From Gammaproteobacteria bacterium (GTDB lineage: Bacteria > Pseudomonadota > Gammaproteobacteria > Ga0077536): 64,000 bases of DNA. Below the pieces are notes generated by a model. That model was not told the origin of the DNA and ran no database searches. It saw only the letters and a program-made list of their open reading frames with translations. Made by a program: the position numbers and the translations under genes. Of this stretch, positions 1 to 64,000 are shown piece by piece (the stretch's first letter is position 1; each line of letters begins with the position of its first letter). The stretch spans positions 248,001 to 312,000 of the forward strand of contig JAJFJQ010000073.1 in the NCBI GenBank assembly GCA_021773835.1, written 5' to 3'.

Positions 1-845
1 ATTGCCGTGTGCCTCGGCAATGAGATCAAAATGTTAAAGGAATGTGCAAGCGACCTCGAGTGTCGTATCCGTACCGCACTGATTGCGCAACGGGCGAATA
101 GATCTCGGCGGATCTCCGCGCGTCCTTGATCGACAAAATGCTGATAGCGCGGAGGACGACCGTCATCGGCGTTGCGTCCAGCGACCGATTCTACAGTTAA
201 CATGGCCATTATTTCAGTGGCCTTCGCCTGTCCTCAGCAAGTAATCGAGACCAAACATCACCAACAAGTAGCAACCGGTAAACGATTTGCATTCGTGGCG
301 AACTGGCAGCAATTTTTGAGCGCTATCGATGATCGACGGATCACACTTGCCGAGCGGTCGCTACAGCAAATTCTCGGCTAGACGATTTAGCAGGAACGTG
401 CTTTATCGACGTCGGTTTCGGGAGTGGGTTCTTTTAGTCGCGCGGCGAGAAAACCTGGCGTTGTTGTCGCGTTATTCGATTACGTACTTGCGCAGGCGGA
501 ATTGGTTGCAACGAATTTGTGTTTCGAAAAGTTCGCGAACCAGAAAAAGTTAACTCACTTTAAATAAGTTCTATCAATTACAAAATTATGCACTTCTACT
601 CCCCGGTGGCGTGCACGGGTAAGCGCTAAGGCGCCATAGTATCGTCGACTCAACAATTAATCGATGGTGCTGTCGGGAGCCATTGGTTCCCCGCCGCGCT
701 TGTAGCTGCTCTGGTGCTCGTGATCCGCGTTTGTTCTAAATAAACCCGACATTGCGGCATTAGGCGTTGCTTAAACCGCGCCGTGTGGTTTTCGCTTGCT
801 TGATTACCATGGTATCAATGCACACGTTCAATCGAGGTAACGCCA
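1..845. other. Non-coding stretch upstream of glycerate kinase
   Basis: No convincing gene is seen here. Two short plus-strand open frames (172-381 and 329-553) overlap each other, have no recognisable motif and no good ribosome binding site. A perfect 7-base inverted repeat (1-7 with 15-21, loop of 7) sits at the very edge and could be the end of a terminator for a gene outside the window. The stretch presumably contains the promoter of the glycerate kinase gene, but I could not place it. Confidence 0.5.
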
Positions 846-2000
846 ATGAAAATTCTGCTGGCGCCAGATTCATTTAAAGAGGGCTTGCGCGCAATCGATG
901 TGGCGACGGCGATAGAGCAAGGGCTACGCATGGTTCTGCCCGATGTCGAGTGCATTAAGTTGCCGATGGCAGACGGCGGCGATGGCATGCTTGATGCACT
1001 GATGTTTGCACTCGGTGGCCGACGAATCCGGAAAACGGTTATGGGCCCTCTTGGTGAGCCGCTACGAGCTGCCTATGGCCTGCTTGAGGATGGCAATACG
1101 GCGGTAGTCGAAATGGCGGCGGCATCTGGACTGCATCTCGTTCCGGCCAACCGTCGAAATCCACTCAAGACAACCAGTTTCGGCACTGGCGAATTGATCG
1201 GTGCTGCGCTTAAACGAGGTGCGCGACGGATCATCGTTGGTCTCGGTGGGTCGGCGACCAACGATTGTGGTGTCGGCATGGCGCAAGCGCTCGGGATCCG
1301 ATTTTTTGATAAGGCCGGGGTTGCGCTCACTGATGGTGCAACTGGCGGATCGCTGAGCAGGGTCCATCGGGTCGATTGGGAAGCTCGGTTACCCGCATTG
1401 GCTGAGTCTGAGATTCTGATTGCCTATGACGTACGCAACAGCTTAGTCGGAAAATACGGGGCCTCAGCTACTTACGGGCCACAAAAGGGGGCCTCCGAGG
1501 CACAGGTAAAGCAACTAGATCGGAATCTGCGACATATCGGGAAGCTGCTTGAGCGTGAGCTAGGGGTCAGTCTCTTGTCGCTGACCGGCGCAGGGGCAGC
1601 AGGCGGCCTAGGGGCGGGCCTCGTCGCGTTTGCGGATGGGAGGCTACGTGAGGGCGCTGAATTAGTTGCCGAGCTAGTGGGTCTGAGGCACCAAATTGAC
1701 CTGGCGGATCTGGTTATCACCGGCGAAGGTCGAGTCGACTCCCAAACCAATTTTGGTAAAACAGCGGCTGGCGTCGCGCAAATCGCTGGTCATCTAAGTG
1801 TGCCAGTGGTCGCGGTTGGCGGCGCGCTTGCGGACAACGCGAACAAGGTTTTTGAACAAGGCATTGACGCACTGGACAGTGCCACTGTCCAGCCAATGGA
1901 TTTAGCCAGTGCAATTGAAGGCAGCCGACGAAACCTTCGTCGTACCGGTGAACGGATTGGAAGATGGCTCATTATTGGGCAAAAACTAAGCAATAAATGA
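846..2000 (+). CDS. glxK: Glycerate kinase (GlxK/GarK type)
   Basis: This protein of 384 residues matches the glycerate 2-kinase family (E. coli GarK/GlxK are about 380 residues), which phosphorylates D-glycerate with ATP in glyoxylate and glycerate use. The N-terminus begins with the family signature APDSFKEGL, followed by PMADGGDGML near residue 42, the glycine-rich GLGGSATNDCGVGMA near 130 and a late TGEGRVDSQT segment near 290. The ATG is preceded by a GAGGTAA ribosome binding site at good spacing. It stands alone between two non-coding stretches, so no operon partner hints at a specific pathway. The family call is firm; the exact phosphorylation position (2 or 3) cannot be told from sequence alone. 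Confidence 0.93.
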   Translation: MKILLAPDSFKEGLRAIDVATAIEQGLRMVLPDVECIKLPMADGGDGMLDALMFALGGRRIRKTVMGPLGEPLRAAYGLLEDGNTAVVEMAAASGLHLVPANRRNPLKTTSFGTGELIGAALKRGARRIIVGLGGSATNDCGVGMAQALGIRFFDKAGVALTDGATGGSLSRVHRVDWEARLPALAESEILIAYDVRNSLVGKYGASATYGPQKGASEAQVKQLDRNLRHIGKLLERELGVSLLSLTGAGAAGGLGAGLVAFADGRLREGAELVAELVGLRHQIDLADLVITGEGRVDSQTNFGKTAAGVAQIAGHLSVPVVAVGGALADNANKVFEQGIDALDSATVQPMDLASAIEGSRRNLRRTGERIGRWLIIGQKLSNK

Positions 2001-2284
2001 GTTCAGATATTTCGTTAAATTGATCTAAATTATATATATTTTATAACTAGTTACTGGGTAAAGGTAATCTTTCATCTAGATTATGCGCTCATTCTTCCCT
2101 TAAAGTCAGGCAATTCCCCACGCGGCACGCTTACCGTGCGCGTAATTTAGGTCCAATGCGACATTTCCGAATGCCATCGGCTCGTACAGTGAGCGCGCGT
2201 GGTCGTTCAAGCAATCGCTTCTTAAGAGATCATTCGACGGTGCGGAAATCATAAATCATAACGTTAGAAAAAATATATGCGTGT

Positions 2285-2333
2285 TAGGTAATAATTACTA
2301 ATTAAAATTTAATTTAAGTGAATTTATTACCTA
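2285..2333. repeat. 10-bp inverted repeat upstream of hipB, candidate operator
   Basis: TAGGTAATAA at 2285-2294 is the exact reverse complement of TTATTACCTA at 2324-2333, with 29 bases between the arms. It lies 60-110 bases upstream of the antitoxin-like gene. The position suggests an operator for the HTH protein encoded at 2395; that binding is inferred. Confidence 0.5.
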
Positions 2334-2341
2334 TCTAGATA
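2332..2341. repeat. Perfect 10-bp palindrome TATCTAGATA
   Basis: TATCTAGATA reads the same on both strands and abuts the right arm of the inverted repeat at 2324-2333. A related TCTAGAT occurs near 2076. It may be part of the same operator array. Confidence 0.4.
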
Positions 2342-2394
2342 ATAATAAGATTATTAGTCAATATTCTATTATTTCTACCCGTTAGGGAATAAAA

Positions 2395-2628
2395 ATGAAT
2401 CTATCAACCTTTGGCCGACAAATTCGGCGTCAACGCCGAAAGCACGGGCTAAACCAAGCCGAAGTAGCGGCCCTGGCTGGAGTTGGGACGAGGTTTGTTT
2501 CTGAACTTGAGAATGGTAAAACGACCCTGGAACTCGGCCGGGCGCTGCGTGTTGCAACGATTGTCGGATTACACGTGCACGCTGAACCAAAATCATGGAA
2601 TGCATTTTTAAGTCCGGATGGCCACTGA
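2395..2628 (+). CDS. HipB-like HTH (XRE) antitoxin/repressor
   Basis: A 77-residue protein with a single XRE/Cro-type helix-turn-helix: FGRQIRRQRRKHGLNQAEVAALAGVGTRFVSELENGK spans roughly residues 6-43, with the expected QAEVAALAGV helix and the ELENGK turn. The size, the HTH and the position immediately before a HipA-family gene identify it as the HipB partner. In known HipBA modules HipB binds operators upstream of its own gene and holds the kinase inactive. The reading frame overlaps the start of the downstream gene by 11 bases, so the two are translationally coupled. The upstream AT-rich inverted repeat is a candidate target. Confidence 0.85.
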   Translation: MNLSTFGRQIRRQRRKHGLNQAEVAALAGVGTRFVSELENGKTTLELGRALRVATIVGLHVHAEPKSWNAFLSPDGH

Positions 2629-3874
2629 ACTGGAGGTACGCCATGGCGGTGAATTCATTGGCCATCTGGTCGAGGAAATCGGAGGCGGGTGGGCGTTTGT
2701 CTATAGCCCGGCACTACAACGGCACAATCCAGGTCAAAAAGTACTGTCCCTGAATTTCCCGCCCCGCGAGCAGCCCTATCGCGGTGACGATCTGACCGCG
2801 CTATTTCGAAATTTGTTGCCCGACGGAGATATTCGCCGCCAGTTAGCCCGCAAGATCGGCGTATCGGAAGGTAATGATTTTGGACTACTGGGCGCGATAG
2901 CGGGGGACTGTCCTGGCGCCTTGGTCTTAGTTGGGCCTGGTGAGCCGTGGCTTGGCGAGAGCGCTGTACGGCCGCTGACCGAACCTGAGTTGAGGAACGT
3001 CGTTGCCGCACTGCCCTCCCATCCGCTGCTTCTTGAGGTAGAAGGTGCGCGATTTACGCTGCCTGGGGAGCATCACAAAATTCCAGTTCGAGTCGTGTCT
3101 GGCCAGATTGCGCTCACCCTTGGTAATACTCTGAGTTCCCATATCGCCAAGCCCGCTAAGCCCGGATTGCGAGAATCTGTAATGAACGAAGGATTTTGCC
3201 TAGAACTCGCGCGCGAATTGGGGCTACCGACCGTTAATGCGACGGTACGCCACGGCCCTGCAACCTTGTTGCTGTTAGAACGTATGGATCGCCACTATAT
3301 CGATGGTGCGTGGGCGGCAATCCACATGGAAGATTTTGCCCAATTAATGGGTGTTCCGCCGGAGCAAAAATTCCAACGCGAGGGCGGACTCGGCACGCGC
3401 GATTGCATTGAGTGCATCAAACGCTACAGCGTTATGCCGGCCGCAGATATTCGTGTGTTTCTGAGGTGGCTGGTGTTTTGCTATTTGATTGGAAATGGTG
3501 GTGGCCACGCAAAACAATTGACGATGCGGCATTTGCCGGATGGGCCCCGTTTGAGCCCGTTGTACGGGTTGATGTCGACCCACGTCTATCCGGCGCTGAA
3601 CGGTCGCTTAGCGATGTCTATCGGTGCGGAAGATAGGCCCGATTGGATCATTCCGGCGCGCTGGCGTGAATTGGCGGACGAGGCGGGCATCAAGAGCGCA
3701 TATGTTCTGTCATTAGTGCGGGAGCTTGCGGCGCTCACACCACATAGCGCGGCAAAGGTCGCGGAGCATTTTCAAAGGGAGCACGGTTTCGCGTCGATTA
3801 TTCGCCAAATCCGGCGACTAATAGAACTACGAGCGCGTCAAATCTTGGTTTCGCTTGAGGCGGAACAATTGTAG
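2618..3874 (+). CDS. HipA-family protein with degenerate kinase active site
   Basis: This 418-residue protein has the HipA layout: N-terminal subdomain (about 1-120), then HIAKPA near 175, LERMDRHY near 220, MEDFAQLMG near 237 and the C-terminal kinase lobe. HipA kinases phosphorylate GltX with a catalytic Asp in a TDGHAKN motif and a metal-binding Asp in YDI. Here those read GGGHAKQ (residues 294-300) and YGL (316-318): the catalytic Asp is Gly295, the neighbouring Asn is Gln300 and the metal-binding Asp is Gly317. I confirmed both glycines from codons (GGT, GGG). The gate sequence usually GAQxK is GEHHK, and the autophosphorylated Ser is replaced by Thr147. The frame is intact over full length, so this looks like a retained pseudokinase rather than decay. 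Confidence 0.85.
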   Translation: MATELEVRHGGEFIGHLVEEIGGGWAFVYSPALQRHNPGQKVLSLNFPPREQPYRGDDLTALFRNLLPDGDIRRQLARKIGVSEGNDFGLLGAIAGDCPGALVLVGPGEPWLGESAVRPLTEPELRNVVAALPSHPLLLEVEGARFTLPGEHHKIPVRVVSGQIALTLGNTLSSHIAKPAKPGLRESVMNEGFCLELARELGLPTVNATVRHGPATLLLLERMDRHYIDGAWAAIHMEDFAQLMGVPPEQKFQREGGLGTRDCIECIKRYSVMPAADIRVFLRWLVFCYLIGNGGGHAKQLTMRHLPDGPRLSPLYGLMSTHVYPALNGRLAMSIGAEDRPDWIIPARWRELADEAGIKSAYVLSLVRELAALTPHSAAKVAEHFQREHGFASIIRQIRRLIELRARQILVSLEAEQL

Positions 3875-4066
3875 GCGAGCTGGCCGATCCGTTTGTTCAC
3901 GGAGTAGGGCCGCACGACGATCTCGTTTCCCTCTAGCGGGCGGACTTAGACCGTACGAACTACAATATAGGCGAGTAAACGGGCGATTGGGTCAGATGAG
4001 ATAGGCCTACATCCCGCGTTAAACTCGAATAGAAATAGGCCGAATTGCAACAGGCGGGCCAATAAG

Positions 4067-4300
4067 ATGAATAATCGCGAAAAACTAATCGATATTATGT
4101 TCGACCATAATTTAGATCGGCAAGATCTCGTGGAACTGGTCTTAGTTGACCGACAAACAGTCAACAGTTGGCTAGCATCCGGCGAATCCACGCGTCACCA
4201 AGAGGTACCGGATATGGCGATAGAATTGTTGACGCTAAAATTGACGCTTCAAGCTGAGGCTGCCGATCCCGACGCGCTTGCTGGGTCCAGCGAGGACTGA
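4067..4300 (+). CDS. Small HTH-like protein
   Basis: A 77-residue protein with the ATG in an AT-rich leader. Residues about 17-40 (DRQDLVELVLVDRQTVNSWL) fit a helix-turn-helix in which the second helix would carry TVNSW, as in small XRE-like regulators; the acidic tail ends in SSED. I do not recognise a named family. It lies 192 bases after the HipA-like gene and converges on the FHA-domain gene, within the same accessory patch. A role as a DNA-binding regulator is inference from the helix pattern alone. Confidence 0.55.
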   Translation: MNNREKLIDIMFDHNLDRQDLVELVLVDRQTVNSWLASGESTRHQEVPDMAIELLTLKLTLQAEAADPDALAGSSED

Positions 4301-4342
4301 TTCGCTGGCCAGTATTCAAGTTCGTAGTGCCGGTAGCGGGTC

Positions 4343-5296
4343 CTAGATGCCGCAATATTCGATCTGCAGCGGTGGTGCGAAGGTACCGTGCGACGAAATA
4401 TCGGTTAATAAGATTACGTGGTCGTCGATCGGCTCCATGATCAGATGTCGGCGCGATACATTTCGATAATCGCGACCCAAGGTAATGTCGTTTTCGCTGC
4501 CCCGCCCGACGATATTCTGCCGCGCAGACAACGGGTAGCAATGGCCGTCGCGGTCGCGCAGAGACCATCCATCATCATTGACGATATTAAACGTGTACTT
4601 CGCCAGTCGGATCTCAATCGCGTGGCCCGGCAGCGCGTGAGCTCGTACCGCTTCGCCTTGCGGCAGTCGCTGCAAAGGATGTTCAGTGGGTTCGCTATCG
4701 CCTAATTCGTTGAGGTCAAACAAAACAGTTTCAACGATATCCATTTCCTCGGCGCTAGCATCCGCAACACCATTGTTCGGCGGCCGGCCGGTACTCTTCA
4801 TCTTAAATATCAATCTCAGGATCTCTTGGCGCGCGCCAAGGTATTGCATATATTTGATCAAGGCTAGGCGCTTATACCCCTCATACTGGTCGCCTTGCTC
4901 ATTGAGTGCCTGCATTAGAGTGCGCCAATCGTGGTCTTTTGAGAAAATTTGCAGTCCGAGGCCTTGAATAGCAGGACCGCAGGCACGGGCGTCGCACAGT
5001 GCATCTTCGAGAATATCGACTAGGTTCTTTTCGACGGATTTGATACTTTCAGCTTCGGTCCACAACTCCTCTGGCGTACGCGCTAGTAAACTATGGAAGC
5101 GCTCCGCCGGGACGCTCGTTCGAGATTCAATTGCAAACGAGAAATCATCAACCGACTTGTATAGGAGCAAGCGTCCATCGATGGTGAGGCGAAGGACTTT
5201 CGGTGGTCGCGCGCGTCGCGGTCGCGTCGCGGGATGAGGCGCCTGTTCATCGATCGCCGGGTCATGGGCTAGAGCTTGGGCTATAGAATAAATCAT
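4343..5296 (-). CDS. FHA-domain protein
   Basis: The protein has 317 residues. The last 70 or so form a forkhead-associated domain: IVGRGSENDI, then SRRH, then DISSHGT, which are the conserved Gly-Arg, Ser-Arg-His and Ser-xx-Gly-Thr positions that bind phosphothreonine. The first 240 residues are not recognised; they are mixed charged and helical, with an Arg/Pro-rich stretch near 23-32. No transmembrane segment is obvious. FHA domains read Ser/Thr-kinase output or serve type VI secretion, but neither a kinase, a phosphatase nor secretion genes are in the window. It is a lone gene converging on the small HTH-like gene. Confidence 0.75.
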   Translation of the reverse strand: MIYSIAQALAHDPAIDEQAPHPATRPRRARPPKVLRLTIDGRLLLYKSVDDFSFAIESRTSVPAERFHSLLARTPEELWTEAESIKSVEKNLVDILEDALCDARACGPAIQGLGLQIFSKDHDWRTLMQALNEQGDQYEGYKRLALIKYMQYLGARQEILRLIFKMKSTGRPPNNGVADASAEEMDIVETVLFDLNELGDSEPTEHPLQRLPQGEAVRAHALPGHAIEIRLAKYTFNIVNDDGWSLRDRDGHCYPLSARQNIVGRGSENDITLGRDYRNVSRRHLIMEPIDDHVILLTDISSHGTFAPPLQIEYCGI

Positions 5297-5530
5297 TATA
5301 TTTCAGCTATTTAAACTTGTTAGTTAATGAGTTATATTAAATAGTAGTAGTAAATGCGAGAAATTTCAAATCGGGCGCCGTTGCGGGACCGCGCGCGCCG
5401 CGACAGGACGCTGTTTGGGCACCGAAACTGACCATGCATTACGCCTTGCGACGGTTCAGGCGTAAGCGTGCCGAGCGCTAGTGATACACGAAACGGGAAC
5501 GATGCAAAGGCTGAGGGTAGGCGCAAAAAA

Positions 5531-6784
5531 ATGACCCGATACTCAAAGTTCGGCGAGCGCTTTCGTGCACAAACCGGCACCCGCCAGTTGATGGAGGATC
5601 TGGGTGAGGTCTTGACGAGTGGCCGTCCCATAATGAATCTTGGTGGCGGCAATCCAGGAACAGTCCCGGAACTCGTTGCGATCTTCCGAGAGCGGATGCA
5701 GCAATCGCTTGACCAGGGCAAGTTCGAGGGCCTCATTGGAAACTATGACGGCCCCCAGGGGCATCAGCCATTTATCGAAGCACTGGCTAAGCTGTTGAAT
5801 CGTCGTTTCGGGTGGGCGCTGAAACCGACGAACATCGCAACCACGTCGGGGAGTCAAGCCAGCTTTTTCATGATCTTCAACATGCTGGCTGGACCCTTAG
5901 CGAATGGTGAAAATCGTCACATCCTGTTACCGCTGACTCCCGAATACATCGGCTACGCCGATGTTGGATTAGGTCCGGACATGATCCGGTCGATACGGCC
6001 AACGGTTGAGATCCTTGGTGAGCACCGTTTTAAATATCGGATCGATTTTGATGCGCTAAAACTGGGTCGCGAGGTGGCCGCGGTCTGCGTGTCGCGGCCA
6101 ACGAATCCAACAGGTAATGTGGTGACGGACGACGAGTTGACTCAATTGCTTGATTTGACCGCCCGCCACAATACGCCATTAATTATTGATAATGCTTATG
6201 GCTTGCCGTTCCCTAATATTATTTTCAGCGATGTGACCCCAGTTTTTGCTGAGCACGTCATCCTATGTATGAGTTTGTCGAAGCTTGGTCTGCCGGGTTT
6301 GCGTACCGGGATTGTTATTGCAGCAGAGGACATTATTCAAAACATCACGAGCGTAAACGCAATAACGATGCTAGCCAATGGAGCGATGGGCGCGAGTCTC
6401 GTGCGCGACCTTATTGAGTCGGACGAGATAATTGGCGTCTGCGATAGCTATATCAAACCGTTTTATCAATCAAAGGCCGAACAGGCTCAAGAATGGTGTG
6501 ATCAGTACTTTGATGGGATTGATTATTATCTACATAAGACAGAAGGCGCAATATTTCTATGGGTGTGGTTTCCGGGGCTACCGATCAGCGATATCGAGTT
6601 GTACGAACGCTTAAAACAACGTGACGTCCTTGTATTAGCGGGGAGCTATTTTTTTCCTGGACTCGATGGTGAGTGGGACCACTGTCGGGAGTGTCTACGC
6701 CTGTCCTACGCGCAAGACGCTGATTCTGTGCGCACGGGGATCGAGATCATCGGCGAAGAAGTTCGCCGCGCATTTGGTCGGTAG
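5531..6784 (+). CDS. avtA: Valine--pyruvate aminotransferase
   Basis: The 417-residue protein closely follows E. coli AvtA (417 residues), a PLP-dependent fold-type I transaminase that makes valine or alanine from 2-oxoisovalerate or pyruvate. Visible family segments are LGGGNPG near 38, NYDGPQGH near 73, CVSRPTNPTGN near 190, DNAYGLPFP, and SLSKLGLPGLRTG, which contains the PLP-binding lysine. I chose the ATG at 5531 over the upstream GTG at 5468 because it matches the AvtA N-terminus (MTRYSKFG) and has a GAGGGTAGG ribosome binding site. It is transcribed alone. Confidence 0.95.
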   Translation: MTRYSKFGERFRAQTGTRQLMEDLGEVLTSGRPIMNLGGGNPGTVPELVAIFRERMQQSLDQGKFEGLIGNYDGPQGHQPFIEALAKLLNRRFGWALKPTNIATTSGSQASFFMIFNMLAGPLANGENRHILLPLTPEYIGYADVGLGPDMIRSIRPTVEILGEHRFKYRIDFDALKLGREVAAVCVSRPTNPTGNVVTDDELTQLLDLTARHNTPLIIDNAYGLPFPNIIFSDVTPVFAEHVILCMSLSKLGLPGLRTGIVIAAEDIIQNITSVNAITMLANGAMGASLVRDLIESDEIIGVCDSYIKPFYQSKAEQAQEWCDQYFDGIDYYLHKTEGAIFLWVWFPGLPISDIELYERLKQRDVLVLAGSYFFPGLDGEWDHCRECLRLSYAQDADSVRTGIEIIGEEVRRAFGR

Positions 6785-6923
6785 AGGCGGCTAGGCGACT
6801 ATCAGCACTCGTGTCCATAAATATCTTGCAGGCCTATGCCTTACGTTGTTGTATGGTCGCGGCCGATAGCGGATTAAGAAATTGGTCGTCCGTCTAGTGC
6901 GAGCAGTCGATGTCGGATCCTAA

Positions 6924-7832
6924 TTGTTGAAAGCGTTTTACTGTGATCAATTTGCGCTACAAATGGCTCCCGGGAGCCGCTTCCCGATTGAGAAATATGC
7001 GCGTTTACGTGAAAAATTATGTTCTGTGCAGGTGCTTAGTCTTGACTTCCTTGAAGCGCCTGCAATCTCGCTCGAAGAATTAGAATTCGCTCATCATAGG
7101 GACTACATCGATCGTGTTTTACAGGGTCGGTTATCGGTAGAGGAGCAACGACTACTTGGCTTCCCATGGTCAGATCAATTGGTAGCGCGCGCCCGGCGAT
7201 CGGCCGGTGGTACCTTAGCCGCCTGTCGCGCGGCGCTTAACGAAGGCGTGGCGGTTAACCTCGCCGGCGGTACGCACCACGCGAAAATGAACGCCGGCGC
7301 AGGCTATTGTGTGTTCAATGACGTGGCTGTTGCTGCACGTGTAATGTCCCAGAAACACGAGGTCGAGCGCGTATTAATTGTAGATGCGGATGTCCACCAA
7401 GGCGATGGAACCGCTGCTATCCTCCAACCGTTTTCGAGCCTATACACGTTCTCAATTCACGCCGAAGGAAACTATCCGCGGAAAAAAACGGCGGGCGATC
7501 TTGATATCGCGCTTCCAGATGGTACAGGTGATGCTGACTATCTGCGTAATTTTCGCGACGGGCTTGAACGAGCCTTTATTGCCTCGAGGCCAAAATTAGT
7601 GATCTATCTGGCTGGCGCTGATCCGTACGTGGATGATCGTCTCGGGCGCTTGAATCTTAGTAAAGAGGGACTGAAACACCGCGATCAGATGGTCAACGAT
7701 CAATGCCGTTTGTCCCATACACCATTGGCCATTGCCATGGCCGGCGGTTACGCACCGAATATCGAAGATATCGTGGACATTCATTATCAAACCGTCGCGC
7801 TTGCCGCAGCTCTTCACGCTAAAAGGTACTGA
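6924..7832 (+). CDS. Histone deacetylase-fold hydrolase (HDAC11-like)
   Basis: A 302-residue zinc-dependent deacetylase-fold protein. The active-site elements are present: GGTHHAKMNAG (paired His), GYCVFNDVAVAA, DADVHQGDGTA (zinc Asp and His), AGADPYVDD (third zinc Asp) and AMAGGY near the C-terminus. The pattern resembles the short class IV-like bacterial deacetylases rather than the longer acetoin-utilisation type; bacterial members act on small N-acetyl amines or acyl-lysines. The start appears to be TTG at 6924; the nearby ATG at 6910 is out of frame and stops at once. The gene converges on sohB. The substrate is not determinable; another deacetylase of the same fold is at 47739-48692. 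Confidence 0.87.
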   Translation: MLKAFYCDQFALQMAPGSRFPIEKYARLREKLCSVQVLSLDFLEAPAISLEELEFAHHRDYIDRVLQGRLSVEEQRLLGFPWSDQLVARARRSAGGTLAACRAALNEGVAVNLAGGTHHAKMNAGAGYCVFNDVAVAARVMSQKHEVERVLIVDADVHQGDGTAAILQPFSSLYTFSIHAEGNYPRKKTAGDLDIALPDGTGDADYLRNFRDGLERAFIASRPKLVIYLAGADPYVDDRLGRLNLSKEGLKHRDQMVNDQCRLSHTPLAIAMAGGYAPNIEDIVDIHYQTVALAAALHAKRY

Positions 7833-7893
7833 ATTAATAGTGAATCAACTGCCCCCTGTTGGGCTGGATGTGATGCAATCTACGAGCACAAGA

Positions 7894-8886
7894 TTACGCC
7901 AGACGAAACAACTTCGCAGCGTGGCCGACGAGCTTATCGACTAGCGAATGTTTACGAACGTAGCGAACTTCGAATACGTCGCGCTCGAGCGAGCGGTTGT
8001 AAAGATAGTCGTCACTGGTACTCAGTTCATCTATGAGGTTTTTTTCCAGCGCGCGCTTGCCGTACCAATGCTCACCGGTTGCTATCGTCGAAATATCGAC
8101 ATCAGGACGGTGCTCGGCCACGAATTCTTTAAACAATTCATGTGCATCCTCGATCTCTTCACGAAATTTGTTACGGTCTGCGTCTGTGTTTTCGCCGAAC
8201 ACTGTTAGGGTCCGTTTAAATTCCCCAGCCGTAATCTCCTCGTAGTCGATGTCGTGTTTTTTTAAGAATCGATTGAAGTTCGGCAATTGCGCGACCACGC
8301 CAATCGAGCCAACGATTGCGAAAGGCGCGGCGATAATCTTGTCGGCGACGCACGCCATCATATAACCGCCACTTGCAGCGACCTTGTCTACCGCGGCAGT
8401 GAGCGGGATGCCCTTATCACGTATCCGTTGCAGTTGTGATGACGCCAATCCATAGCCATGGATAACTCCCCCGGGACTACTGATGACTGCGACCACTTCG
8501 TCTTTCGCTGTGGCGACTGAAAGAATTGCCGTAACTTCCTCCGCCAATGAAGGCCCAGCGGATGCGCGTATGTCGCCGTCGAAGCGGCAAACATAGACAC
8601 GCGGTTTTGCGAGTTCCGGATTTTTTTCGCGGTCGCGTTGCTTACGCTCAGATTTTTGCGTTTTCATTTCATGCTTGAATGCCTTTGCCGGCAGTACTGC
8701 CGACTTCAACGCAAGCGTCATTGAGGCATATTTGTCGTTAAGATTTTTAACCTCGATGTGGTCGTCATGCGCTCCATGAGAGCGCCCGATCACCAGTAAT
8801 ACGAGCGCGCCAATGCCGAGAACAATGACTAGAGCGACGGTTAGGAACTTAGCCGCAAATATTCCATAATCGATGAGGAATTCCAT
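7894..8886 (-). CDS. sohB: SohB inner-membrane serine peptidase
   Basis: A 330-residue member of the S49 (signal peptide peptidase A) family with SohB architecture: a transmembrane helix near residues 11-33, a charged Lys/Arg linker near 75-90 and the protease domain. The catalytic serine lies in KVAASGGYMMA and the general-base lysine in AGEFKRTLTVFG. The product probably sits in the inner membrane with the protease domain in the periplasm. I prefer the ATG at 8886, which has GAAGG upstream, over 8925. The gene is divergent from zapG with 162 bases between starts. Confidence 0.93.
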   Translation of the reverse strand: MEFLIDYGIFAAKFLTVALVIVLGIGALVLLVIGRSHGAHDDHIEVKNLNDKYASMTLALKSAVLPAKAFKHEMKTQKSERKQRDREKNPELAKPRVYVCRFDGDIRASAGPSLAEEVTAILSVATAKDEVVAVISSPGGVIHGYGLASSQLQRIRDKGIPLTAAVDKVAASGGYMMACVADKIIAAPFAIVGSIGVVAQLPNFNRFLKKHDIDYEEITAGEFKRTLTVFGENTDADRNKFREEIEDAHELFKEFVAEHRPDVDISTIATGEHWYGKRALEKNLIDELSTSDDYLYNRSLERDVFEVRYVRKHSLVDKLVGHAAKLFRLA

Positions 8887-9048
8887 AGTGAAGTGACCTT
8901 CAAGCTCATTAAGGTTGTGGTTCAATTAGAAACTAGCCGCGAATTATAGCGGTATAGTGATGCCGATAAGGGGCAAATGCCGCCGGCGGTAAAGGCGTCG
9001 AGATTTGTGTCCCAACTCGATACACTACGGCGGAACAAAGGAGAGACA

Positions 9049-9618
9049 ATGCTCAACCTTGGATTAGAGACGATTATCGTTTTATTGGTGTTAGTCGGTG
9101 CACTGTGTGGTGTGGCTGGATATACGATTGCTCGGCTTGGGCAACGTCGAGCTGGCGGTGGCAAAACAGCCGCAGAACTTAAACAAGAGCTCGGAGACTA
9201 CAAGGAAAACGTTGCCGAGCATTTCCAAGCAACCGCTGGATTGCTGCACGAAATGACCGAACAATACCGCGCTGTCTATGAACACATGGCCACCGGCGCC
9301 CAGCAGCTATGCGACCCGGAGTTGGCCGCGTTGCAGATCGAAAGCCTGCGCGCTGGTTTATTACCGGCAGCCGTTCCCGAGGCGGCAAATACGGGTGATG
9401 AGCCTATTTCGGATCATCTTAATTCCGAGATGCCGGTTAACGATATGGCACACGAGGGTTCTGAGCCTTCCGATCCGGATGACGAGTTCGAGCTGCCACA
9501 GCAATCCCAGAATATTGATGCGCCCGAGTCTCCAATCACTGACTCTGACGACGCTGGGGGTAGCAGTGATCCAGTTGGGACGAGTCCGGTCGAGGATGCA
9601 ACGGCCCACGCGCGCTAA
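9049..9618 (+). CDS. zapG: ZapG/YhcB family cell-envelope protein (DUF1043)
   Basis: The 189-residue protein opens with a membrane helix (about 8-27: IIVLLVLVGALCGVAGYTIA) followed by a coiled region with LKQELGDYKENVAEHF and the conserved ATGAQQLC segment, the pattern of YhcB/ZapG, an inner-membrane protein linked to cell division and envelope homeostasis. The C-terminal 80 residues are acidic and low complexity (Asp, Glu, Ser, Pro), longer than in E. coli YhcB (about 130 residues). The ATG at 9049 follows an AAAGGAGAG ribosome binding site. The stop codon lies inside a strong hairpin shared with the converging PilZ gene. Confidence 0.88.
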   Translation: MLNLGLETIIVLLVLVGALCGVAGYTIARLGQRRAGGGKTAAELKQELGDYKENVAEHFQATAGLLHEMTEQYRAVYEHMATGAQQLCDPELAALQIESLRAGLLPAAVPEAANTGDEPISDHLNSEMPVNDMAHEGSEPSDPDDEFELPQQSQNIDAPESPITDSDDAGGSSDPVGTSPVEDATAHAR

Positions 9619-9638
9619 GCCCGATAGGGTTAGCGCGC
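9610..9638. terminator. GC-rich hairpin between converging zapG and PilZ genes
   Basis: GCGCGCTAA at 9610-9618 pairs with TTAGCGCGC at 9630-9638. Inside, CCC pairs with GGG around a GATA loop, giving a 12-bp stem with one bulged G. The zapG stop codon is part of the left arm. There is no T-run on either side, so a classical intrinsic terminator is not certain, but the position between convergent genes fits a shared transcript end. Confidence 0.5.
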
Positions 9639-9652
9639 ATTAGCGCGTCGAG

Positions 9653-10162
9653 TTAATGCGGCACGAGTTGTCCGAACCCGGAGCGCAAACGCGGCGCGCG
9701 TCGACTCCGAGCGGGAGCAACCGACCGCGCTGGGCCTGGCTTTTCCTGTAATGAGCATTCCAAATGGCAGATCTGCTCGACCAAGCGCGCACGACTGGCA
9801 TCGTCGGCCGAGGCCAACCACAAGCCGATCTCGTAGCCATCTGTAATTTCACGCACCATAACGACCGTACCCTGAAACTTCTGCACATCGCCGCGAAGCG
9901 GAATGGAGAGCTCCATGGCGGTGCCGGCTCGGATACGCTTAGGTGACACGAAACTCAAGCCGAGATCGCCATTCGGCGTTTGTTCTTCCCGCGCCGACCG
10001 ACGCCATCCACGCGTTCGCCGGAATTCCAGCGGAAACTGTTGTGGGTGGCGAATGAAGTCGTTGCGGATTTTATTAAAGCTTGGTTGCGTGTCTTGTGGG
10101 ACTAAATTGGGCATAACCGCCGTTTGGGCGGCGACTGATTGTCGACTCATGAGGTTGTCCAT
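9653..10162 (-). CDS. PilZ-like domain protein
   Basis: A 169-residue soluble protein. Residues about 48-120 resemble a PilZ domain: Arg-rich FRRTRGWRR, then NGDLGLSF in the place of the second c-di-GMP contact, then a barrel with GTAMELSIPL, FQGTVVMVRE and YEIGLWL. The strict RxxxR and (D/N)xSxxG motifs are only partly met, so c-di-GMP binding is plausible, not assured. The tail is rich in Arg and Pro. Upstream is an AT-rich 245-base spacer with no gene. Other c-di-GMP-type proteins lie at 23208-27704 and 55752-57350. Confidence 0.65.
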   Translation of the reverse strand: MDNLMSRQSVAAQTAVMPNLVPQDTQPSFNKIRNDFIRHPQQFPLEFRRTRGWRRSAREEQTPNGDLGLSFVSPKRIRAGTAMELSIPLRGDVQKFQGTVVMVREITDGYEIGLWLASADDASRARLVEQICHLECSLQEKPGPARSVAPARSRRAPRLRSGFGQLVPH

Positions 10163-10407
10163 AGACCAGACCCTCGAATTCCTTAGTAAATAAAAAACAA
10201 TAACTATTAGGTAGTTATAGAGGTTAGTTTTACTAGAATATTAAGAGACAATCAAGTTTTTATTAATAACAATGAATTACGATAATAAGATAATGTAGAA
10301 AATCAGTTGTTAGAATGTAAAAAGTCTCTGTAACTGTTTGAAATAACTAAGTTAAATTATTTTGGGAAATTGAAGTTTGTCGCGCGAATGAAATCTGCAA
10401 ATTTTAG

Positions 10408-11250
10408 CTAAGATTTGCCCCGTTTGCTCACATCCAGCCATGCGCCGACAATCTCTAGTGGTTGACCATCCGAGTTGCGGATCACGCGCATCGAGTCCGT
10501 GATTGTGCGGACCTCACCCGATTTGTGCCGTATACGGTACTCAATGATCTGCTCCGATGTGGTGTCGCCGATCAACTGCCCAACGCCCTCGTCAAACCGC
10601 GCCCGGTCGTCGGGGTGAACATTTGACGACCAGAAGTCGGGGTCCACGATCATGGCCGTGCGTTCATGTCCGGTTAGGCGGGCGAAGTTTTTGCTGACAT
10701 AGGTGGGTCGTAATTGGTCTTCCTCGTAGCTTAGGCTGTACAGAACTGCGGGGCTAAATTCGACCCAATACTCGAGTAACTGATTGGTTTCGTCTAGTTC
10801 TTTCACTTTCTGGTCGAGCTCGGCATTGGCATTGGCGAGTTCGTTGCGCAGGCGGCGCTCATTCGTTATCAAATGGTTTAGGTCCAGCGCATCCGAAATC
10901 GCGCGTTTGAGTTCGTCACTTTCCCAAGGTTTACGCAAAAAACGGAAGATATTTCCTTGGTGTAAGGCGGCCACAGCGACGTCGATGTCGCCATATGCCG
11001 TGAGCATGATTGGTATCGTGTCAGGCGCGCGTTTGCGAATTTCCGCTAATAAGGTAATCCCGTCCATGTTCGGCATGGAGTAGTCAGCAATTACCGCAGG
11101 GAATGGTCCCTCGGCATCGATTATGTTGAGGGCTTCGGCCCCACTGGTTGCAAACACACAGTTGTAGCTGCCTCGTAGGTGCCGCTCTAGTAGATCGATT
11201 ATTTCGGATTGGTCATCGACGCATAGAATGCGCTCGCTCGGCTGATTCAT
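10408..11250 (-). CDS. Response regulator with C-terminal PAS domain
   Basis: The 280-residue protein has a receiver domain (about 5-125) with the acidic pair in CVDDQ, the phosphoacceptor Asp in VIADYSMPNMDG, Thr in MLTAYGD and Lys in RKPWE. A coiled segment (about 135-165, NERRLRNELANANAELDQKV) leads into a PAS domain of the PAS_3 type (about 170-275) with HPDDRARF and EYRIRHKSGEVRTI. There is no DNA-binding, GGDEF or kinase output, so it probably relays its state by protein contact. No kinase gene is adjacent. Transcription is likely from around 11270. Confidence 0.9.
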   Translation of the reverse strand: MNQPSERILCVDDQSEIIDLLERHLRGSYNCVFATSGAEALNIIDAEGPFPAVIADYSMPNMDGITLLAEIRKRAPDTIPIMLTAYGDIDVAVAALHQGNIFRFLRKPWESDELKRAISDALDLNHLITNERRLRNELANANAELDQKVKELDETNQLLEYWVEFSPAVLYSLSYEEDQLRPTYVSKNFARLTGHERTAMIVDPDFWSSNVHPDDRARFDEGVGQLIGDTTSEQIIEYRIRHKSGEVRTITDSMRVIRNSDGQPLEIVGAWLDVSKRGKS

Positions 11251-11304
11251 CTCGTCCCCTTCGCGCCGCTACCGGCTTTATTTCCGCTAATGTTAAGCAC
11301 AATT

Positions 11305-11607
11305 TTAGTTGTGATCACCTTTTGAATTTGGCGTATCCACCGATCCTTCGCATTGCCGGCACGCAATCACAACAGATTTTGGAATGCCTAACCGTGCAAG
11401 GATCACGAGACCGCCAACAATCAGCAGATCGTCCAGGTGACCGATGATTGGTAAGAAGTCAGGGATCAGGTCGATGGGACTAAACAGATAGGCCAAGGCC
11501 AATCCTAACGCCCAACGCGAGCAATTTGGCGTGCGCGGGTCGGCCACTACACAACGGTAGTAGTTTACTTCAAGTTTGATACGGCTAATTGCGCGATCAA
11601 TGTTCAT
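11305..11607 (-). CDS. DUF1232 (YkvA-like) membrane protein
   Basis: A 100-residue protein of the DUF1232 family. The hallmark is ALAYLFSPIDLIPDFLP followed by GHLDDLLIVGG, a hydrophobic segment with invariant Pro-Ile-Asp, Pro-Asp and Asp-Asp. The family is found in the inner membrane and its function is unknown. The ATG at 11607 is preferred over the upstream TTG at 11634. It lies upstream of the response-regulator gene on the same strand, with about 55 bases between, so the two may share a transcript. Confidence 0.85.
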   Translation of the reverse strand: MNIDRAISRIKLEVNYYRCVVADPRTPNCSRWALGLALAYLFSPIDLIPDFLPIIGHLDDLLIVGGLVILARLGIPKSVVIACRQCEGSVDTPNSKGDHN

Positions 11608-11837
11608 TCTAGCGTGTCCGTTACCGACCCCCAATAATCGCTCGAACAGGGGATCGTCGTGTCTTTAACGTTGGCCTATAGAGTTTAGAACTTTAGTCGA
11701 ATGCTCGTACCCGACCTGCTTTATATCTCAATGGTCGCGTATCTACTAACCGCAATATCGGTTATCGCGATCGGATAGATCGTGGGCGCGGCACCGTATT
11801 ATGTTCAGTCGTATCGGTGTTATGATCGCGACGACAC

Positions 11838-12203
11838 ATGGACCTCTTCTATAAGTTCTCGATCAACGCTGCGCGAAGATTGCCGAATCTCCCGGCCGAC
11901 CATGTCTGCAGTCGACTCCATGGTCACACCTTCCTCATCGAGTTACACCTCAGTGGTGAGGTGGATCCCGATAGTGGTTGGGTTATTGATTTTGCCGATC
12001 TCGAAGGTCCAGCTAAGCAGGTGATGGCGTCGCTAGAGCATCGTTATCTTAACGATATCGACGGCTTGGATAATCCAACATCGGAAAACTTGGCGATTTG
12101 GATCTGGAATACGGTGCATGCGTCCGTTACTGGCTTACGCGAGGTTGTTGTCGCGGAAGGTTCTGACCGTGGGTGCCGTTACCGGGGACCTAGGGGAGCC
12201 TGA
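11838..12203 (+). CDS. queD: 6-carboxytetrahydropterin synthase QueD, with one zinc ligand replaced
   Basis: The 121-residue protein aligns end to end with E. coli QueD, which makes 6-carboxy-5,6,7,8-tetrahydropterin in queuosine and 7-deazaguanine synthesis. The catalytic Cys24 (HVCSRLHGH), zinc ligands His28 and His30, catalytic His68 (LEHRYLND) and Glu107 (VAEGSDRGC) are present, as is DNPTSEN. However the first zinc ligand, normally His in AAHRLP, is Arg13 here (AARRLP, codon CGA). With one of three protein ligands missing, metal binding may be altered. No queC, queE or queF is in the window. Confidence 0.88.
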   Translation: MDLFYKFSINAARRLPNLPADHVCSRLHGHTFLIELHLSGEVDPDSGWVIDFADLEGPAKQVMASLEHRYLNDIDGLDNPTSENLAIWIWNTVHASVTGLREVVVAEGSDRGCRYRGPRGA

Positions 12204-12245
12204 TACGACGCATCGGCATCCGCTTGTTAATGTAGGGAGATAAGA

Positions 12246-13019
12246 ATGGACGCGAAATGCTTATTGATTAGATTGGTCGCTGGGATATGTTTAGGCTTTT
12301 TCTATTCGGCTACAGCTATTGCTGATTGGTCTAGCTTTATGGATTTCTTTAAATCCGAAAGCGCTAAGGTGATCGACGGCGGCGGTTTATCGAAGGTCAC
12401 CGAGGCCGCAGGCCTATCGCAAGAGCAAATTGCCCAGGGACTTAAGGAGGCATTGAGCAAAGGTGCGCGATCGGCAGTTGAGACGCTAGGTAAACCTGAC
12501 GGGTTTCTAAAAAATGCCAATGTGAAAATTCCAATGCCAAAACATCTTGCGATGGTGGAAAAAGGCTTGCGCACGATCGGCCAAGACGCCAAAGCCGACC
12601 AATTTATTGAAGGTATGAATCGTGCGGCTGAGCGCGCCGTGCCGGAAGCGGCGAGTGTATTTGGGAATGCTATCAGCGAAATGTCTATCGATGATGCGAG
12701 AGGGATCCTAAACGGCGGCGACCAATCCGCGACCGAATATTTGCAACGTTCGAGTACGGATGCGTTGAAGTCGCGCTTTCGACCGATTGTGGACAATGCA
12801 ATCGGACAGGTCGACGTCACAAAGAAGTACAAGGACATGGTTGACAAAGCAGGACTCGCTGGCGGCTTGATTAATACCGAGAAACTTGACCTGGGTAACT
12901 ACGTCACCGATAAAACGCTTGCAGGTGTGTTTTTGATGGTTGGGGAGGAAGAGCGCAAGATCAGAGAAAATCCCGCCGCTCGCACGACCGATTTACTGAA
13001 GAAGGTTTTTGCAAAGTAA
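12246..13019 (+). CDS. DUF4197 exported protein
   Basis: A 257-residue protein with an N-terminal signal peptide (hydrophobic stretch about 8-25 ending TAIADWS). The mature part matches DUF4197: LSQEQIAQGLKEALSKGA, IPMPKHL, and a Lys/Asp-rich YKDMVDKAG with a C-terminal LLKKVF. Family members are periplasmic or lipid-linked proteins of unknown function, about 220-250 residues. GGGAGATAAGA precedes the ATG. It follows queD by 42 bases on the same strand and may be co-transcribed. Confidence 0.85.
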   Translation: MDAKCLLIRLVAGICLGFFYSATAIADWSSFMDFFKSESAKVIDGGGLSKVTEAAGLSQEQIAQGLKEALSKGARSAVETLGKPDGFLKNANVKIPMPKHLAMVEKGLRTIGQDAKADQFIEGMNRAAERAVPEAASVFGNAISEMSIDDARGILNGGDQSATEYLQRSSTDALKSRFRPIVDNAIGQVDVTKKYKDMVDKAGLAGGLINTEKLDLGNYVTDKTLAGVFLMVGEEERKIRENPAARTTDLLKKVFAK

Positions 13020-13107
13020 TACAAAAATTAATGCTACGAAAACTAATCCTGCGAGCATGTCTGACGTAGTCGATGAAATGCTGATTTTGATTCCGGCGCC
13101 AGATCAA

Positions 13108-13926
13108 CTAAGTTGGCATCGGATGCCAGCCCGCATCGGCCCATAGCTGGCCGCTGACGGCGGAATTTCTGATCAAAAAACAAATAGCATCCGCGATTTC
13201 TTCCGGCCGTATGAGACGTCCGATCTGGGTCGCGGGTATAACGTGCGAATTGATGTAGTCTTCACCCAATGCACGAACCATCGGTGTGTCGGTGAATCCC
13301 GGATGGATTACAGTGCATCTGACCCCGTAATACATGGCCTCTTTCATTAACGTGGACGCAGCACCTTCTAGTCCGACCTTACCCGTCGCGTAGGAGATCT
13401 GTCCTTTATTGCCCTGCGACGACACCGATCCAATAAAGACGATTACCCCTTGTACGCCTTCTTCGGGCACCCATTGTTTGACGCCGCGGGAAAACCTGTC
13501 TTCGGCCATTTGCGCTACCAACTCCAAGGCCCAATAAATCGGTGCGATCAGATTAACCTCAAGGACTTGGCGGAAATTTTCGATCGGATAGATATTGGCT
13601 TTGCCTTTTTCCTTGTTGACCCGTACAGCAAGCGCATCTCGGGTGATGCCGGCTGCTGGAACACAAATATTCACAGCGCCGAAGTCTCGCCGGGTTGTAT
13701 CAAAGACGCGTTTGCGAAACACCTCGTCGGTGGTGTCACCTTGAAAAGCTCTGACCGTGTCACCGCCGTTGGCCGCGTTCAACTCCGCTGCAATCTCGTG
13801 CACAGAATCGGCCATGTCGACGAGCGCGATTGCCCCGATCCCGTTTTTTTTAAGTTCCACGGCCGCGGCGCGACCAATACCGCTAGCGGCGCCGGTTATG
13901 ATGGCGACTTTACCTTTGATTTCCAT
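13108..13926 (-). CDS. Short-chain dehydrogenase/reductase
   Basis: The 272-residue protein is a classical SDR: TGAASGIG at 12-19 binds the cofactor, PAAGIT near 90 replaces the usual NAG, and the catalytic set is Ser in IGSVSSQG and SYATGK for Tyr and Lys. An Asp (ALVDMAD) after the second strand favours NAD(H). The C-terminus ends GQLWADAGWHPMPT, where most SDRs have a GxxxxVDGG. It carries a longer insert (about 100-150, KEKGKANIYPIENF and RFSRGVKQWVPEEG) than standard members. It stands alone and converges on the DUF4197 gene. Substrate unknown. Confidence 0.88.
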   Translation of the reverse strand: MEIKGKVAIITGAASGIGRAAAVELKKNGIGAIALVDMADSVHEIAAELNAANGGDTVRAFQGDTTDEVFRKRVFDTTRRDFGAVNICVPAAGITRDALAVRVNKEKGKANIYPIENFRQVLEVNLIAPIYWALELVAQMAEDRFSRGVKQWVPEEGVQGVIVFIGSVSSQGNKGQISYATGKVGLEGAASTLMKEAMYYGVRCTVIHPGFTDTPMVRALGEDYINSHVIPATQIGRLIRPEEIADAICFLIRNSAVSGQLWADAGWHPMPT

Positions 13927-14166
13927 AACTTATTTCGACCACGCTGTTTTCGTTGGGGGCCTATTATAGAATGATTATTGTGCGCTGCAATATCCACCGT
14001 CTACGGCTCAAGCAGCTCGCCACTGGGGTAAAACCCGCGGGCTAGATCGCTGGATTGGAATGCCTTGGTGATACTCCTAAGCCGGCCTACTGGAGCATCC
14101 GCAGTGCTACCTTGGGGACGCTTTTGCCAGCAAAGATGTTGGGCGCTATGTGGAGCTTGATCGCTT

Positions 14167-15183
14167 ATGTTTGAAAAATTCGATAATGCGCTGGATCTCA
14201 GTGCGTATCCGTCGCTGGCCAGTAGTCGCGCATTTTCGCGCGATCGTATTAGCGTTGTGACAACGGCGCTCTCAAAGGCATTAGAAACACTTGGGCAGCC
14301 GATAATGACGGTTGCCGTTGGTGGATCTTTGGGTCGGCTCGAGGCGTCCGCCGACTCCGATATTGATTGCATCATCATCGTCGACGATCGGGCCGAATAT
14401 GATCCACGACAAACAGCAACAAGCATCAAACGGATCCATGCCGAAATACTTCGTACGGGTCTCCAGCCGCCGAAGACTGACGGTATTTACTGTCGCCCCA
14501 TACTGAGATCGCAATTGCTGGACCCCGCTAACCGTGGAAGCCTCACCGAGGAGCCGGCAATCTTTGGTACGCGGATGCAACTATTACTTGACGCGCGGCC
14601 GGTATATCGCGCCAATGCGTTCAGTTCCTTAAAGGACCAATTGTTGAGTTGGTACGGATGTACCGCGGAGCGGCCACATCACTTTACCCATTTACTCAAC
14701 GACTTGTCACGATATTTGCACGCGTATGCGGTGTGGCAACAATTCAAATTTTCGCGCACGCAGCGCGACGGTTGGTACTTACGTCAGGCAAAATTCCGTA
14801 GCACCCGGGTTGTGACGTTTGCCGGTTTGTTATTCGCGATCGGGGAAACTTCGATGACCGACAACGCGACCGACCTTGCACAGACGCTCAACCATACGCC
14901 TTTGGGTCGAATACAAGCCGCTTTTGATAACTATGCGTCGGCGAATTTCAGAGCTTTTATTGACTTATACGAACGGTTGCATCAGATGCTTTGCGATGCG
15001 CCAATTCGCAATGAGTTGATTCTCCTAAGCCCAACATCGCAATCAGAAATTCCGACTCACTACGCAGGCGTCTTCGCATTGATTCACGATCTGTCAGACG
15101 AACTAATGGCGCAATTAACTCAATTTATTCTGGCGCGCGCTGATGACTGGTCGCCGCGGATATTTCGTAGTTGGTTGCTTTAG
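14167..15183 (+). CDS. Nucleotidyltransferase-like protein
   Basis: A 338-residue protein. Residues about 47-73 give the polymerase-beta-type nucleotidyltransferase core: VAVGGSLGRLEA, then SADSDIDCIIIVDD, i.e. a GGS-xx-R helix followed by the metal-binding DxD pair. The remaining 260 residues are largely helical and not assigned; YGCTAERPHHFTHLLNDLSRYLHAYAV suggests a HEPN-like or DUF294-like helical bundle. No partner toxin or antitoxin is adjacent. It might transfer a nucleotide to a protein or small molecule; the target is unknown. The ATG is preceded only by a weak ribosome binding site. Confidence 0.6.
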   Translation: MFEKFDNALDLSAYPSLASSRAFSRDRISVVTTALSKALETLGQPIMTVAVGGSLGRLEASADSDIDCIIIVDDRAEYDPRQTATSIKRIHAEILRTGLQPPKTDGIYCRPILRSQLLDPANRGSLTEEPAIFGTRMQLLLDARPVYRANAFSSLKDQLLSWYGCTAERPHHFTHLLNDLSRYLHAYAVWQQFKFSRTQRDGWYLRQAKFRSTRVVTFAGLLFAIGETSMTDNATDLAQTLNHTPLGRIQAAFDNYASANFRAFIDLYERLHQMLCDAPIRNELILLSPTSQSEIPTHYAGVFALIHDLSDELMAQLTQFILARADDWSPRIFRSWLL

Positions 15184-15187
15184 TAGG

Positions 15188-16435
15188 CTACTCGTAGCGT
15201 AGCGCTTGGGCAGGGGCAGTGCGTGCGGCTTGCCACGCGGGGTAGAGGGTCGCGATAACGCAAATGACAAATGCAATTGATGCAATAACGACGATGTCTT
15301 CCGGCCGGACATCGGCTGGCAGGTAGTCGATATAGTAGACGTCTGGTTTTATAAATTTAATTGCAAACCAGTCTTCCACTACAGCGACAACTCTGTCCGC
15401 CTGGCTAGCGCCCCATGCGCCTGTCACGACCCCTAGCGCGATTCCGGCGATTCCAATGACGACGCCTTGCAACACAAAGATGAGCATTACGGCGCGACGG
15501 CCAAGTCCAAGCGTGCGTAATACGGCGATGTCTCGATCTTTTTCTTTAACAATCATCACCATTGAAGCCACGATGTTAAATGCTGCGACGGCAACGATTA
15601 GTGAAAGAATCACGAACATTATTCGCTTTTGCGATTTTAAGGCATGAAAAAAATTGCGATGGAATTGCGTCCAATTGATCGCAACGATACCGCTGTTCAG
15701 CCCGTTTGCAATAGCAGCCGCACGCGCCGGGGCAAGTGCCGGATCAACGAAGCGAACTCGAATACCTGAAACTGTATCGCCAAGGCCAAAAAATCGCGCG
15801 GCATCGTGAATCGATACTAACGCAAATCCGGCGTCGAAATCGTGCATGCCAACGCTAAATGTACCAATCACCTTCAGCGGGATGTACTTCGGGATCTCAA
15901 TACCGTTTGTGGCACTCCATCGAGGAGCGATCATCGTTACGGTATCTCCAACCGCAACTTCGAGATTTTCGGCGAGTGACTGGCCGAGGAGAACATTATT
16001 TGATTCGCGCGCAAGCAAGGCGAATGCGGCGGGATCGATTGCCTCCGGTAGTGAGGATACGGTGTGCTCCGTGGCGGTGTCGATCCCTTGAACGGAGACG
16101 CCGCGAACGTTGCCCTTATGATTTAGCATTGCCCCGGCACGTATAAAGGGTGCGCCGGCATTCACATGTTGCTCGGATTCTATTTGCGCGAGTTTTTCCT
16201 GCCAATCAGCCATAGTGGCGCCAGGGCGAAACATGACGGCGTGCGACGTCATGCCGAGGATGTGCCGAGTAACCTCTTTCTCAAAACCGTTCATCACTGA
16301 TGCAACGATGATCAACACGGCAACGCCGAGGCCTATACCGAGGATGGAAGCGAGAGAAACGAAATTTGCGAAGCGATTTTTACGGCGGGTGCCTAAGTAT
16401 CGCAGCGCAATGAATGCGGTTACCGGATGTAGCAC
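15188..16435 (-). CDS. LolC/LolE-family lipoprotein-releasing ABC permease
   Basis: The 415-residue protein has the LolC/E topology: one transmembrane helix at about 25-50 (FVSLASILGIGLGVAVLIIVASVMNGF), a large periplasmic domain and three helices in the C-terminal 150 residues, ending LYPAWQAARTAPAQALRYE. The N-terminal FIALRYLGTRRKNRFANFVS is the family signature. In E. coli, LolC and LolE act with ATPase LolD to extract lipoproteins from the inner membrane. Neither lolD nor a second permease is adjacent here. The start is GTG at 16435. Confidence 0.9.
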   Translation of the reverse strand: MLHPVTAFIALRYLGTRRKNRFANFVSLASILGIGLGVAVLIIVASVMNGFEKEVTRHILGMTSHAVMFRPGATMADWQEKLAQIESEQHVNAGAPFIRAGAMLNHKGNVRGVSVQGIDTATEHTVSSLPEAIDPAAFALLARESNNVLLGQSLAENLEVAVGDTVTMIAPRWSATNGIEIPKYIPLKVIGTFSVGMHDFDAGFALVSIHDAARFFGLGDTVSGIRVRFVDPALAPARAAAIANGLNSGIVAINWTQFHRNFFHALKSQKRIMFVILSLIVAVAAFNIVASMVMIVKEKDRDIAVLRTLGLGRRAVMLIFVLQGVVIGIAGIALGVVTGAWGASQADRVVAVVEDWFAIKFIKPDVYYIDYLPADVRPEDIVVIASIAFVICVIATLYPAWQAARTAPAQALRYE

Positions 16436-16467
16436 GGATGCGCGTCTACTCTAATAACGACCGTGCG

Positions 16468-16704
16468 CTAGTCAGCCTGCTTCTCAGCGCAAAGGCCCCA
16501 CATCACCTTGTAGCGATTGCCATCGGCTCTTTGTACCGACCAGAGTGGTTCGCTAGGTTCGCGGCACGGGCCGTTGCCTCTCCAGGACTCCGCACTGTTC
16601 GGAAACATATTGGCAGTTGCGAGCGCGGCATTTATTAGGCGTTCCTTGCTTGAGCAGTACCAAACCCCGTGGGAATCGCAATAAACCTCGATCCGATCTG
16701 GCAT
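16468..16704 (-). CDS. Hypothetical small protein
   Basis: A 78-residue open frame beginning MPDRIEVYCDSHGVWYC, with four cysteines, two tryptophan-rich patches and a charged C-terminus. I do not recognise a family. An extended start (TTG at 16770) is possible but has no support. It lies just upstream of the LolC/E-like gene on the same strand, 32 bases apart. The ribosome binding site is weak and the gene may not be real. Confidence 0.4.
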   Translation of the reverse strand: MPDRIEVYCDSHGVWYCSSKERLINAALATANMFPNSAESWRGNGPCREPSEPLWSVQRADGNRYKVMWGLCAEKQAD

Positions 16705-16832
16705 AGTTTCGCGTCTTTGTCTGGGGGCCCGGATTGAGCATAGCGTAGTCACGCCTTTACCACTAGCCAAATGATGGCAAACCTACGGGCTTGGGGTACG
16801 TTTGACTTATTGCTATCGCGCCGTATCCGCGC

Positions 16833-17912
16833 TCAGAAGGTGATAGATAAACTGACCGAGCCAAAATTATGTTTCACGCCTTGACCTTCGAATTCGCGAG
16901 TTCTGAAGACTTGTGCGTAGGACAGCTTATATCGGTGAAAGACGAGGCTGCCGCCGATAATCAGATCCCCTACGAGCGTTTCTTTATCGACGCTATGACT
17001 ATCTCGAAAGCTATTTCCGTCGAGAAAGATGTCGCGGCCAACAACCCGCCCAGTAAACGCGGTGAAGATGTAGGCGCCGTAAGCCTGCTGACTGCGCAGA
17101 CGTGGGTCGCCAACGGTCGTTGGTGCGTTCGTATTACCGCCCGGGCGGATATAGGAGGTGCCAAAATCGCCTGGTAGATTCCATCCTACGCGGGCCTCTA
17201 ATCCGGCATTTGCGTAGGTATATACGTTGCCTAGCGCAGCACCGGCGTGGGTGATCAGGTCGTAGCCAAAACCGGTTGGGTTATCGCTCTTAACCGGTCG
17301 CCATTTGCGTTCGTAAATGAGCACTAAGCCGGGTTCGTTGTCGAGTTGGTGACTCCAACCGCGTGTTTTTGCGAGGTCGCGCAGATCATGGATAAAGTTC
17401 TGTGCTTCCTCTGCCTGCGCCAACGGCCCAATTACACCGAATTGGAGTTCGAACATATCCATACGATTGGCGGTCTTGCTGATGAAACCTAAGCCGCCAT
17501 AGAGCCATCCGGCGTATGGTCGATCGTCTGCGACTAGGTTTGAGCTTTGGGTATTTTCCGGTGTAAAGATTTTTTGCCCGAGGGAAAATCCGACATTTCG
17601 CTGAGTGTCCGGTTCGTTGATCCACGGTAGCTTGGCTACTAGCGGTAACAACCAGTCCGGTACCCGGTCAGCTTCAGCGTAACGTGTAAGGTCGGGGGAC
17701 ATCCATCCGATTTGCACCCCGTTGGTATACTGTTGGTCGGTGTCACCAAATAGATCATTTTCAAAAAGAATTGAAAAGGTTGACGATTCTGCCGGGGATT
17801 TCGGTGAATCTGCACTGACATCGAAGGCCGCACCGCCAACGGCAAGCGCAAGCGCAACAATTAGTCGGCAGTGAAGCGCGGTGGGATGTTTCGGCACGAG
17901 CTTGTCCGTCAT
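16833..17912 (-). CDS. LpxR-family outer-membrane lipid A deacylase-like protein (DUF2219)
   Basis: The 359-residue protein has an N-terminal signal peptide (about 15-35) and the LpxR/DUF2219 barrel. Diagnostic segments are FSILFENDLFGDTDQQYTNG near 45-65, with the Asn-Asp pair and the YTNG motif, then RPYAGWLYGGLG near 133 and YKLSYAQVFRTREFEGQ near the end, finishing with the C-terminal aromatic SLSITF of outer-membrane barrels. Salmonella LpxR removes the 3'-acyloxyacyl chain of lipid A in a Ca2+-dependent way. Whether this homologue is a deacylase is unproven, since many bacteria carry uncharacterised members. Confidence 0.85.
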   Translation of the reverse strand: MTDKLVPKHPTALHCRLIVALALAVGGAAFDVSADSPKSPAESSTFSILFENDLFGDTDQQYTNGVQIGWMSPDLTRYAEADRVPDWLLPLVAKLPWINEPDTQRNVGFSLGQKIFTPENTQSSNLVADDRPYAGWLYGGLGFISKTANRMDMFELQFGVIGPLAQAEEAQNFIHDLRDLAKTRGWSHQLDNEPGLVLIYERKWRPVKSDNPTGFGYDLITHAGAALGNVYTYANAGLEARVGWNLPGDFGTSYIRPGGNTNAPTTVGDPRLRSQQAYGAYIFTAFTGRVVGRDIFLDGNSFRDSHSVDKETLVGDLIIGGSLVFHRYKLSYAQVFRTREFEGQGVKHNFGSVSLSITF

Positions 17913-18062
17913 GTTATGGCCATCCGGTGGCGGCGGCAGTTCCTATTTGAACTATTGCTGCGTCGCAGCGTTCATACCTGGTGGCGTAAAAAGCGAAGCG
18001 CTGGACGCTAAGTTTAACAGTCGATGTACGAAAACGGGCGGATTTGTTATCTGGAGGCACCA

Positions 18063-18584
18063 ATGAATTCTCGTAGACCGGCTTGCGGCAGAGCGGTGTT
18101 GGCCATCGCGGTGTTAGTAGGGCTGAGTGTGTTTTTCGATACCTTTGCCGTGGAAGATGAGGTCGAACTGCTTTCTGATTGGACGCTATTGGGGGCAGAC
18201 GGAGTGCCCGTTAATTTTTACGAAGACAGCGCTATGCGCCCGGCCGTTTTACTGTTTTGGGCGACCTGGTGTCCATATTGTCGACAGTTGATGCCGCATC
18301 TCGAGCAGTTACGTCAGGAGTTTGCACCAACGGTACGCTTCTACGCCTTGAACATTTGGGAAGATGGCGATCCAGTGACGTATTTGGCGGATAACGGTTA
18401 CGGGCTTCAATTACTACTCGAAGCAGATGCCGTCGCGAAAGGCTACGGCATTACGGGAACCCCCGGTTTACTCGTTATCGATCAGAATCGAAGCGTTATC
18501 TATATGCGTAAATCGGGTACCACGCCCGACCAGGTTGCATCCGATGTGCGAGCCGCACTGACTCAACGTGTGAACAAAAACTAG
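18063..18584 (+). CDS. TlpA-like periplasmic thioredoxin
   Basis: A 173-residue exported thioredoxin-fold protein. After a signal sequence (about 8-30), the redox site WATWCPYCRQLMPHL carries a CPYC motif near residue 78, and TGTPGLLVID near 140 gives the cis-proline loop. Such proteins reduce or oxidise disulfides in the periplasm, often for cytochrome c maturation or MsrA/B systems. The ATG at 18063 has GGAGG five bases upstream and is preferred over 18024. The gene lies 77 bases before msrA on the same strand, which would fit a methionine/cysteine repair context. Confidence 0.87.
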   Translation: MNSRRPACGRAVLAIAVLVGLSVFFDTFAVEDEVELLSDWTLLGADGVPVNFYEDSAMRPAVLLFWATWCPYCRQLMPHLEQLRQEFAPTVRFYALNIWEDGDPVTYLADNGYGLQLLLEADAVAKGYGITGTPGLLVIDQNRSVIYMRKSGTTPDQVASDVRAALTQRVNKN

Positions 18585-18661
18585 CGAACCTTGGCTTTGT
18601 CGATTTGACTTGATTTCACCAGCCGCAGAGTTACTCTTCCCGATATCTAAGAATATGTGAG

Positions 18662-19309
18662 ATGCAGATGCACGGATTAAGAGCAAAACAAACAATTCCG
18701 GCAGCGGCCGACGCGCTGCCAGGGCGTGTGGAGTCAATGCCGGTCGCCCCGACGCATTTCGTGCTCGGGACCCCGATGCAGCCGGATCCGACACTATCGA
18801 TGGACTATGCGCTATTTGGTATGGGGTGTTTTTGGGGCGTCGAGCGGTGTTTCTGGAAGCTGGAAGGTGTCCATACAACGGCAGTTGGATATGCCGGCGG
18901 CCATACGCCTAACCCAAGCTACCAAGAGGTCTGCAGCGGTATGACGGGACACAACGAAGTCGTTCGGATCGCGTACGACCCGGCGATTCTGTCTTACCGG
19001 GAACTACTGCAGGTTTTTTGGGAGGAGCACGATCCCACCCAGGGTATGCGCCAAGGCAACGATGTCGGTACTCAATACCGCTCAGGAATTTATTGCTTTA
19101 ATGACGAACAGATGGCCGTGGCCCAAGATTCTCGACATGACTTTCAAGCCGCGTTAGATGCAGCTGGCTTTGGATCGATAACGACTGAAATTGTCACCGT
19201 GCCCGAGTTTTATTTTGCCGAAGACTACCATCAACAATATCTGGCGAAGAACCCCGGCGGCTATTGTGGGATGGGTGGCACGGGCGTGCGATTAGCGGTC
19301 ACGGCGTAG
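18662..19309 (+). CDS. msrA: Peptide-methionine (S)-S-oxide reductase MsrA
   Basis: The 215-residue protein contains the MsrA catalytic motif GMGCFWGVE near residue 59, the [24 protein letters not shown] block and [18 protein letters not shown]. It reduces methionine-S-sulfoxide; the recycling cysteine is likely in the C-terminal GGYCGMGG. No signal peptide is present, although there is an N-terminal extension of about 50 residues like E. coli MsrA. Its 3' end overlaps the 3' end of the convergent serine hydrolase gene by 11 bases. Confidence 0.96.
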
Positions 19310-20732
19310 TTGCTGCGTTGCAGGGCGCAAGCGAGTCGTCTTTTAGCCGCTTAACATAGTTGCCAAAATCACCCTGTAGAAATATTTGATCCCCGCAGGG
19401 GATAAACGCGATCGTCGCGACCGTTTGTCCGGTGCGGCGAAAGTGCCAATTCGTTACCGGCACTAACGCACGGCGGCGGCCATTCGGTGTGGACGTTTGC
19501 AGGGTTCCGTCGGAGGATAGTGAGACCTCGATGAGGTTTTTTGCGCTTGGCTCACCGAAACGGGCAGTTTCTTGCCGGTAGGTGCCGATCAGGTTTTGCG
19601 GTTGACCATTGCCGAGCGTCACCGACGCGTGAGGTTCCACGGTTGTGTTGCGAATGATTTTATCTTCAATTTTCCGTCGCATCTCGAGTAACGCATCATT
19701 ATTGAAAGCGTTGATCGCGACAAAATAGCCCTGCTTAGATTCCAAGGAAAAAGCAAAGTAGGCGAGATAGCCGTCTGCATCACCGCCGTGACCAAAAAAA
19801 GAAACGCCGCCGCGCTGATATTGATAGATCCCTAGCCCATAGCCGTAGGCCAATCCTGACCGGGCCGCGAGTGTCGTTTGCGGTCTTCGCATGCGTCCCA
19901 TCGCTGCTCTTGACACAAGCCTCGTTGAACCATGTTGTCCTTCGTTCAGAAATAGTTGGACGAATGGCAGCATGTCACGCGGGCTCACACTGATGGCCCC
20001 GAATCCACGATACAAGGTGTGCCAATAGTCAATTGGGGTGCGGCCGTCACGGTCGTAGCCGGCGATAAGTCGCTGACGATCTGCCTTCGATACAATGAAC
20101 CGCGCACTACTCATACCCAAACGGGCAAAGATCTCATCCGCTACGAAGGTCTCGTACGGTCGTTCGCTGACTTTCTCGATAACTAAGCTCACGATGCCCG
20201 CGCCGCTGTTTGAGTATGAAGAGTGCAAACCGGGTGGCCACGCAAGACGTCTTGATTCCGGGTCAATTTGGAATGCGTCTTCGAGCGCTACGGGTCGATT
20301 AAAGTCGAATTCCCTTTTAGACAGGTCTCGCAAGCCGCCGGTGTGCTCGATCAAATGTACGATCTTGACGGGGCGCTGGTCCGACCATTGATTCACGAAC
20401 GGTGGATCCGGCAGTACCTCCGAGACCGGATTGTCGAGCGCCAGCAGGTTGCGCTCTTCCAATAATATTGCCGCCAGTGCCGTAAACGATTTGGTGATGG
20501 ATCCGATCCGTACGAGATGATCGAGCGTAAAGCGTTCTGTCGTATCGGTTCGCGTGGTGCCGAGAGCCTCAATTTCTTCAATGGCCCTGGCTGAAACGAC
20601 GAAGTAGGCCGTCGCTGAAATCCCGTGGTGTGTGCGGATCGATTCGATGGCATCGCTGAGCTCGGTGGCAAGGGCAGCTGGGCCACAGCCGATGCCAATG
20701 ATCAAAAGGACGACGAGTCGAATGCTCAGCAT
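19299..20732 (-). CDS. Serine hydrolase (class C beta-lactamase / PBP4-like fold)
   Basis: A 477-residue exported protein: signal sequence in the first 25 residues, then a penicillin-binding fold. The nucleophile is in [13 protein letters not shown] (SxxK near residue 77), the YxN motif is YSNSGAG near 165, and the third box is FGHGGDADG near 318. A C-terminal domain of about 110 residues resembles the lipocalin-like tail of many such hydrolases. Family members include esterases, D-aminopeptidases and beta-lactamases, so the substrate is open. I chose ATG 20732 over TTG 20741. Confidence 0.88.
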
Positions 20733-20861
20733 AACGAACAAATTGGAGTAGGCCTTACATCAGCAAATCACATTCAGTTCAAAATATGAAGCTGCAAGGA
20801 CGATAAACGAATTCGGAGCGATACGTGCTCCAATCATTCGGCTATGTAAAAACCCAACGCG

Positions 20862-20883
20862 ACGTAGCCCTTTCGGACTACGT
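20862..20883 (-). terminator. Candidate terminator after the PEP-CTERM-type gene
   Basis: ACGTAG at 20862-20867 pairs with CTACGT at 20878-20883; two more GC pairs continue across one mismatch around a short loop. On the minus strand the hairpin is followed, nine bases on, by a run of five T. It lies 37 bases beyond the stop of the PEP-CTERM-type gene, as expected for its terminator. Confidence 0.45.
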
Positions 20884-20919
20884 GCAGCGGGCGGGGAGGG
20901 AGCTATTGAATGCCGATGT

Positions 20920-21549
20920 CTAGACGGCTGAATTCAGTGCCGGTACGGCACGTCGAGAGAAACCTAAGAATCCAATCGCGGAGGCCATCAAGACCACTGA
21001 ATTTGGAATCGGAACTGCCGCCGGAGGCGGCATCGAAGCTAGAAAGCTATCAATTTGCGCGAATTGGGCCCCACTTAGTCCGGGGCCGGCGTTGAAGCCG
21101 CCGTTGAAGAAGGCGGAACGAACCAGTGTACGTGCGCCGGAACCCTGAATAGTCGCGCTAACGCCGTCCCAAAGGACAGCGGCAAACTGATATTGAAAAA
21201 CGCTGCTACCGAATAGACCACCACCAACCACGTAATCGAAACCGATCGTTATAGGCGCACTCGTGCCGGCACCACCGCCGCTCGTTATTCCGGGAGCCGT
21301 AAGAGCCCAGGCGCTATTCGCGACGGGGCTGCCAAACGGGTCGGAATCTAAGCTCCACCCGCTGAGGCTACTGAAGTCGCTAGCACCGAGATCAAAGGTC
21401 ATGTCCAAGGAGTCGACGGCCCAAAGGAAAATGGCGTTAACTGCCGCTGGCTTCGTGCGGGTTTCGCTCGTTATCGCGGCCTCAGCCGTGCCGAGGACGG
21501 ATGCGGCTAAGAGGACTAACAGCGCAATTCTTAGGGTATTGGACTTCAT
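20920..21549 (-). CDS. Exported protein with PEP-CTERM-type (VPxP) sorting tail
   Basis: The 209-residue protein has a signal peptide (about 6-25, ending GTAEA) and a low-complexity Gly/Ser/Ala middle. The C-terminal tail has the three-part PEP-CTERM layout: AVPIPNSV, a hydrophobic helix (VLMASAIGFLGF) and a basic pair RR, with nine further residues. Proteins with this tail are processed by exosortases and linked to extracellular polymer. The variant resembles the VPLPA type. No exosortase is in the window. The ATG at 21549 has GGAG upstream; a longer frame to 21756 lacks support. Confidence 0.75.
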   Translation of the reverse strand: MKSNTLRIALLVLLAASVLGTAEAAITSETRTKPAAVNAIFLWAVDSLDMTFDLGASDFSSLSGWSLDSDPFGSPVANSAWALTAPGITSGGGAGTSAPITIGFDYVVGGGLFGSSVFQYQFAAVLWDGVSATIQGSGARTLVRSAFFNGGFNAGPGLSGAQFAQIDSFLASMPPPAAVPIPNSVVLMASAIGFLGFSRRAVPALNSAV

Positions 21550-22020
21550 TTTTCTTAATTCTCCAGCGTTGTTTCGCATGACTGCCTGACTGGAATTGAG
21601 CAATTGGTGGGCCAGATCTGCCGCTGCCGAGTTAATTGACGAGAAAAACGTGATCGTCGTCCTCCGATCGGTGCCATAGTGTGTGCGACCGCACAAAAAT
21701 TGGCAGTTTTCTGGCAGATGGAAAGCGTGGAATGCACTGTGCGGTGTCCGGCGCAATCATCGGTTCTTTGGGATGGGTGCCGTCTTACGTCACCTTATGA
21801 CACTCGACGGCGACATTGGTTGACTGGCTCGACCACGATGTGGTGAGGCGGATCCGTAAGAAATTCCGGTTGATGGCTGCCGGCATAGAACCACGCCAAG
21901 TTACCGGCGCGATGGGTTCGGTATTGCTTAAACAAGCACGCCCGAGCGGGATGTTATTCGATGGTGGTAGACATATCATATGAGCCACCACCACAGAGAT
22001 AGCTGTTTGGGGGACATTCA
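21550..22020. other. Divergent intergenic region with a nested inverted repeat
   Basis: This 471-base stretch between the divergent PEP-CTERM-type and NTF2-like genes has no convincing gene. It must hold both promoters, which I could not place. The right end contains a nested inverted repeat annotated separately. Confidence 0.45.
21962..21993. repeat. Nested inverted repeat upstream of the NTF2-like gene
   Basis: TGGTGGT at 21962-21968 is the reverse complement of ACCACCA at 21987-21993. Between them lies the palindrome CATAT-C-ATATG (21972-21982). It is 28 bases before the ATG at 22021, a position suited to an operator or an mRNA leader hairpin. Function is unknown. Confidence 0.4.
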
Positions 22021-22458
22021 ATGGAACGTGTAAGCATTGGATTAATTTCTTTAATTCTATTTTGTTGGAGTATTTCGATGACTAGTGCAGATGAATCGAT
22101 CACAGATCACGACGCCATAAAGGAAACGATTGGTAATTACTTTGACGGTCTCCGGCTTGCAGATCGGTCACGTTTGGAAGCGGCATTTGCCGTCGAATAC
22201 GCCCACATGAAGGGCTATGTCAAAAACAAGCAAGGTCAGTTGGTTGAGTCGTCGCGCCCGATGAATGAAGTTATCGACGAATGGGTAGCGCGCGATCCGA
22301 ATCCAGACTTGAAGGGCAGCATTGTCTCAATCAATATCTACAGCGACATTGCGGCGCAAGCGACGTTCGATTTTAACGGGATCTATACCGATGCATTTCA
22401 ACTCGCCAAGATTAACGGCCAGTGGAAAATCATGAATAAGTTCTATATAGATCAATGA
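22021..22458 (+). CDS. Exported NTF2-like protein (lumazine-binding-like family)
   Basis: A 145-residue protein with a signal sequence (about 5-23) followed by an NTF2-type cone fold: DHDAIKETIGNYFDGLRLADRS, EYAHMKGYV, then IYSDIAAQATFDF and the terminal INGQWKIMNKFYID strand. This arrangement is seen in the 'putative lumazine-binding' group of small secreted or periplasmic proteins; no catalytic role is established. It lies 63 bases before the AhpD-like gene on the same strand and may be co-transcribed. Confidence 0.7.
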   Translation: MERVSIGLISLILFCWSISMTSADESITDHDAIKETIGNYFDGLRLADRSRLEAAFAVEYAHMKGYVKNKQGQLVESSRPMNEVIDEWVARDPNPDLKGSIVSINIYSDIAAQATFDFNGIYTDAFQLAKINGQWKIMNKFYIDQ

Positions 22459-22521
22459 TCGCCCTAACGATCACATTGGTCCACGAAAATTCGCCAATCG
22501 TTTTGTAGTAGATAATTAATT

Positions 22522-23175
22522 ATGCCGAAACTGGATTCACTCTCACGCTCTGAATATATTGCTAAAGTTGGGCTTTACGAAAAATGGGCGCCAGCGGCCT
22601 TCGCTGCATTTAATAAGTTTGCCGGAGCTGCTTTCGCCGATGGCGTTTTATCAAACAAAGACAAAGAGGTCATTGCGGTCGGTTGTGCGCACAGTTTGCG
22701 ATGTCCCTACTGTATTGACTATCACATTAAGTTGGCGCTCGAAGCCGGCGCATCAAAAGATGAGATGGCGGAGGCGATATGGGTTGCTATCGCGATGGGC
22801 GCGGGCGCCTGCTTCGCGCATGCTGCGGTTGCGATGAGGACACTAAACGGCGTTTCGGGAGATTTCTACGCAAGCGATGAGAATGCGGCTATCAACGAAT
22901 TTTCGTCCTTAGTCCCGCAAGCCTCCGCGAGTTATTCGGAATTTAAGCACACCGCATTTTCCGCGGGAGTCTTAACGGCGGAGTTTAAACAGCTGATCGC
23001 GATTGCCTGCGCGCATAATACTCGGTGCCCATTTTGCATCGAGCATCATATCGAACAAGCGCAAGCCTTGGACCAGCCGAACACGGCAATCGCGGAAGCA
23101 ATATGGGTGGCGATTGAAATGGGTGCGGGCGCTTGTTTTGGGCATGCCGGGCTCGCGGCAGCAATCCTAGAATAA
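22522..23175 (+). CDS. Tandem carboxymuconolactone-decarboxylase/AhpD-like protein
   Basis: The 217-residue protein is an internal duplication of the AhpD-like fold. Copy one has CAHSLRCPYCIDYHI, copy two CAHNTRCPFCIEHHI, each with a CxxCxxxH redox motif; both are followed by near-identical EAIWVAIxMGAGACFxHA segments. Canonical family members carry one copy of about 110-150 residues and form oligomers. The motif fits alkylhydroperoxidase-type disulfide chemistry in the cytoplasm. No peroxiredoxin partner is adjacent. The pairing of two active sites in one chain suggests a dimer-fusion. Confidence 0.85.
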   Translation: MPKLDSLSRSEYIAKVGLYEKWAPAAFAAFNKFAGAAFADGVLSNKDKEVIAVGCAHSLRCPYCIDYHIKLALEAGASKDEMAEAIWVAIAMGAGACFAHAAVAMRTLNGVSGDFYASDENAAINEFSSLVPQASASYSEFKHTAFSAGVLTAEFKQLIAIACAHNTRCPFCIEHHIEQAQALDQPNTAIAEAIWVAIEMGAGACFGHAGLAAAILE

Positions 23176-23207
23176 AAAAGCGCGATAACCGTAACGCGAT
23201 CGATCTT

Positions 23208-26200
23208 CTACTCCGCGGCCAGACTCCAGCGACGGTCTAAGGCCAAGAACTCACTCTCCGGTACGGGTTTGGAGAATAAAAAGCCCTGGAATCCGTCACA
23301 TCCGTGTTCGCGGAGGAAATTCAGCTGGGTCTCTGTTTCAACGCCCTCTGCGATCGTTTGTAGATGTAGATTTCTACCCATGCCTATTATCGTTTCGGCA
23401 ATGACCGTATCGTTAGGATCCTGTAGGACATTTGTCACAAATGAACGGTCGATTTTCAACTGATCGAGCGGTAGACGCGATAAATACGACAACGAGGAAT
23501 ACCCAACGCCGAAATCATCAACCGAAAAACGGATGCCGATATCCCTTAGCTCTTCCATCTTGCGCGCCGTTTCTTCGAAGTTTTCTATAACGGTTCCTTC
23601 GGTCACTTCAATAACCAGTAGTTCTGGCGGCACCCCCGCGGATACTAATCCTCGGGTAATTTCGCGAACAAAATTTGGCGAACGAAACTGCCGAGAACTA
23701 ACATTAACGGCAAGATGATGCAGAAACAGCGTTTTGTTATGTTCCCAACAACGTAGACATTCTAGCGCTTGTTCGAACACCCACCGCCCGATTTCCAATA
23801 TGAGGCCCGATTCTTCGGCAATTGGAATAAAGTCCGCGGGTGAGACATAACCGCGAGACGGGTGGTTCCATCGCAGCAAGGTTTCTGCTGCAAAGATTTC
23901 GCCACTGACGTTATATTGCGGTTGATAATGAAGTTGGAGTTCTCCGCGCTCCGCGGCGGTTCGGAGGTCTCTCTCTAGGCTCAGCCGCAACTGCGCTTCC
24001 GTGTGCATCCCGGGATGGAAGAATTTCGTAATGTTGCGGCCGTCGGCCTTGCCTTGATACATCGCGGAATCGGCTTGTTGCAACACCGCTTCTACGGTCT
24101 TTCCGTCTTCGGGAAATAGCGTAACGCCGATGGTCGGCGTGACGGTGAGTTGATGATCGTCAACGTCGTAGGACCTGCCTAACTCGGCGTGAATTTTTTC
24201 AGCAACACGGCGAGCCTGGTCCACGGATTTGCCAGGATCTCGACCAAGCTCAGGCAGCACAACGACAAATTCGTCGCCTCCGAGTCGCGCAATCGTGTCT
24301 TCCTGGCGCATGAGATGGGTAAGACGTTTCGCTACCTCAACGAGCAGTGCATCCCCCACCGCATGCCCTAATGAGTCATTTATGTTCTTAAAGTTATCGA
24401 GATCGATAAACAGCAACGCACCAGTCGCACCATGGCGGCGAGAGTGCGAAATGTTAGATTCGAGTTGTTCCATCAAATATCGGCGATTTGGCAACTGGGT
24501 CAACGGGTCATAGAGCGCTAATCGTTCCGCATCGGCGAGTGCTTGTTTAAGCTCTGAAACATCAGTGAAATTTTCTACATAGTGGGTAATGGCACCAGTG
24601 TTATCGCGTACCGCGGTTATCGTATGCCATGCGGAAAATGCATTTCCGTCGGCACGGTAGCTCGTCTGCTCTCCGTCCCAGGTTCCGGTACGCTCGACCG
24701 TCTCCCAGATGGTGGTTTGTTCACCGGTATCACTATGATGTCGCGCGAAATGCGCCGGTGATGTGCCAATAACTTCGTCATCATTGTATCCAGTGATGGT
24801 TTTATAAGCCTTGTTTACCCGAAGAATGCGTTTATTGGAATCGCGAATCACCAAGGCCTCATGGGTTTCGAATGCGGTCGCGGCGAGTTTCAACTGTTGC
24901 TCCGCCTCAAACTGACTCGTGATGTCTTTTAGTACGGTTATTGTTACGGGGATCCCTTCGGAGGACACGGTCCGTACCGCGCTGTGGGCGACTCTGATGG
25001 CCATTCCATCCTTGCATACGAATCTTAATGGGAGGTCATCTACAGCGTTAGGGTTTGCTACGTCTCGAGACATTGCTAGATAGCGATACCGAACGTCTGG
25101 CGCAAAGTAGTCGGCAAGCGTGGTACCAATCGATTCCGATACTGAAAATCCGGTCGCCTCGATCCATGCGTTGTTGACGTCGGTGATTTTACCCGTCTCA
25201 TCCACCGTACAAATAATTACCGGTACGTTATCGTACGTCGTTCGGTAACGTTCCTCACTTTGCGCGAGCGCAAGTTCGCGGTACTCACGTTGCAGTTCAA
25301 CGGCCGCGCTTTCTGCAACGATATCGAGAACGGACCGTGCGTATTCGGGATCTTGTAACGGCTTGACGTCGAGCAGGGCAAATATCCCGATCAATTCACC
25401 ATCACCGTCGAGAAGGCGCTTGCCCACATAGCTCTCGAGGCCGCTTTCTACCAAACTATGGTTCCCGGGGAACGCCGCCTGGACATTATCTTGATAAATG
25501 CAAAAGTCGCTTTCGGCGACCACTGCGCAGGGTGTGTTTTCGATTTCGTAGGTGCTCCATTGGAGACCCGGGTTGTCCGGAAATGTGGAGACGATCGTGG
25601 CGGTCCTGCCATCGCCATTAAGCTTGGCTACCGTCGCGACGCTAATCCCAGTGAGTTCCACCGCACCTTGCGCCAGCGCATCGAGTAGTCGGCCGTTACC
25701 TCGGCCGCTGATGCACTCGGCAAATTTCTCCAACTGTTTTTCGTGACGTCGCTTTCCCGTCACATCGTGCGAAATGGCAAGGACGCCGACAGTATTTTCC
25801 GATTCGTCGAGCAGTGGTACCTTGCTCGTGTCGATCAGGTGTTCTACACCGCGGGCGTCGACGAAGGTGTGCTCTACTTGAAACATTGCTTCGCCTGCTT
25901 GCATAACCTCGCGATCGACCGACTGGTAGATGCTCGCATTTTCTGCCCACGGCATATCGGCATCAGATAATCCGACGATTTCACTCGCGTCGGCAAAACC
26001 TGCGTTTAAGGCAAATTGTCGATTGGCCCCGAGGTATCGGCTGTCTGTATCCTTCCAGTGCACGAAATCGGGAATGGTGTCGAGTACCAGCTTAAGGAAA
26101 CGACGCGATTCTAATAATTCTTGTTCGACCGCCTTTTGCTGTTGGATGTCGACATAAGTTCCAACGAGAAAAGTTGCACGCCCACGACTATCGCGTTCGA

Positions 26201-27704
26201 CGACGACGGTTCGTTCCATTACCCAAAGGTACTCGCCATTCTTGCATTTGAATCGGTATTCTACGGAATAGTCATTGTCGGGACCCTTGAGCACCTTAGC
26301 GACGGCAGTTTTTAGTGATTCAAAATCATCCGGATGAACCAAACTTGCCATATCAACGCTGACATTTTTGATATCGCCTTTGCTATATCCATACAAGGCA
26401 TACCAACTGTCAGAAAATTTGACAGTATCGGATTGTGGACGCCATTCATGCTGTCCTTGGCGACCGTTCTTTAATGCGATTTCTAATCGTTGCTGGTGTG
26501 CTTTTTGATCCGTTATGTCCGTGTGGGTGCCGACCATGCGGACGATTCGCCCATCGCTGTCGTATTCCATCGATTGCCCAAGGGCAAGTAGTGTCCGATA
26601 GCTCCCATCTCGCATGCGTACCCGTTGCTCTTCAGAAAAGATCGACGAATGCCCACACAAATAATCGATAAGCGCATCTCGAACGCGATCGCGATCTTCT
26701 GGGTGGGTCAGGGCGCTAAATTGATGTCCGCTTATGACCGGAGTTGTCAGGTCTGACTCGTCGAGATAATCGACATGTCCAGTGATGGATAACTCATCAG
26801 TTGCCGGCTTCCACTCCCAGATACCGTGCTGCGAGCTTTCAAGCGCGAAATTCAGCTTGGATGTGCTGTCGTGCAGTGCGTCTTGAACTTTCTTTAACGC
26901 AGTAATGTCCGTCGTGGTACCCGTAATTCGCAGTGCACGGCCGTGCTCGTCGCGCTCAGCAACTCTGGCGCGGACCAGGCAATGCAGGTAGTGGCCGTCC
27001 TTGTGTCGCATGCGCTGCTGGATATCATATAGTTCGATCTGACCTTTTAGAGCTTTGATGAGTGTTTCTTGAGCGGATTTGACCTCATCCGGATGCGCAA
27101 ATGCAGAAATGCTCTGAAGTTCTTTAGTCACCTCGGATTGGGAGTAGCCAAACAATTCGTACCAGCTTCGCGGCAGCGACAAAGTGTTCTCTGCCACCTT
27201 CCACTCCCATGAGCATTGGCTGGAGCTTTCGAGGATGAGATCGAGTTCAGATTCTTTCCGAGCCAATCGCGCTTCCATGGCTTTTGCCGTAGATATATCC
27301 ACATGTGACCCGGTAACTAGCATTGCGTCACCGGTGGCGGCTCGGGTAACGCCACGCCCATGGGTAGTGATCCAGCAGTAGCTGCCATCGCGCTCACGGT
27401 ATCGATAGTCAATCTCGAAATGATCGGAGACGCCCGTTACCACCGAGCGCAAGGCCTGGTTAAAGCCTTCGCGATCGCCCGGATGAATGCGTTCCACGAG
27501 CGTTTCAAGCGCGCTTGGGCAGGAGGCGCCATCGATGAGGTACGGCTCCGGTGGTTCCCACTCGCAATAACGTCCGCTCGTCGGTTCCCATTCCCATAGC
27601 CGATTGCGCTGGCCATGGGGAACGACCTTACCTGAGATGGCTAGTGGGGCCGGTTGATTGCGCTGATCCCGCTGGGTGCGATGCATCGGTCGAGTAGCAG
27701 ACAT
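23208..27704 (-). CDS. Multi-PAS/GAF GGDEF-EAL c-di-GMP protein
   Basis: A 1498-residue soluble-looking protein with no membrane helix. By eye the order is five PAS domains (about 30-140, 150-270, 280-400, 405-525, 535-655; most of PAS_3 type with HPDDR/HPEDR and DGSY motifs and PAC ends), one GAF domain (about 665-810), two more PAS domains (about 820-945, 945-1065), GGDEF (about 1070-1235) and EAL (about 1245-1490). The cyclase motif LGGDEF is intact. The EAL signature reads AETLLRW, keeping the metal-binding Glu, and DDFGVGYSSL is intact, so both synthesis and hydrolysis of c-di-GMP are possible. It is a lone gene, divergent from the AlkB-like gene. Confidence 0.93.
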   Translation of the reverse strand: MSATRPMHRTQRDQRNQPAPLAISGKVVPHGQRNRLWEWEPTSGRYCEWEPPEPYLIDGASCPSALETLVERIHPGDREGFNQALRSVVTGVSDHFEIDYRYRERDGSYCWITTHGRGVTRAATGDAMLVTGSHVDISTAKAMEARLARKESELDLILESSSQCSWEWKVAENTLSLPRSWYELFGYSQSEVTKELQSISAFAHPDEVKSAQETLIKALKGQIELYDIQQRMRHKDGHYLHCLVRARVAERDEHGRALRITGTTTDITALKKVQDALHDSTSKLNFALESSQHGIWEWKPATDELSITGHVDYLDESDLTTPVISGHQFSALTHPEDRDRVRDALIDYLCGHSSIFSEEQRVRMRDGSYRTLLALGQSMEYDSDGRIVRMVGTHTDITDQKAHQQRLEIALKNGRQGQHEWRPQSDTVKFSDSWYALYGYSKGDIKNVSVDMASLVHPDDFESLKTAVAKVLKGPDNDYSVEYRFKCKNGEYLWVMERTVVVERDSRGRATFLVGTYVDIQQQKAVEQELLESRRFLKLVLDTIPDFVHWKDTDSRYLGANRQFALNAGFADASEIVGLSDADMPWAENASIYQSVDREVMQAGEAMFQVEHTFVDARGVEHLIDTSKVPLLDESENTVGVLAISHDVTGKRRHEKQLEKFAECISGRGNGRLLDALAQGAVELTGISVATVAKLNGDGRTATIVSTFPDNPGLQWSTYEIENTPCAVVAESDFCIYQDNVQAAFPGNHSLVESGLESYVGKRLLDGDGELIGIFALLDVKPLQDPEYARSVLDIVAESAAVELQREYRELALAQSEERYRTTYDNVPVIICTVDETGKITDVNNAWIEATGFSVSESIGTTLADYFAPDVRYRYLAMSRDVANPNAVDDLPLRFVCKDGMAIRVAHSAVRTVSSEGIPVTITVLKDITSQFEAEQQLKLAATAFETHEALVIRDSNKRILRVNKAYKTITGYNDDEVIGTSPAHFARHHSDTGEQTTIWETVERTGTWDGEQTSYRADGNAFSAWHTITAVRDNTGAITHYVENFTDVSELKQALADAERLALYDPLTQLPNRRYLMEQLESNISHSRRHGATGALLFIDLDNFKNINDSLGHAVGDALLVEVAKRLTHLMRQEDTIARLGGDEFVVVLPELGRDPGKSVDQARRVAEKIHAELGRSYDVDDHQLTVTPTIGVTLFPEDGKTVEAVLQQADSAMYQGKADGRNITKFFHPGMHTEAQLRLSLERDLRTAAERGELQLHYQPQYNVSGEIFAAETLLRWNHPSRGYVSPADFIPIAEESGLILEIGRWVFEQALECLRCWEHNKTLFLHHLAVNVSSRQFRSPNFVREITRGLVSAGVPPELLVIEVTEGTVIENFEETARKMEELRDIGIRFSVDDFGVGYSSLSYLSRLPLDQLKIDRSFVTNVLQDPNDTVIAETIIGMGRNLHLQTIAEGVETETQLNFLREHGCDGFQGFLFSKPVPESEFLALDRRWSLAAE

Positions 27705-28111
27705 AGTAGTGCCGTTAAGTTTAGGGCTTCGTAAAATTGTAGAGTATTGTTAAATAATTTCAATAGTTTATGAAGTTTATCTAGAAATTATATACATTCA
27801 CAGGTAAGGGCGCTTAGAGTGATTCGGCCGCCTAAGGCGCGCCTGTGGACGCGTTGCTAATAGCACGTTGCAAGCGTCCGGTACGCTGCCGTATCGAGGT
27901 TGTCGGCTGCTCACGACCATAGCTAAAGTCAATCAAGCGCAAGAGTCGCCATCTTTTAGCCGGTCTAATCGACCAAATGCGTGATCGTTGTCGAATCTGT
28001 AGCGTGCTCGCGCTTCGATTCGTGACAGAGTTGTTAAATATTGATTCTTTCCCTGTCTATACTTTCTTCGCGGTTCCCGGAGTAGGGACCACAAGGAGAG
28101 GAGCAGGAGCA
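27705..28111. other. Divergent intergenic region between the c-di-GMP and AlkB-like genes
   Basis: This 407-base stretch holds no convincing gene. The left 90 bases are AT-rich and probably carry the promoter of the c-di-GMP gene. A TATACT that could be a -10 element lies about 45 bases before the AlkB-like ATG, but I see no -35 element at correct spacing. Confidence 0.4.
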
Positions 28112-29281
28112 ATGACAATTCATACCGCGGCCGCGGACCCGGCCGTATTCATCGACCGTAGAAAGACCCTTTGGCTATTCGCGCTCGGCTGGTTATCCCT
28201 ACCGGCGCTCGGCAGCTTTGTTGCAGTGACGAGCGGTAGCGAATTTTACTACTGGCTTGTACCACTTGTTTGGTTCGGGTTGATTCCCCTAGTCGATCTC
28301 ATGTCGCCTCTCGGCCACGGCGGTACGAGCGAGGCACAAGCGGAACATCTTGACTCCCAAGCGTATTATTCATTCCTTATCGACCTCGCGGTTCCGGCCA
28401 CCTACGCCACGCTTATCTATAGCGCCTGGGCCGTATCCCGGTCGGAAGCGTCGGCGGTTGGAATCATTGGGATCGGCCTATCGCTTGGGATCATCATCGG
28501 CACGTTGATAACGATCAGCCGGGCCTATGCACGCGGTGAGACCCGAACTGAAAAAGTGTTGGCATTTCTTGCGACTGCGATCGTCGGATTCGGGCATTTC
28601 CGGTTGGCGCATACGGTTGCACATCAACGGGCCTGCGCAACTCCAGGCGATCCGGCAAGCTCCCGCATGGGAGAGAGCGTATATAAGTTTTTTATGCGAT
28701 CCCTTCCCGCCTCAATCGAGCAAGCATGGGTTATAAGTCAACGTCGACACGCACAATCTAGTCGAATTAAAGCTATCGTCAGCAGCGAGATAGTGCAAAG
28801 CCTAGCGTTTGCCGTGGTCCTCCATGGCGCTCTTATTGTCACCCTTGGCCCACGAGTATTACCGATGTTGCTGATAGCCGCTGTCTTTGCGTGGTTCTTC
28901 CAAACCACAATCGGCTACGTACAACACTACGGCCTGCTGCGCGAAAAGCGTGCCGACGGCGCCTATGTCCGCTGTTCCTCTCGCCATGCGTGGAATAGCG
29001 CTCACGCCGGATCGTCGCTGCTGATGTTTAATGGGACCTGCCATGCCGCTGCCCACGCGCATCCAGGGCGGCGTTACCAATCGTTGGCAGTAGAAGACGG
29101 TGCAGCTGAGCTGCCAGTTGGATTCGCCACAGCGATGATAATTGCGGCGATACCAAGATTATGGTGCCGTCTGATGGATCCTGCAGTAGCAAAATGGGCG
29201 AACGGAGACTTGCTCCGAGTCAATATCGACGGCGGAGCCTATACAGACCTGATGGCAAAGTATCACCGACCGGGCGGCTAA
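28112..29281 (+). CDS. AlkB-like membrane protein lacking several di-iron histidines
   Basis: The 389-residue protein follows alkane 1-monooxygenase over its full length, with membrane helices and the family landmarks GFGHF, ATPGDPASSRMGES, QHYGLLREK and HPGRRYQSL. Active AlkB needs nine His ligands. From memory these are, in P. putida numbering, 138, 142, 168, 172, 173, 273, 312, 315 and 316; the matching residues here, offset by one, are Arg137, Arg141, His167, His171, Gln172, His272, His311, Ala314 and His315. Box 1, normally HExxH, reads RAYAR. Four ligands are gone, so normal alkane hydroxylation is unlikely. The ATG at 28112 follows AGGAGAGGAGCAGGAG. No rubredoxin gene is nearby. Confidence 0.87.
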   Translation: MTIHTAAADPAVFIDRRKTLWLFALGWLSLPALGSFVAVTSGSEFYYWLVPLVWFGLIPLVDLMSPLGHGGTSEAQAEHLDSQAYYSFLIDLAVPATYATLIYSAWAVSRSEASAVGIIGIGLSLGIIIGTLITISRAYARGETRTEKVLAFLATAIVGFGHFRLAHTVAHQRACATPGDPASSRMGESVYKFFMRSLPASIEQAWVISQRRHAQSSRIKAIVSSEIVQSLAFAVVLHGALIVTLGPRVLPMLLIAAVFAWFFQTTIGYVQHYGLLREKRADGAYVRCSSRHAWNSAHAGSSLLMFNGTCHAAAHAHPGRRYQSLAVEDGAAELPVGFATAMIIAAIPRLWCRLMDPAVAKWANGDLLRVNIDGGAYTDLMAKYHRPGG

Positions 29282-29348
29282 CGACCTTAGACCAGCATAC
29301 TGAGTTTGCGATTGCCGTGGGCGGTTATTGTTTTATCGGGCTAGGTTC

Positions 29349-29723
29349 TCAACAACTGGCGGTAGCACAACCCGGCTCAATCACCGGGTCGGTTGCCGCC
29401 TTGCGCAGGACGCGCTTGACCCCCCCGGCGTTCACAACATTCACATAACCGAGTTTTTCGAGTGTTTGTTTGGCAACACCAGAGCGGCGGCCGCTTTGGC
29501 AGTACAGTCTAATGGCGGCGTTCTTATTTGTCGTAATTTCGCTAATGCGCTCACCAATATGATCGAAGCTGATGTTACGTGCGCCGGGCAAATGGCCGCT
29601 TTCATATTCTTGAACAGTTCGCACGTCGATCCAGATCGGTTTTTGCGGTGGCACCCCCTGTGCTGTTAGCGCCATTATCGGGTAGGCACAGAATAAGACC
29701 ACTAACATTGCTACATTGTTCAT
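29349..29723 (-). CDS. Exported rhodanese-like protein
   Basis: A 124-residue protein with a signal peptide (about 1-20) and one rhodanese domain: WIDVRTVQEYESGHLPGARNI and the active loop YCQSGRRSG with the catalytic Cys. It resembles periplasmic PspE/GlpE-type sulfurtransferases. It starts four bases after the stop of the ABC exporter gene and so is co-transcribed with it. In a sulfur-oxidising organism a periplasmic sulfane-sulfur carrier is plausible, but its partner is unknown. The C-terminal tail after GYVNVVNAGGV is short and ends with two cysteines. Confidence 0.87.
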   Translation of the reverse strand: MNNVAMLVVLFCAYPIMALTAQGVPPQKPIWIDVRTVQEYESGHLPGARNISFDHIGERISEITTNKNAAIRLYCQSGRRSGVAKQTLEKLGYVNVVNAGGVKRVLRKAATDPVIEPGCATASC

Positions 29724-29727
29724 CAAG

Positions 29728-31593
29728 CTAAGTCCTGTTCGGTTCTAATACAAGTTCGGCTTCACCTGGCAGCGGATCAAGACCGGCTTCATGCGTCTCT
29801 TGCTGGCGTTGCCACATCGTCGCGTAGAGTCCATCAAGCGCGAGTAAGTCAGCGTGCGCGCCACGTTCCGCGATCCTACCTTCATGCAGCACGATGATCT
29901 CGTTTGCGTCCACTACAGTCGACAATCGGTGCGCGATGACGAGTGTCGTATGCCCACGAGAGACTTCCCGCAGAGATGTCTGGATCTCCCGTTCTGTACG
30001 AGTATCCAACGCGGAAGTCGCTTCATCAAACAGCAGGATCCTAGGGTTCTTTAATATCGTCCTAGCGATCGCAACGCGCTGTTTTTCGCCGCCGGAAAGT
30101 TTGAGACCACGCTCTCCAACCATCGTCTCGTAACCATCTGGCGAGCTCATGATGAAATCATGAATGCGAGCCAAGCGAGCTGCCTCTTCCACCTCTTGCA
30201 CGCTCGCTTCCGGGCGCCCGTAGGCGATGTTGTAATACACGGTATCGTTAAATAACACCGTATCCTGTGGCACCACACCAATGGCCGCACGTACGCTACG
30301 CTGCTGAACCTCACGGATATTCGTGCCATCAATCGTAATCGAACCGGCGTCGACATCGTAAAATCGAAAGAGTAATCGCGAAATCGTCGATTTTCCTGCA
30401 CCACTCGAACCCACGATGGCAACTCGATTTCCAGCCGGTACCGTGAAGCTGATGCTGTGCAGGATCGTTCGTCTGCTGTCGTAGGAGAAAGTGACGCCGT
30501 CGAATTTCACCTCACCCGGCCCGTCCGGTAGCGGCACGGCGTCCGCGTTATCTTTTACCTCGGCGTTCACCTCAAGTAGATGAAACATTGCCTCCATATC
30601 GGTAAGCGATTGCTTGATTTCACGATAAACAAACCCGAGAAAATTAAGTGGCATATATAGTTGCATTAAATAAGTGCTTACCAAAACAAAGTCACCAACC
30701 GTCAATAGGCCGGCGATCACGCCGTTCCCAGCCATCGCCATCACGATAGTCAAGCCGATGCCAATGATCGCTGCCTGACCAATATTTAATAGAGCGAGGG
30801 AGCTTTTACTAATAACGGCAGCCGTCTCGTAACGTGCAAGCGATCGGTCAAATCGCGCTGCCTCGTATTGTTCATTACCGAAGTATTTGACGGTCTCGTA
30901 ATTTAACAGACTGTCGATCGCGCGCGTATTGGCCTCCTGATCGGTTTCATTCATTTGGCGGCGATATTTTAGGCGCCATTCAGTCACCACCAAGGTATAG
31001 GCGATGTAACTAATAATAGTCACGAAAGTGACGAGCGCATACCAAATATTAAACAGTGCCCATAAGATGCCGCACACGAGCGTAATTTCGAGTAGCGTGG
31101 GTAGAATGTTAAAGAGCATGAACGTGAGTAGGAAGTCGATTCCTTTCGTTCCCCGTTCTATAGAACGAGACAACCCGCCGGTCTGGCGGTCTAAATGAAA
31201 ACGCAAACCGAGAGCGTGTAGGTGTTTAAACGTCGTAAGCGCTACGTCTCGGATTGCGCGTTGTCCGACCTTTGCGAATATCGCATCACGCAGTTCCGCA
31301 AAGGCGATCGACATTACCCGAAGAACGCCATAGCCGAGCAGCAGCGCAATCGGAAGCTCAACTGCGAGCTGATCCGAATTAGAGAAAAGATCGACCATCG
31401 ACTTATACACAAACGGTACATAGACGGTTGCGATTTTTGCACAGGTGAGCATCACCATTGCGGCGACCACTCTAATTTTGATGTTGGTCAATCCAGCCGG
31501 CCATAGGTAGGGGGCTAAATTACGAATGGCACTCCATTCGAACGCAGGCTCTTGCTTGCGGCCTGCATGTGTTCGACCCGTCATGCTTGACAA
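29728..31593 (-). CDS. Atm1-type ABC exporter (fused permease and ATPase)
   Basis: The 621-residue half-transporter has six membrane helices in about residues 30-320 and an ATPase domain. The latter shows GSSGAGKST (Walker A), LSGGEKQRVAIART (signature), ILLFDEATSALD (Walker B) and AHRLST. The N-terminal part, with the DRQTGGLSRSIERGTKGIDFLL segment, is the hallmark of the Atm1/HMT1 group, which exports glutathione-linked or persulfide-bearing compounds. The start is either TTG at 31593, with GAGG at good spacing, or ATG at 31584. It is followed at once by the rhodanese gene, which fits sulfur-compound transport. Confidence 0.92.
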   Translation of the reverse strand: MSSMTGRTHAGRKQEPAFEWSAIRNLAPYLWPAGLTNIKIRVVAAMVMLTCAKIATVYVPFVYKSMVDLFSNSDQLAVELPIALLLGYGVLRVMSIAFAELRDAIFAKVGQRAIRDVALTTFKHLHALGLRFHLDRQTGGLSRSIERGTKGIDFLLTFMLFNILPTLLEITLVCGILWALFNIWYALVTFVTIISYIAYTLVVTEWRLKYRRQMNETDQEANTRAIDSLLNYETVKYFGNEQYEAARFDRSLARYETAAVISKSSLALLNIGQAAIIGIGLTIVMAMAGNGVIAGLLTVGDFVLVSTYLMQLYMPLNFLGFVYREIKQSLTDMEAMFHLLEVNAEVKDNADAVPLPDGPGEVKFDGVTFSYDSRRTILHSISFTVPAGNRVAIVGSSGAGKSTISRLLFRFYDVDAGSITIDGTNIREVQQRSVRAAIGVVPQDTVLFNDTVYYNIAYGRPEASVQEVEEAARLARIHDFIMSSPDGYETMVGERGLKLSGGEKQRVAIARTILKNPRILLFDEATSALDTRTEREIQTSLREVSRGHTTLVIAHRLSTVVDANEIIVLHEGRIAERGAHADLLALDGLYATMWQRQQETHEAGLDPLPGEAELVLEPNRT

Positions 31594-31691
31594 TGCAGAT
31601 ACCTCGCGCGAAAGATTGTGTCGCTACCGGCCGTCAATGAGTCGCGCAGCGTTTGGTGTATGAGAGGATGGCTCAATTCGATTGATCGAGA

Positions 31692-32111
31692 TCAATTTGC
31701 AATGGGCATTTCAGGCGGGCCTTTTAACTCTACTATGTTGCCGTCAGGGTCATTCACGTAAATTGACGGGCCATACCCTTCGGCTCCGTATCGCGTGGCC
31801 AATTCGCCGACTTCAATGCCGAGTCGCATAGAATGTTCACTAATGTGCCTTGCATCGAATTGATCGATTCGGAAGCAGAGATGGTCAAGGTTTAAACCCT
31901 CCTCTCCAGGTTCGACGCCACCCGCCCGACCAAATTCGCTATCAACGTGAATTAAATCAAGTCGGGAAGCGCCAGCGCGACGTTGAATCAATCCATTTTT
32001 ATGCATGTGCCGTTCAATCTTACAACCTAGCCCTTCGCAATAAAAATCCAGCATTGCTTGCAGATTGCGTACCCGAAGCACGATGTGGTCAAGCTCGCGA
32101 ATACGGATCAT
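31692..32111 (-). CDS. VOC-family (glyoxalase/dioxygenase fold) protein
   Basis: A 139-residue protein with two vicinal-oxygen-chelate modules: LDHIVLRVRNLQAMLDFYCEGLGC at the start, LNLDHLCFRID in the middle and PSIYVNDPDGNIVELKGPP at the end. Metal ligands would be His in LDHIV, His in LDHLC and Glu in IVELKG. The ATG at 32111 overlaps the stop of the upstream glycosylase-like gene (ATGA), so translation is coupled. Glyoxalase I, fosfomycin resistance and dioxygenase functions all share this fold; the reaction here is unknown. Confidence 0.87.
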   Translation of the reverse strand: MIRIRELDHIVLRVRNLQAMLDFYCEGLGCKIERHMHKNGLIQRRAGASRLDLIHVDSEFGRAGGVEPGEEGLNLDHLCFRIDQFDARHISEHSMRLGIEVGELATRYGAEGYGPSIYVNDPDGNIVELKGPPEMPIAN

Positions 32112-32779
32112 GATTCGATACCCATGGCGAGTATTCGACTGACCTCGGTGAGAGAACGTTGTCCCTGCTCGCACCATGTATTAAATGCGGATTGCGCTGC
32201 CTGTAGGTCGCGTTTTGCAGTGACGCTGCTATCAACGATATTCTCGCGTACAAGCGCGCTAACAACGTCGCGGGTAAGTAGAAAGGAGTCTTTGCCCATG
32301 TGGCGCAGAAAATATTGCGCAGAGGTGCCACCCATGCGGCTTGCGCGCTTTTTCAGGTCAAGCAATAAGTCGACGTACTGTGTTGATGGGAAGTCGGCGA
32401 AATACTTCCCAGCGGAGCCACACTGTTCAATTATGTCTAATAGAAACGCAGCATTTTCTCGTGTAGCGCGAAGTTTCGTGTGGTGGCGAATGATACTTGG
32501 GTCATCCAGCAAGGATTCAATATCCTCGTCCGATAGATAGGCGACATGGTGGACATCGAAATCGTGAAATACGCGCTCGAAATCGTGCCACTTATTCTCG
32601 ACGATACGCCAGACGAAGCCCGCTTGGAAAACACTTTTGGTCATACCGCTAAGCCATCGGTCGTTGGGGATTTTCCGCAAGGTGGCCGCCGATTTTGGTT
32701 TACTCAGGAGTTTCTCAACAGCGCGGTCGCCGCCTTTCCGCGTGGCGGCTAATTCATACAATGCGTCAAAGTCTCGCAT
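32108..32779 (-). CDS. DNA-3-methyladenine glycosylase I-like protein
   Basis: A 223-residue protein that resembles Tag over its central part: DFERVFHDFDVHHVAYLSDEDIESLLDDPSIIRHHTKLRATRENA, where Tag has an FD-xx-VA, an IIRN and an AxxxNA. Tag removes 3-methyladenine from DNA. The zinc-snap residues of E. coli Tag at the termini are not evident, and the N-terminal 60 residues differ, so it may be a divergent member. It lies 43 bases after the acyl-CoA dehydrogenase gene and overlaps the VOC gene by four bases, giving a three-gene operon. Confidence 0.72.
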   Translation of the reverse strand: MRDFDALYELAATRKGGDRAVEKLLSKPKSAATLRKIPNDRWLSGMTKSVFQAGFVWRIVENKWHDFERVFHDFDVHHVAYLSDEDIESLLDDPSIIRHHTKLRATRENAAFLLDIIEQCGSAGKYFADFPSTQYVDLLLDLKKRASRMGGTSAQYFLRHMGKDSFLLTRDVVSALVRENIVDSSVTAKRDLQAAQSAFNTWCEQGQRSLTEVSRILAMGIES

Positions 32780-32822
32780 GGATAACTGCGTCAGATTCGT
32801 CGGGGTTCAGCCGTACGCGGAC

Positions 32823-34616
32823 TCAGAATGCGGAGGCATCTAGCACCATCAAGTTTGCAGAGCCGGCCTCGACGCGCACGAGATGAATCTTTGTCTCAGG
32901 CGAGACGTGCGAGAAAAAATAGCGGGCGGTTTGTAGTTTATTGGTGTAGAAGTCCACATCTTCCGCACCGTTGCCCAGCGCGAGTAGGGCGGCGTTGGCA
33001 ATGCGCACCCACATGTAACCAAGGGATACGAGACTCATTATGTAGAGATAGGGGACCGATGCGGCACCAGCATTGTCGGCATTGGTGAGTGCGTTTTTCA
33101 TCAGCCAGCTCGTCGCGCCTTGTAAGTCGTCTACTGCGTGCTCAAATGGCGTTACGAATTCAGTCATCTCTGGCGTTGTAGTGTATTCGGCAATGCAACT
33201 GCGCAATAACGCCATATAGGAACGCAGCGCACGGCCACCGTGGCGCGCAAGTTTGCGTCCGACTAAATCCAGTGCTTGGACCCCGTTCGTACCTTCATAG
33301 ATCATCGCAATGCGGGCATCACGGACGAATTGTTCCATTCCCCATTCACGCACATAACCGTGCCCGCCAAGACACTGTTGCGCGGTGGTTGCGTTTTCGT
33401 AGCCCTTGTCGGTGAAGTAGGCCTTAATGACGGGTGTAAGCAGCCCGACGATGTCGTCGGATTGCTGACGTTGTTCCTCCGTTTCGGCTTTACTCGCAAG
33501 ATCGACGAGTAGTGCAGCCCACAGCATCAGCCCGCGCGCACCTTCATTGAACGCTTTGATGTTTAATAGCATGCGTCGCACATCGGGGTGCACGATGATC
33601 GGATCCGCAGGGGCATCTTTATTTTTCGCTCCGGTCAACGAGCGGCCTTGCAGTCGATCTTGCGCATAGGCCGCTGCATTCTGGTATGCAATCTCGGATT
33701 GGGATAGCCCCTGCATTCCAACAGCGAGGCGCGCAGCGTTCATCATAATAAACATCGCCCGCATGCCCTTATCCTGCTCACCGATCAGATAGCCGGTTGC
33801 GTCGTCATAGTTCATCACACAGGTTGAATTGCCGTGAATGCCCATTTTTTCCTCAAGCGAACCACACGATACGGCATTGCGCTCACCGAGCGTGCCGTCT
33901 TCGTTGACCAAAACCTTGGGTACGATGAACAGCGAAATCCCGCGGATGGAGTCTGGCGAGTCAGGCATTTTGGCGAGCACCAGATGAATAATGTTTTCGG
34001 TTAGATCGTGTTCGCCGGAAGATATAAAAATTTTGGTCCCGGTAATTTTGTAGGTTCCATCGCCTTGAGGTACAGCGCGGGTGCGTAGCAGACCTAAATC
34101 AGTACCGCAGTGCGGCTCGGTTAGGTTCATCGTGCCACTCCAGCTGCCTTCGACCATTTTCGGCAGGTAGGTCTGTTTTTGTTCAGCCGAGCCAACCGCG
34201 GTAATGGCTGCGATTGCGCCTTGGGTTAAACCGATGTACATGGTGAATGCCATATTGGCAGAGATCATGTATTCCTCGAACGCACTTGAGATGATATGTG
34301 GTAGACCTTGCCCTCCGTACTCGGGATCAGCGGCAAGGCCGCCCCAACCAGCCCCGACTAGCTGATCGTAGGCCGCTTTGAAACCTTGCGGCGTCGTCAC
34401 CGAGCCATCGTCATTGCGAATGCAGCCAGATTCATCCCCACTCTGATTCAACGGTTGAGTCACTTCTTCAACAAATCTTGCGCCTTCGCTCAGGATCGCG
34501 GACACAAGGTCTGGCGTGGCCTCGGTGAACCCCGGCAATGCACTGTAATCAGCGATCTTAATGACTTCATTGAGGATGAATTCGGTATCTCGGACCGGTG
34601 CTTTATAGCTTGGCAT
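32823..34616 (-). CDS. Acyl-CoA dehydrogenase (long form)
   Basis: The 597-residue flavoprotein has the ACAD core (MNLTEPHCGTDLGLLRTRA, KIFISSGEHDL, GIHGNSTCVMNYDDATGYLIGE) and the catalytic Glu in YEGTNGVQALDLVGRKL. It also has the C-terminal extra domain seen in the 600-residue class, ending near HLVRVEAGSANLM. Such enzymes oxidise acyl-CoA to enoyl-CoA with electrons going to ETF. I chose the ATG at 34616 (AAAGGAGAG upstream) over 34667. It heads an operon with the Tag-like and VOC genes. An enoyl-CoA hydratase at 42505 could act downstream of it. Confidence 0.93.
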   Translation of the reverse strand: MPSYKAPVRDTEFILNEVIKIADYSALPGFTEATPDLVSAILSEGARFVEEVTQPLNQSGDESGCIRNDDGSVTTPQGFKAAYDQLVGAGWGGLAADPEYGGQGLPHIISSAFEEYMISANMAFTMYIGLTQGAIAAITAVGSAEQKQTYLPKMVEGSWSGTMNLTEPHCGTDLGLLRTRAVPQGDGTYKITGTKIFISSGEHDLTENIIHLVLAKMPDSPDSIRGISLFIVPKVLVNEDGTLGERNAVSCGSLEEKMGIHGNSTCVMNYDDATGYLIGEQDKGMRAMFIMMNAARLAVGMQGLSQSEIAYQNAAAYAQDRLQGRSLTGAKNKDAPADPIIVHPDVRRMLLNIKAFNEGARGLMLWAALLVDLASKAETEEQRQQSDDIVGLLTPVIKAYFTDKGYENATTAQQCLGGHGYVREWGMEQFVRDARIAMIYEGTNGVQALDLVGRKLARHGGRALRSYMALLRSCIAEYTTTPEMTEFVTPFEHAVDDLQGATSWLMKNALTNADNAGAASVPYLYIMSLVSLGYMWVRIANAALLALGNGAEDVDFYTNKLQTARYFFSHVSPETKIHLVRVEAGSANLMVLDASAF

Positions 34617-34819
34617 GACTAGGGGCTCTCCTTTTGCATATATTCGGTCACGGAAGGCGGCGCACACAGCCCATCCATTTTGACACGCAAACGCAGCGCC
34701 GACACCCTATACTTCGGCGGGTGTATCCGTGGACACTTGACCGACTCGAAGGCGCTGGTTAAGTTGCCCGAGGCCGGGCGCTTTAGAACCGAGCTGGATG
34801 AATAGCAGGGAGTTGGCGA

Positions 34820-35311
34820 ATGAAACTTGAAGGGTCTTGCTCGTGCGGTGCGATTTCGTTCGTTGTCGAGTCGCAACATCCGTATCCGTTTAATATTTGC
34901 TACTGTTCGATTTGTCGGAAAACCGGCGGCGGTGGCGGGTACGCAATTAATCTTGGCGCGGACGCTGAGAGTCTGATCGTCAACGGAGAGGACAGTCGTA
35001 GCGTCTATCAAGCGACAATTACCGACCCGGCGACGAACAATGCCGAATTGAGCCCGGCCGAGCGCAGCTTCTGCAAGCACTGTGGATCTGCGTTATGGTT
35101 GTGGGATCCGCGCTGGCCAGAATTACTCCATCCATTTGCATCGGCAATTGACACTGCATTGCCTCTGGCCCCAGAGCGTACGCACTTGATGTTGGCCTAT
35201 AAAGAGCCATGGGTTAAAGCTGATATCGCCGATGGTGACAAAACCTTCGATGAGTATCCCGATGAATCCATAGCCGAATGGCACACGCGCCTCGGGCTCA
35301 ATGCAGGCTAA
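34820..35311 (+). CDS. GFA/CENP-V family zinc protein
   Basis: A 163-residue protein with the GFA zinc motifs: GSCSCGAISF at the start, CYCSICRKTGG near residue 27 and FCKHCGSALW near residue 84. The family, named after a glutathione-dependent formaldehyde-activating enzyme, binds two zinc ions; that catalytic role is disputed. The middle region (ITDPATNNAEL) and the C-terminal AYKEPWVKADIADGDKTFDEYP fit family members of about 150 residues. It is divergent from the acyl-CoA dehydrogenase and converges on speD. Confidence 0.88.
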   Translation: MKLEGSCSCGAISFVVESQHPYPFNICYCSICRKTGGGGGYAINLGADAESLIVNGEDSRSVYQATITDPATNNAELSPAERSFCKHCGSALWLWDPRWPELLHPFASAIDTALPLAPERTHLMLAYKEPWVKADIADGDKTFDEYPDESIAEWHTRLGLNAG

Positions 35312-35390
35312 TTGCCTCGTTTGTGAAGTTGCCAGCTGTAAAGATTGTTTTTTCCTTACCGCGCCGCAGGTAAATTGCTACTGCTACCGC

Positions 35391-35807
35391 TTAGGCAACA
35401 TCCTGCACCTGCTCGGCGGCGTTCGCTTCGCCACGTCTAATCGATCGGGTTTGCACTGTCCGCGGGCCGAGGACGCGTTCGAGCGTCGGCAGACAGTCAC
35501 GCGGCTCGCAGTCCCCACACATAAAAATATCGATTGCAGCGAAACTGCGCTCTGGCCAAGTGTGGATCGTGATATGACTTTCGGCGAGGACAGAAACGCC
35601 GCTGACGCCGCCGCCATCGCCAAATCGATGATAGTGTGAGTGCAATACTGTAGCGCCCGCCGTGATCGCGCTTGACTCTAGCGCTTCACGGATCACGTCG
35701 ACGTCTCCTAAATTGCTGGCGCCCCAAAACTCCACGAGCAGGTGCTCGCCAGCGTAGGCGAAGCCGTCGGTGGTCTGCTTGAAGTGATCAGGTGGTTGGT
35801 GAGTCAT
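35391..35807 (-). CDS. speD: S-adenosylmethionine decarboxylase proenzyme (canonical SpeD)
   Basis: The 138-residue protein is a class 1B (SpeH-type) AdoMet decarboxylase. The self-cleavage site is LAES-HITIHTWPE: Ser77 becomes the pyruvoyl group, His82 assists processing and Cys97 is the proton donor, at the same offsets (+5, +20) as in Thermotoga SpeD. It supplies decarboxylated AdoMet to the adjacent spermidine synthase. The ATG at 35807 lies inside the 3' end of speE (20-base overlap) with GGGGAATGCA upstream. It is the last gene of a three-gene polyamine operon. Confidence 0.93.
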   Translation of the reverse strand: MTHQPPDHFKQTTDGFAYAGEHLLVEFWGASNLGDVDVIREALESSAITAGATVLHSHYHRFGDGGGVSGVSVLAESHITIHTWPERSFAAIDIFMCGDCEPRDCLPTLERVLGPRTVQTRSIRRGEANAAEQVQDVA

Positions 35808-36669
35808 TGCATTCCCCAGTGATTGCATGGATCCAATGCGGCAGCACAAAGCTGGCCAGATGATGGGCTGGCGTATAGTGGCGCAAGGAAGCACCCATTC
35901 GTTCAAATCTTAGCCTTAGGTGTTCGAGCGAGGGGTCAAACACGCGCGCGTCGCGGGTGCCGAAGCCCATCACCATTGAACCGCCGTAGTAGGTCGGTAC
36001 GGCTACTTGGTAACACTTAGCACGCAGTCCAAGCTTGCGCAGCGCTTGCATTGTGCCGCGTGCCTCTTCGGGTTGCAGAAACACGACGCCGTTTTGTAAC
36101 GATAGCGCACCGTTCTGGTTCAAGGCCGCCTCGCATAATTGATAAAATTCCTTTGAGAAGAGGATCTCGCCAGCCCCGACGGGATCAGTCGAGTCACTGA
36201 TAATGACGTCGTAGCGGCTTTGTTCACGGCGAAGATAGGCGAACGCGTCTTCGACGACCAGGTTGGCGCGGGGGTCGTCATACACCGCGCCGGCGTCGTT
36301 AAGTATGGGCATATGCTCGATGCAGGAGGCGACAACCTGTTCATCAATTTCGATCATATCGACGCGTTCAATGTCGTGCTTGAGTACCTCGCGTAACGAG
36401 CCGCCGTCACCGCCTCCAATGATCAGAACTGCACGTGGCGATTCACAGGCAAACATAGGTACGTGCACCAGCATTTCGTGATACATGAACTCATCACGTT
36501 CGGTGGTCTGCACGATACCGTCTAGGATCAGAACCCGGCCAAAGCGTTGCGTTTGAACGATCTCGATGCGCTGGTACGCACTCTCGCTGCTATACAGATC
36601 CGCCTCAACTGCGAAGCCTTGGTAGGCGCTGTCGCCGTGGAGATTTTCGATAAACTGCCGGCTCGCCAA
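35788..36669 (-). CDS. speE: Polyamine aminopropyltransferase (spermidine synthase)
   Basis: The protein has about 293 residues if it starts at TTG 36669, close to E. coli SpeE. The aminopropyltransferase landmarks are ILDGIVQTTERDEFMYHEML, VLIIGGGDGGSLREVLKH, MIEIDEQV and the catalytic DSTDPVGAGEILFSKEFY. It transfers aminopropyl from decarboxylated AdoMet to putrescine or a related amine. No ATG exists near the N-terminus; an upstream TTG at 36726 would overlap the preceding gene by 56 bases and is less likely. It is flanked by two SpeD-type genes on the same strand. Confidence 0.93.
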   Translation of the reverse strand: MASRQFIENLHGDSAYQGFAVEADLYSSESAYQRIEIVQTQRFGRVLILDGIVQTTERDEFMYHEMLVHVPMFACESPRAVLIIGGGDGGSLREVLKHDIERVDMIEIDEQVVASCIEHMPILNDAGAVYDDPRANLVVEDAFAYLRREQSRYDVIISDSTDPVGAGEILFSKEFYQLCEAALNQNGALSLQNGVVFLQPEEARGTMQALRKLGLRAKCYQVAVPTYYGGSMVMGFGTRDARVFDPSLEHLRLRFERMGASLRHYTPAHHLASFVLPHWIHAITGECNDSPTT

Positions 36670-36670
36670 G

Positions 36671-37069
36671 CTATCCGACCTCAGCCAGTTCAAGCGCGAA
36701 GGCACCGCGGAGCATCGGGGTGGCAATCACCGTTGACGGCACAAAATAGCGACGGCAGACATCCTCGGCGACCGCGTTGTCAAATTCTTTGCAAGAGAAT
36801 ATATCGATGTAAACCTGTCCTAGGTTCTCGGCAAAATGCGCGCATATATTGGAAGTTTCGATAAGCTGGATCACGGTGTAGCCGGCGGACTCGTATGAAT
36901 GGGTGGCGAAATGTTCAATGCTGGGTTCGCCAAAGGCGCGCATTTTTATCGCTATTACGAGTTCGTTAACCCATGCAAGTAAATGTACCGGATCGGTCAA
37001 AAACTGACGTGGGCAACCGGCAAAATCAAGGACTAGGTGTTGGCCCCACGGCTGTGTGGCTTGATGCAT
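36671..37069 (-). CDS. Divergent SpeD paralogue
   Basis: The 132-residue protein aligns with SpeD without gaps around the active site. Canonical ES-HITIH-TWPE becomes TS-NICAH-FAEN: the pyruvoyl-forming serine (Ser73), the processing His (His78) and the Cys (Cys93) are kept at the usual spacing, but the flanking Glu, His and TWPE are replaced. It could therefore still self-cleave, with a different substrate pocket. Other SpeD homologues have become pyruvoyl-dependent ornithine or arginine decarboxylases, and trypanosomes use an inactive SpeD partner as an activator; either role would fit. It is the first gene of the operon, one base before the proposed speE start. Confidence 0.85.
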   Translation of the reverse strand: MHQATQPWGQHLVLDFAGCPRQFLTDPVHLLAWVNELVIAIKMRAFGEPSIEHFATHSYESAGYTVIQLIETSNICAHFAENLGQVYIDIFSCKEFDNAVAEDVCRRYFVPSTVIATPMLRGAFALELAEVG

Positions 37070-37376
37070 GGTAGTACCCTCACGCTATATGCTTAGCGTA
37101 AATATGGTTAAACGGGCGCGACGTCGGCGCCCGGCAGTACTACCCAGGGGCCGTCAGACTTGACGCGCTATAGTTGTTGAACTCTTTTTGGTCTTGTTGC
37201 GACTAGCCACAAAACCCCCGACGTGTTTAAGAACCGAGAAATCTACACGTTTTTGCGATGGAAGAAAACAAAAAATCGTCGTGAATTTGACCTCTATCTA
37301 TTTAAAGCTTCCGCCGTAGCTGCGGCTTCGTTAGAGTGCCGGAGCATGTCTAATCGTTTGGAATACCTACTGAGTC
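37070..37376. other. Divergent intergenic region between the polyamine operon and the DMFase-type cluster
   Basis: No gene is seen in these 307 bases. It should contain the promoter for the polyamine operon (minus strand) and one for the plus-strand cluster. A near-palindrome around 37313-37326 (GCCGTAGCTGCGGC) is the only notable structure. Confidence 0.4.
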
Positions 37377-37787
37377 ATGCCGCCAATTGATCTGGGTCCG
37401 CAAGAATGGCTGTCGCTGATCACTCACCTGAAACGATGGCTAGGCAATCTGCTCCGCGCACGTGCGCTGCGCAAGCGAGAATCCACCGAGGCGCTGCGCG
37501 CGGTGGTGAAGGCGGTACGTAAGACTACGGTCTATCTCCGACACTTGCGCGAGGGCAGCAAGCGCTCGCGACGACTCGAATCCGAACTCACATTATTGTG
37601 GACCGAGCTTGCTTTTGCGGTAGAAGATATTGGGCTCGAAGCGCTTGCAAAGCGTTGCAATATCAGCGGGCGCTATTGGGCGGATCCTGCCGCATTCGAT
37701 GATGAGTTTTTACGCCAAGCGGGGGTCGGGCTCGGCGATATCGAGCGCCTGGCAAAACGCTCGCTACAAGAATTGAAGCGTCGTTGA
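37377..37787 (+). CDS. Hypothetical small basic protein
   Basis: A 136-residue, Arg/Lys-rich, mostly helical protein starting MPPIDLGPQEW. The middle (RKRESTEALRAVVKAVRKTTVYLRHLREGSKRSRRLESELTLLW) reads as amphipathic helices, and the C-terminus GDIERLAKRSLQELKRR is strongly basic. There is no signal peptide or recognised domain. It is followed 36 bases on by the methyltransferase gene on the same strand and appears to head the DMFase-type cluster; whether it belongs functionally is not known. Confidence 0.65.
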   Translation: MPPIDLGPQEWLSLITHLKRWLGNLLRARALRKRESTEALRAVVKAVRKTTVYLRHLREGSKRSRRLESELTLLWTELAFAVEDIGLEALAKRCNISGRYWADPAAFDDEFLRQAGVGLGDIERLAKRSLQELKRR

Positions 37788-37823
37788 TCGCAGTCCCCGA
37801 AATTCGACCGGAATAGTTTAATA

Positions 37824-38663
37824 ATGGCGCGAACACGGCAGTGGGACCCGATCCAGAAGCATTACGGCGATACGGATATCTCCGCGCGGATCCTAACGCG
37901 GCTGCGTCGAGCAGGTTATGATCTCGATAAGTTGAGCCGCAAGGATACGGCGACATTTGACGAATTCCACGGTGGTGGTCGCGCATCTACGTTGGCACTC
38001 GCCGCATTCGCGAGCGTTGACCCGGGTATGCGAGTCCTCGACCTTGGCAGTGGCATCGGTGGTCCGGCACGTACCCTCGCGGCCGAACGTGGGTGTAGGG
38101 TCACCGGACTCGAATTGACCGCGGAATTCGTGCGGGCTGGTAAGATGCTGACGGAGCGCTTGGGTATGGCGGCAACGGTAGACTTTGTGCAAGCCAGCGC
38201 GACGGATATTCCATTCAAGGCCGAGACTTTTGATATCGTCTGGTCGCAGAATATGCTGATGAATGTGCGGGACAAGGAGCAGCTTTTCCGCGAGGCGTTT
38301 CGCGTGACCAAACCAGGCGGCGTGTTCGCCCTTGAGACTGTGGTCGCCGGATCCGGCGAGGGGCTTCATTTCCCAACGTTCTGGGCGGCAGACCCCAGCA
38401 TGAATTTCCTCGCGAGCGCACGAGAGCTGCGCGAGCTGGCGACGGCTGTCGGATTCACCGAGGCTAGCTTCGAGGACACGACAGACGCCGTGATCGCGAA
38501 TGGGCGCCGGCGTCTGCAGGCGGCGAAAGCCGAAGACCGTGTCGAACTCGATCTCAGTGTTATTGTGACAACTGCGGTCGCAGAGAAAATGGAGAATTCC
38601 GTATGCAACAATATCGAAGGCAAGACTCGAGCAGTGCAGGCATTATTTCAACGTTTGGCGTGA
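37824..38663 (+). CDS. SAM-dependent methyltransferase (class I)
   Basis: The 279-residue enzyme has a Rossmann methyltransferase core: motif I is VLDLGSGIGG at 71-80, followed by VTGLELTAEF (acidic loop) and DIVWSQNMLMNV (motif II). The N-terminal DEFHGGGRAST segment is found in the group that includes sarcosine/dimethylglycine and other amine or small-molecule methyltransferases. The substrate cannot be told from sequence. Its stop codon overlaps the start of the lipoprotein gene (TGATG), so they are translationally coupled. Its placement beside an amidase that in known cases releases dimethylamine suggests N-methyl chemistry. Confidence 0.87.
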   Translation: MARTRQWDPIQKHYGDTDISARILTRLRRAGYDLDKLSRKDTATFDEFHGGGRASTLALAAFASVDPGMRVLDLGSGIGGPARTLAAERGCRVTGLELTAEFVRAGKMLTERLGMAATVDFVQASATDIPFKAETFDIVWSQNMLMNVRDKEQLFREAFRVTKPGGVFALETVVAGSGEGLHFPTFWAADPSMNFLASARELRELATAVGFTEASFEDTTDAVIANGRRRLQAAKAEDRVELDLSVIVTTAVAEKMENSVCNNIEGKTRAVQALFQRLA

Positions 38664-39100
38664 TGAGGTATTCGAAAAGCCAGATAGACAGATATCGCCG
38701 TCTCGGCCTCGCCGGTAAATTTCGGAATTTTTACGTCGGCGTACTCGGTGCGTGCGCTTTGCTCTTATCGGCTTGCGGCGGTACCGAATCCGATTTCGAA
38801 TCAGTCGAATCTCCCAATGGGAAATTTGTGCTTATTGTGACGGTAACCGAACCGGCTCTACCGCACGCGCTACATAAGGTAACGGCATACGTCGAAGCCA
38901 CGGGCTCCGGTATCAGAGAGAAACTGCTGGAATCTCCACTAGCTAACGATGGCGTGCCGTTTACAGCGAAAAATATTGGTGTGCGCTGGACCAGCGCTAC
39001 AACGGCGCTGGTGTGCTTGCGACCAACGGACATGGCCGACCACGGGATCCGCATCGATGTTTCAGGTACCCCAAGTGCAGAACTGAAGCCGGGATGTTAG
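38663..39100 (+). CDS. Putative lipoprotein
   Basis: A 145-residue protein with a basic N-terminus, a hydrophobic stretch (about 25-36) and the lipobox LLLSAC with the lipidated Cys38. The mature part begins ESVESPNGKFVLIVTVTEP, with weak resemblance to small DUF-type lipoproteins, and ends in cysteine. The ATG at 38663 overlaps the methyltransferase stop as TGATG. It lies 52 bases before the small amidase subunit gene. Function unknown; an envelope location contrasts with the otherwise cytoplasmic cluster. Confidence 0.72.
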   Translation: MRYSKSQIDRYRRLGLAGKFRNFYVGVLGACALLLSACGGTESDFESVESPNGKFVLIVTVTEPALPHALHKVTAYVEATGSGIREKLLESPLANDGVPFTAKNIGVRWTSATTALVCLRPTDMADHGIRIDVSGTPSAELKPGC

Positions 39101-39152
39101 GCTTCGGCGTGCGTGTCAGGGACACGCGAGGCCACGGAAAAGGGAGCTACTT

Positions 39153-39584
39153 ATGACGAATCGCCGCCATTCACCACCGCAAACCGCGCTGCAGAGCGAT
39201 TATGGCTTTACCGCGTTGGATGACTACGATACCCGGATGTATATCTTGCCGTATGTGCGCGACAAATCGAGCCGCGAGGCCATTATCGCCGAACACCGCG
39301 AGCACCCGCGTGGGGCTGGCACAAAAGCGGGTGAAGCGGCGCCGCTGCACAGCGTAGGGCTTAAACGGCTGATTGACAAATTGCGAATGTTTCCGCAGGC
39401 CGGCAAGCATACGATTGTTGAGACAGTCCCGTGGAAGGAATACAAGATTGGTATCCTTCCGGGTCGCCGCGGCGGTGTCATCGAAATCACGGACGAGACC
39501 TACGCTACGCGTGAAGATGCGGAACATGCGATCTTTTTGATGCGGTTGCGGACCTTTCTAGATGCCTACGGCATCGAAAATTAA
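39153..39584 (+). CDS. dmfA1: N,N-dimethylformamidase-type small subunit
   Basis: A 143-residue protein resembling the small (alpha, about 132 residues) subunit of bacterial dimethylformamidase. Shared features are REAIIAEHREHPRGAG near 41, LIDKLRMFPQAGKHTI near 71, WKEYKIGIL near 94 and the closing EDAEHAIFLMRLRTFLDAY. The small subunit packs on the large catalytic subunit in an alpha2beta2 core. It precedes the large subunit gene by 27 bases. The match is from family memory, not alignment, so the symbol is provisional; substrate specificity may differ. Confidence 0.75.
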   Translation: MTNRRHSPPQTALQSDYGFTALDDYDTRMYILPYVRDKSSREAIIAEHREHPRGAGTKAGEAAPLHSVGLKRLIDKLRMFPQAGKHTIVETVPWKEYKIGILPGRRGGVIEITDETYATREDAEHAIFLMRLRTFLDAYGIEN

Positions 39585-39611
39585 ATTGTGACTTTATAAC
39601 GGGCCGAACAC

Positions 39612-42017
39612 ATGAGCTTACAGAAAAGCCTACTGCGTATTACTGGTTACTCGAACCGGTTTTCAGTGCGACCGAACGAATCGATTTCTTTTCACGTTAA
39701 TGCAGAACAGGGGGAGTCCTTCGACGCGGAGATTGTGCGTCTTATACACGGAGATACGAATCCCGCTGGACCGGGATACAAAGAGGAAGTCGTCAAGAGT
39801 GACATCAGCGGCACCTATCAAGGCAAGCATCAGCCACTGTTGTCAGGAAGCTACATTGTCGTTCCTCATGACGACGCACTGAACGTCGATAGCTTTAGTA
39901 TCTGCGCCTACATTTTCCCAACCACGCCGCAGGTCGATACCGAAGGTGTTGAGGTTGGCGTGCAGGGTTTGATCACAAAATGGGACGAGGGCAAACAATC
40001 TGGATATGGCTTATTCATCAATGCCGATGGTGAACTCGCTTTACGCCTTGGTGCAAACGGTAAGCTCGAAGAATTCGCGAGTGGCAAGCCACTCATGCGC
40101 AAGGTTTGGTATCGGGTAACGGCGTCATTCGACGCGCAAACAAAAACCGTGCGATTGTCACAGTCTGCCTATGTCACCAATACGAACGGTGGCCATGGCA
40201 TGAGCATGCTATTTCCCTATGACGACACCAACGGAGCCTTTGAAGGCAAGGCGACGCTTGCGCCGGCCGCTAATGATTGTCCGCTACTGATGGCGGCAAG
40301 CTGTTTAGAGGCGCGTTCGGGACGCTCGCTTTGGGGTGGGCATTTCAAGGACTTGTTGCAGCCGCTCGAAATTCCGGTACACACGCATGGTTACAACGGC
40401 AAGATCGAGCGACCAAAACTGACCAATCGAGCGCTAAGCGATGCCGAGTTCGAGTTGCTGCTCGCCAACCCCGGCGGTGCACAAGCGCCAAACCATATTC
40501 GAGATGCGATCGTTGGCGCCTGGGATTTTGCGGCCAACATGAAAGACAACGCCGCATCACCAACGATCATTGACACGGGACCGCGTGGGCTGCACGGTCA
40601 AGGCGTTAACCTACCGGTTCGAGGCGTGCCAGGATTCAATTGGTCGTCCGATTACATGAGCTTCCTGCACGGCCCACACGAATACGGTGCCATTCATTTC
40701 CACGACGAGTCGGTTGACGATGCACGGTGGGAACCAGCTTTCGAATGGCGTATTCCGGACGGTTTAAAAAGTGGTGTTTATGCCGCGCGCCTACGTATCG
40801 ATGGCGATCCGTCGGCTGAGACGGAAGACTACATCCCGTTCTTCGTGCGACCGCCGGCCTCAGGGCCGACAGCGAAAATCGCACTGATCATGTCGACCAA
40901 TAGCTATCTGGCCTATGCCAACGACAATCTGAGCGTGAACTCGGTGATTGCTCAATTGCTGACGGGGCAGGTGCCGCTGTTACAACCGAGCGATCTCTTG
41001 CTGAATCAGGAGCGCGGCTACGGTCTGGGGACGTATACCAGTTATCGAGACGGCTGGGGGGTAAACATTTCGTCGCGACTGCGGCCTATCCTCAATATGC
41101 GACCAAAATATATCCACGTATTATCACCCTCGCTGTGGCAGCTCAACGCCGATCTGCACTTAGTCGATTGGCTCGACAAAATGGATTACGACGTTGACAT
41201 TCATACCGAAGAAGACCTTGAGCGCGAAGGTGTTGGTCTACTCAATCAATATCAGGTGTGCCTAACGGGGCATCATCCCGAATACCAAAGCGAAAAAACA
41301 ATGGCCGCCTACCATGACTATCAACTGCAAGGCGGTCGGTGGTTATATTTGGCAGCAAATGGATTTTACTGGATCTGTGTACCACATCCGGACAATCCGA
41401 ACATCATTGAGGTGCGCAAAGGAGATAACGGTACCCGTGCCTGGACCATCGCACCGGGTGAATACTGCAATGCCTTCGATGGCAAGCATGGTGGACTGTG
41501 GCGGGTACGCGGACGCGTCATGAGCAAATTGCTTGGCGTTACGTTCACTTCATTCGGTTTGACTTATTCGTCTTATTACCGCCGTGCTCCGGATAGCGAA
41601 CTCCCGCAATGCGCCTGGATCATGGACGGTGTCGGCAAGGACGAACCGATTGGTAACTTTGGCTTGATCGGCGACGGCGCCGCGGGGCTTGAACTCGACC
41701 GCTACGACCTCGAATTGGGTACGCCGCATCATGCCTATCTACTCGCGCACTCAGAGGGTCACTCGGACATGTATGTCACAGTCTCTGAGGAATCGACCTT
41801 TCATGCGCGCGGTTATATTTCGGCCGGTACCGGCGAGACCAATCCACGCACACGTGCCGATATCGTGTACTACAAAACACCCGGAGATGGTGCCGTATTT
41901 TCGGTGGGGTCGATGGCCTGGTGCGGTTCATTGTCGCATAACGACTATCAGAATAACGTGTCTAAGATTATGCAAAATGTGATCGATGGTTTTCTTAAAC
42001 CTGGCGCGTTGCCGTGA
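39612..42017 (+). CDS. dmfA2: N,N-dimethylformamidase-type large subunit
   Basis: An 801-residue protein of the DMFase large-subunit family (characterised members about 760). It starts with a beta domain, then a LamG-like lectin fold (about 75-330, with SFSICAYIFPTT), then the catalytic part. The known enzyme has a mononuclear iron bound by two Tyr and one Glu; the matching segments here are STNSYLAYAND (Tyr432/435), GLGTYTSYRDG (Tyr475/478) and LTGHHPEYQS (Glu557). Known enzymes hydrolyse dimethylformamide to dimethylamine and formate. Homologues are broader than that activity, so the natural substrate is open. The stop overlaps the next gene's GTG. Confidence 0.87.
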   Translation: MSLQKSLLRITGYSNRFSVRPNESISFHVNAEQGESFDAEIVRLIHGDTNPAGPGYKEEVVKSDISGTYQGKHQPLLSGSYIVVPHDDALNVDSFSICAYIFPTTPQVDTEGVEVGVQGLITKWDEGKQSGYGLFINADGELALRLGANGKLEEFASGKPLMRKVWYRVTASFDAQTKTVRLSQSAYVTNTNGGHGMSMLFPYDDTNGAFEGKATLAPAANDCPLLMAASCLEARSGRSLWGGHFKDLLQPLEIPVHTHGYNGKIERPKLTNRALSDAEFELLLANPGGAQAPNHIRDAIVGAWDFAANMKDNAASPTIIDTGPRGLHGQGVNLPVRGVPGFNWSSDYMSFLHGPHEYGAIHFHDESVDDARWEPAFEWRIPDGLKSGVYAARLRIDGDPSAETEDYIPFFVRPPASGPTAKIALIMSTNSYLAYANDNLSVNSVIAQLLTGQVPLLQPSDLLLNQERGYGLGTYTSYRDGWGVNISSRLRPILNMRPKYIHVLSPSLWQLNADLHLVDWLDKMDYDVDIHTEEDLEREGVGLLNQYQVCLTGHHPEYQSEKTMAAYHDYQLQGGRWLYLAANGFYWICVPHPDNPNIIEVRKGDNGTRAWTIAPGEYCNAFDGKHGGLWRVRGRVMSKLLGVTFTSFGLTYSSYYRRAPDSELPQCAWIMDGVGKDEPIGNFGLIGDGAAGLELDRYDLELGTPHHAYLLAHSEGHSDMYVTVSEESTFHARGYISAGTGETNPRTRADIVYYKTPGDGAVFSVGSMAWCGSLSHNDYQNNVSKIMQNVIDGFLKPGALP

Positions 42018-42439
42018 GCATCGGCGAGACAAAGCCGCTGAGAGGGGTGGCGCAGAAAAAAGACCCCTACTGGTGGATGCATCCGGCTTATCGTGGCGAA
42101 CAAGCCTTGGACCTAGCGACCCTTGATGCAATGCCCGCAGGCGGCTACAAGTGGGTAGCACACAGTGACGAGATGACCACGGGCGGCGAAAATGAATCAA
42201 ACTTAGATGCAACCAATGGGTACTTCGCAGATTTTGCCCAGCTGCTCTATAAGATGAACGGTTTTCGCCCTGGTCCCGTTGAGAATTGGTACGTTATTGT
42301 TTGCGTCGAACCATCGAAGCGGTGGGCCGTGGGTCAGCTCCGTGCCGATCCCGTGACCCCGGTCCAGGTGTTTGACGATCTTATTTTCGATTCAGAAGAT
42401 GCCGCCCGTGCAAAGGCCGAATCGCTGCGTGGCAAATAA
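42014..42439 (+). CDS. Uncharacterised protein coupled to the DMFase-type large subunit
   Basis: A 141-residue protein that starts at a GTG overlapping the large-subunit stop by four bases (GTGA), the clearest sign of coupling in the cluster. It is rich in Trp, Tyr and acidic residues: DPYWWMHPAYRGEQ near the start, NWYVIVCVEPSKRWAVGQ in the middle, and a Asp/Glu-rich C-terminus. There is no signal peptide or membrane helix, and I recognise no family. Known DMFases have only two subunits, so this may be a third subunit, an assembly factor or an enzyme for the product. Confidence 0.75.
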   Translation: MSIGETKPLRGVAQKKDPYWWMHPAYRGEQALDLATLDAMPAGGYKWVAHSDEMTTGGENESNLDATNGYFADFAQLLYKMNGFRPGPVENWYVIVCVEPSKRWAVGQLRADPVTPVQVFDDLIFDSEDAARAKAESLRGK

Positions 42440-42504
42440 CGGCTACAAGTCCGTTGATTCTGTCTGGACGATCACTAGACCGATGTGGATTTACTTAGGT
42501 TTCA

Positions 42505-43344
42505 TTGGTTCGCTCCTCGGAGCAGATTGTACGGGCAGGTCGTTGCAGGGCTACGCAGGTGTCGAGCAGAGTGTCTGGATTTAGATCCGAGCAGTTCGAG
42601 CATGACGACGGTGACGTAGCGATCTTCACCGTGTGTGGTCGTACTGGCCTTAACCTGATCGGGGCCGATACAGTTCGACAGTGTGCCGAAGGCGTGCGAT
42701 CGCACGCGGCCAATCCGAGACTTCGTTGCGCCGTGCTTCAAGGCAATTCGGAACGCGCATTTGTCGGCGGTGCAGACCTTAAAGAGATTCAATCACTTGA
42801 AACCCATAACGCGGCAGAATTTGTTGGTGCAATTCATGCGCTGTGTTTGGCGGTAAGAGAATTTCCCGTCCCAATCATTGCCCGTATCAAAGGATACTGC
42901 TTGGGCGGTGGCCTGGAAATCGCAGCATCTTGTGATTTCCGGTACTGCGATTCCAGTGCGGTATTCGGTATGCCTGAAGTTAAAGTCGGGGTTCCATCGG
43001 TGGTTGAAGCGGCGTTGCTGCCAAGCCTGATTGGCTGGGGCAAAACCCGCGAGTTAGTTTATCGGGGGAATTTAATCGACGCCGCCGAAGCATATCGAAT
43101 TGGCTTGGTCGATCAGTATGTCGGTGATGAGGATATCGATAACGCGATGGCAGCAGCGATTGGTGACATACTTGATGCCGGCCCGAGCGCTATCCGCCTG
43201 CAAAAGCAGCTTTGTCGACAATGGGAATCGTTGCCGGTGGCGGAGGCGATCGAAGCGGGTTTACCGATATTTTCGCAAGCCTTTGAGACAGACGAGCCGA
43301 GGCGATACTGCCAGCGGTTTTTCGCGCGTAATAAATCGTCGTGA
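42505..43344 (+). CDS. Enoyl-CoA hydratase/isomerase-family protein
   Basis: A crotonase-fold protein of up to 279 residues. Oxyanion-hole residues lie in FVGGADLKEI and YCLGGGLEIAASCDFR, and MPEVKVGVPSVVEAALLP supplies the likely catalytic Glu. The SVVEAALLP variant defines a subgroup of hydratases, so hydration of enoyl-CoA is likely. The start is uncertain: TTG 42505, GTG 42559 and GTG 42571 are all possible and the first homologous residues follow 42571. It begins 65 bases after the DMFase cluster on the same strand and converges on the RND permease. Confidence 0.88.
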   Translation: MVRSSEQIVRAGRCRATQVSSRVSGFRSEQFEHDDGDVAIFTVCGRTGLNLIGADTVRQCAEGVRSHAANPRLRCAVLQGNSERAFVGGADLKEIQSLETHNAAEFVGAIHALCLAVREFPVPIIARIKGYCLGGGLEIAASCDFRYCDSSAVFGMPEVKVGVPSVVEAALLPSLIGWGKTRELVYRGNLIDAAEAYRIGLVDQYVGDEDIDNAMAAAIGDILDAGPSAIRLQKQLCRQWESLPVAEAIEAGLPIFSQAFETDEPRRYCQRFFARNKSS

Positions 43345-43358
43345 TGCTTATGTGCCGG

Positions 43359-46300
43359 CTATGAGCGTGCCTCGCTGGTTCCTAGCGGTGAATCGGTCGC
43401 GTTTTCGAAATGAGACAAGGTGCCGCGATGGTCACGTGCGATAAATAAATAATATGCGGGGACGACGAATAGCGTAAATATCGTTCCGATCCCCAATCCC
43501 GCCGTAATCACGAGTCCCATCTGAAATCGACTCGCAGCCCCCGGCCCGCTTGCACCGAGCAGCGGTGCCATCGCAACGATCATTGCAATACTGGTCATCA
43601 GTATTGGCCGCAATCGAATCATTGCCGCTTGTTCGATCGCAACTCGCTTCGAATAGCCTTCGGTGGTTTGCAATCGATTGGCGAATTCCACAATAAGTAT
43701 ACCGTTTTTCGTGATGACGCCTATCAGAGTGATTAATCCCAGCTGGGTATAAATATTGATTGTCCCGAAGCCCCAGGCAATAAATGCAAGGGCGCCGGCT
43801 ATCGACATCGGCACGGACATCAGAATTATCAACGGATCTCGCCAGCTCTCGAACTGCGCGGCTAAGACGAGATAAATGATGATTAACGATACGAAGAATG
43901 TAACGACCAAGGCATGGCCTTGCTGTGAATATTGTCGCGCTAATCCGGCGTAGTCCCACGAGTACTCTCGCGGCAGAACATTTTTCGCCTCCGCGTTGAG
44001 GTATTCGATCGCGTCACCCATGGTGACCCCCGGTGCAGGGATCCCCTGCAGTATGAGTGAATTCAACTGCTGAAACTGCGTTCGATTACTAGGTTCAACC
44101 ACTGTTTCGAATGTCACCAAACTCGCAAGTGGTATTAGCGCGCCATCGCCGCTACGGACATAGTAGCCCTGCAGCATATCGTGGGTGGCGCGGTATTCAC
44201 GGGCTACCTGCGGGATAACTTTGTAGCTACGGCCTTCAAAATTAAACCAATTGACGTAATTGCCACCAAGAAATAGCGCGAGGCTACGCCCGATCTCTTC
44301 CATATCGATGCCAAGCTCGCCCGCGCGGTTTCGGTCAAGCACGATATTCGTTTTTGGACGAGTAAATTCGACAGCTTTTTGTAGGAAAATAAATTTTCCG
44401 CTTTCCAAGGCGCGATCGAGTAGGGCGTCGACGGCTCGGTCAAGATCGCTATAATCCTCAGCGCTTAAGACGACGAATTGTACCGGCAGCCCGCGCCCGG
44501 CGCCCGGGAGGCTAGGACGTGGAAATGCCGAAACTTCAATTCCGGCAATGCTTGGCAGCTTGCTCTGGAGCTCTTGTTGTATTTCGGTCTGCGATCGTTC
44601 GCGAGTGTGGGGTTGTACCATCTTAAATCCACCAAATACGCTATTAGGCGTACCGCCCCAGCCCAACATAAAAAAGCTTTCCTTGTATTCGGGGATCGTT
44701 TCATAAACTTCAATGATCTTATGTGCGTAGTGCCGCGTGTATTCTACTGTCGCTGTTTCTGGCCCGCGTCCAGAAACGTACAGAATACTTTGATCTTCTG
44801 TTGGTGCGAGTTCGTTCTGCGCCATTGTGAAAAGAAAGTAGATGCAGACCAAGACTGCGAGGCCGAATAATACGATTACGGAACTAAAGTTCAGTGCGCG
44901 ATGAAGAATTGCACCGTAAAATTTTGACAATAATGCGAATGAGTTTTCTACAGTTTGCTCGAACCAACCGTGCCGCGAAGCCTTAAATACCTTTGAACAC
45001 AGCATTGGTGACAGCGTGAGTGCAACGATTCCGGATATGACGACTGCACCGGCCAGTGCAAATGCGAATTCTATAAACAGAGATCCGACGAGTCCCCCCA
45101 TAAATCCGATTGGTGCATATACCGCGACCAATGTCGTCGTCATCGCGATGATCGGTAGCCATAACTCGCGCGCACCACGTATGGAGGCATCAAAGGCGGA
45201 TAGGCCGTTTTCGATGTGGCGATGGACATTCTCGACGACGACGATAGCATCATCGACGACCAAGCCAATCGACAAGACCATGGCTAGTAGGGTCAGTAGG
45301 TTTATAGAAAACCCCATCAAAAGCATCAGAAACGCACCACCGACCAGCGACAGCGGCACCGCGATGGCGGGTACGAATGCGGCTCTGACCGAGCCAAGGC
45401 AGATAAAGATCACCAAAAGGACGATGAGGATTGCTTCACCCAAGGTGCGGAACACCTCTTTGATCGATGCTTCGATAAACTCGCTAGCGTCATAGGGGAT
45501 CATAACCTCCATGGCGGTTGGCATCTGCGCTTCTATCTCAGGGATCGCTTGGTGCACACGGGTGGCGACGTCAAGCGGGTTACTGCCAGGTACGGGGTCA
45601 ATGCCGATGTAGACCGCGGTATCACCGTTATACCAACCGCCCGAATCGTAGTCTTCGGATCCAAGCTCCGTTTCAGCAACATCGGACAATCGTACTAAGG
45701 TGCCGTCCTGCACCCTAACGACTAGATTGTCGAAGTCTTCGACCCGTGATACGTCCGTTGTCGCGCTTAGGTCTACCGCCACGAAATCACCTTTGGTTTC
45801 GCCGGCACCGGCCAAATAATTATTTGATAGCAGCACCTGGCGGACATCGCTGGCGGTCACCCCAAAGGCAGCCATTTTTCTCGGGTTCAGCCACACGCGC
45901 ATAGCAAAGGTTTTGTGACCAAACATGGTTGCCTTCGCGACTCCTGGGATCGCCTGGAGACGGGGACGGACAACACGCAATAGATAATCCGTTATTTGAG
46001 AGGGATGCATCGTGTCGCTATGGAACGCGATGTACATCAACGAGCTGGTATCCCCCGTGCGCGAATCGATGACGGGGTCGTCAGCCTCTTGCGGGAGTAC
46101 GTTGCGCTGACTCGCTACTTTGGCCTGGATTTCGGCAACTGCGTCCTTCGGGTCGTAGTCGAGCTTCATAAAGACTTCAATGTTGGAGACACCTTGGCGA
46201 CTGCTCGATGTGAGATAGTCGATACCGTCGGCTTCGGCAATGGCTTGTTGCAGGGGGGTCGTAATGAAGCCCTTGACGAGTTCGCCGCTGGCACCAGGAT

Positions 46301-46451
46301 AGGTAGTCGATACCGTTACGACGGTGTTTTTTGTATCTGGGTATTGGCGAACTTCAAGCGCGAATATTGCGCGTATTCCCAACACCAATATCAAAAGGCT
46401 GACCACGCTTGCCAGCACCGGGCGCTCGACAAAAGTGTCGGTGAAGTTCAT
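43359..46451 (-). CDS. RND efflux transporter permease
   Basis: The 1030-residue protein is a full-length HAE1-type RND permease: 12 membrane helices, two large periplasmic loops and the proton-relay pair in VLSIGLVVDDAIVVVENVHRH. It opens MNFTDTFVERPVLASVVSLLI, typical of the group. Substrates are likely hydrophobic or amphiphilic compounds. The start codon overlaps the stop of the adaptor gene by four bases. No outer-membrane TolC-type gene is adjacent, so a channel encoded elsewhere is needed. Confidence 0.95.
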   Translation of the reverse strand: MNFTDTFVERPVLASVVSLLILVLGIRAIFALEVRQYPDTKNTVVTVSTTYPGASGELVKGFITTPLQQAIAEADGIDYLTSSSRQGVSNIEVFMKLDYDPKDAVAEIQAKVASQRNVLPQEADDPVIDSRTGDTSSLMYIAFHSDTMHPSQITDYLLRVVRPRLQAIPGVAKATMFGHKTFAMRVWLNPRKMAAFGVTASDVRQVLLSNNYLAGAGETKGDFVAVDLSATTDVSRVEDFDNLVVRVQDGTLVRLSDVAETELGSEDYDSGGWYNGDTAVYIGIDPVPGSNPLDVATRVHQAIPEIEAQMPTAMEVMIPYDASEFIEASIKEVFRTLGEAILIVLLVIFICLGSVRAAFVPAIAVPLSLVGGAFLMLLMGFSINLLTLLAMVLSIGLVVDDAIVVVENVHRHIENGLSAFDASIRGARELWLPIIAMTTTLVAVYAPIGFMGGLVGSLFIEFAFALAGAVVISGIVALTLSPMLCSKVFKASRHGWFEQTVENSFALLSKFYGAILHRALNFSSVIVLFGLAVLVCIYFLFTMAQNELAPTEDQSILYVSGRGPETATVEYTRHYAHKIIEVYETIPEYKESFFMLGWGGTPNSVFGGFKMVQPHTRERSQTEIQQELQSKLPSIAGIEVSAFPRPSLPGAGRGLPVQFVVLSAEDYSDLDRAVDALLDRALESGKFIFLQKAVEFTRPKTNIVLDRNRAGELGIDMEEIGRSLALFLGGNYVNWFNFEGRSYKVIPQVAREYRATHDMLQGYYVRSGDGALIPLASLVTFETVVEPSNRTQFQQLNSLILQGIPAPGVTMGDAIEYLNAEAKNVLPREYSWDYAGLARQYSQQGHALVVTFFVSLIIIYLVLAAQFESWRDPLIILMSVPMSIAGALAFIAWGFGTINIYTQLGLITLIGVITKNGILIVEFANRLQTTEGYSKRVAIEQAAMIRLRPILMTSIAMIVAMAPLLGASGPGAASRFQMGLVITAGLGIGTIFTLFVVPAYYLFIARDHRGTLSHFENATDSPLGTSEARS

Positions 46452-47590
46452 CTTCCGCCGACTACCGATGAGATCTCGTCGGCCTCATCAATCTGCACCT
46501 TCATTCCATTCCGCAGTTTATTGTGCCCAGCGCTGACAATTTGATCACCCGCGCTCAGCCCACTTAGCACTGCCACGCGGCCCCCGCGGACTTCCCCGGT
46601 TGTGATTTGTCGCCGCGATACGCTGAGTTCGTCGCCCTTGCGGTCTATGACGAAAACGGAATCCCCATAAGGAGCATAGGCCACCGCAATTTCAGGGATA
46701 GTCAGTACTTCATCCCGCTTCGGTACCGTACCTCGAATCTCGGCGAACATTCCGGGACGCAGTCGTCTGTCGGCATTTTCGAAACTGCCACGGATGCGAA
46801 AATTTCGCGTCGCACGCTCGATCCCTGGGTCAACAGCGGTAACAGTGCCGCGGAAAATCTCGCCTGGGTATGCCTGTACTTCAGCCTCGATCAGCTGACC
46901 GATGGAGACCAGGCTGATAAAGCGTTCGGGCACCGCAAAATCGAGGTAGATAGGTTGCAGCATCTGCAGCGAGACGATTTCCGATCCCGAATCTAGATAT
47001 TCGCCGAGGTCAATTTTTCGGATCCCCAGGATGCCACTAAAAGGTGCGCGAATGGTCTTCTTGCGGACGCTAGCAGCCTTCGCGCGCGCCGTCGCCGTGG
47101 CGCTGTCGCGCTCAGCGGCGGCGATATCAAACTCAGATTTGGAGATTGTATTCTCGGCGACCAAGCGCTTGGAGCGCTCGAACTGCAGTTCATTTAAGCG
47201 TTGCTCTGCGATCAATGCCTCTAATTCTGCATTATCAACGCTAGTGTCCAACGTGAGCAGTACGTCGCCGGCGTTGATTTTTTGGCCGGATTCGAACTGA
47301 ATTGAGGTCACCTTACCTTCAACCTCATTCGTTACGTCGACGTCTTGGACAGCGCTGAATGAACCAATGGAATATAGATAGCGTTGCCACGATTCGTTGG
47401 CAACTTCAGCGGCTGCAATTGTCGCAACAGGTCTTACCTGCATGGCGAATGCCGCGAGGTCGCGTTCCTTTTTTACCACCAGTAACTGCATCGCGAACCA
47501 CAAACCAAGCGCGATGATTCCGACAAGAGCTGCTCTAATGAAAAGTTTCAACTGATATCCATTCTGCAGAATAGCCGCCCAGTTTATCAC
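46448..47590 (-). CDS. RND efflux periplasmic adaptor
   Basis: A 380-residue membrane-fusion protein: N-terminal membrane anchor (about 15-37), lipoyl halves around VEGKVTSIQFESGQKINAGDVLL and RAPFSGILGIRKIDLGEYL, an alpha-helical hairpin between them (about 115-170) and a beta-barrel C-terminal domain. It links the permease at 43359 to an outer-membrane channel. The start is GTG at 47590. The two genes form an operon with no regulator gene nearby. Confidence 0.93.
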   Translation of the reverse strand: MINWAAILQNGYQLKLFIRAALVGIIALGLWFAMQLLVVKKERDLAAFAMQVRPVATIAAAEVANESWQRYLYSIGSFSAVQDVDVTNEVEGKVTSIQFESGQKINAGDVLLTLDTSVDNAELEALIAEQRLNELQFERSKRLVAENTISKSEFDIAAAERDSATATARAKAASVRKKTIRAPFSGILGIRKIDLGEYLDSGSEIVSLQMLQPIYLDFAVPERFISLVSIGQLIEAEVQAYPGEIFRGTVTAVDPGIERATRNFRIRGSFENADRRLRPGMFAEIRGTVPKRDEVLTIPEIAVAYAPYGDSVFVIDRKGDELSVSRRQITTGEVRGGRVAVLSGLSAGDQIVSAGHNKLRNGMKVQIDEADEISSVVGGR

Positions 47591-47738
47591 CTTGACGATG
47601 AAACGAGGGCTTAGAGGACTTTGTCGGTCGCGCTACCGATTTGGCGATATTGGACTGTGCGCAAACACTTGAGTTCGATATTTGTGGCGTGGCTTACGTG
47701 ATTTGCTCGTCATTACGTTGGCGCCTGCAAGGCAGGTA

Positions 47739-48692
47739 TCACTCCGGATCCGCCGCTCGTCTCAGTTCGTCAAGGTGGGTGGCCACGCATTCGCCGATAC
47801 GAGATAGGTTGTAACCGCCCTCAAGCAGAGAGATCACACGGCCCTGTGAGTGCCTATCGGCGACTTCGAGAATCTGCCGAGACATCCAGCTAAACGCCTC
47901 GGTAGATAGTTGAATCTCAGCCAGGGGGTCGTCGGCGTGCGCGTCGAAGCCGGCGCTAATTAAGATTGCCTCGGGTGCGAAGTCATCGAGTCCAGGAATG
48001 ATCCGTTCGGCGAACGCCCGCTCATAGGCGGAATCCGTGGCGCCAGCCGGCATCGGGCAATTAATAACACTGCCCTTGCCCCTACCTTCGCCTTGTTCTG
48101 ACGCCGCACCGGTGCCGGGGTAAAACGGATATTGATGCGTGCTGATGTACAAAACACTGGGATCAGACTCGAATGCGTGTTGTGTTCCATTGCCGTGATG
48201 CACGTCCCAATCCACTATCGCAATCTTATCTAGGCCATATTGCTTCTGCAGATAGCGCGCGAGAATTGCTACGTTATTGAACAGGCAGAACCCTAGGGCC
48301 GCGTCGTTTTCAGCATGGTGTCCTGGCGGCCGGACGAGGGCAAACCCATTTTGAATCTCTCCGGTCATCACACTGTCGGCCAAGGCCAAGGCAGCACCTG
48401 TGGCGAGCTGTGCAACCTCGTAGGAACGTGGGGATATGGCGACGTCCATGCTGTCCAGATAGGGAAGGCCGCTAGTACATGCAGCTGCTGCCCGGCGTAC
48501 GTAGTTGTAAGAATGAATCGACTCGAGCCACTGCGGATCCGCAGGACGCGGAGTTATGTTCGCTAGTTGTCCGGTCCATGGTAGTTTTTTTAAGTGTGCC
48601 ATCGTGGCAATCACGCGTTCGGGTCTTTCAGGGTGCCCGATGCCGGTGTCGTGCTCAGTAAATTTCGGATCATATGCGAAACCGGTCGCCAT
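47739..48692 (-). CDS. Histone deacetylase-fold hydrolase (acetylpolyamine/AcuC type)
   Basis: A 317-residue zinc hydrolase. Landmarks are GHPERPERV near residue 18, RPPGHHAENDAALGFCLFNNVAI, DWDVHHGNGTQ (zinc Asp and His), SAGFDAHADDPLA (third zinc Asp) and LEGGYNL. The set fits bacterial deacetylases that act on acetylpolyamines, acetoin utilisation or acetyl-lysine. A link with the polyamine genes at 35391-37069 is possible but only by content. The ATG at 48692 was chosen because the family N-terminus starts there. It is divergent from mug. Confidence 0.92.
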   Translation of the reverse strand: MATGFAYDPKFTEHDTGIGHPERPERVIATMAHLKKLPWTGQLANITPRPADPQWLESIHSYNYVRRAAAACTSGLPYLDSMDVAISPRSYEVAQLATGAALALADSVMTGEIQNGFALVRPPGHHAENDAALGFCLFNNVAILARYLQKQYGLDKIAIVDWDVHHGNGTQHAFESDPSVLYISTHQYPFYPGTGAASEQGEGRGKGSVINCPMPAGATDSAYERAFAERIIPGLDDFAPEAILISAGFDAHADDPLAEIQLSTEAFSWMSRQILEVADRHSQGRVISLLEGGYNLSRIGECVATHLDELRRAADPE

Positions 48693-48759
48693 AATTTTGC
48701 TCTTGTAGATAGCCTGTGATTGTCGTGTGTTGGGATGGTACCGTAATATCACGCTTGCA

Positions 48760-49284
48760 ATGGCGATGCTTGCGGACTTTATCAATGCCGAGGTCGATAC
48801 ACTCTCGATTGGCCTCAATCCGTCTCCCAATTCCGTATTGCACGGGTTTCCATTTGCAACGCCGCAGAACCGCTTTTGGCGTGCTCTAAATCAATCTAGG
48901 CTCGTCGACAAATGCTATCCACCAAGCGTGGAATCGATGCATGGATTGTTAGTCGACGAACACATCGGATTTACAGATGTGGTCAAGCGGACCACGAAAG
49001 GAGCCTCGGAGTTGCAGGTTGGAGATTACCGCCAGTGGGCGCCAGTATTAACGGCCAAGATCGAATCCATCCGTCCGCGTGTCGTGTGGTTTCACGGGAA
49101 AATGGCGTACCGGAATTTTGTTCGATTTGGCTTGAATCGTGATGTTGATGCGATCGATTGGGGTGAGCAAGCCTCTAAATGCGCCGGAGCCATTGTTTTC
49201 GTCACCCCGAACCCCAGCCCGGCAAATGCAGCATATTCTCTAAGCGATATTGTCGGGTGGTACGATACCCTGGCTTCGTTGTAG
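48760..49284 (+). CDS. mug: Mismatch-specific uracil/thymine DNA glycosylase (Mug)
   Basis: A 174-residue member of the TDG/Mug family, which excises uracil or thymine from G mismatches. The active-site segment is SIGLNPSPNSVLHGFPFATPQNRFW with the catalytic Asn, the C-terminal loop is VTPNPSPANAAYS, and GFTDVVKRTT matches the middle block. E. coli Mug has GINPG, so the Gly-to-Ser change in GLNPS is minor. The start is likely one of two ATG codons (48760, 48766); an upstream GTG at 48727 is possible. Confidence 0.88.
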   Translation: MAMLADFINAEVDTLSIGLNPSPNSVLHGFPFATPQNRFWRALNQSRLVDKCYPPSVESMHGLLVDEHIGFTDVVKRTTKGASELQVGDYRQWAPVLTAKIESIRPRVVWFHGKMAYRNFVRFGLNRDVDAIDWGEQASKCAGAIVFVTPNPSPANAAYSLSDIVGWYDTLASL

Positions 49285-49295
49285 TGGTGTAATAG

Positions 49296-51488
49296 TCAAT
49301 CGACGAGTGCCTTTGCGCGATCTTTGTCGCCGCTGCTCAAATGCGGTTCCTTGATATGTGAGTCCACTAGACGACTACCCGGTACGATGCTGCGGACCAT
49401 ATCGGCCACCACATAGCTTGCTTCATCAAGGATGACATCGAATTTCTCTTCGTCTTCTTTGTCCGGATCTTCAGCCATGTCTTCGTCATCGTCTTCGCTC
49501 GGGTTAAACGCCAACGGCTCAAGTCCGTGAGCGACCCGTATTTGATTTTCGCGTTCCCACTGCTCGCGTTTGTTCTTGTCATGTTCGGATTTACGCTTTT
49601 CGAAAACCAGCGATACTTCCTGTCTTTCGCGAGCGATTTCAATTGCGGCCTCTTGAGCCAAAACGGCTTGGAACGCAGGATCAACTGCCACGCGGGATTC
49701 ATGCAGCTCGCGCAGCATGGCGACTTCATCAATTTCGCTGCCGACCGGCTTGAAGCGTGCAGCGGCGATCTGGTCCCACGGTAGCGCATTTTCTAGGGCG
49801 CGTTCGCCATGCTCATCCGCACTAAGAGCCGTTGGGAAAATGATATCCGGAACGACGCCTTTATGCTGGGTGCTGCCACCAGCAACCCGGAAGAATTGCG
49901 CAATAGTGGCTTTTAATTGGCCTAATTTACCGTCCATGGTGTCGTCGAACCGATTGAGATCGACTAAATTTTGCACGGTGCCTTTACCAAAGGTCGGTTC
50001 GCCGAGAACAATGCCGCGGTGATAGTCTTGAATCGCGCCGGCGAAGATCTCCGACGCGGAGGCGCTATTGCGATCAACCAGGACAGCTAATGGCCCGCTA
50101 TAAGCGACGCCACGGTCGGTGTCTCGTTCAAGCTGCACCCGCCCCTGGGAATTTCGCACTTGTACGACTGGGCCGACATCTATGAACAGACCCGTTAGGT
50201 CTGTTGCTTCACTGAGTGAGCCCCCACCGTTTCCGCGTAAATCAATTATCAGCGCATCAAAGGAGTCCTGATCAATTTCACTTATCAAACGGCGAACGTC
50301 GCGTGTTGTGCTTCGGTAATCATCGTCGCCTCGTGTGCGCGCCTCGAAGTCCATATAAAACGTCGGTAGATCGATGACGCCTATATTGAGCGCGTCTGTT
50401 CCATCGCCCACCTGCAAGGTGGAGAATTTGGCGGCTTGCTCTTCTAGCTTGATCGTATTGCGTTCTATGCTAATGACTTTTCCCGGCCCATCGGGACCCG
50501 ATTTTTTTGGCAGAATTTCCAGTTTTACAAACGTTCCTTTTTTACCTCGTATTAAGTCGACTACATCGTCCAGACGCCAGCCGACAACGTCGATGATCTC
50601 GCCATCGTGGCCTTGGCCAATCCCGACTATTCGGTCGTCGGCGTGCAACTTCCCGTCTTTGTCTGCGGGTCCTCCCGGTACGATTTCGCGCACCAGGGTG
50701 TATTCGTTCTCTGACTGCAGCACCGCGCCGATACCTTCAAGTGAGAGGCTCATCCGAATTTTGAAATTTTCCGAAGTTCGCGGAGAGAAGTATGACGTAT
50801 GTGGATCGACCGACGTGGTGTAGGCATTGATCGACATCTGGAAGACATCTTCGCTATTTAATTGTCCAGTACGTCGGGCGATACCCTCATAACGCTTTTT
50901 TAACGTATTCGCTATTTCGTCGTGTTCTTTACCGGCGAGCTGCAACGCGAGAACGTCGTTTTTCACTCGCTTACGCCATAACTCGTCGAGCTCGTCCGGG
51001 TTTTGTGGCCACGCCGCATCTTCCCGGTCAAATTTGAAGGACTCCTCACGACTAAAATCGAACGGGTACCCCAGCGTGGCGATTGCCTTGGCGGTACGCG
51101 CTTCGACTCGCTCGCGATAGCGCAAGTATATGTCGTAGAGCGGCTGCAGATTTGATTGACGCAAATAGTCGTCGAGTTTCGGACCGTGAATGTTGAATTC
51201 GTCGATATCGGATTGAAGCAGGTAGCTTTTCGTCGGGTCGAGCATTTCGACGTATCGATCGAGGATTTTCTGCGATAATTCGTCATCCAGCGGTGGTTTC
51301 TTGTAATGATAGTTCGCTAGGAAATGGGTGATCAGCCGGGTCGCCCGTTTATGCTCAGCGCGAGGGGCCAGCTCTTCTTTCGGTGTTATCACAACGTTCG
51401 CACTGACGTGTGTAACGAACAACGTGAGTGTCGCTAGCGCTAGGGCGGGGATCAGTTTCATATATCGCTGTAATCGCCTTGGTATCAT
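49296..51488 (-). CDS. prc: Tail-specific protease Prc (Tsp)
   Basis: The 730-residue periplasmic S41 protease has a signal peptide (about 10-30), an N-terminal helical domain, a PDZ domain (about 225-320; GIGAVLQSENEYTLVREI and HADDRIVGIGQG) and the protease core. The catalytic Ser is in VLVDRNSASASEIF and Lys in EPTFGKGTVQNLV. The C-terminal DUF3340-like region is rich in charged residues. Prc trims or degrades proteins from the C-terminus and affects murein enzymes. It converges on mug and is divergent from rnd. Confidence 0.95.
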   Translation of the reverse strand: MIPRRLQRYMKLIPALALATLTLFVTHVSANVVITPKEELAPRAEHKRATRLITHFLANYHYKKPPLDDELSQKILDRYVEMLDPTKSYLLQSDIDEFNIHGPKLDDYLRQSNLQPLYDIYLRYRERVEARTAKAIATLGYPFDFSREESFKFDREDAAWPQNPDELDELWRKRVKNDVLALQLAGKEHDEIANTLKKRYEGIARRTGQLNSEDVFQMSINAYTTSVDPHTSYFSPRTSENFKIRMSLSLEGIGAVLQSENEYTLVREIVPGGPADKDGKLHADDRIVGIGQGHDGEIIDVVGWRLDDVVDLIRGKKGTFVKLEILPKKSGPDGPGKVISIERNTIKLEEQAAKFSTLQVGDGTDALNIGVIDLPTFYMDFEARTRGDDDYRSTTRDVRRLISEIDQDSFDALIIDLRGNGGGSLSEATDLTGLFIDVGPVVQVRNSQGRVQLERDTDRGVAYSGPLAVLVDRNSASASEIFAGAIQDYHRGIVLGEPTFGKGTVQNLVDLNRFDDTMDGKLGQLKATIAQFFRVAGGSTQHKGVVPDIIFPTALSADEHGERALENALPWDQIAAARFKPVGSEIDEVAMLRELHESRVAVDPAFQAVLAQEAAIEIARERQEVSLVFEKRKSEHDKNKREQWERENQIRVAHGLEPLAFNPSEDDDEDMAEDPDKEDEEKFDVILDEASYVVADMVRSIVPGSRLVDSHIKEPHLSSGDKDRAKALVD

Positions 51489-51628
51489 GTCGGTACGTCT
51501 ACTATGACCTATGACAGTCAGTTGAGCACGGAAGTTTAGCGCATTTGCTTCGAATATGCCGAGTAGTACAAGACAGTAAATGCCTATGAACCAATTATTT
51601 ACGAATGATTATTGGAGACTATCGTGTA

Positions 51629-51772
51629 ATGTTGATGCGCCCAGGTGTCATTAAGCTTCGTGCTCCGTACGAGATTTTGTCGCATAGCGAGCAGGATCCG
51701 ACGGAATTTCGGCCGCAGTATCCGCTCAAAGTTGTGAATCTCGGCGTCTCAACGGCAACGGCTCGATGTTGA
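51629..51772 (+). CDS. Possible small leader ORF overlapping the rnd start
   Basis: An ATG at 51629 opens a 47-codon frame whose TGA overlaps the rnd ATG as ATGTTGA. It has no recognisable family. The overlap would allow translational coupling, but there is no clear ribosome binding site, and it may be chance. Confidence 0.25.
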   Translation: MLMRPGVIKLRAPYEILSHSEQDPTEFRPQYPLKVVNLGVSTATARC

Positions 51773-52902
51773 AGGACGCATCTACCGAGCGGGCGATGTA
51801 TGTCGATACGCCGGCACGGCTCAAAGAATTTCTTCGCGAAATTGAGGGGCATTCTGTCGTCGCAATAGATACAGAATTTATCCGTGAAAAGACCTACTAC
51901 CCACAATTGTGTCTGATCCAGATTGCCGCCGGTAGTTCGATTTGGTGCATAGACACACTTGTTCTCGACGATTTATCGTTGTTTTTTCAAGACCTGTGCC
52001 GTCCCTCACTACTTAAAATTTTTCATGCCGCGCGCCAGGATCTAGAAATATTTTTCCATGAAACGGCACAAATACCGACGCCGTTGTTCGACACGCAAAT
52101 TGCAGCGGCGCTCCTTGGACGCCCGGATCAGATCGCTTATGCGGGTTTGGTTGCGGAATTCTATGAGATTGACTTGGATAAGAGTTCGTCGCGAACGAAT
52201 TGGATACAGCGGCCACTGAGTGGACGCCAGCTCGACTACGCGGCCGATGACGTACGGTATTTGCAAGGGGTCAAAGCTAATTTGACCGAGGAACTTGAGG
52301 CCAGAGGTCGTATCGAATGGTTGAACGAAGAATGCCGGCGCTTGGCGGAAACCAACCTATATAACAACGATCCAGCAACGATGTGGCGGCGAGTGAAAGG
52401 GATCGGGAAACTTGAACCCGACAAACAAGCAATTGCCGTGGCGCTCGCTGCCTGGCGTGAGAACAATGCTCAGGCGCGAAATTTGCCTCGCGGATGGGTA
52501 CTGAAAGACGACCGCTTGCTTGCGCTCGCTCGTGCCGCCCCCAACACGAGCGCGCAGTTGCATGCGATTGATGGTCTCGCTCCAGGACTTCTTCGCCGGC
52601 ATGGGAATGAATTGTTGGAAACAATCCAAGCGCCGGTAACCGATTCGCGCGTTGCCGATGAAGTGAATCTGCCACGATTAACGGGGCCTGGAAAGCAGCT
52701 ATTGCGGGACTTACTTATTCGACTCCGTGGATGTGCCGAAGACAATGCCGTGTCAAGCAGTTTGATAGCAACCCGCAATGAGCTTGAGCTCGCGATCTAC
52801 GGTCGCACCGCAACACGTCTATTTGAGGGGTGGAGACGCACGCTATTTGGTGATGCGGTACGAAGTCAGATCGAATCGGCGACCGCAATATTGTATGAAT
52901 AA
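51766..52902 (+). CDS. rnd: Ribonuclease D
   Basis: A 378-residue DEDD exonuclease with C-terminal HRDC domains, involved in tRNA 3' maturation. The acidic residues lie in VAIDTEFIREKTYYPQLCLIQIA, FHAARQDLEIF and YAADDVRYL. HRDC-type segments follow (about 205-290 and later). Start choice is open between ATG 51766 and ATG 51796. The stop overlaps the start of the AsmA-like gene by eight bases. Confidence 0.94.
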   Translation: MLKDASTERAMYVDTPARLKEFLREIEGHSVVAIDTEFIREKTYYPQLCLIQIAAGSSIWCIDTLVLDDLSLFFQDLCRPSLLKIFHAARQDLEIFFHETAQIPTPLFDTQIAAALLGRPDQIAYAGLVAEFYEIDLDKSSSRTNWIQRPLSGRQLDYAADDVRYLQGVKANLTEELEARGRIEWLNEECRRLAETNLYNNDPATMWRRVKGIGKLEPDKQAIAVALAAWRENNAQARNLPRGWVLKDDRLLALARAAPNTSAQLHAIDGLAPGLLRRHGNELLETIQAPVTDSRVADEVNLPRLTGPGKQLLRDLLIRLRGCAEDNAVSSSLIATRNELELAIYGRTATRLFEGWRRTLFGDAVRSQIESATAILYE

Positions 52903-53884
52903 TAGGGCGACGTATCTTGAATCCCGATTGACGTTGCGTCTGATATTCGCGGCAATCGCAATTGCGGGGGTCTCGTATGCAACGATAGCGCCCGCGGTGG
53001 AGTCGAATGCACCGGCAATGCCGTCGGGGCTGGTGTTTACTGATCAGCCGTTATTCCCCGCTTGGCTTGGGGCGCTGACGGGATCGGTTGACATCGAGAT
53101 TGCCAGTCTCGACATGGGTGGGAATCAGTATCGTTCCGTACGTGTGCCTGTGCGTTTGGGTAGCCTGGGCATCACCGTAAGCGGTGGTACCGCGGGCTTT
53201 GCGAACGGGGATTTGACGTTCAGTTTGGTCCAGGATGCGAAGCAGACGTCGATCAATATTCGTGGCAAAGAGATCGACGCTGGCGCCGTCGCGGGGCTGG
53301 CTAGTACCGCAGTGACGGCGCCGTTCGAGTTCGAAATCATGGTCGTCGGTTCCGGGAGGTCGCTACACGAGATCGCCGCGAGCGCCAATGGAACGATAAC
53401 CGTCGACGTTCAATCTGGGAGGATTGCCGACGTTGATTTACGACGTGCCGGTCAGGATCTGTTTTCGTTAATGCTTAGTGGCTTGAATCCGTTCCGCGGG
53501 CGCGACCGGATCACAGCCTTGGATTGTGCTAAAGCGCACCTTGATATCGTCGACGGTGTCGTCAATGCAGAGCGGTTGTTTGGCATGCAAACTACCGCGA
53601 TTGACATTGTCTGCGGCGGGATTTTGAATTTTGAATCTGAACACGTGGATATAAAGTGCCACCCTGAACAAGGCATGGATTGGCGTTCAGAACGATCCAG
53701 TCTGGTCGAATCGCTTCACATCAACGGCACTTTTTTACAACCCAAATTAGGTGTCAATAAGGTCGGTATCTTACGTCAAGGTGCATCGTTGGGTGCCGGG
53801 ATAAGCAAATTGAAGTTGCCCCGCCTGCGTGGCGTCGAAGACCAGTCCGCAGAGCCTCGGCCGTGTGGAATATCTTTAAGGTAG
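52895..53884 (+). CDS. AsmA-like exported protein
   Basis: A 329-residue protein with a signal anchor (about 12-32) and a C-terminal half resembling the AsmA_2/AsmA C-terminal domain: ASANGTITVDVQSGRIADVDLRRAG, LDCAKAHLDIVDGVVNAERLFGMQTTAIDIVCGG and FESEHVDIKCHPEQGM. This repeat style belongs to AsmA-type proteins that bridge the envelope for lipid transport. It is short for the family (E. coli AsmA is about 620). It overlaps rnd by eight bases, so the two are coupled. Confidence 0.75.
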   Translation: MNNRATYLESRLTLRLIFAAIAIAGVSYATIAPAVESNAPAMPSGLVFTDQPLFPAWLGALTGSVDIEIASLDMGGNQYRSVRVPVRLGSLGITVSGGTAGFANGDLTFSLVQDAKQTSINIRGKEIDAGAVAGLASTAVTAPFEFEIMVVGSGRSLHEIAASANGTITVDVQSGRIADVDLRRAGQDLFSLMLSGLNPFRGRDRITALDCAKAHLDIVDGVVNAERLFGMQTTAIDIVCGGILNFESEHVDIKCHPEQGMDWRSERSSLVESLHINGTFLQPKLGVNKVGILRQGASLGAGISKLKLPRLRGVEDQSAEPRPCGISLR

Positions 53885-53961
53885 GGGAGTCGCCCCGAGC
53901 GGCTTAGATGTTGTGTCAAATAGAGCCACGATCGTCTCGCGGATCGTTTTTGAGGCCGCTT

Positions 53962-54237
53962 TTACATATAACTCGCGAATTCGCGTTCGAAACTTGGAAA
54001 TGACATGTTGATCACGTTGATATCGAAGCTCGGTAGGATGTCCGACTTCGATTCGCGCTCAAGCAGAAATTTAAACGCCGCCTCGACGCAGGCGTCCGGC
54101 GTCACCTTGCCGGCGGTCAGTTTCTGATAGGTCGCATCGGCAAGCGTTACGCGGTGTTTCGTACTCCCGGCAGAGTCCGATATGACGACGTTGAAGACCA
54201 TTGGTTCTTCGCCCGGCTTTCTCTCAACTTCAATCAT
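53962..54237 (-). CDS. Hypothetical small protein
   Basis: A 91-residue acidic/basic mixed protein starting MIEVERKPGEEPMVFNVVI. ADATYQKLTAGKVTPDACVEAAFKFLLERE reads as helices and the C-terminus ends SFEREFASYM. The conserved-looking sequence and convergent placement support it being real, but I do not recognise a family. It lies 98 bases upstream-side of the FKBP gene's stop on the same strand. Confidence 0.6.
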   Translation of the reverse strand: MIEVERKPGEEPMVFNVVISDSAGSTKHRVTLADATYQKLTAGKVTPDACVEAAFKFLLERESKSDILPSFDINVINMSFPSFEREFASYM

Positions 54238-54334
54238 CTTTTGCCTATTGTTTAGCCGTTTTCCGTAAATGTGGCGCCACATGTTACGCCGTTTGTCGCA
54301 TATGACAAGATACGGCGGTGGCCGGGAGCGATGA

Positions 54335-55009
54335 TTATCCAGCGATATCGAGCAGCTCGATTTCGAATATTAGGGTTTCGTTAGGCCCAATAATTGCGCC
54401 GGCGCCTTTCGCTCCATATGCAAGGTTCGGGGGAATGAATATATGCCAACGGCTGCCAACACGCATCAACGGGATGGCTTCCTGCCAACCTTTTATCACC
54501 TGGCCAACGTTGAGTGTGGCTGCTTTTCCGCGTCGTCGGGAGCTATCGAATTCACGCCCATCCATCAAAGAGCCGACATAGTGGACAACGACGTTGCTAT
54601 TGGACTTGGGAAAATCACCAGTGCCCGACCGCAGGATCTTGTACTGTAGTCCACTCGATAGCTCAACGACGCCGTCATTTTCCTTGTTTTTGGCGAGAAA
54701 TGCTTTGCCGGCTTTTAAATTGGCAATTGCGCGTTCGCGTAAGTCATTCGATATTGCCGTTTCGCCCGAACTTATAACTGCTTGCATATCCGCTGGCGAT
54801 AACCGTGGGGTGGACCCGTCCAGCGCGTCGCGGATTGCCATATTGAACGCATCGGAGTCGAGGTCGACACCTTGGCGGACTAAACTCTGGCCAATTTGAA
54901 TGCCAATGGCGTAACTGAATTGCTCTTTTTGAGATTCGAGAGAAATTCCTTTACCAAATGCCGGTGCCATCAGTCCGATTGCAAAAAACGACCAAAACAG
55001 GCTTTTCAT
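54335..55009 (-). CDS. FKBP-type peptidyl-prolyl isomerase (FkpA/Mip-like)
   Basis: A 224-residue protein with a signal peptide (about 1-19), an N-terminal helical dimerisation domain (about 25-120; EQFSYAIGIQIGQSLVRQGVDLD) and an FKBP domain: VVVHYVGSLMDGREFDSSR, VIKGWQEAIPLMRVG and IPPNLAYGAKG. It speeds prolyl isomerisation of envelope proteins in the periplasm. Length and layout match FkpA and Mip. The esterase gene lies 91 bases upstream on the same strand. Confidence 0.93.
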   Translation of the reverse strand: MKSLFWSFFAIGLMAPAFGKGISLESQKEQFSYAIGIQIGQSLVRQGVDLDSDAFNMAIRDALDGSTPRLSPADMQAVISSGETAISNDLRERAIANLKAGKAFLAKNKENDGVVELSSGLQYKILRSGTGDFPKSNSNVVVHYVGSLMDGREFDSSRRRGKAATLNVGQVIKGWQEAIPLMRVGSRWHIFIPPNLAYGAKGAGAIIGPNETLIFEIELLDIAG

Positions 55010-55100
55010 TTATTAATTGTCTCCGTGGAACAGCAAGGTTGTGGGCCGCATCTTCCCATAGTCGTATGTGTTCTGAAACCGAAATCAGAATTGGTATTGA

Positions 55101-55721
55101 CTACAGTGCGCCGGATTTTTGCAGTACGGCGACTATCGCTTCAGCCATTCGTTCGTATCCTTGACCATTGGGGTGAATGGGATCGGACTTCAAGTGCGGT
55201 TCAGACAAGATATCTGCAAGAACGTTGTGTTCGGCCGGAATGCCGGCGGCGTTTGCGATATTAGGGTACAGATCGGCGGTTCCAAGAAATAAACCAGGCT
55301 TGGGTACACCGATGAGCATCACTTCAACCCCTTGTGCTTGGGCAATGCCGATCATCGATTCGATATTGTTAGCGGCATCGCTCAGGTCTTTCTTACGTAG
55401 CATGTCGTTACCGCCATGGCACAATATCATTAGCTGTGGTTTGGTTGCTGCGAGAACTGTCGGTAGTCGCTTTAATCCGTCGCCCGACAATTCGCCGGGA
55501 ATGCCGGCATTAACGACGTCGCGGCCGGTTAAGCGCGATAAGATAGCGGGGTAGGATTGGGTGCTGCTTGCACCGGTGCCTTTCGTCAAGCTGTCGCCGA
55601 AGGCCAATATCGTCGCCCCTGTCGGCAGCGGTGATAATGTCGGCTGGTCGGAACCACAAGCTAAAAGGGTTGCACATAGCGTACCTACGACGAGGAGTCT
55701 TGAAGCAAATTTCAAGGCCAT
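55101..55721 (-). CDS. TesA-type SGNH arylesterase/lysophospholipase
   Basis: A 206-residue SGNH hydrolase with a lipoprotein-like start (LLACGSD near residue 22). Block I is LAFGDSLTKGTGAS with the catalytic Ser, block III is HGGND, and the His-Asp pair is in DPIHPNGQGY. This matches TesA/arylesterase proteins that hydrolyse fatty-acyl thioesters and esters in the periplasm. The usual TesA partner, an ABC transporter on the opposite strand, is absent; instead a GGDEF-like gene lies upstream. Confidence 0.9.
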   Translation of the reverse strand: MALKFASRLLVVGTLCATLLACGSDQPTLSPLPTGATILAFGDSLTKGTGASSTQSYPAILSRLTGRDVVNAGIPGELSGDGLKRLPTVLAATKPQLMILCHGGNDMLRKKDLSDAANNIESMIGIAQAQGVEVMLIGVPKPGLFLGTADLYPNIANAAGIPAEHNVLADILSEPHLKSDPIHPNGQGYERMAEAIVAVLQKSGAL

Positions 55722-55751
55722 ATCACCAGGGCGATAATCATCGCGGCGATA

Positions 55752-57350
55752 TTATTTACTTTTTGTCGCTGTAAACTTGACGACCGGCTTGTCGTTTGAC
55801 GCCTGCAGCATCAGTGCGACGCCGGAGGGAACGAATATTGAGTCGCCACCTTTTACCGCCATCGTGTGGCCTTCGACATCGATAAGTAATTCGCCAGTAA
55901 GAGGCGCGATGATTGTGTCGTTGTCCGATACGTGTTCGCGCGGTTTGTCGCCGGGTTGCAGTATGTCCTTGGCGGTATCGTAGCCCCATACGAGCAGCTT
56001 TTGCGTGAGTGATTGTTCGCTCAGCGGACCATCATTAGGTTGATCCCAACGCTCCAATTTCAATTTACTAAGCGGCTTATAAGCTACGACCTTGTTACCG
56101 CCCTGAAAACGCGCTTCGTAGAGTGCGGCGTCGGCGCGCTTTTGCAGCTCCACATTGGGTAGGCTACGAGCCGGCTTGATAGTTGCAACGCCAACGTGGA
56201 TGGTTACTGTTTCGCGATTCTTTGCGCCCGAGTGAGCGATCTTTATCGCTTCGATTCGCTTTCGCAACGCGTCCGCCATCCGTGCTGCATTGCGTGCATC
56301 ACAACCTGGGAGCATTAACGCGAGCTTTTCATCCTCAAAACGGCCGGCGAGGTCACCCGAGCGACGGCCGAAACCTTTTATCGATTGCGCCACGCGCTTC
56401 AGCAAGGCATCGGCCGCTTGATTGCCGTTGCTTGTCGCATACGCTTCGAATTCATCGATTTCTGTAATGATCAGCGACATCGGTTTTTGCTCCCGTGTCG
56501 CCCGGCGCCATTCTGACTCGAACTGTTCGTCGAAATGCCTGCGATTGGCTAATCCGGTGACCTGACAAATAGGTGATACCCGTTCCAGCGTGGTAGCCAA
56601 GGCTTTCGCCTTCCCTTGAACAAGGCCGAGGTCAGCTGCCGTCCGACGTAAGGTGATCTCAGCTTGCTCGCGTTTGTCCGTGCTTGTTTTTAGCGCAACG
56701 TTGAGCTTTTCGACCTGTGTCCGACGTTGGTCAAGGTGTCCGGCAAGTTGCTCACTCTCATTCTGCGAGATTGCAGATTCCCACACAAAACGCTTAACAA
56801 CTATTGAACACAAAATCACGAGGGCGAATGCGGCAACCATTGCGGCGCAAATGATCAGGCCAAGCTGGTCACCTCGAACGATTGCGATTCCTGCACTGGG
56901 CAACAACGCTGATGCTGCGAATAAAATCGACGGTAACAGTGACCCCGCGTAAAAGACCGCAGCGCAAAATGCCATAATCGCCGCCGCCCCGGTTGCCAAT
57001 ATAGCGGTCGCGATGATGTCCGAGTAGACGTAATAGGCCGCGATTCCACCCCACGCAAGTCCACTCCCGATGGCACCGATATTAAACATCAGCGTCCAGC
57101 GTTTAATCGCGGCGGCCGGCGGCGGCGCCGAACGTTTATAGGTCGTTGCGATGACCCATCGTCCTACACAGAGTATCAGCGGGAGAAGGGGCAGGATGAG
57201 CGCCGATTTCGGTGCCTCAACGGTCCACGCAACGGCAAGCACGACAAGCGCACCGATGGTTGTTGAGATGCAGTCGAGATAAGCAAGGTTAAACAGCCGG
57301 TCTGTCTGTTTCGCCTCGAATCGAATCACGGCCGTTTCGCTAAAGTCCAT
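55752..57350 (-). CDS. Membrane protein with degenerate GGDEF and C-terminal cupin
   Basis: A 532-residue protein: about six or seven membrane helices (25-190), a coiled linker (200-250), a GGDEF-fold domain (about 262-425) and a cupin-like domain (about 465-525, GDKPREHVSDNDTIIAPLTGELLI). The cyclase motif, normally RYGGDEF, reads RFEDEKL (337-343) and the first metal Asp of the DxD pair is Glu (TEIDEF), so cyclase activity is unlikely. The fold could bind GTP or c-di-GMP, or be structural. The cupin has few His, so metal-free ligand binding is possible. No comparable fusion is known to me. Confidence 0.83.
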   Translation of the reverse strand: MDFSETAVIRFEAKQTDRLFNLAYLDCISTTIGALVVLAVAWTVEAPKSALILPLLPLILCVGRWVIATTYKRSAPPPAAAIKRWTLMFNIGAIGSGLAWGGIAAYYVYSDIIATAILATGAAAIMAFCAAVFYAGSLLPSILFAASALLPSAGIAIVRGDQLGLIICAAMVAAFALVILCSIVVKRFVWESAISQNESEQLAGHLDQRRTQVEKLNVALKTSTDKREQAEITLRRTAADLGLVQGKAKALATTLERVSPICQVTGLANRRHFDEQFESEWRRATREQKPMSLIITEIDEFEAYATSNGNQAADALLKRVAQSIKGFGRRSGDLAGRFEDEKLALMLPGCDARNAARMADALRKRIEAIKIAHSGAKNRETVTIHVGVATIKPARSLPNVELQKRADAALYEARFQGGNKVVAYKPLSKLKLERWDQPNDGPLSEQSLTQKLLVWGYDTAKDILQPGDKPREHVSDNDTIIAPLTGELLIDVEGHTMAVKGGDSIFVPSGVALMLQASNDKPVVKFTATKSK

Positions 57351-57614
57351 ACAATTCCTGTCAGCAATGTGTCGTTACACGGCTTACACTGATCTTGCTA
57401 CCCCCAAGGCGCGGCCGTGATGCGTGATTGATCGACTGTCTCCTAGACAAGTTGTCGACGATATTGGGGAATAGTATAGCTATGACGGTTAAAACCAACT
57501 AGTGCGAGCTTCCCCTCTACACGGACTCGGGGGACCAGCGAGGCAAAAACCTTGCGGGGGTACGGGTAGCTGAGGTTAACAAACAAATGCTTTGGCGAAA
57601 TGATGCGATGGCTG

Positions 57615-59015
57615 TTAGCGCGCTTCGACAACGGTATTCACTAGCAAAATTGCTGCGAGGCCGCTGATGAATCCGGGCAGCAGAGCGTACAGATCAAACA
57701 AACCACCCTCTAGCAATTCCCACGAAACCACCACAACGGTTCCGACGAGCATGCCGGTTAGCGCGCTCCATCGACTTGTTTTCGTCGAGTACAGGCTCAT
57801 AACGATAGATGGCCCAAGAGCGGCTCCAAAACCGGCCCACGCGTAGGCGACTAAATCGAACACTTGAGTGGTGGGATCTAAGGCTAGATTCACGGCAATA
57901 ATGCAAATCAGCACTACCGCTACACGGTGGTGTCCGAGCACACCGTCGCGCTTGTTGGATGAACGTCTGAATAAGTCATGCGTGAGTGCGGCTGCTGCGA
58001 CAAGCAGTTGAGAGTCGGCCGTACTCATGATGGCGGCGAGAATTGCCGCCAGACACACGCCGGCAACTGCGGGATGTAGCAAGACATGAATGAGCCGAAT
58101 AAAGGCTTGCTCGTTGTCATTTGGCGCAAGCGGAACTTCTAGCACTGTACTCGCGCAATAACCGATGACGATCGCGGCGGCTAAACAAACTACGGTCCAA
58201 CCGAGCGCGAGCTTTCGAGCCGCACCTAAGGCCTGCGCATCCCGGATCGCCATAAAACGATTGAGGATATGCGGCTGTCCGAGATAACCGAGACCCCATG
58301 CCAGTGACGACACGACAACGCCGAAGGAGAGCGATTGCGAATGCGCCGATACCGAAATCGCGGATCCCCTTGGGACGCTTGGCTCTCCGGCATACGCTAA
58401 CGCCAGAATCGCAACTGCAGATAAAGCGAAAAACATCATCGCTGCCTGGAGTGCATCGGTCCATGCCACGGCTAAGAATCCGCCGAAGCTTGTGTAGGTC
58501 ACGATAACTATTGCGCCGAGAATTACCGCGCTGCCATATGGTAAGCCGAACGATGCCGCAAATAACTTTCCGCCGGCGACAAACCCGGCCGCTGTATAAA
58601 ATACAAAGAATGCCAGAATGCACAATGCCGAGAGCGTTCTTAAAACATGCGTTTCATCGTTAAAACGCAGCTCGAAATACTCTGGAATCGTCAGCGCATT
58701 GCCATAGCGTTCACTGTTTTCGCGCAACGGGCGTGCGACAAAACGCCAATTCAAATAGGTCCCAGCAAGCAAGCCAATCGCGACCCAGATCGATTCAAAA
58801 AGAGAAACATATGCTAGCCCGGGTAGACCTAATAACAACCATCCGCTCATGTCGGAGGCTCCAGCACTTAGCGCCGTGACCCAATAGGAAAGCTTCCTGT
58901 CGCCCAAAATGAATCCGGAAACGCCGTGTGTGCGGCGATACGCAGCGACGCCTAGGCTGGCGATTGCAATGAGATAAACTAGAAATGCAAGTACGGTTAG
59001 TGTTTCATCGGACAT
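57615..59015 (-). CDS. Sodium/proline symporter-type transporter (PutP-like)
   Basis: The 466-residue protein belongs to the sodium:solute symporter family, PutP branch: about 12 helices, with LSAGASDMSGWLLLGLPG, ENSERYGNALTIPEYFELRF, AVAWTDALQAAMM and STADSQLLVAA. It is about 30 residues shorter than E. coli PutP. The substrate may be proline or a related solute. Its ATG shares one base with the stop of the radical SAM gene (TAATG), so it is the third gene of a coupled operon, an unusual context for a symporter of this kind. Confidence 0.9.
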   Translation of the reverse strand: MSDETLTVLAFLVYLIAIASLGVAAYRRTHGVSGFILGDRKLSYWVTALSAGASDMSGWLLLGLPGLAYVSLFESIWVAIGLLAGTYLNWRFVARPLRENSERYGNALTIPEYFELRFNDETHVLRTLSALCILAFFVFYTAAGFVAGGKLFAASFGLPYGSAVILGAIVIVTYTSFGGFLAVAWTDALQAAMMFFALSAVAILALAYAGEPSVPRGSAISVSAHSQSLSFGVVVSSLAWGLGYLGQPHILNRFMAIRDAQALGAARKLALGWTVVCLAAAIVIGYCASTVLEVPLAPNDNEQAFIRLIHVLLHPAVAGVCLAAILAAIMSTADSQLLVAAAALTHDLFRRSSNKRDGVLGHHRVAVVLICIIAVNLALDPTTQVFDLVAYAWAGFGAALGPSIVMSLYSTKTSRWSALTGMLVGTVVVVSWELLEGGLFDLYALLPGFISGLAAILLVNTVVEAR

Positions 59016-60046
59016 TATTGCGGGTGCGCATCTTGTGGCGGTATCTCCGGCTGGTCGACGGAATGTTGCAGGAGGATCTTGTCCGCACTGATATAGCGTG
59101 CCAGCTCGTTGCGAGCGATTGCAACAGTATTGTCACCGACGTCGCCACGATATATTAGCGTTCCGTTTAACTCGTCGCGCGGGCCTGCAAACAAGGCTTC
59201 ATTCGGGTAGAGCCGAACCATACGCTTGGCGAAGGCCTTTGGCAGGCGGAATCCACCTAAGGTTACCGAGTGCACCGAGCTGGAATTAATTTCCGCAAAT
59301 ACTTGCGCAAAAAAATGCCGGAAAACGGACGCCGCGTCGCTTATGGGAATTATTGGGTCGAAACGTAGGCCGACCTTAAAACCATGATCCTGTACGCGCC
59401 GCATGGCGCGTAGACGCTCGCCTAAAGGCGGTGCGCCGTGTTCTAGATTAGCTGCGACAGATTCCGGTGCAAGGCTCATTGCTACGATAGTGCCGGGGTT
59501 GGGACTGGTTTTGAGTAACGATCGGATCTGGGTACTTTTGGTGCGTAGTTCGAGCACCGCATTATCAATCTCGGCGAGTGCGGCGACGAAATGTGCAGCA
59601 AAATTGCTCAGAGGCTCCAAGGCCAAGCTATCACAGTCGTATCCGGAAAAAAGATGTACCGGGCCGCTATGCGTAGCGCACACATCGGCAATTTCCGTCA
59701 CAAAATCTTCGTAATTGACGAACAACACATAGTTGGCGGAAGCGAACATTCCCTGCAGAAAACAATAACGACAATCGAACGGGCAGTTCAGTAAATGCGA
59801 AAAGTAATAATTATGCGTAGCGCCAAGGTGCTGGCCTTCCGGAACCGGATGTAGCCGCGGTTTGCTTTTGTGCGCAAGGATCAAGGCAGGGTGTGTCTTT
59901 TGCACACGAAAGTTTTGTTGGCGCCGATTGAACACCTCCTGATAGCTCGTGCATTCGATCACTCGGGCCTTAGGGAATCGATGAATAATAGAAAGAGCTC
60001 GTGGATGCCCCGTGATCGCTGCCTCGACATAAATCGTATCGATCAT
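59015..60046 (-). CDS. Spore-photolyase-like radical SAM protein
   Basis: The 343-residue protein carries a radical SAM cluster in CPFDCRYCFLQG (Cys88, Cys92, Cys95), and the surrounding region matches the SPL family (SplB). B. subtilis SplB repairs the thymine spore photoproduct with a H-atom donor Cys141 in an ACTSD segment. The corresponding segment here is GYDCDSLALE, so the equivalent position is Tyr136 and the nearest cysteine is Cys138, two residues away. The host shows no sign of sporulation. The stop overlaps putP-type ATG, and the start overlaps the nucleosidase stop (ATGA). Confidence 0.85.
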   Translation of the reverse strand: MIDTIYVEAAITGHPRALSIIHRFPKARVIECTSYQEVFNRRQQNFRVQKTHPALILAHKSKPRLHPVPEGQHLGATHNYYFSHLLNCPFDCRYCFLQGMFASANYVLFVNYEDFVTEIADVCATHSGPVHLFSGYDCDSLALEPLSNFAAHFVAALAEIDNAVLELRTKSTQIRSLLKTSPNPGTIVAMSLAPESVAANLEHGAPPLGERLRAMRRVQDHGFKVGLRFDPIIPISDAASVFRHFFAQVFAEINSSSVHSVTLGGFRLPKAFAKRMVRLYPNEALFAGPRDELNGTLIYRGDVGDNTVAIARNELARYISADKILLQHSVDQPEIPPQDAHPQ

Positions 60047-60879
60047 GATTCGGCCGAGCTGGATAGCTGGATTGGCGTTTGCTCAAGCTCGGCGTTGAGG
60101 TGGCTAATGACGTCGCGCGAGGATTTGCAGCGCGCAAACGCATCTCCCGGCCATTCATGGTCGGCACGCACGAGTGCCCAACGTCTAGCAATATCGCGTA
60201 GTTGTGATTGTTGTGTGGCGGTGAAGTGCCAACGCGCAAGTAGTGCCTCGAGGGGCAGTGCAATGCCGGGGGCTAGGTGGCTATCGGCAAGGCACTCTAG
60301 TCGTGCTGCAAAGGATTTAACCGTGGCGGCATGTACTCCAATCATCTCGCTGATGATTTCGCGGGTAAGTAGGCCAATGTCGCGCGCTGAATTATCGGAA
60401 ATTACCTTGATCGAATGAATGAATTCCACGCTTGAAAACCGCGATGCGGTGGCAAAGAATCCGGATGATTCCATGTCATGCATTTCCGCGTCGGCATAAG
60501 CTGTGTTTGGCGCGTCGTGGCACGTCAGCGAATAACTGTCGCACGGAACCGGGCATGCAAATGCTGGATAGAAGGTCGCGCCGGTCGCACGGTCGATAAT
60601 GCGGTGGGCAATCGCTAGGGAGCCCTTCGGTAGAGTCGCATGACCTGCAATGCCGATATTTATCCAGATGTGCCGTGCGTCTGCGGGCTCCGTGCCTGCA
60701 ATGTACCCGACCGCCGCGGCGGCAGCGATCTTGCCGACGCCAGCTATCACAAGACGAATGTTGTCACGACCGTAAACCTTGAGCCCGCGTGCTTTCGTGC
60801 ACCGACTAAGACGGAAATTGTCGATCAACGGCGCCGCCTCACTAGGCAAGGCGACAATCAAATTAGTCAAAGTGTGCAT
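60043..60879 (-). CDS. Purine nucleoside phosphorylase/MTAN-superfamily protein
   Basis: A 278-residue protein with an N-terminal PNP/MTAN-like fold (about 1-175): ALPSEAAPL, VIAGVGKIAAAAAVG, INIGIAGHATLPKG, MHDMESSGFF (the ribose-binding Met-Glu) and KVISDNSA with the catalytic Asp. The C-terminal 100 residues (ADSHLAPGIALPLEALLARWHFT) are unassigned. MTA/SAH nucleosidases also cleave 5'-deoxyadenosine, a radical-SAM by-product. The ATG at 60879 is preferred over TTG/GTG upstream. It heads the operon with the radical SAM gene, whose start overlaps its stop by four bases. Confidence 0.8.
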   Translation of the reverse strand: MHTLTNLIVALPSEAAPLIDNFRLSRCTKARGLKVYGRDNIRLVIAGVGKIAAAAAVGYIAGTEPADARHIWINIGIAGHATLPKGSLAIAHRIIDRATGATFYPAFACPVPCDSYSLTCHDAPNTAYADAEMHDMESSGFFATASRFSSVEFIHSIKVISDNSARDIGLLTREIISEMIGVHAATVKSFAARLECLADSHLAPGIALPLEALLARWHFTATQQSQLRDIARRWALVRADHEWPGDAFARCKSSRDVISHLNAELEQTPIQLSSSAES

Positions 60880-60966
60880 TGGCACCAAGGCGGCGTTCGT
60901 GATTGAGCACCGTGAACACGGGGTTTGTACGCGCGGGGCGGCACGAAGTCTTGTGGTAGTTGAGAA

Positions 60967-61359
60967 TTACGATTCGTGGCGGGGGTAATCGGCCTTCTCT
61001 CTGAGGACCTGGCGTACACCGCCGCGTGGTTCCGGCGAGTCCCCGGCATAGCGTGGAATAAGATGAATGTGGACATGGAAGATACTCTGCCCTCCAGCTT
61101 TATCTATATTGACTCCGATGTTGTAGCCATCGGGATTGTATTCACTATCGATGGCTGTTCGCTCCTGTACCAATAGTTCCATACAAGCCGCTACCTCCTC
61201 AGTTGTAAGATCGAAGAAGTTGGCACAGTGCCGAAAGGGCATAATGAGGGAGTGGCCGCGACTGACAGGATAAGTGTCGCGCGCGCAGTAGGCTAGTGCG
61301 TTGCGCCGCGTTACCCCGCGCGGCGAACAAAACAAACACGGGTCATTCGGGTTACTCAT
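60967..61359 (-). CDS. HIT-family nucleotide hydrolase/transferase
   Basis: A 130-residue protein with the histidine triad HVHIHLIPR near residue 95 and a CLFCS zinc-type start. SRGHSLIMPFRHCANFFDLT matches the N-terminal half of the family. HIT proteins split phosphoramidates or dinucleotides. It lies 87 bases upstream of the nucleosidase gene on the same strand and 178 bases after aprA. Confidence 0.93.
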   Translation of the reverse strand: MSNPNDPCLFCSPRGVTRRNALAYCARDTYPVSRGHSLIMPFRHCANFFDLTTEEVAACMELLVQERTAIDSEYNPDGYNIGVNIDKAGGQSIFHVHIHLIPRYAGDSPEPRGGVRQVLREKADYPRHES

Positions 61360-61537
61360 GGATCTAGGGGCCTGTCGAACTTAGAACGTTCCATGTCGTA
61401 ATTGCTTCGGCATCCGTGCAGCGCGGTGGATATTTCGGCGCTAAGCCAACTATGACTCAATACAGGCCTACCTCCATCGCAAGTGCCTTTGTCCGCGGGT
61501 CCTAGACAAACCCGAATCTGCCTGACCCCAGGGCTCC

Positions 61538-63382
61538 TTAGTCGACGATGTGGTAGACGGGCGCCTTTTCCATTTCCCAATTTCCGGATTCTTGGTCGAA
61601 ACGGGACAGTGTGAAGCAGTGCCAATCCGTGTCGTCCAATTTTGGATGATCCGCTCGGTAGTAGTACCCCGGCCACCTTGTTTCCTTACGATACATCGTA
61701 TGATGAGCCACCGATTCAGACGCCAGGACGCGGTGGTTAAGCTCCCATGCTCGTTGTAATTGGTGCAGGTCTTCGGCGCCAATACTGTTGAGGTCTTGCT
61801 TAAGCATCTCGAGTAACTCTAAACCGCGGGTGAGCAATGGTTCGTTGGTCGTATAGTGGGAGCTGATACCACCAACGTATTCGTCCATGATCTTCTCAAG
61901 TCTTTGTAGCCCATGGATCGGCAAGATGTAGTGCGGAGATACAGAGCCTGCGACGATCTCATTGCGGCCAACCTTAAACGTCTCCATCGGTTGGAATACG
62001 GTTGTACGTAATGTTTCGTATTGAGATTCGCTGACTTTAGGTTGTTCCTTACCCAAGTTGTTCACGTAGTTCACCGCTGCTTTTGCTGCGATCCGGCCTT
62101 CTGCGAAAGACCCGGACGAAAACTTATGAGCGGTGCCGCCGATAGTGTCGCCCGCACCAAAAAGGCCATCGACAGTCATCATACGGTTGTACCCCCACTG
62201 ATACTCGTCAGGGGCATAATCCTCTGGTCCGCTCGCCCACGCGCCAGAACAGGTGGCGTGGGAGCCCATGACGTAAGGTTCGGACGTCGTCAACTCAGGG
62301 TTTGTGTGTTTGGGATCGATGTTCTGTGACGCCCATACTACCGCTTGCCCAATCGTCATGCCGAGGAAGTTCTCCCAGCCGATAGTCTCCTTGTGTGAAT
62401 CTTGGAAGGCTTCTTTTGTAACCATGCGGATCGGACCTCTACCGGCTTTCATCTCCTCAAGAAATGCATGGTTACGCAAACAAGTCGGTACCGGATGACG
62501 GTCAATGTAATCACCAACAAGCTCCTTGGTGTGGTCATACCATGTGGATTCATACTCATTGCCGTAGGCATTTTCGGTGTAAGTCTTCAAGTGTAGGAAG
62601 TACGCGCCTACCGGGCCGTAGCCGTCTTTGAATCGAGTGAGGACGATGCGATTCTCCATCTGCATCATCTTGGCGCCGACTTGGATCGGTAAGGCGTAAG
62701 CCGAGGCGCTGCTCCACGGTGCATACCAAGTACGTCCCATGCCCTCGCCAGTTGAACGGGGTTTGTAGATATGCGATGCGCCGCCTGCCGAGACAATCAC
62801 AGCCTTGGCGCGGAACACATAGAAATCCCCCGTGCGAACGTTAAAGCCAACGGCCCCTGCGACCCGATTCGGCTTGCTCTCGTCCATCAATAGGTGCGTC
62901 ACCATGATTCGGTTGTAGACTTTCGTGGCTGCTTTGCGCGCGGCTTCGGCTACGATTGGCTTGTAACTTTCGCCATGGATCATGATTTGCCATTTGCCTT
63001 CGCGCTGATAGCGCCCGGTTTCTGGGTCTTTCATGATCGGCAAGCCCCACTCTTCGAACTTATGTACGGTGGAGTCGACGTGGCGGGCGATATCGTAGCC
63101 AAGGTCTTCGCGCACTAATCCCATCAAATCATTGCGAGCGTACCGAACATGGTCTTCGGGCTGATTTTCGTCCCATTGCATGCCCATATAGCAGTTGATC
63201 GCGTAGAGGCCCTGAGCGACGGCGCCGCTACGATCGATATTCGCTTTCTCAACGCAAACAATATTGAGGTCACGCCCCCAATATCTCGATTCGTAGGTAG
63301 CGCCACAGCCAGCCATGCCGCCGCCGATAACGAGAATATCGGAATCCACAAAAACCGTTTTACGGCGTGAGAACAGGCCCAT
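61538..63382 (-). CDS. aprA: Dissimilatory adenylylsulfate (APS) reductase, alpha subunit
   Basis: The 614-residue flavoprotein begins with the FAD-binding LVIGGGMAGCGATYE and contains GGASHIYKPRSTGEGMGRTWYAP, LTRFKDGYGPVGAY and MGSHATCSGAWASGPEDYAP. The Arg in TRFKDG and His in GSHA are conserved at the AprA active site. It interconverts APS with sulfite and AMP; in sulfur oxidisers it runs toward APS. Its ATG shares a base with the aprB stop. The gene order M-B-A marks the variant with the AprM anchor found in sulfur oxidisers. Confidence 0.97.
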   Translation of the reverse strand: MGLFSRRKTVFVDSDILVIGGGMAGCGATYESRYWGRDLNIVCVEKANIDRSGAVAQGLYAINCYMGMQWDENQPEDHVRYARNDLMGLVREDLGYDIARHVDSTVHKFEEWGLPIMKDPETGRYQREGKWQIMIHGESYKPIVAEAARKAATKVYNRIMVTHLLMDESKPNRVAGAVGFNVRTGDFYVFRAKAVIVSAGGASHIYKPRSTGEGMGRTWYAPWSSASAYALPIQVGAKMMQMENRIVLTRFKDGYGPVGAYFLHLKTYTENAYGNEYESTWYDHTKELVGDYIDRHPVPTCLRNHAFLEEMKAGRGPIRMVTKEAFQDSHKETIGWENFLGMTIGQAVVWASQNIDPKHTNPELTTSEPYVMGSHATCSGAWASGPEDYAPDEYQWGYNRMMTVDGLFGAGDTIGGTAHKFSSGSFAEGRIAAKAAVNYVNNLGKEQPKVSESQYETLRTTVFQPMETFKVGRNEIVAGSVSPHYILPIHGLQRLEKIMDEYVGGISSHYTTNEPLLTRGLELLEMLKQDLNSIGAEDLHQLQRAWELNHRVLASESVAHHTMYRKETRWPGYYYRADHPKLDDTDWHCFTLSRFDQESGNWEMEKAPVYHIVD

Positions 63383-63843
63383 TAGACCACTCCTTGTTTG
63401 AAGTTATTTGTGCTCAAGGTGGGTAAACTTTCGATGTGTAGTGCATCGGGTTCGTGAGCGAGCTCTTGGTTCTTGAAATCTTCCGCACTCGGCGGGTCGT
63501 AATCGGCCGGTGATTTGATCGATCCCCACTGGGTGGTTCGGATCGGCGACACAAAGTTCTTCTCGCGGCCATCACGAAATTTAACCTTCCAGGAGACAGT
63601 GTTCTTATCCTCTTCCCGTAACACCCGCACACTGTGGCCTAGCGGTGCAAAATCCGCATAGCCGCGCACGTCTATAGCATTCTGTGGACACGCCTTCACG
63701 CAGGAATAGCATTCCCAACAAAAGTTTGGTTCGATGTTATACGCGCGCCGATAGGTTGTATCGATGTGCATGATGTCCGAAGGACAGATATCGACACATT
63801 CGCCGCAGCCATCACAGCGTGTCATGTAAACAAAAGTTGGCAT
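63382..63843 (-). CDS. aprB: Dissimilatory APS reductase, beta subunit (ferredoxin type)
   Basis: A 153-residue iron-sulfur protein with two 4Fe-4S sites: RCDGCGECVDICPSDI near residue 9 and CWECYSCVKACPQNAI near residue 42. The C-terminal tail (GSIKSPADYDPPSAEDFKNQE) wraps AprA in known structures. It passes electrons to or from the AprA flavin. It lies between aprM and aprA on the minus strand with five bases separating it from aprM. Confidence 0.96.
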   Translation of the reverse strand: MPTFVYMTRCDGCGECVDICPSDIMHIDTTYRRAYNIEPNFCWECYSCVKACPQNAIDVRGYADFAPLGHSVRVLREEDKNTVSWKVKFRDGREKNFVSPIRTTQWGSIKSPADYDPPSAEDFKNQELAHEPDALHIESLPTLSTNNFKQGVV

Positions 63844-63848
63844 ATCGA

Positions 63849-64000
63849 TTATCTCCCTTCGTTCGTGATTGCCGGCGACGGTAAACTGGACGATCCGTCT
63901 GCCTCTTCCACCCGACGCCGATAGGCCATAACAGGCTTGTAAAACATGTGTGGCAATTTTGACCAGGCGACAGAGCCAAATAGTGCGGTGGTGAACAAGA
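63849..64000 (-). CDS. aprM: AprM membrane anchor, C-terminal end (partial)
   Basis: The frame enters from the window edge and ends at TAA 63849-63851. The 50 visible codons read as a short hydrophobic stretch LFTTALFGSVAW followed by SKLPHMFYKPVMAYRRRVEEADGS. This matches the C-terminus of AprM, the membrane subunit that takes the place of QmoABC in some sulfur oxidisers. Only the tail is in view, so the assignment leans on aprBA immediately downstream. Confidence 0.8.
   Translation of the reverse strand, partial: LFTTALFGSVAWSKLPHMFYKPVMAYRRRVEEADGSSSLPSPAITNEGR

Follow-up and report, generated by a model that had tools for sequence, protein, structure and literature searches.

A dimethylformamidase-type operon with a previously unnamed third gene, a likely second small subunit

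Dimethylformamide (DMF) is usually seen as a man-made solvent, and the natural role of the dimethylformamidase (DMFase)-type iron enzymes is therefore a question. That question is raised by the locus analyzed here, which lies in a 64,000-nucleotide stretch of gammaproteobacterial DNA (the window). We read positions 39153-42439 of the window as probably a three-gene operon for a mononuclear-iron DMFase-type amide hydrolase with an additional, alpha' subunit and a role in amine catabolism; this reading is drawn from the sequence comparisons described below.

Gene content and active site of the locus

The original prediction described a DMFase-type subunit pair in a tight, coupled plus-strand run with extra genes, and proposed a cluster of six. 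Reading of the ORFs in the window confirmed all six on the plus strand at the coordinates first assigned to them, and the run was as described; its TGATG and GTGA couplings are both present. The membership of the cluster stood only in part: the six ORFs exist, but the first is unconvincing and an enoyl-CoA hydratase had been omitted. The features are as follows.

37377-37787, plus strand: ORF of 136 aa with no family match, probably outside the system
37824-38663, plus strand: class I SAM-dependent methyltransferase (Methyltransf_11), in a separable module
38663-39100, plus strand: small lipoprotein with TGATG coupling to the methyltransferase, in a separable module
39153-39584, plus strand: DMFase-type small subunit (DmfA1-like), 143 aa
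39612-42017, plus strand: DMFase-type large subunit (DmfA2-like), 801 aa, with a LamG/pentraxin-like domain and a DMFA2_C catalytic domain
40344-40385, plus strand: codons of large-subunit residues 245-258 (FKDLLQPLEIPVHT), the trio-type insertion and a candidate g3 docking element
42014-42439, plus strand: g3, 141 aa, the third component, a likely diverged small-subunit paralogue by profile and model comparison
42571-43344, plus strand: enoyl-CoA hydratase/crotonase (PRK06143 type; NF004795), in a separable module

The first ORF matched no Pfam or NCBIfam family and, because relatives of it were absent from the fetched loci, was rejected as a member of the cluster. The seventh gene, the enoyl-CoA hydratase (NF004795, 291 bits against a cutoff of 283), is part of the conserved neighborhood; its ORF spans 42505-43344, and comparison with homologues places the true start probably at 42571. 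The best start of the lipoprotein (lipobox LLSAC) is at 38663, where TGATG overlaps the methyltransferase stop, and the g3 start overlaps the large-subunit stop by 4 nt (GTGA). A scan for promoters and terminators found sites no more numerous than in shuffles. Genes for transport, for a DmfR-like regulator or for amine metabolism are missing next to the window's trio.

The large subunit aligns with that of Paracoccus DMFase (DmfA1/DmfA2, encoded on pAMI2; PDB 6lvb_A) over its full length (residues 9-798, E 1.2e-179, 602 bits, ~42% identity), and its Pfam matches are DMFA2_C (E 1e-83) and a LamG domain. In the Paracoccus enzyme, Tyr399, Tyr440 and Glu521 are the iron ligands and His519 is catalytic (PMC7686228). 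Every catalytic residue named in that study is present in the window's large subunit, and the prediction that iron-binding Tyr and Glu are retained is borne out by the alignment: the ligands are Y435 (codon 40914-40916), Y475 (41034-41036) and E557 (41280-41282), and these residues and H555 are invariant in 41/41 aligned sequences. S431 and N583 are also kept, so that the window shares with Paracoccus the 2-Tyr-1-Glu iron site and its His and Asn, and conservation extends to F730, which corresponds to F693, the residue that restricts the pocket in the Paracoccus enzyme. By phmmer the small subunit finds 6lvb_B (E 3.3e-6), and its gene lies directly upstream of the large-subunit gene, as in Paracoccus and as at every full-length trio-type large subunit examined. 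At the level of sequence, membership in the iron enzyme family and conservation of its active site are established. The locus is DMFase-type by every feature tested (a DMFA2_C large subunit aligning full length to 6lvb_A, a small subunit encoded directly upstream) except the two-component make-up, because its clade has an obligate third gene, g3, which is missing from the Paracoccus pAMI2 operon. In addition, column occupancy in the 41-sequence alignment revealed an insertion at residues 245-258 in trio-type large subunits that is absent from duo-type ones; the Paracoccus large subunit likewise lacks these 14 residues.

By analogy, the Fe(III) site of the large (beta) subunit, formed by two Tyr and one Glu, would activate water, which would attack a small N-alkylated amide to yield an acid and an amine, and the small (alpha) subunit, like its Paracoccus counterpart, would support both the fold and the entrance for the substrate.

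Occurrence and ancestry of the third gene

Searches with g3 returned no Pfam or NCBIfam match. Among 96 relatives searched, g3 was present in 24 genomes, and on contigs that include both genes it adjoined the large subunit. Scanning GTDB genomes yielded 78 named g3 loci, comprising Gammaproteobacteria MAGs and ~50 Alphaproteobacteria records, most of which are single-cell genomes of the SAR11 type, and the order small-large-g3 on one strand was kept wherever the contig permits. Judged only at loci with room on the contig, g3 lies directly 3' of the large subunit in all 100+ loci examined; it also occupies this position on two Aminobacter plasmids. The 4-nt overlap of large subunit and g3 recurs in 25/31 A-type copies counted and in most B-type copies the two genes are within a few bases of each other, some of the counted loci being overlapping fetches of one genome.

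The distribution of g3 follows the relatedness of the large subunit. Both a small subunit and g3 accompany the large subunits that reach 56% identity with that of the window; those at most 44% identical have a small subunit and no g3, and one at 30% identity has neither. In a maximum-likelihood tree, all g3-bearing large subunits form one clade with support of 100/100 and no reversal. On these phylogenetic and positional grounds, the trio has a single origin and an obligate gene order. The result is a sharply bounded clade with an extra obligate gene that spans SAR11, other streamlined plankton and the plasmids of methylotrophic Aminobacter. When 398 Pseudomonadota genomes were surveyed, g3 was found in the window's own genome only, compared with 28 genomes containing DMFA2_C, and g3 is therefore rare outside these lineages. 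The gene is labeled a hypothetical protein in the Aminobacter records, and a literature search of open-licence papers found no published description of it; g3 is a previously unnamed third gene of a DMFase-type operon.

What kind of protein is g3? The original prediction had called it novel. It is the most telling part of the run, and the reading that fits it best is that of a second small subunit. Using hhalign, residues 67-133 of g3 aligned to residues 63-125 of the small subunit with a probability of 93-94% and a score of 48.5, compared with maxima of 1.9% and 18.8 in 60 column shuffles, and the g3 HMM retrieved several B-type small subunits (E 1e-4 to 2.6e-8). Sequence profiles therefore relate g3 to the small subunits, with the restriction that A-type g3 against the A-type small subunit alone gave 1.7%. 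Two AlphaFold (AF2) models, made from g3 proteins ~30% identical to each other, both had 6lvb_B as their best VIA-align match in the PDB, at the modest values of Z 5.4 (next 3.9) and Z 4.9 (next 4.2). Z scores of 4.9-5.4 are insufficient taken alone, and the register of the models on 6lvb_B agrees with the hhalign register. Foldseek of the models against the PDB gave nothing significant, with no DMFase chain below E 0.5, and PDB sequences searched with the g3 profile (hmmsearch) yielded chance matches only. The homology between g3 and the small subunit is remote. Taken together, profile comparison and the two models make g3 a likely small-subunit paralogue that has diverged, and the unit accordingly a likely amidase of three genes (alpha, beta, alpha').

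As alpha', g3 may bind the large subunit that alpha also binds, and would adjust substrate access or assembly. Contact would probably be made by the C-terminal strand-helix domain of g3 and by the trio-specific insertion, residues 245-258 of the large subunit being a candidate docking element. Alternatively, g3 could be no structural subunit at all and act as a dedicated assembly factor, iron-delivery factor or regulator for trio-type large subunits. Such a role would suit a small, always co-encoded, translationally coupled protein whose N-terminus is variable and of low confidence in both models, and canonical DMFase functions without g3 (PMC7686228). Nevertheless, g3 appears similar in its conserved C-terminal domain to the small subunit, a protein bound to the large subunit in 6lvb, and the trio-type large subunits have a matching specific insertion; we consider a purely accessory g3 doubtful. 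We infer instead a complex of all three proteins acting on an N-alkylamide. The trio tells which proteins to co-express for activity: expression of the annotated large and small subunits alone, from SAR11 or related MAGs, would omit the third gene.

The flanking methyltransferase, lipoprotein and hydratase genes

The methyltransferase and lipoprotein had led to the suggestion of a pathway for N-methylated amides, biosynthetic or for a natural substrate. In the biosynthetic view, the six genes act together and these two products are partners of the amidase. A search for the same gene order in other genomes, which had been proposed as a check, did find the flanking genes conserved with the amidase in some relatives: in genus g1 (G003), in genus g4 (G014, G020, G025) and, on shorter contigs, in further g4 genomes (G006, G031, G035). 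The outcome named beforehand as refuting the prediction, no such conservation in any relative, was not obtained. G014 and G020 both run from a MetX-like hydrolase through methyltransferase, lipoprotein, small subunit, large subunit, g3 and enoyl-CoA hydratase to an EthD protein; G025 has this order without a lipoprotein match, and the hydratase lies downstream of the trio in all three as well as in G003. The methyltransferase also resembles N-methyltransferases, which would fit a biosynthetic role.

The same module, however, is also found whole where there is no trio. G028 and G012 have one contiguous block of methyltransferase, lipoprotein, enoyl-CoA hydratase and EthD genes, with the lipoprotein stop and hydratase start ~1 base apart in G028, and G033 has the methyltransferase-hydratase pair, again without the trio. 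Conversely, no such module accompanies the trio of most genera, of SAR11 or of the Aminobacter plasmids. Methyltransferase homologues are present in 27/36 family genomes, many without an A-type trio nearby, so that methyltransferase and amidase are each found without the other in relatives and show no consistent linkage. Since the module occurs without the trio and the trio without the module, the two are separable. Moreover, in the trio tree the embedded G014 groups with the non-embedded G026, and trio and flanking module therefore have different histories. We take the methyltransferase, lipoprotein and enoyl-CoA hydratase to be a separable neighbor module, whose functional link to the amidase is not supported by these comparisons, and would assign them no part in the reaction. 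The biosynthetic cluster was rejected on the empty sites (L174 and L179), where a lipoprotein homologue lies between methyltransferase and hydratase and the trio is absent, together with the trio loci that lack the partners; with the other contexts of the trio being catabolic as well, we regard it as very improbable.

Catabolic settings and substrate

The closest plasmid relatives of the window's trio are also A-type, with large subunits 67-68% identical and g3 directly downstream. Unlike the window, they have no methyltransferase module. Plasmid pcAMD1 of A. niigataensis MD1 has the order LuxR-small-large-g3 and nothing else metabolic, and plasmid p1 of A. niigataensis strain DMFA1 has flotillin-small-large-g3-ABC transporter. 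Aligned over 344 residues, the LuxR protein of pcAMD1 shares 54% identity with the regulator upstream of dmfA1A2 on pAMI2, and the trio in this way connects the marine enzymes to a DMF-type regulator. We take strain DM-81T to be the type strain of A. niigataensis. The genus paper reports isolation of a strain on DMF and names DM-81T as a DMF user (PMC8235418), the pAMI2 regulator, DmfR, is a DMF-responsive activator (PMC4543880), and MD1 grows on metformin via dimethylamine (PMC9699525). Our literature search found no paper linking strain DMFA1 or pcAMD1 to a tested DMFase and, in the literature found, growth of MD1 or DMFA1 on DMF via the trio is not documented.

The FArhodopsin clusters of SAR11/HIMB59 have the same order small-large-g3 as the window, in B-type form and with a large subunit ~57% identical, but there the trio is set in a rhodopsin-flotillin-transporter cluster. 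In SAR11 the order is rhodopsin, flotillin, alpha/beta hydrolase, sodium symporter, small subunit, large subunit, g3, cupin and metallo-hydrolase. A dimethylformamidase is mentioned for this cluster in PMC10308929, whose passages on it name that one enzyme and describe neither g3 nor a trio. In relatives of the window's organism, several of which have a B-type trio in tandem with an A-type trio, the B-type trio is divergent beside genes for two glutamine-synthetase (GS)-like ligases, for a PhyH dioxygenase and for a class-I glutamine amidotransferase; the gene of an ammonium transporter (Amt) lies downstream. The B trio of G012 adjoins an FAD oxidase, a GS-like ligase and split glutamate-synthase genes. 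Transporters, a DmfR-like activator, GS-like ligases, Amt and amine-oxidase/glutamate-synthase-like neighbors are catabolic settings, which suggests a role of the trio in amide/amine catabolism rather than synthesis.

Our best guess for the substrate class is small N-alkylamides, whose amines would be released as a source of nitrogen and carbon. A larger N-acyl compound, such as a cyclic amide or an amino acid with an acyl group, could be the substrate instead. N-acetyl-(R)-beta-phenylalanine acylase (8huy) belongs to the large-subunit family, with a catalytic region homologous to that of the window's large subunit and a different substrate, and in streamlined marine relatives the A trio is followed by MFS, SDR and M20 amidohydrolase genes. 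The match to 8huy (E 2e-119; best stretch residues 260-795) is nevertheless weaker than that to 6lvb_A, at 403 compared with 602 bits, and both the conservation of F730 and the DmfR-like regulator beside the trio on pcAMD1 argue against a bulkier substrate, which we hold rather unlikely. The distribution of the clade suggests that N-methylated amides supply nitrogen and carbon in natural waters. It is possible, and we propose it tentatively, that trio DMFases form an enzyme class of their own, heterotrimeric (alpha-alpha'-beta) and directed at some natural N-methylated amide of marine and fresh waters. SAR11 lineages would then use it in their light- and membrane-associated FArhodopsin clusters, and some DMF-degrading plasmids would have acquired their enzyme from it.

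A family search of the window's genome found no member of PF11927, a family of the dimethylamine monooxygenase type, which weakly favors mono-N-methyl amides over DMF in this organism. The freed amine may be passed to gamma-glutamylation and oxidation in N-methylglutamate-type catabolism encoded elsewhere in the genome. Approximately 20-33 kb beyond the B trio, the window's genome has a GMAS-type ligase (660 bits, cutoff 470) together with split glutamate-synthase-like and sarcosine-oxidase-like genes. We take these to be mgs/mgd genes from established knowledge and domain content rather than a dedicated model, and the set reads as an N-methylglutamate-type route for amines.

Small subunit fused to an ABC permease

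At two loci (L170 and L168, local coordinates), a branched-chain-amino-acid-type ABC permease carries a DMFase small-subunit domain at its C-terminus (BPD_transp_2, residues 129-394; small-subunit HMM, 464-550, E about 1e-19), and the fusion gene is followed immediately by a duo-type large subunit.

L170 5392-7044, fusion gene, same assembly as the window (contig C21, about 87.4-89.0 kb)
L168 2281-3936, fusion gene, Agrobacterium plasmid

The fusion is apparently an importer bearing a subunit of its own enzyme, and it may explain the small subunits annotated 'inner-membrane translocator'.

Amidase homologues and their neighbors

Contig C47 of the same assembly encodes a divergent homologue (30% identity) of the large-subunit catalytic domain DMFA2_C, which retains the Fe-site Tyr, His and Glu and has neither a small subunit nor the third trio gene, g3, alongside; it adjoins acyl-CoA-dehydrogenase-like genes and one for an HTH_65-containing methyltransferase. 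Near the B-type trio of this genome, a single region encodes an FAD oxidase and a GS-like ligase and contains split glutamate-synthase-like genes, sarcosine-oxidase-like genes and a gene for a GMAS-type ligase. Flotillin genes accompany the trio in two settings, immediately upstream of an A-type trio on an Aminobacter plasmid and close to a B-type trio in SAR11, even though the two trios, like the two flotillins, have diverged.

L172 7905-10037, DMFA2_C homologue
L205 11520-17945 and L206 609-6995, region near the B-type trio
L166 9232-10992, flotillin, Aminobacter
L121 1644-3629, flotillin, SAR11

Flanking module and other window genes

The module of MetX-like hydrolase, methyltransferase, lipoprotein, enoyl-CoA hydratase and EthD protein is conserved, including where the amidase is absent.

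L179 6993-9913, amidase-free module
L174 7266-10277, amidase-free module

Elsewhere in the window, the following were recorded on the minus strand; the spermidine-synthase-like ORF was assigned by eye, and the ORF adjoining it seems to encode another protein of decarboxylase type.

35391-35906, minus, AdoMet decarboxylase family
35788-36726, minus, spermidine-synthase-like ORF
36671-37069, minus, the adjoining ORF
55752-57350, minus, 532-aa protein with a GGDEF diguanylate cyclase domain and a C-terminal cupin domain
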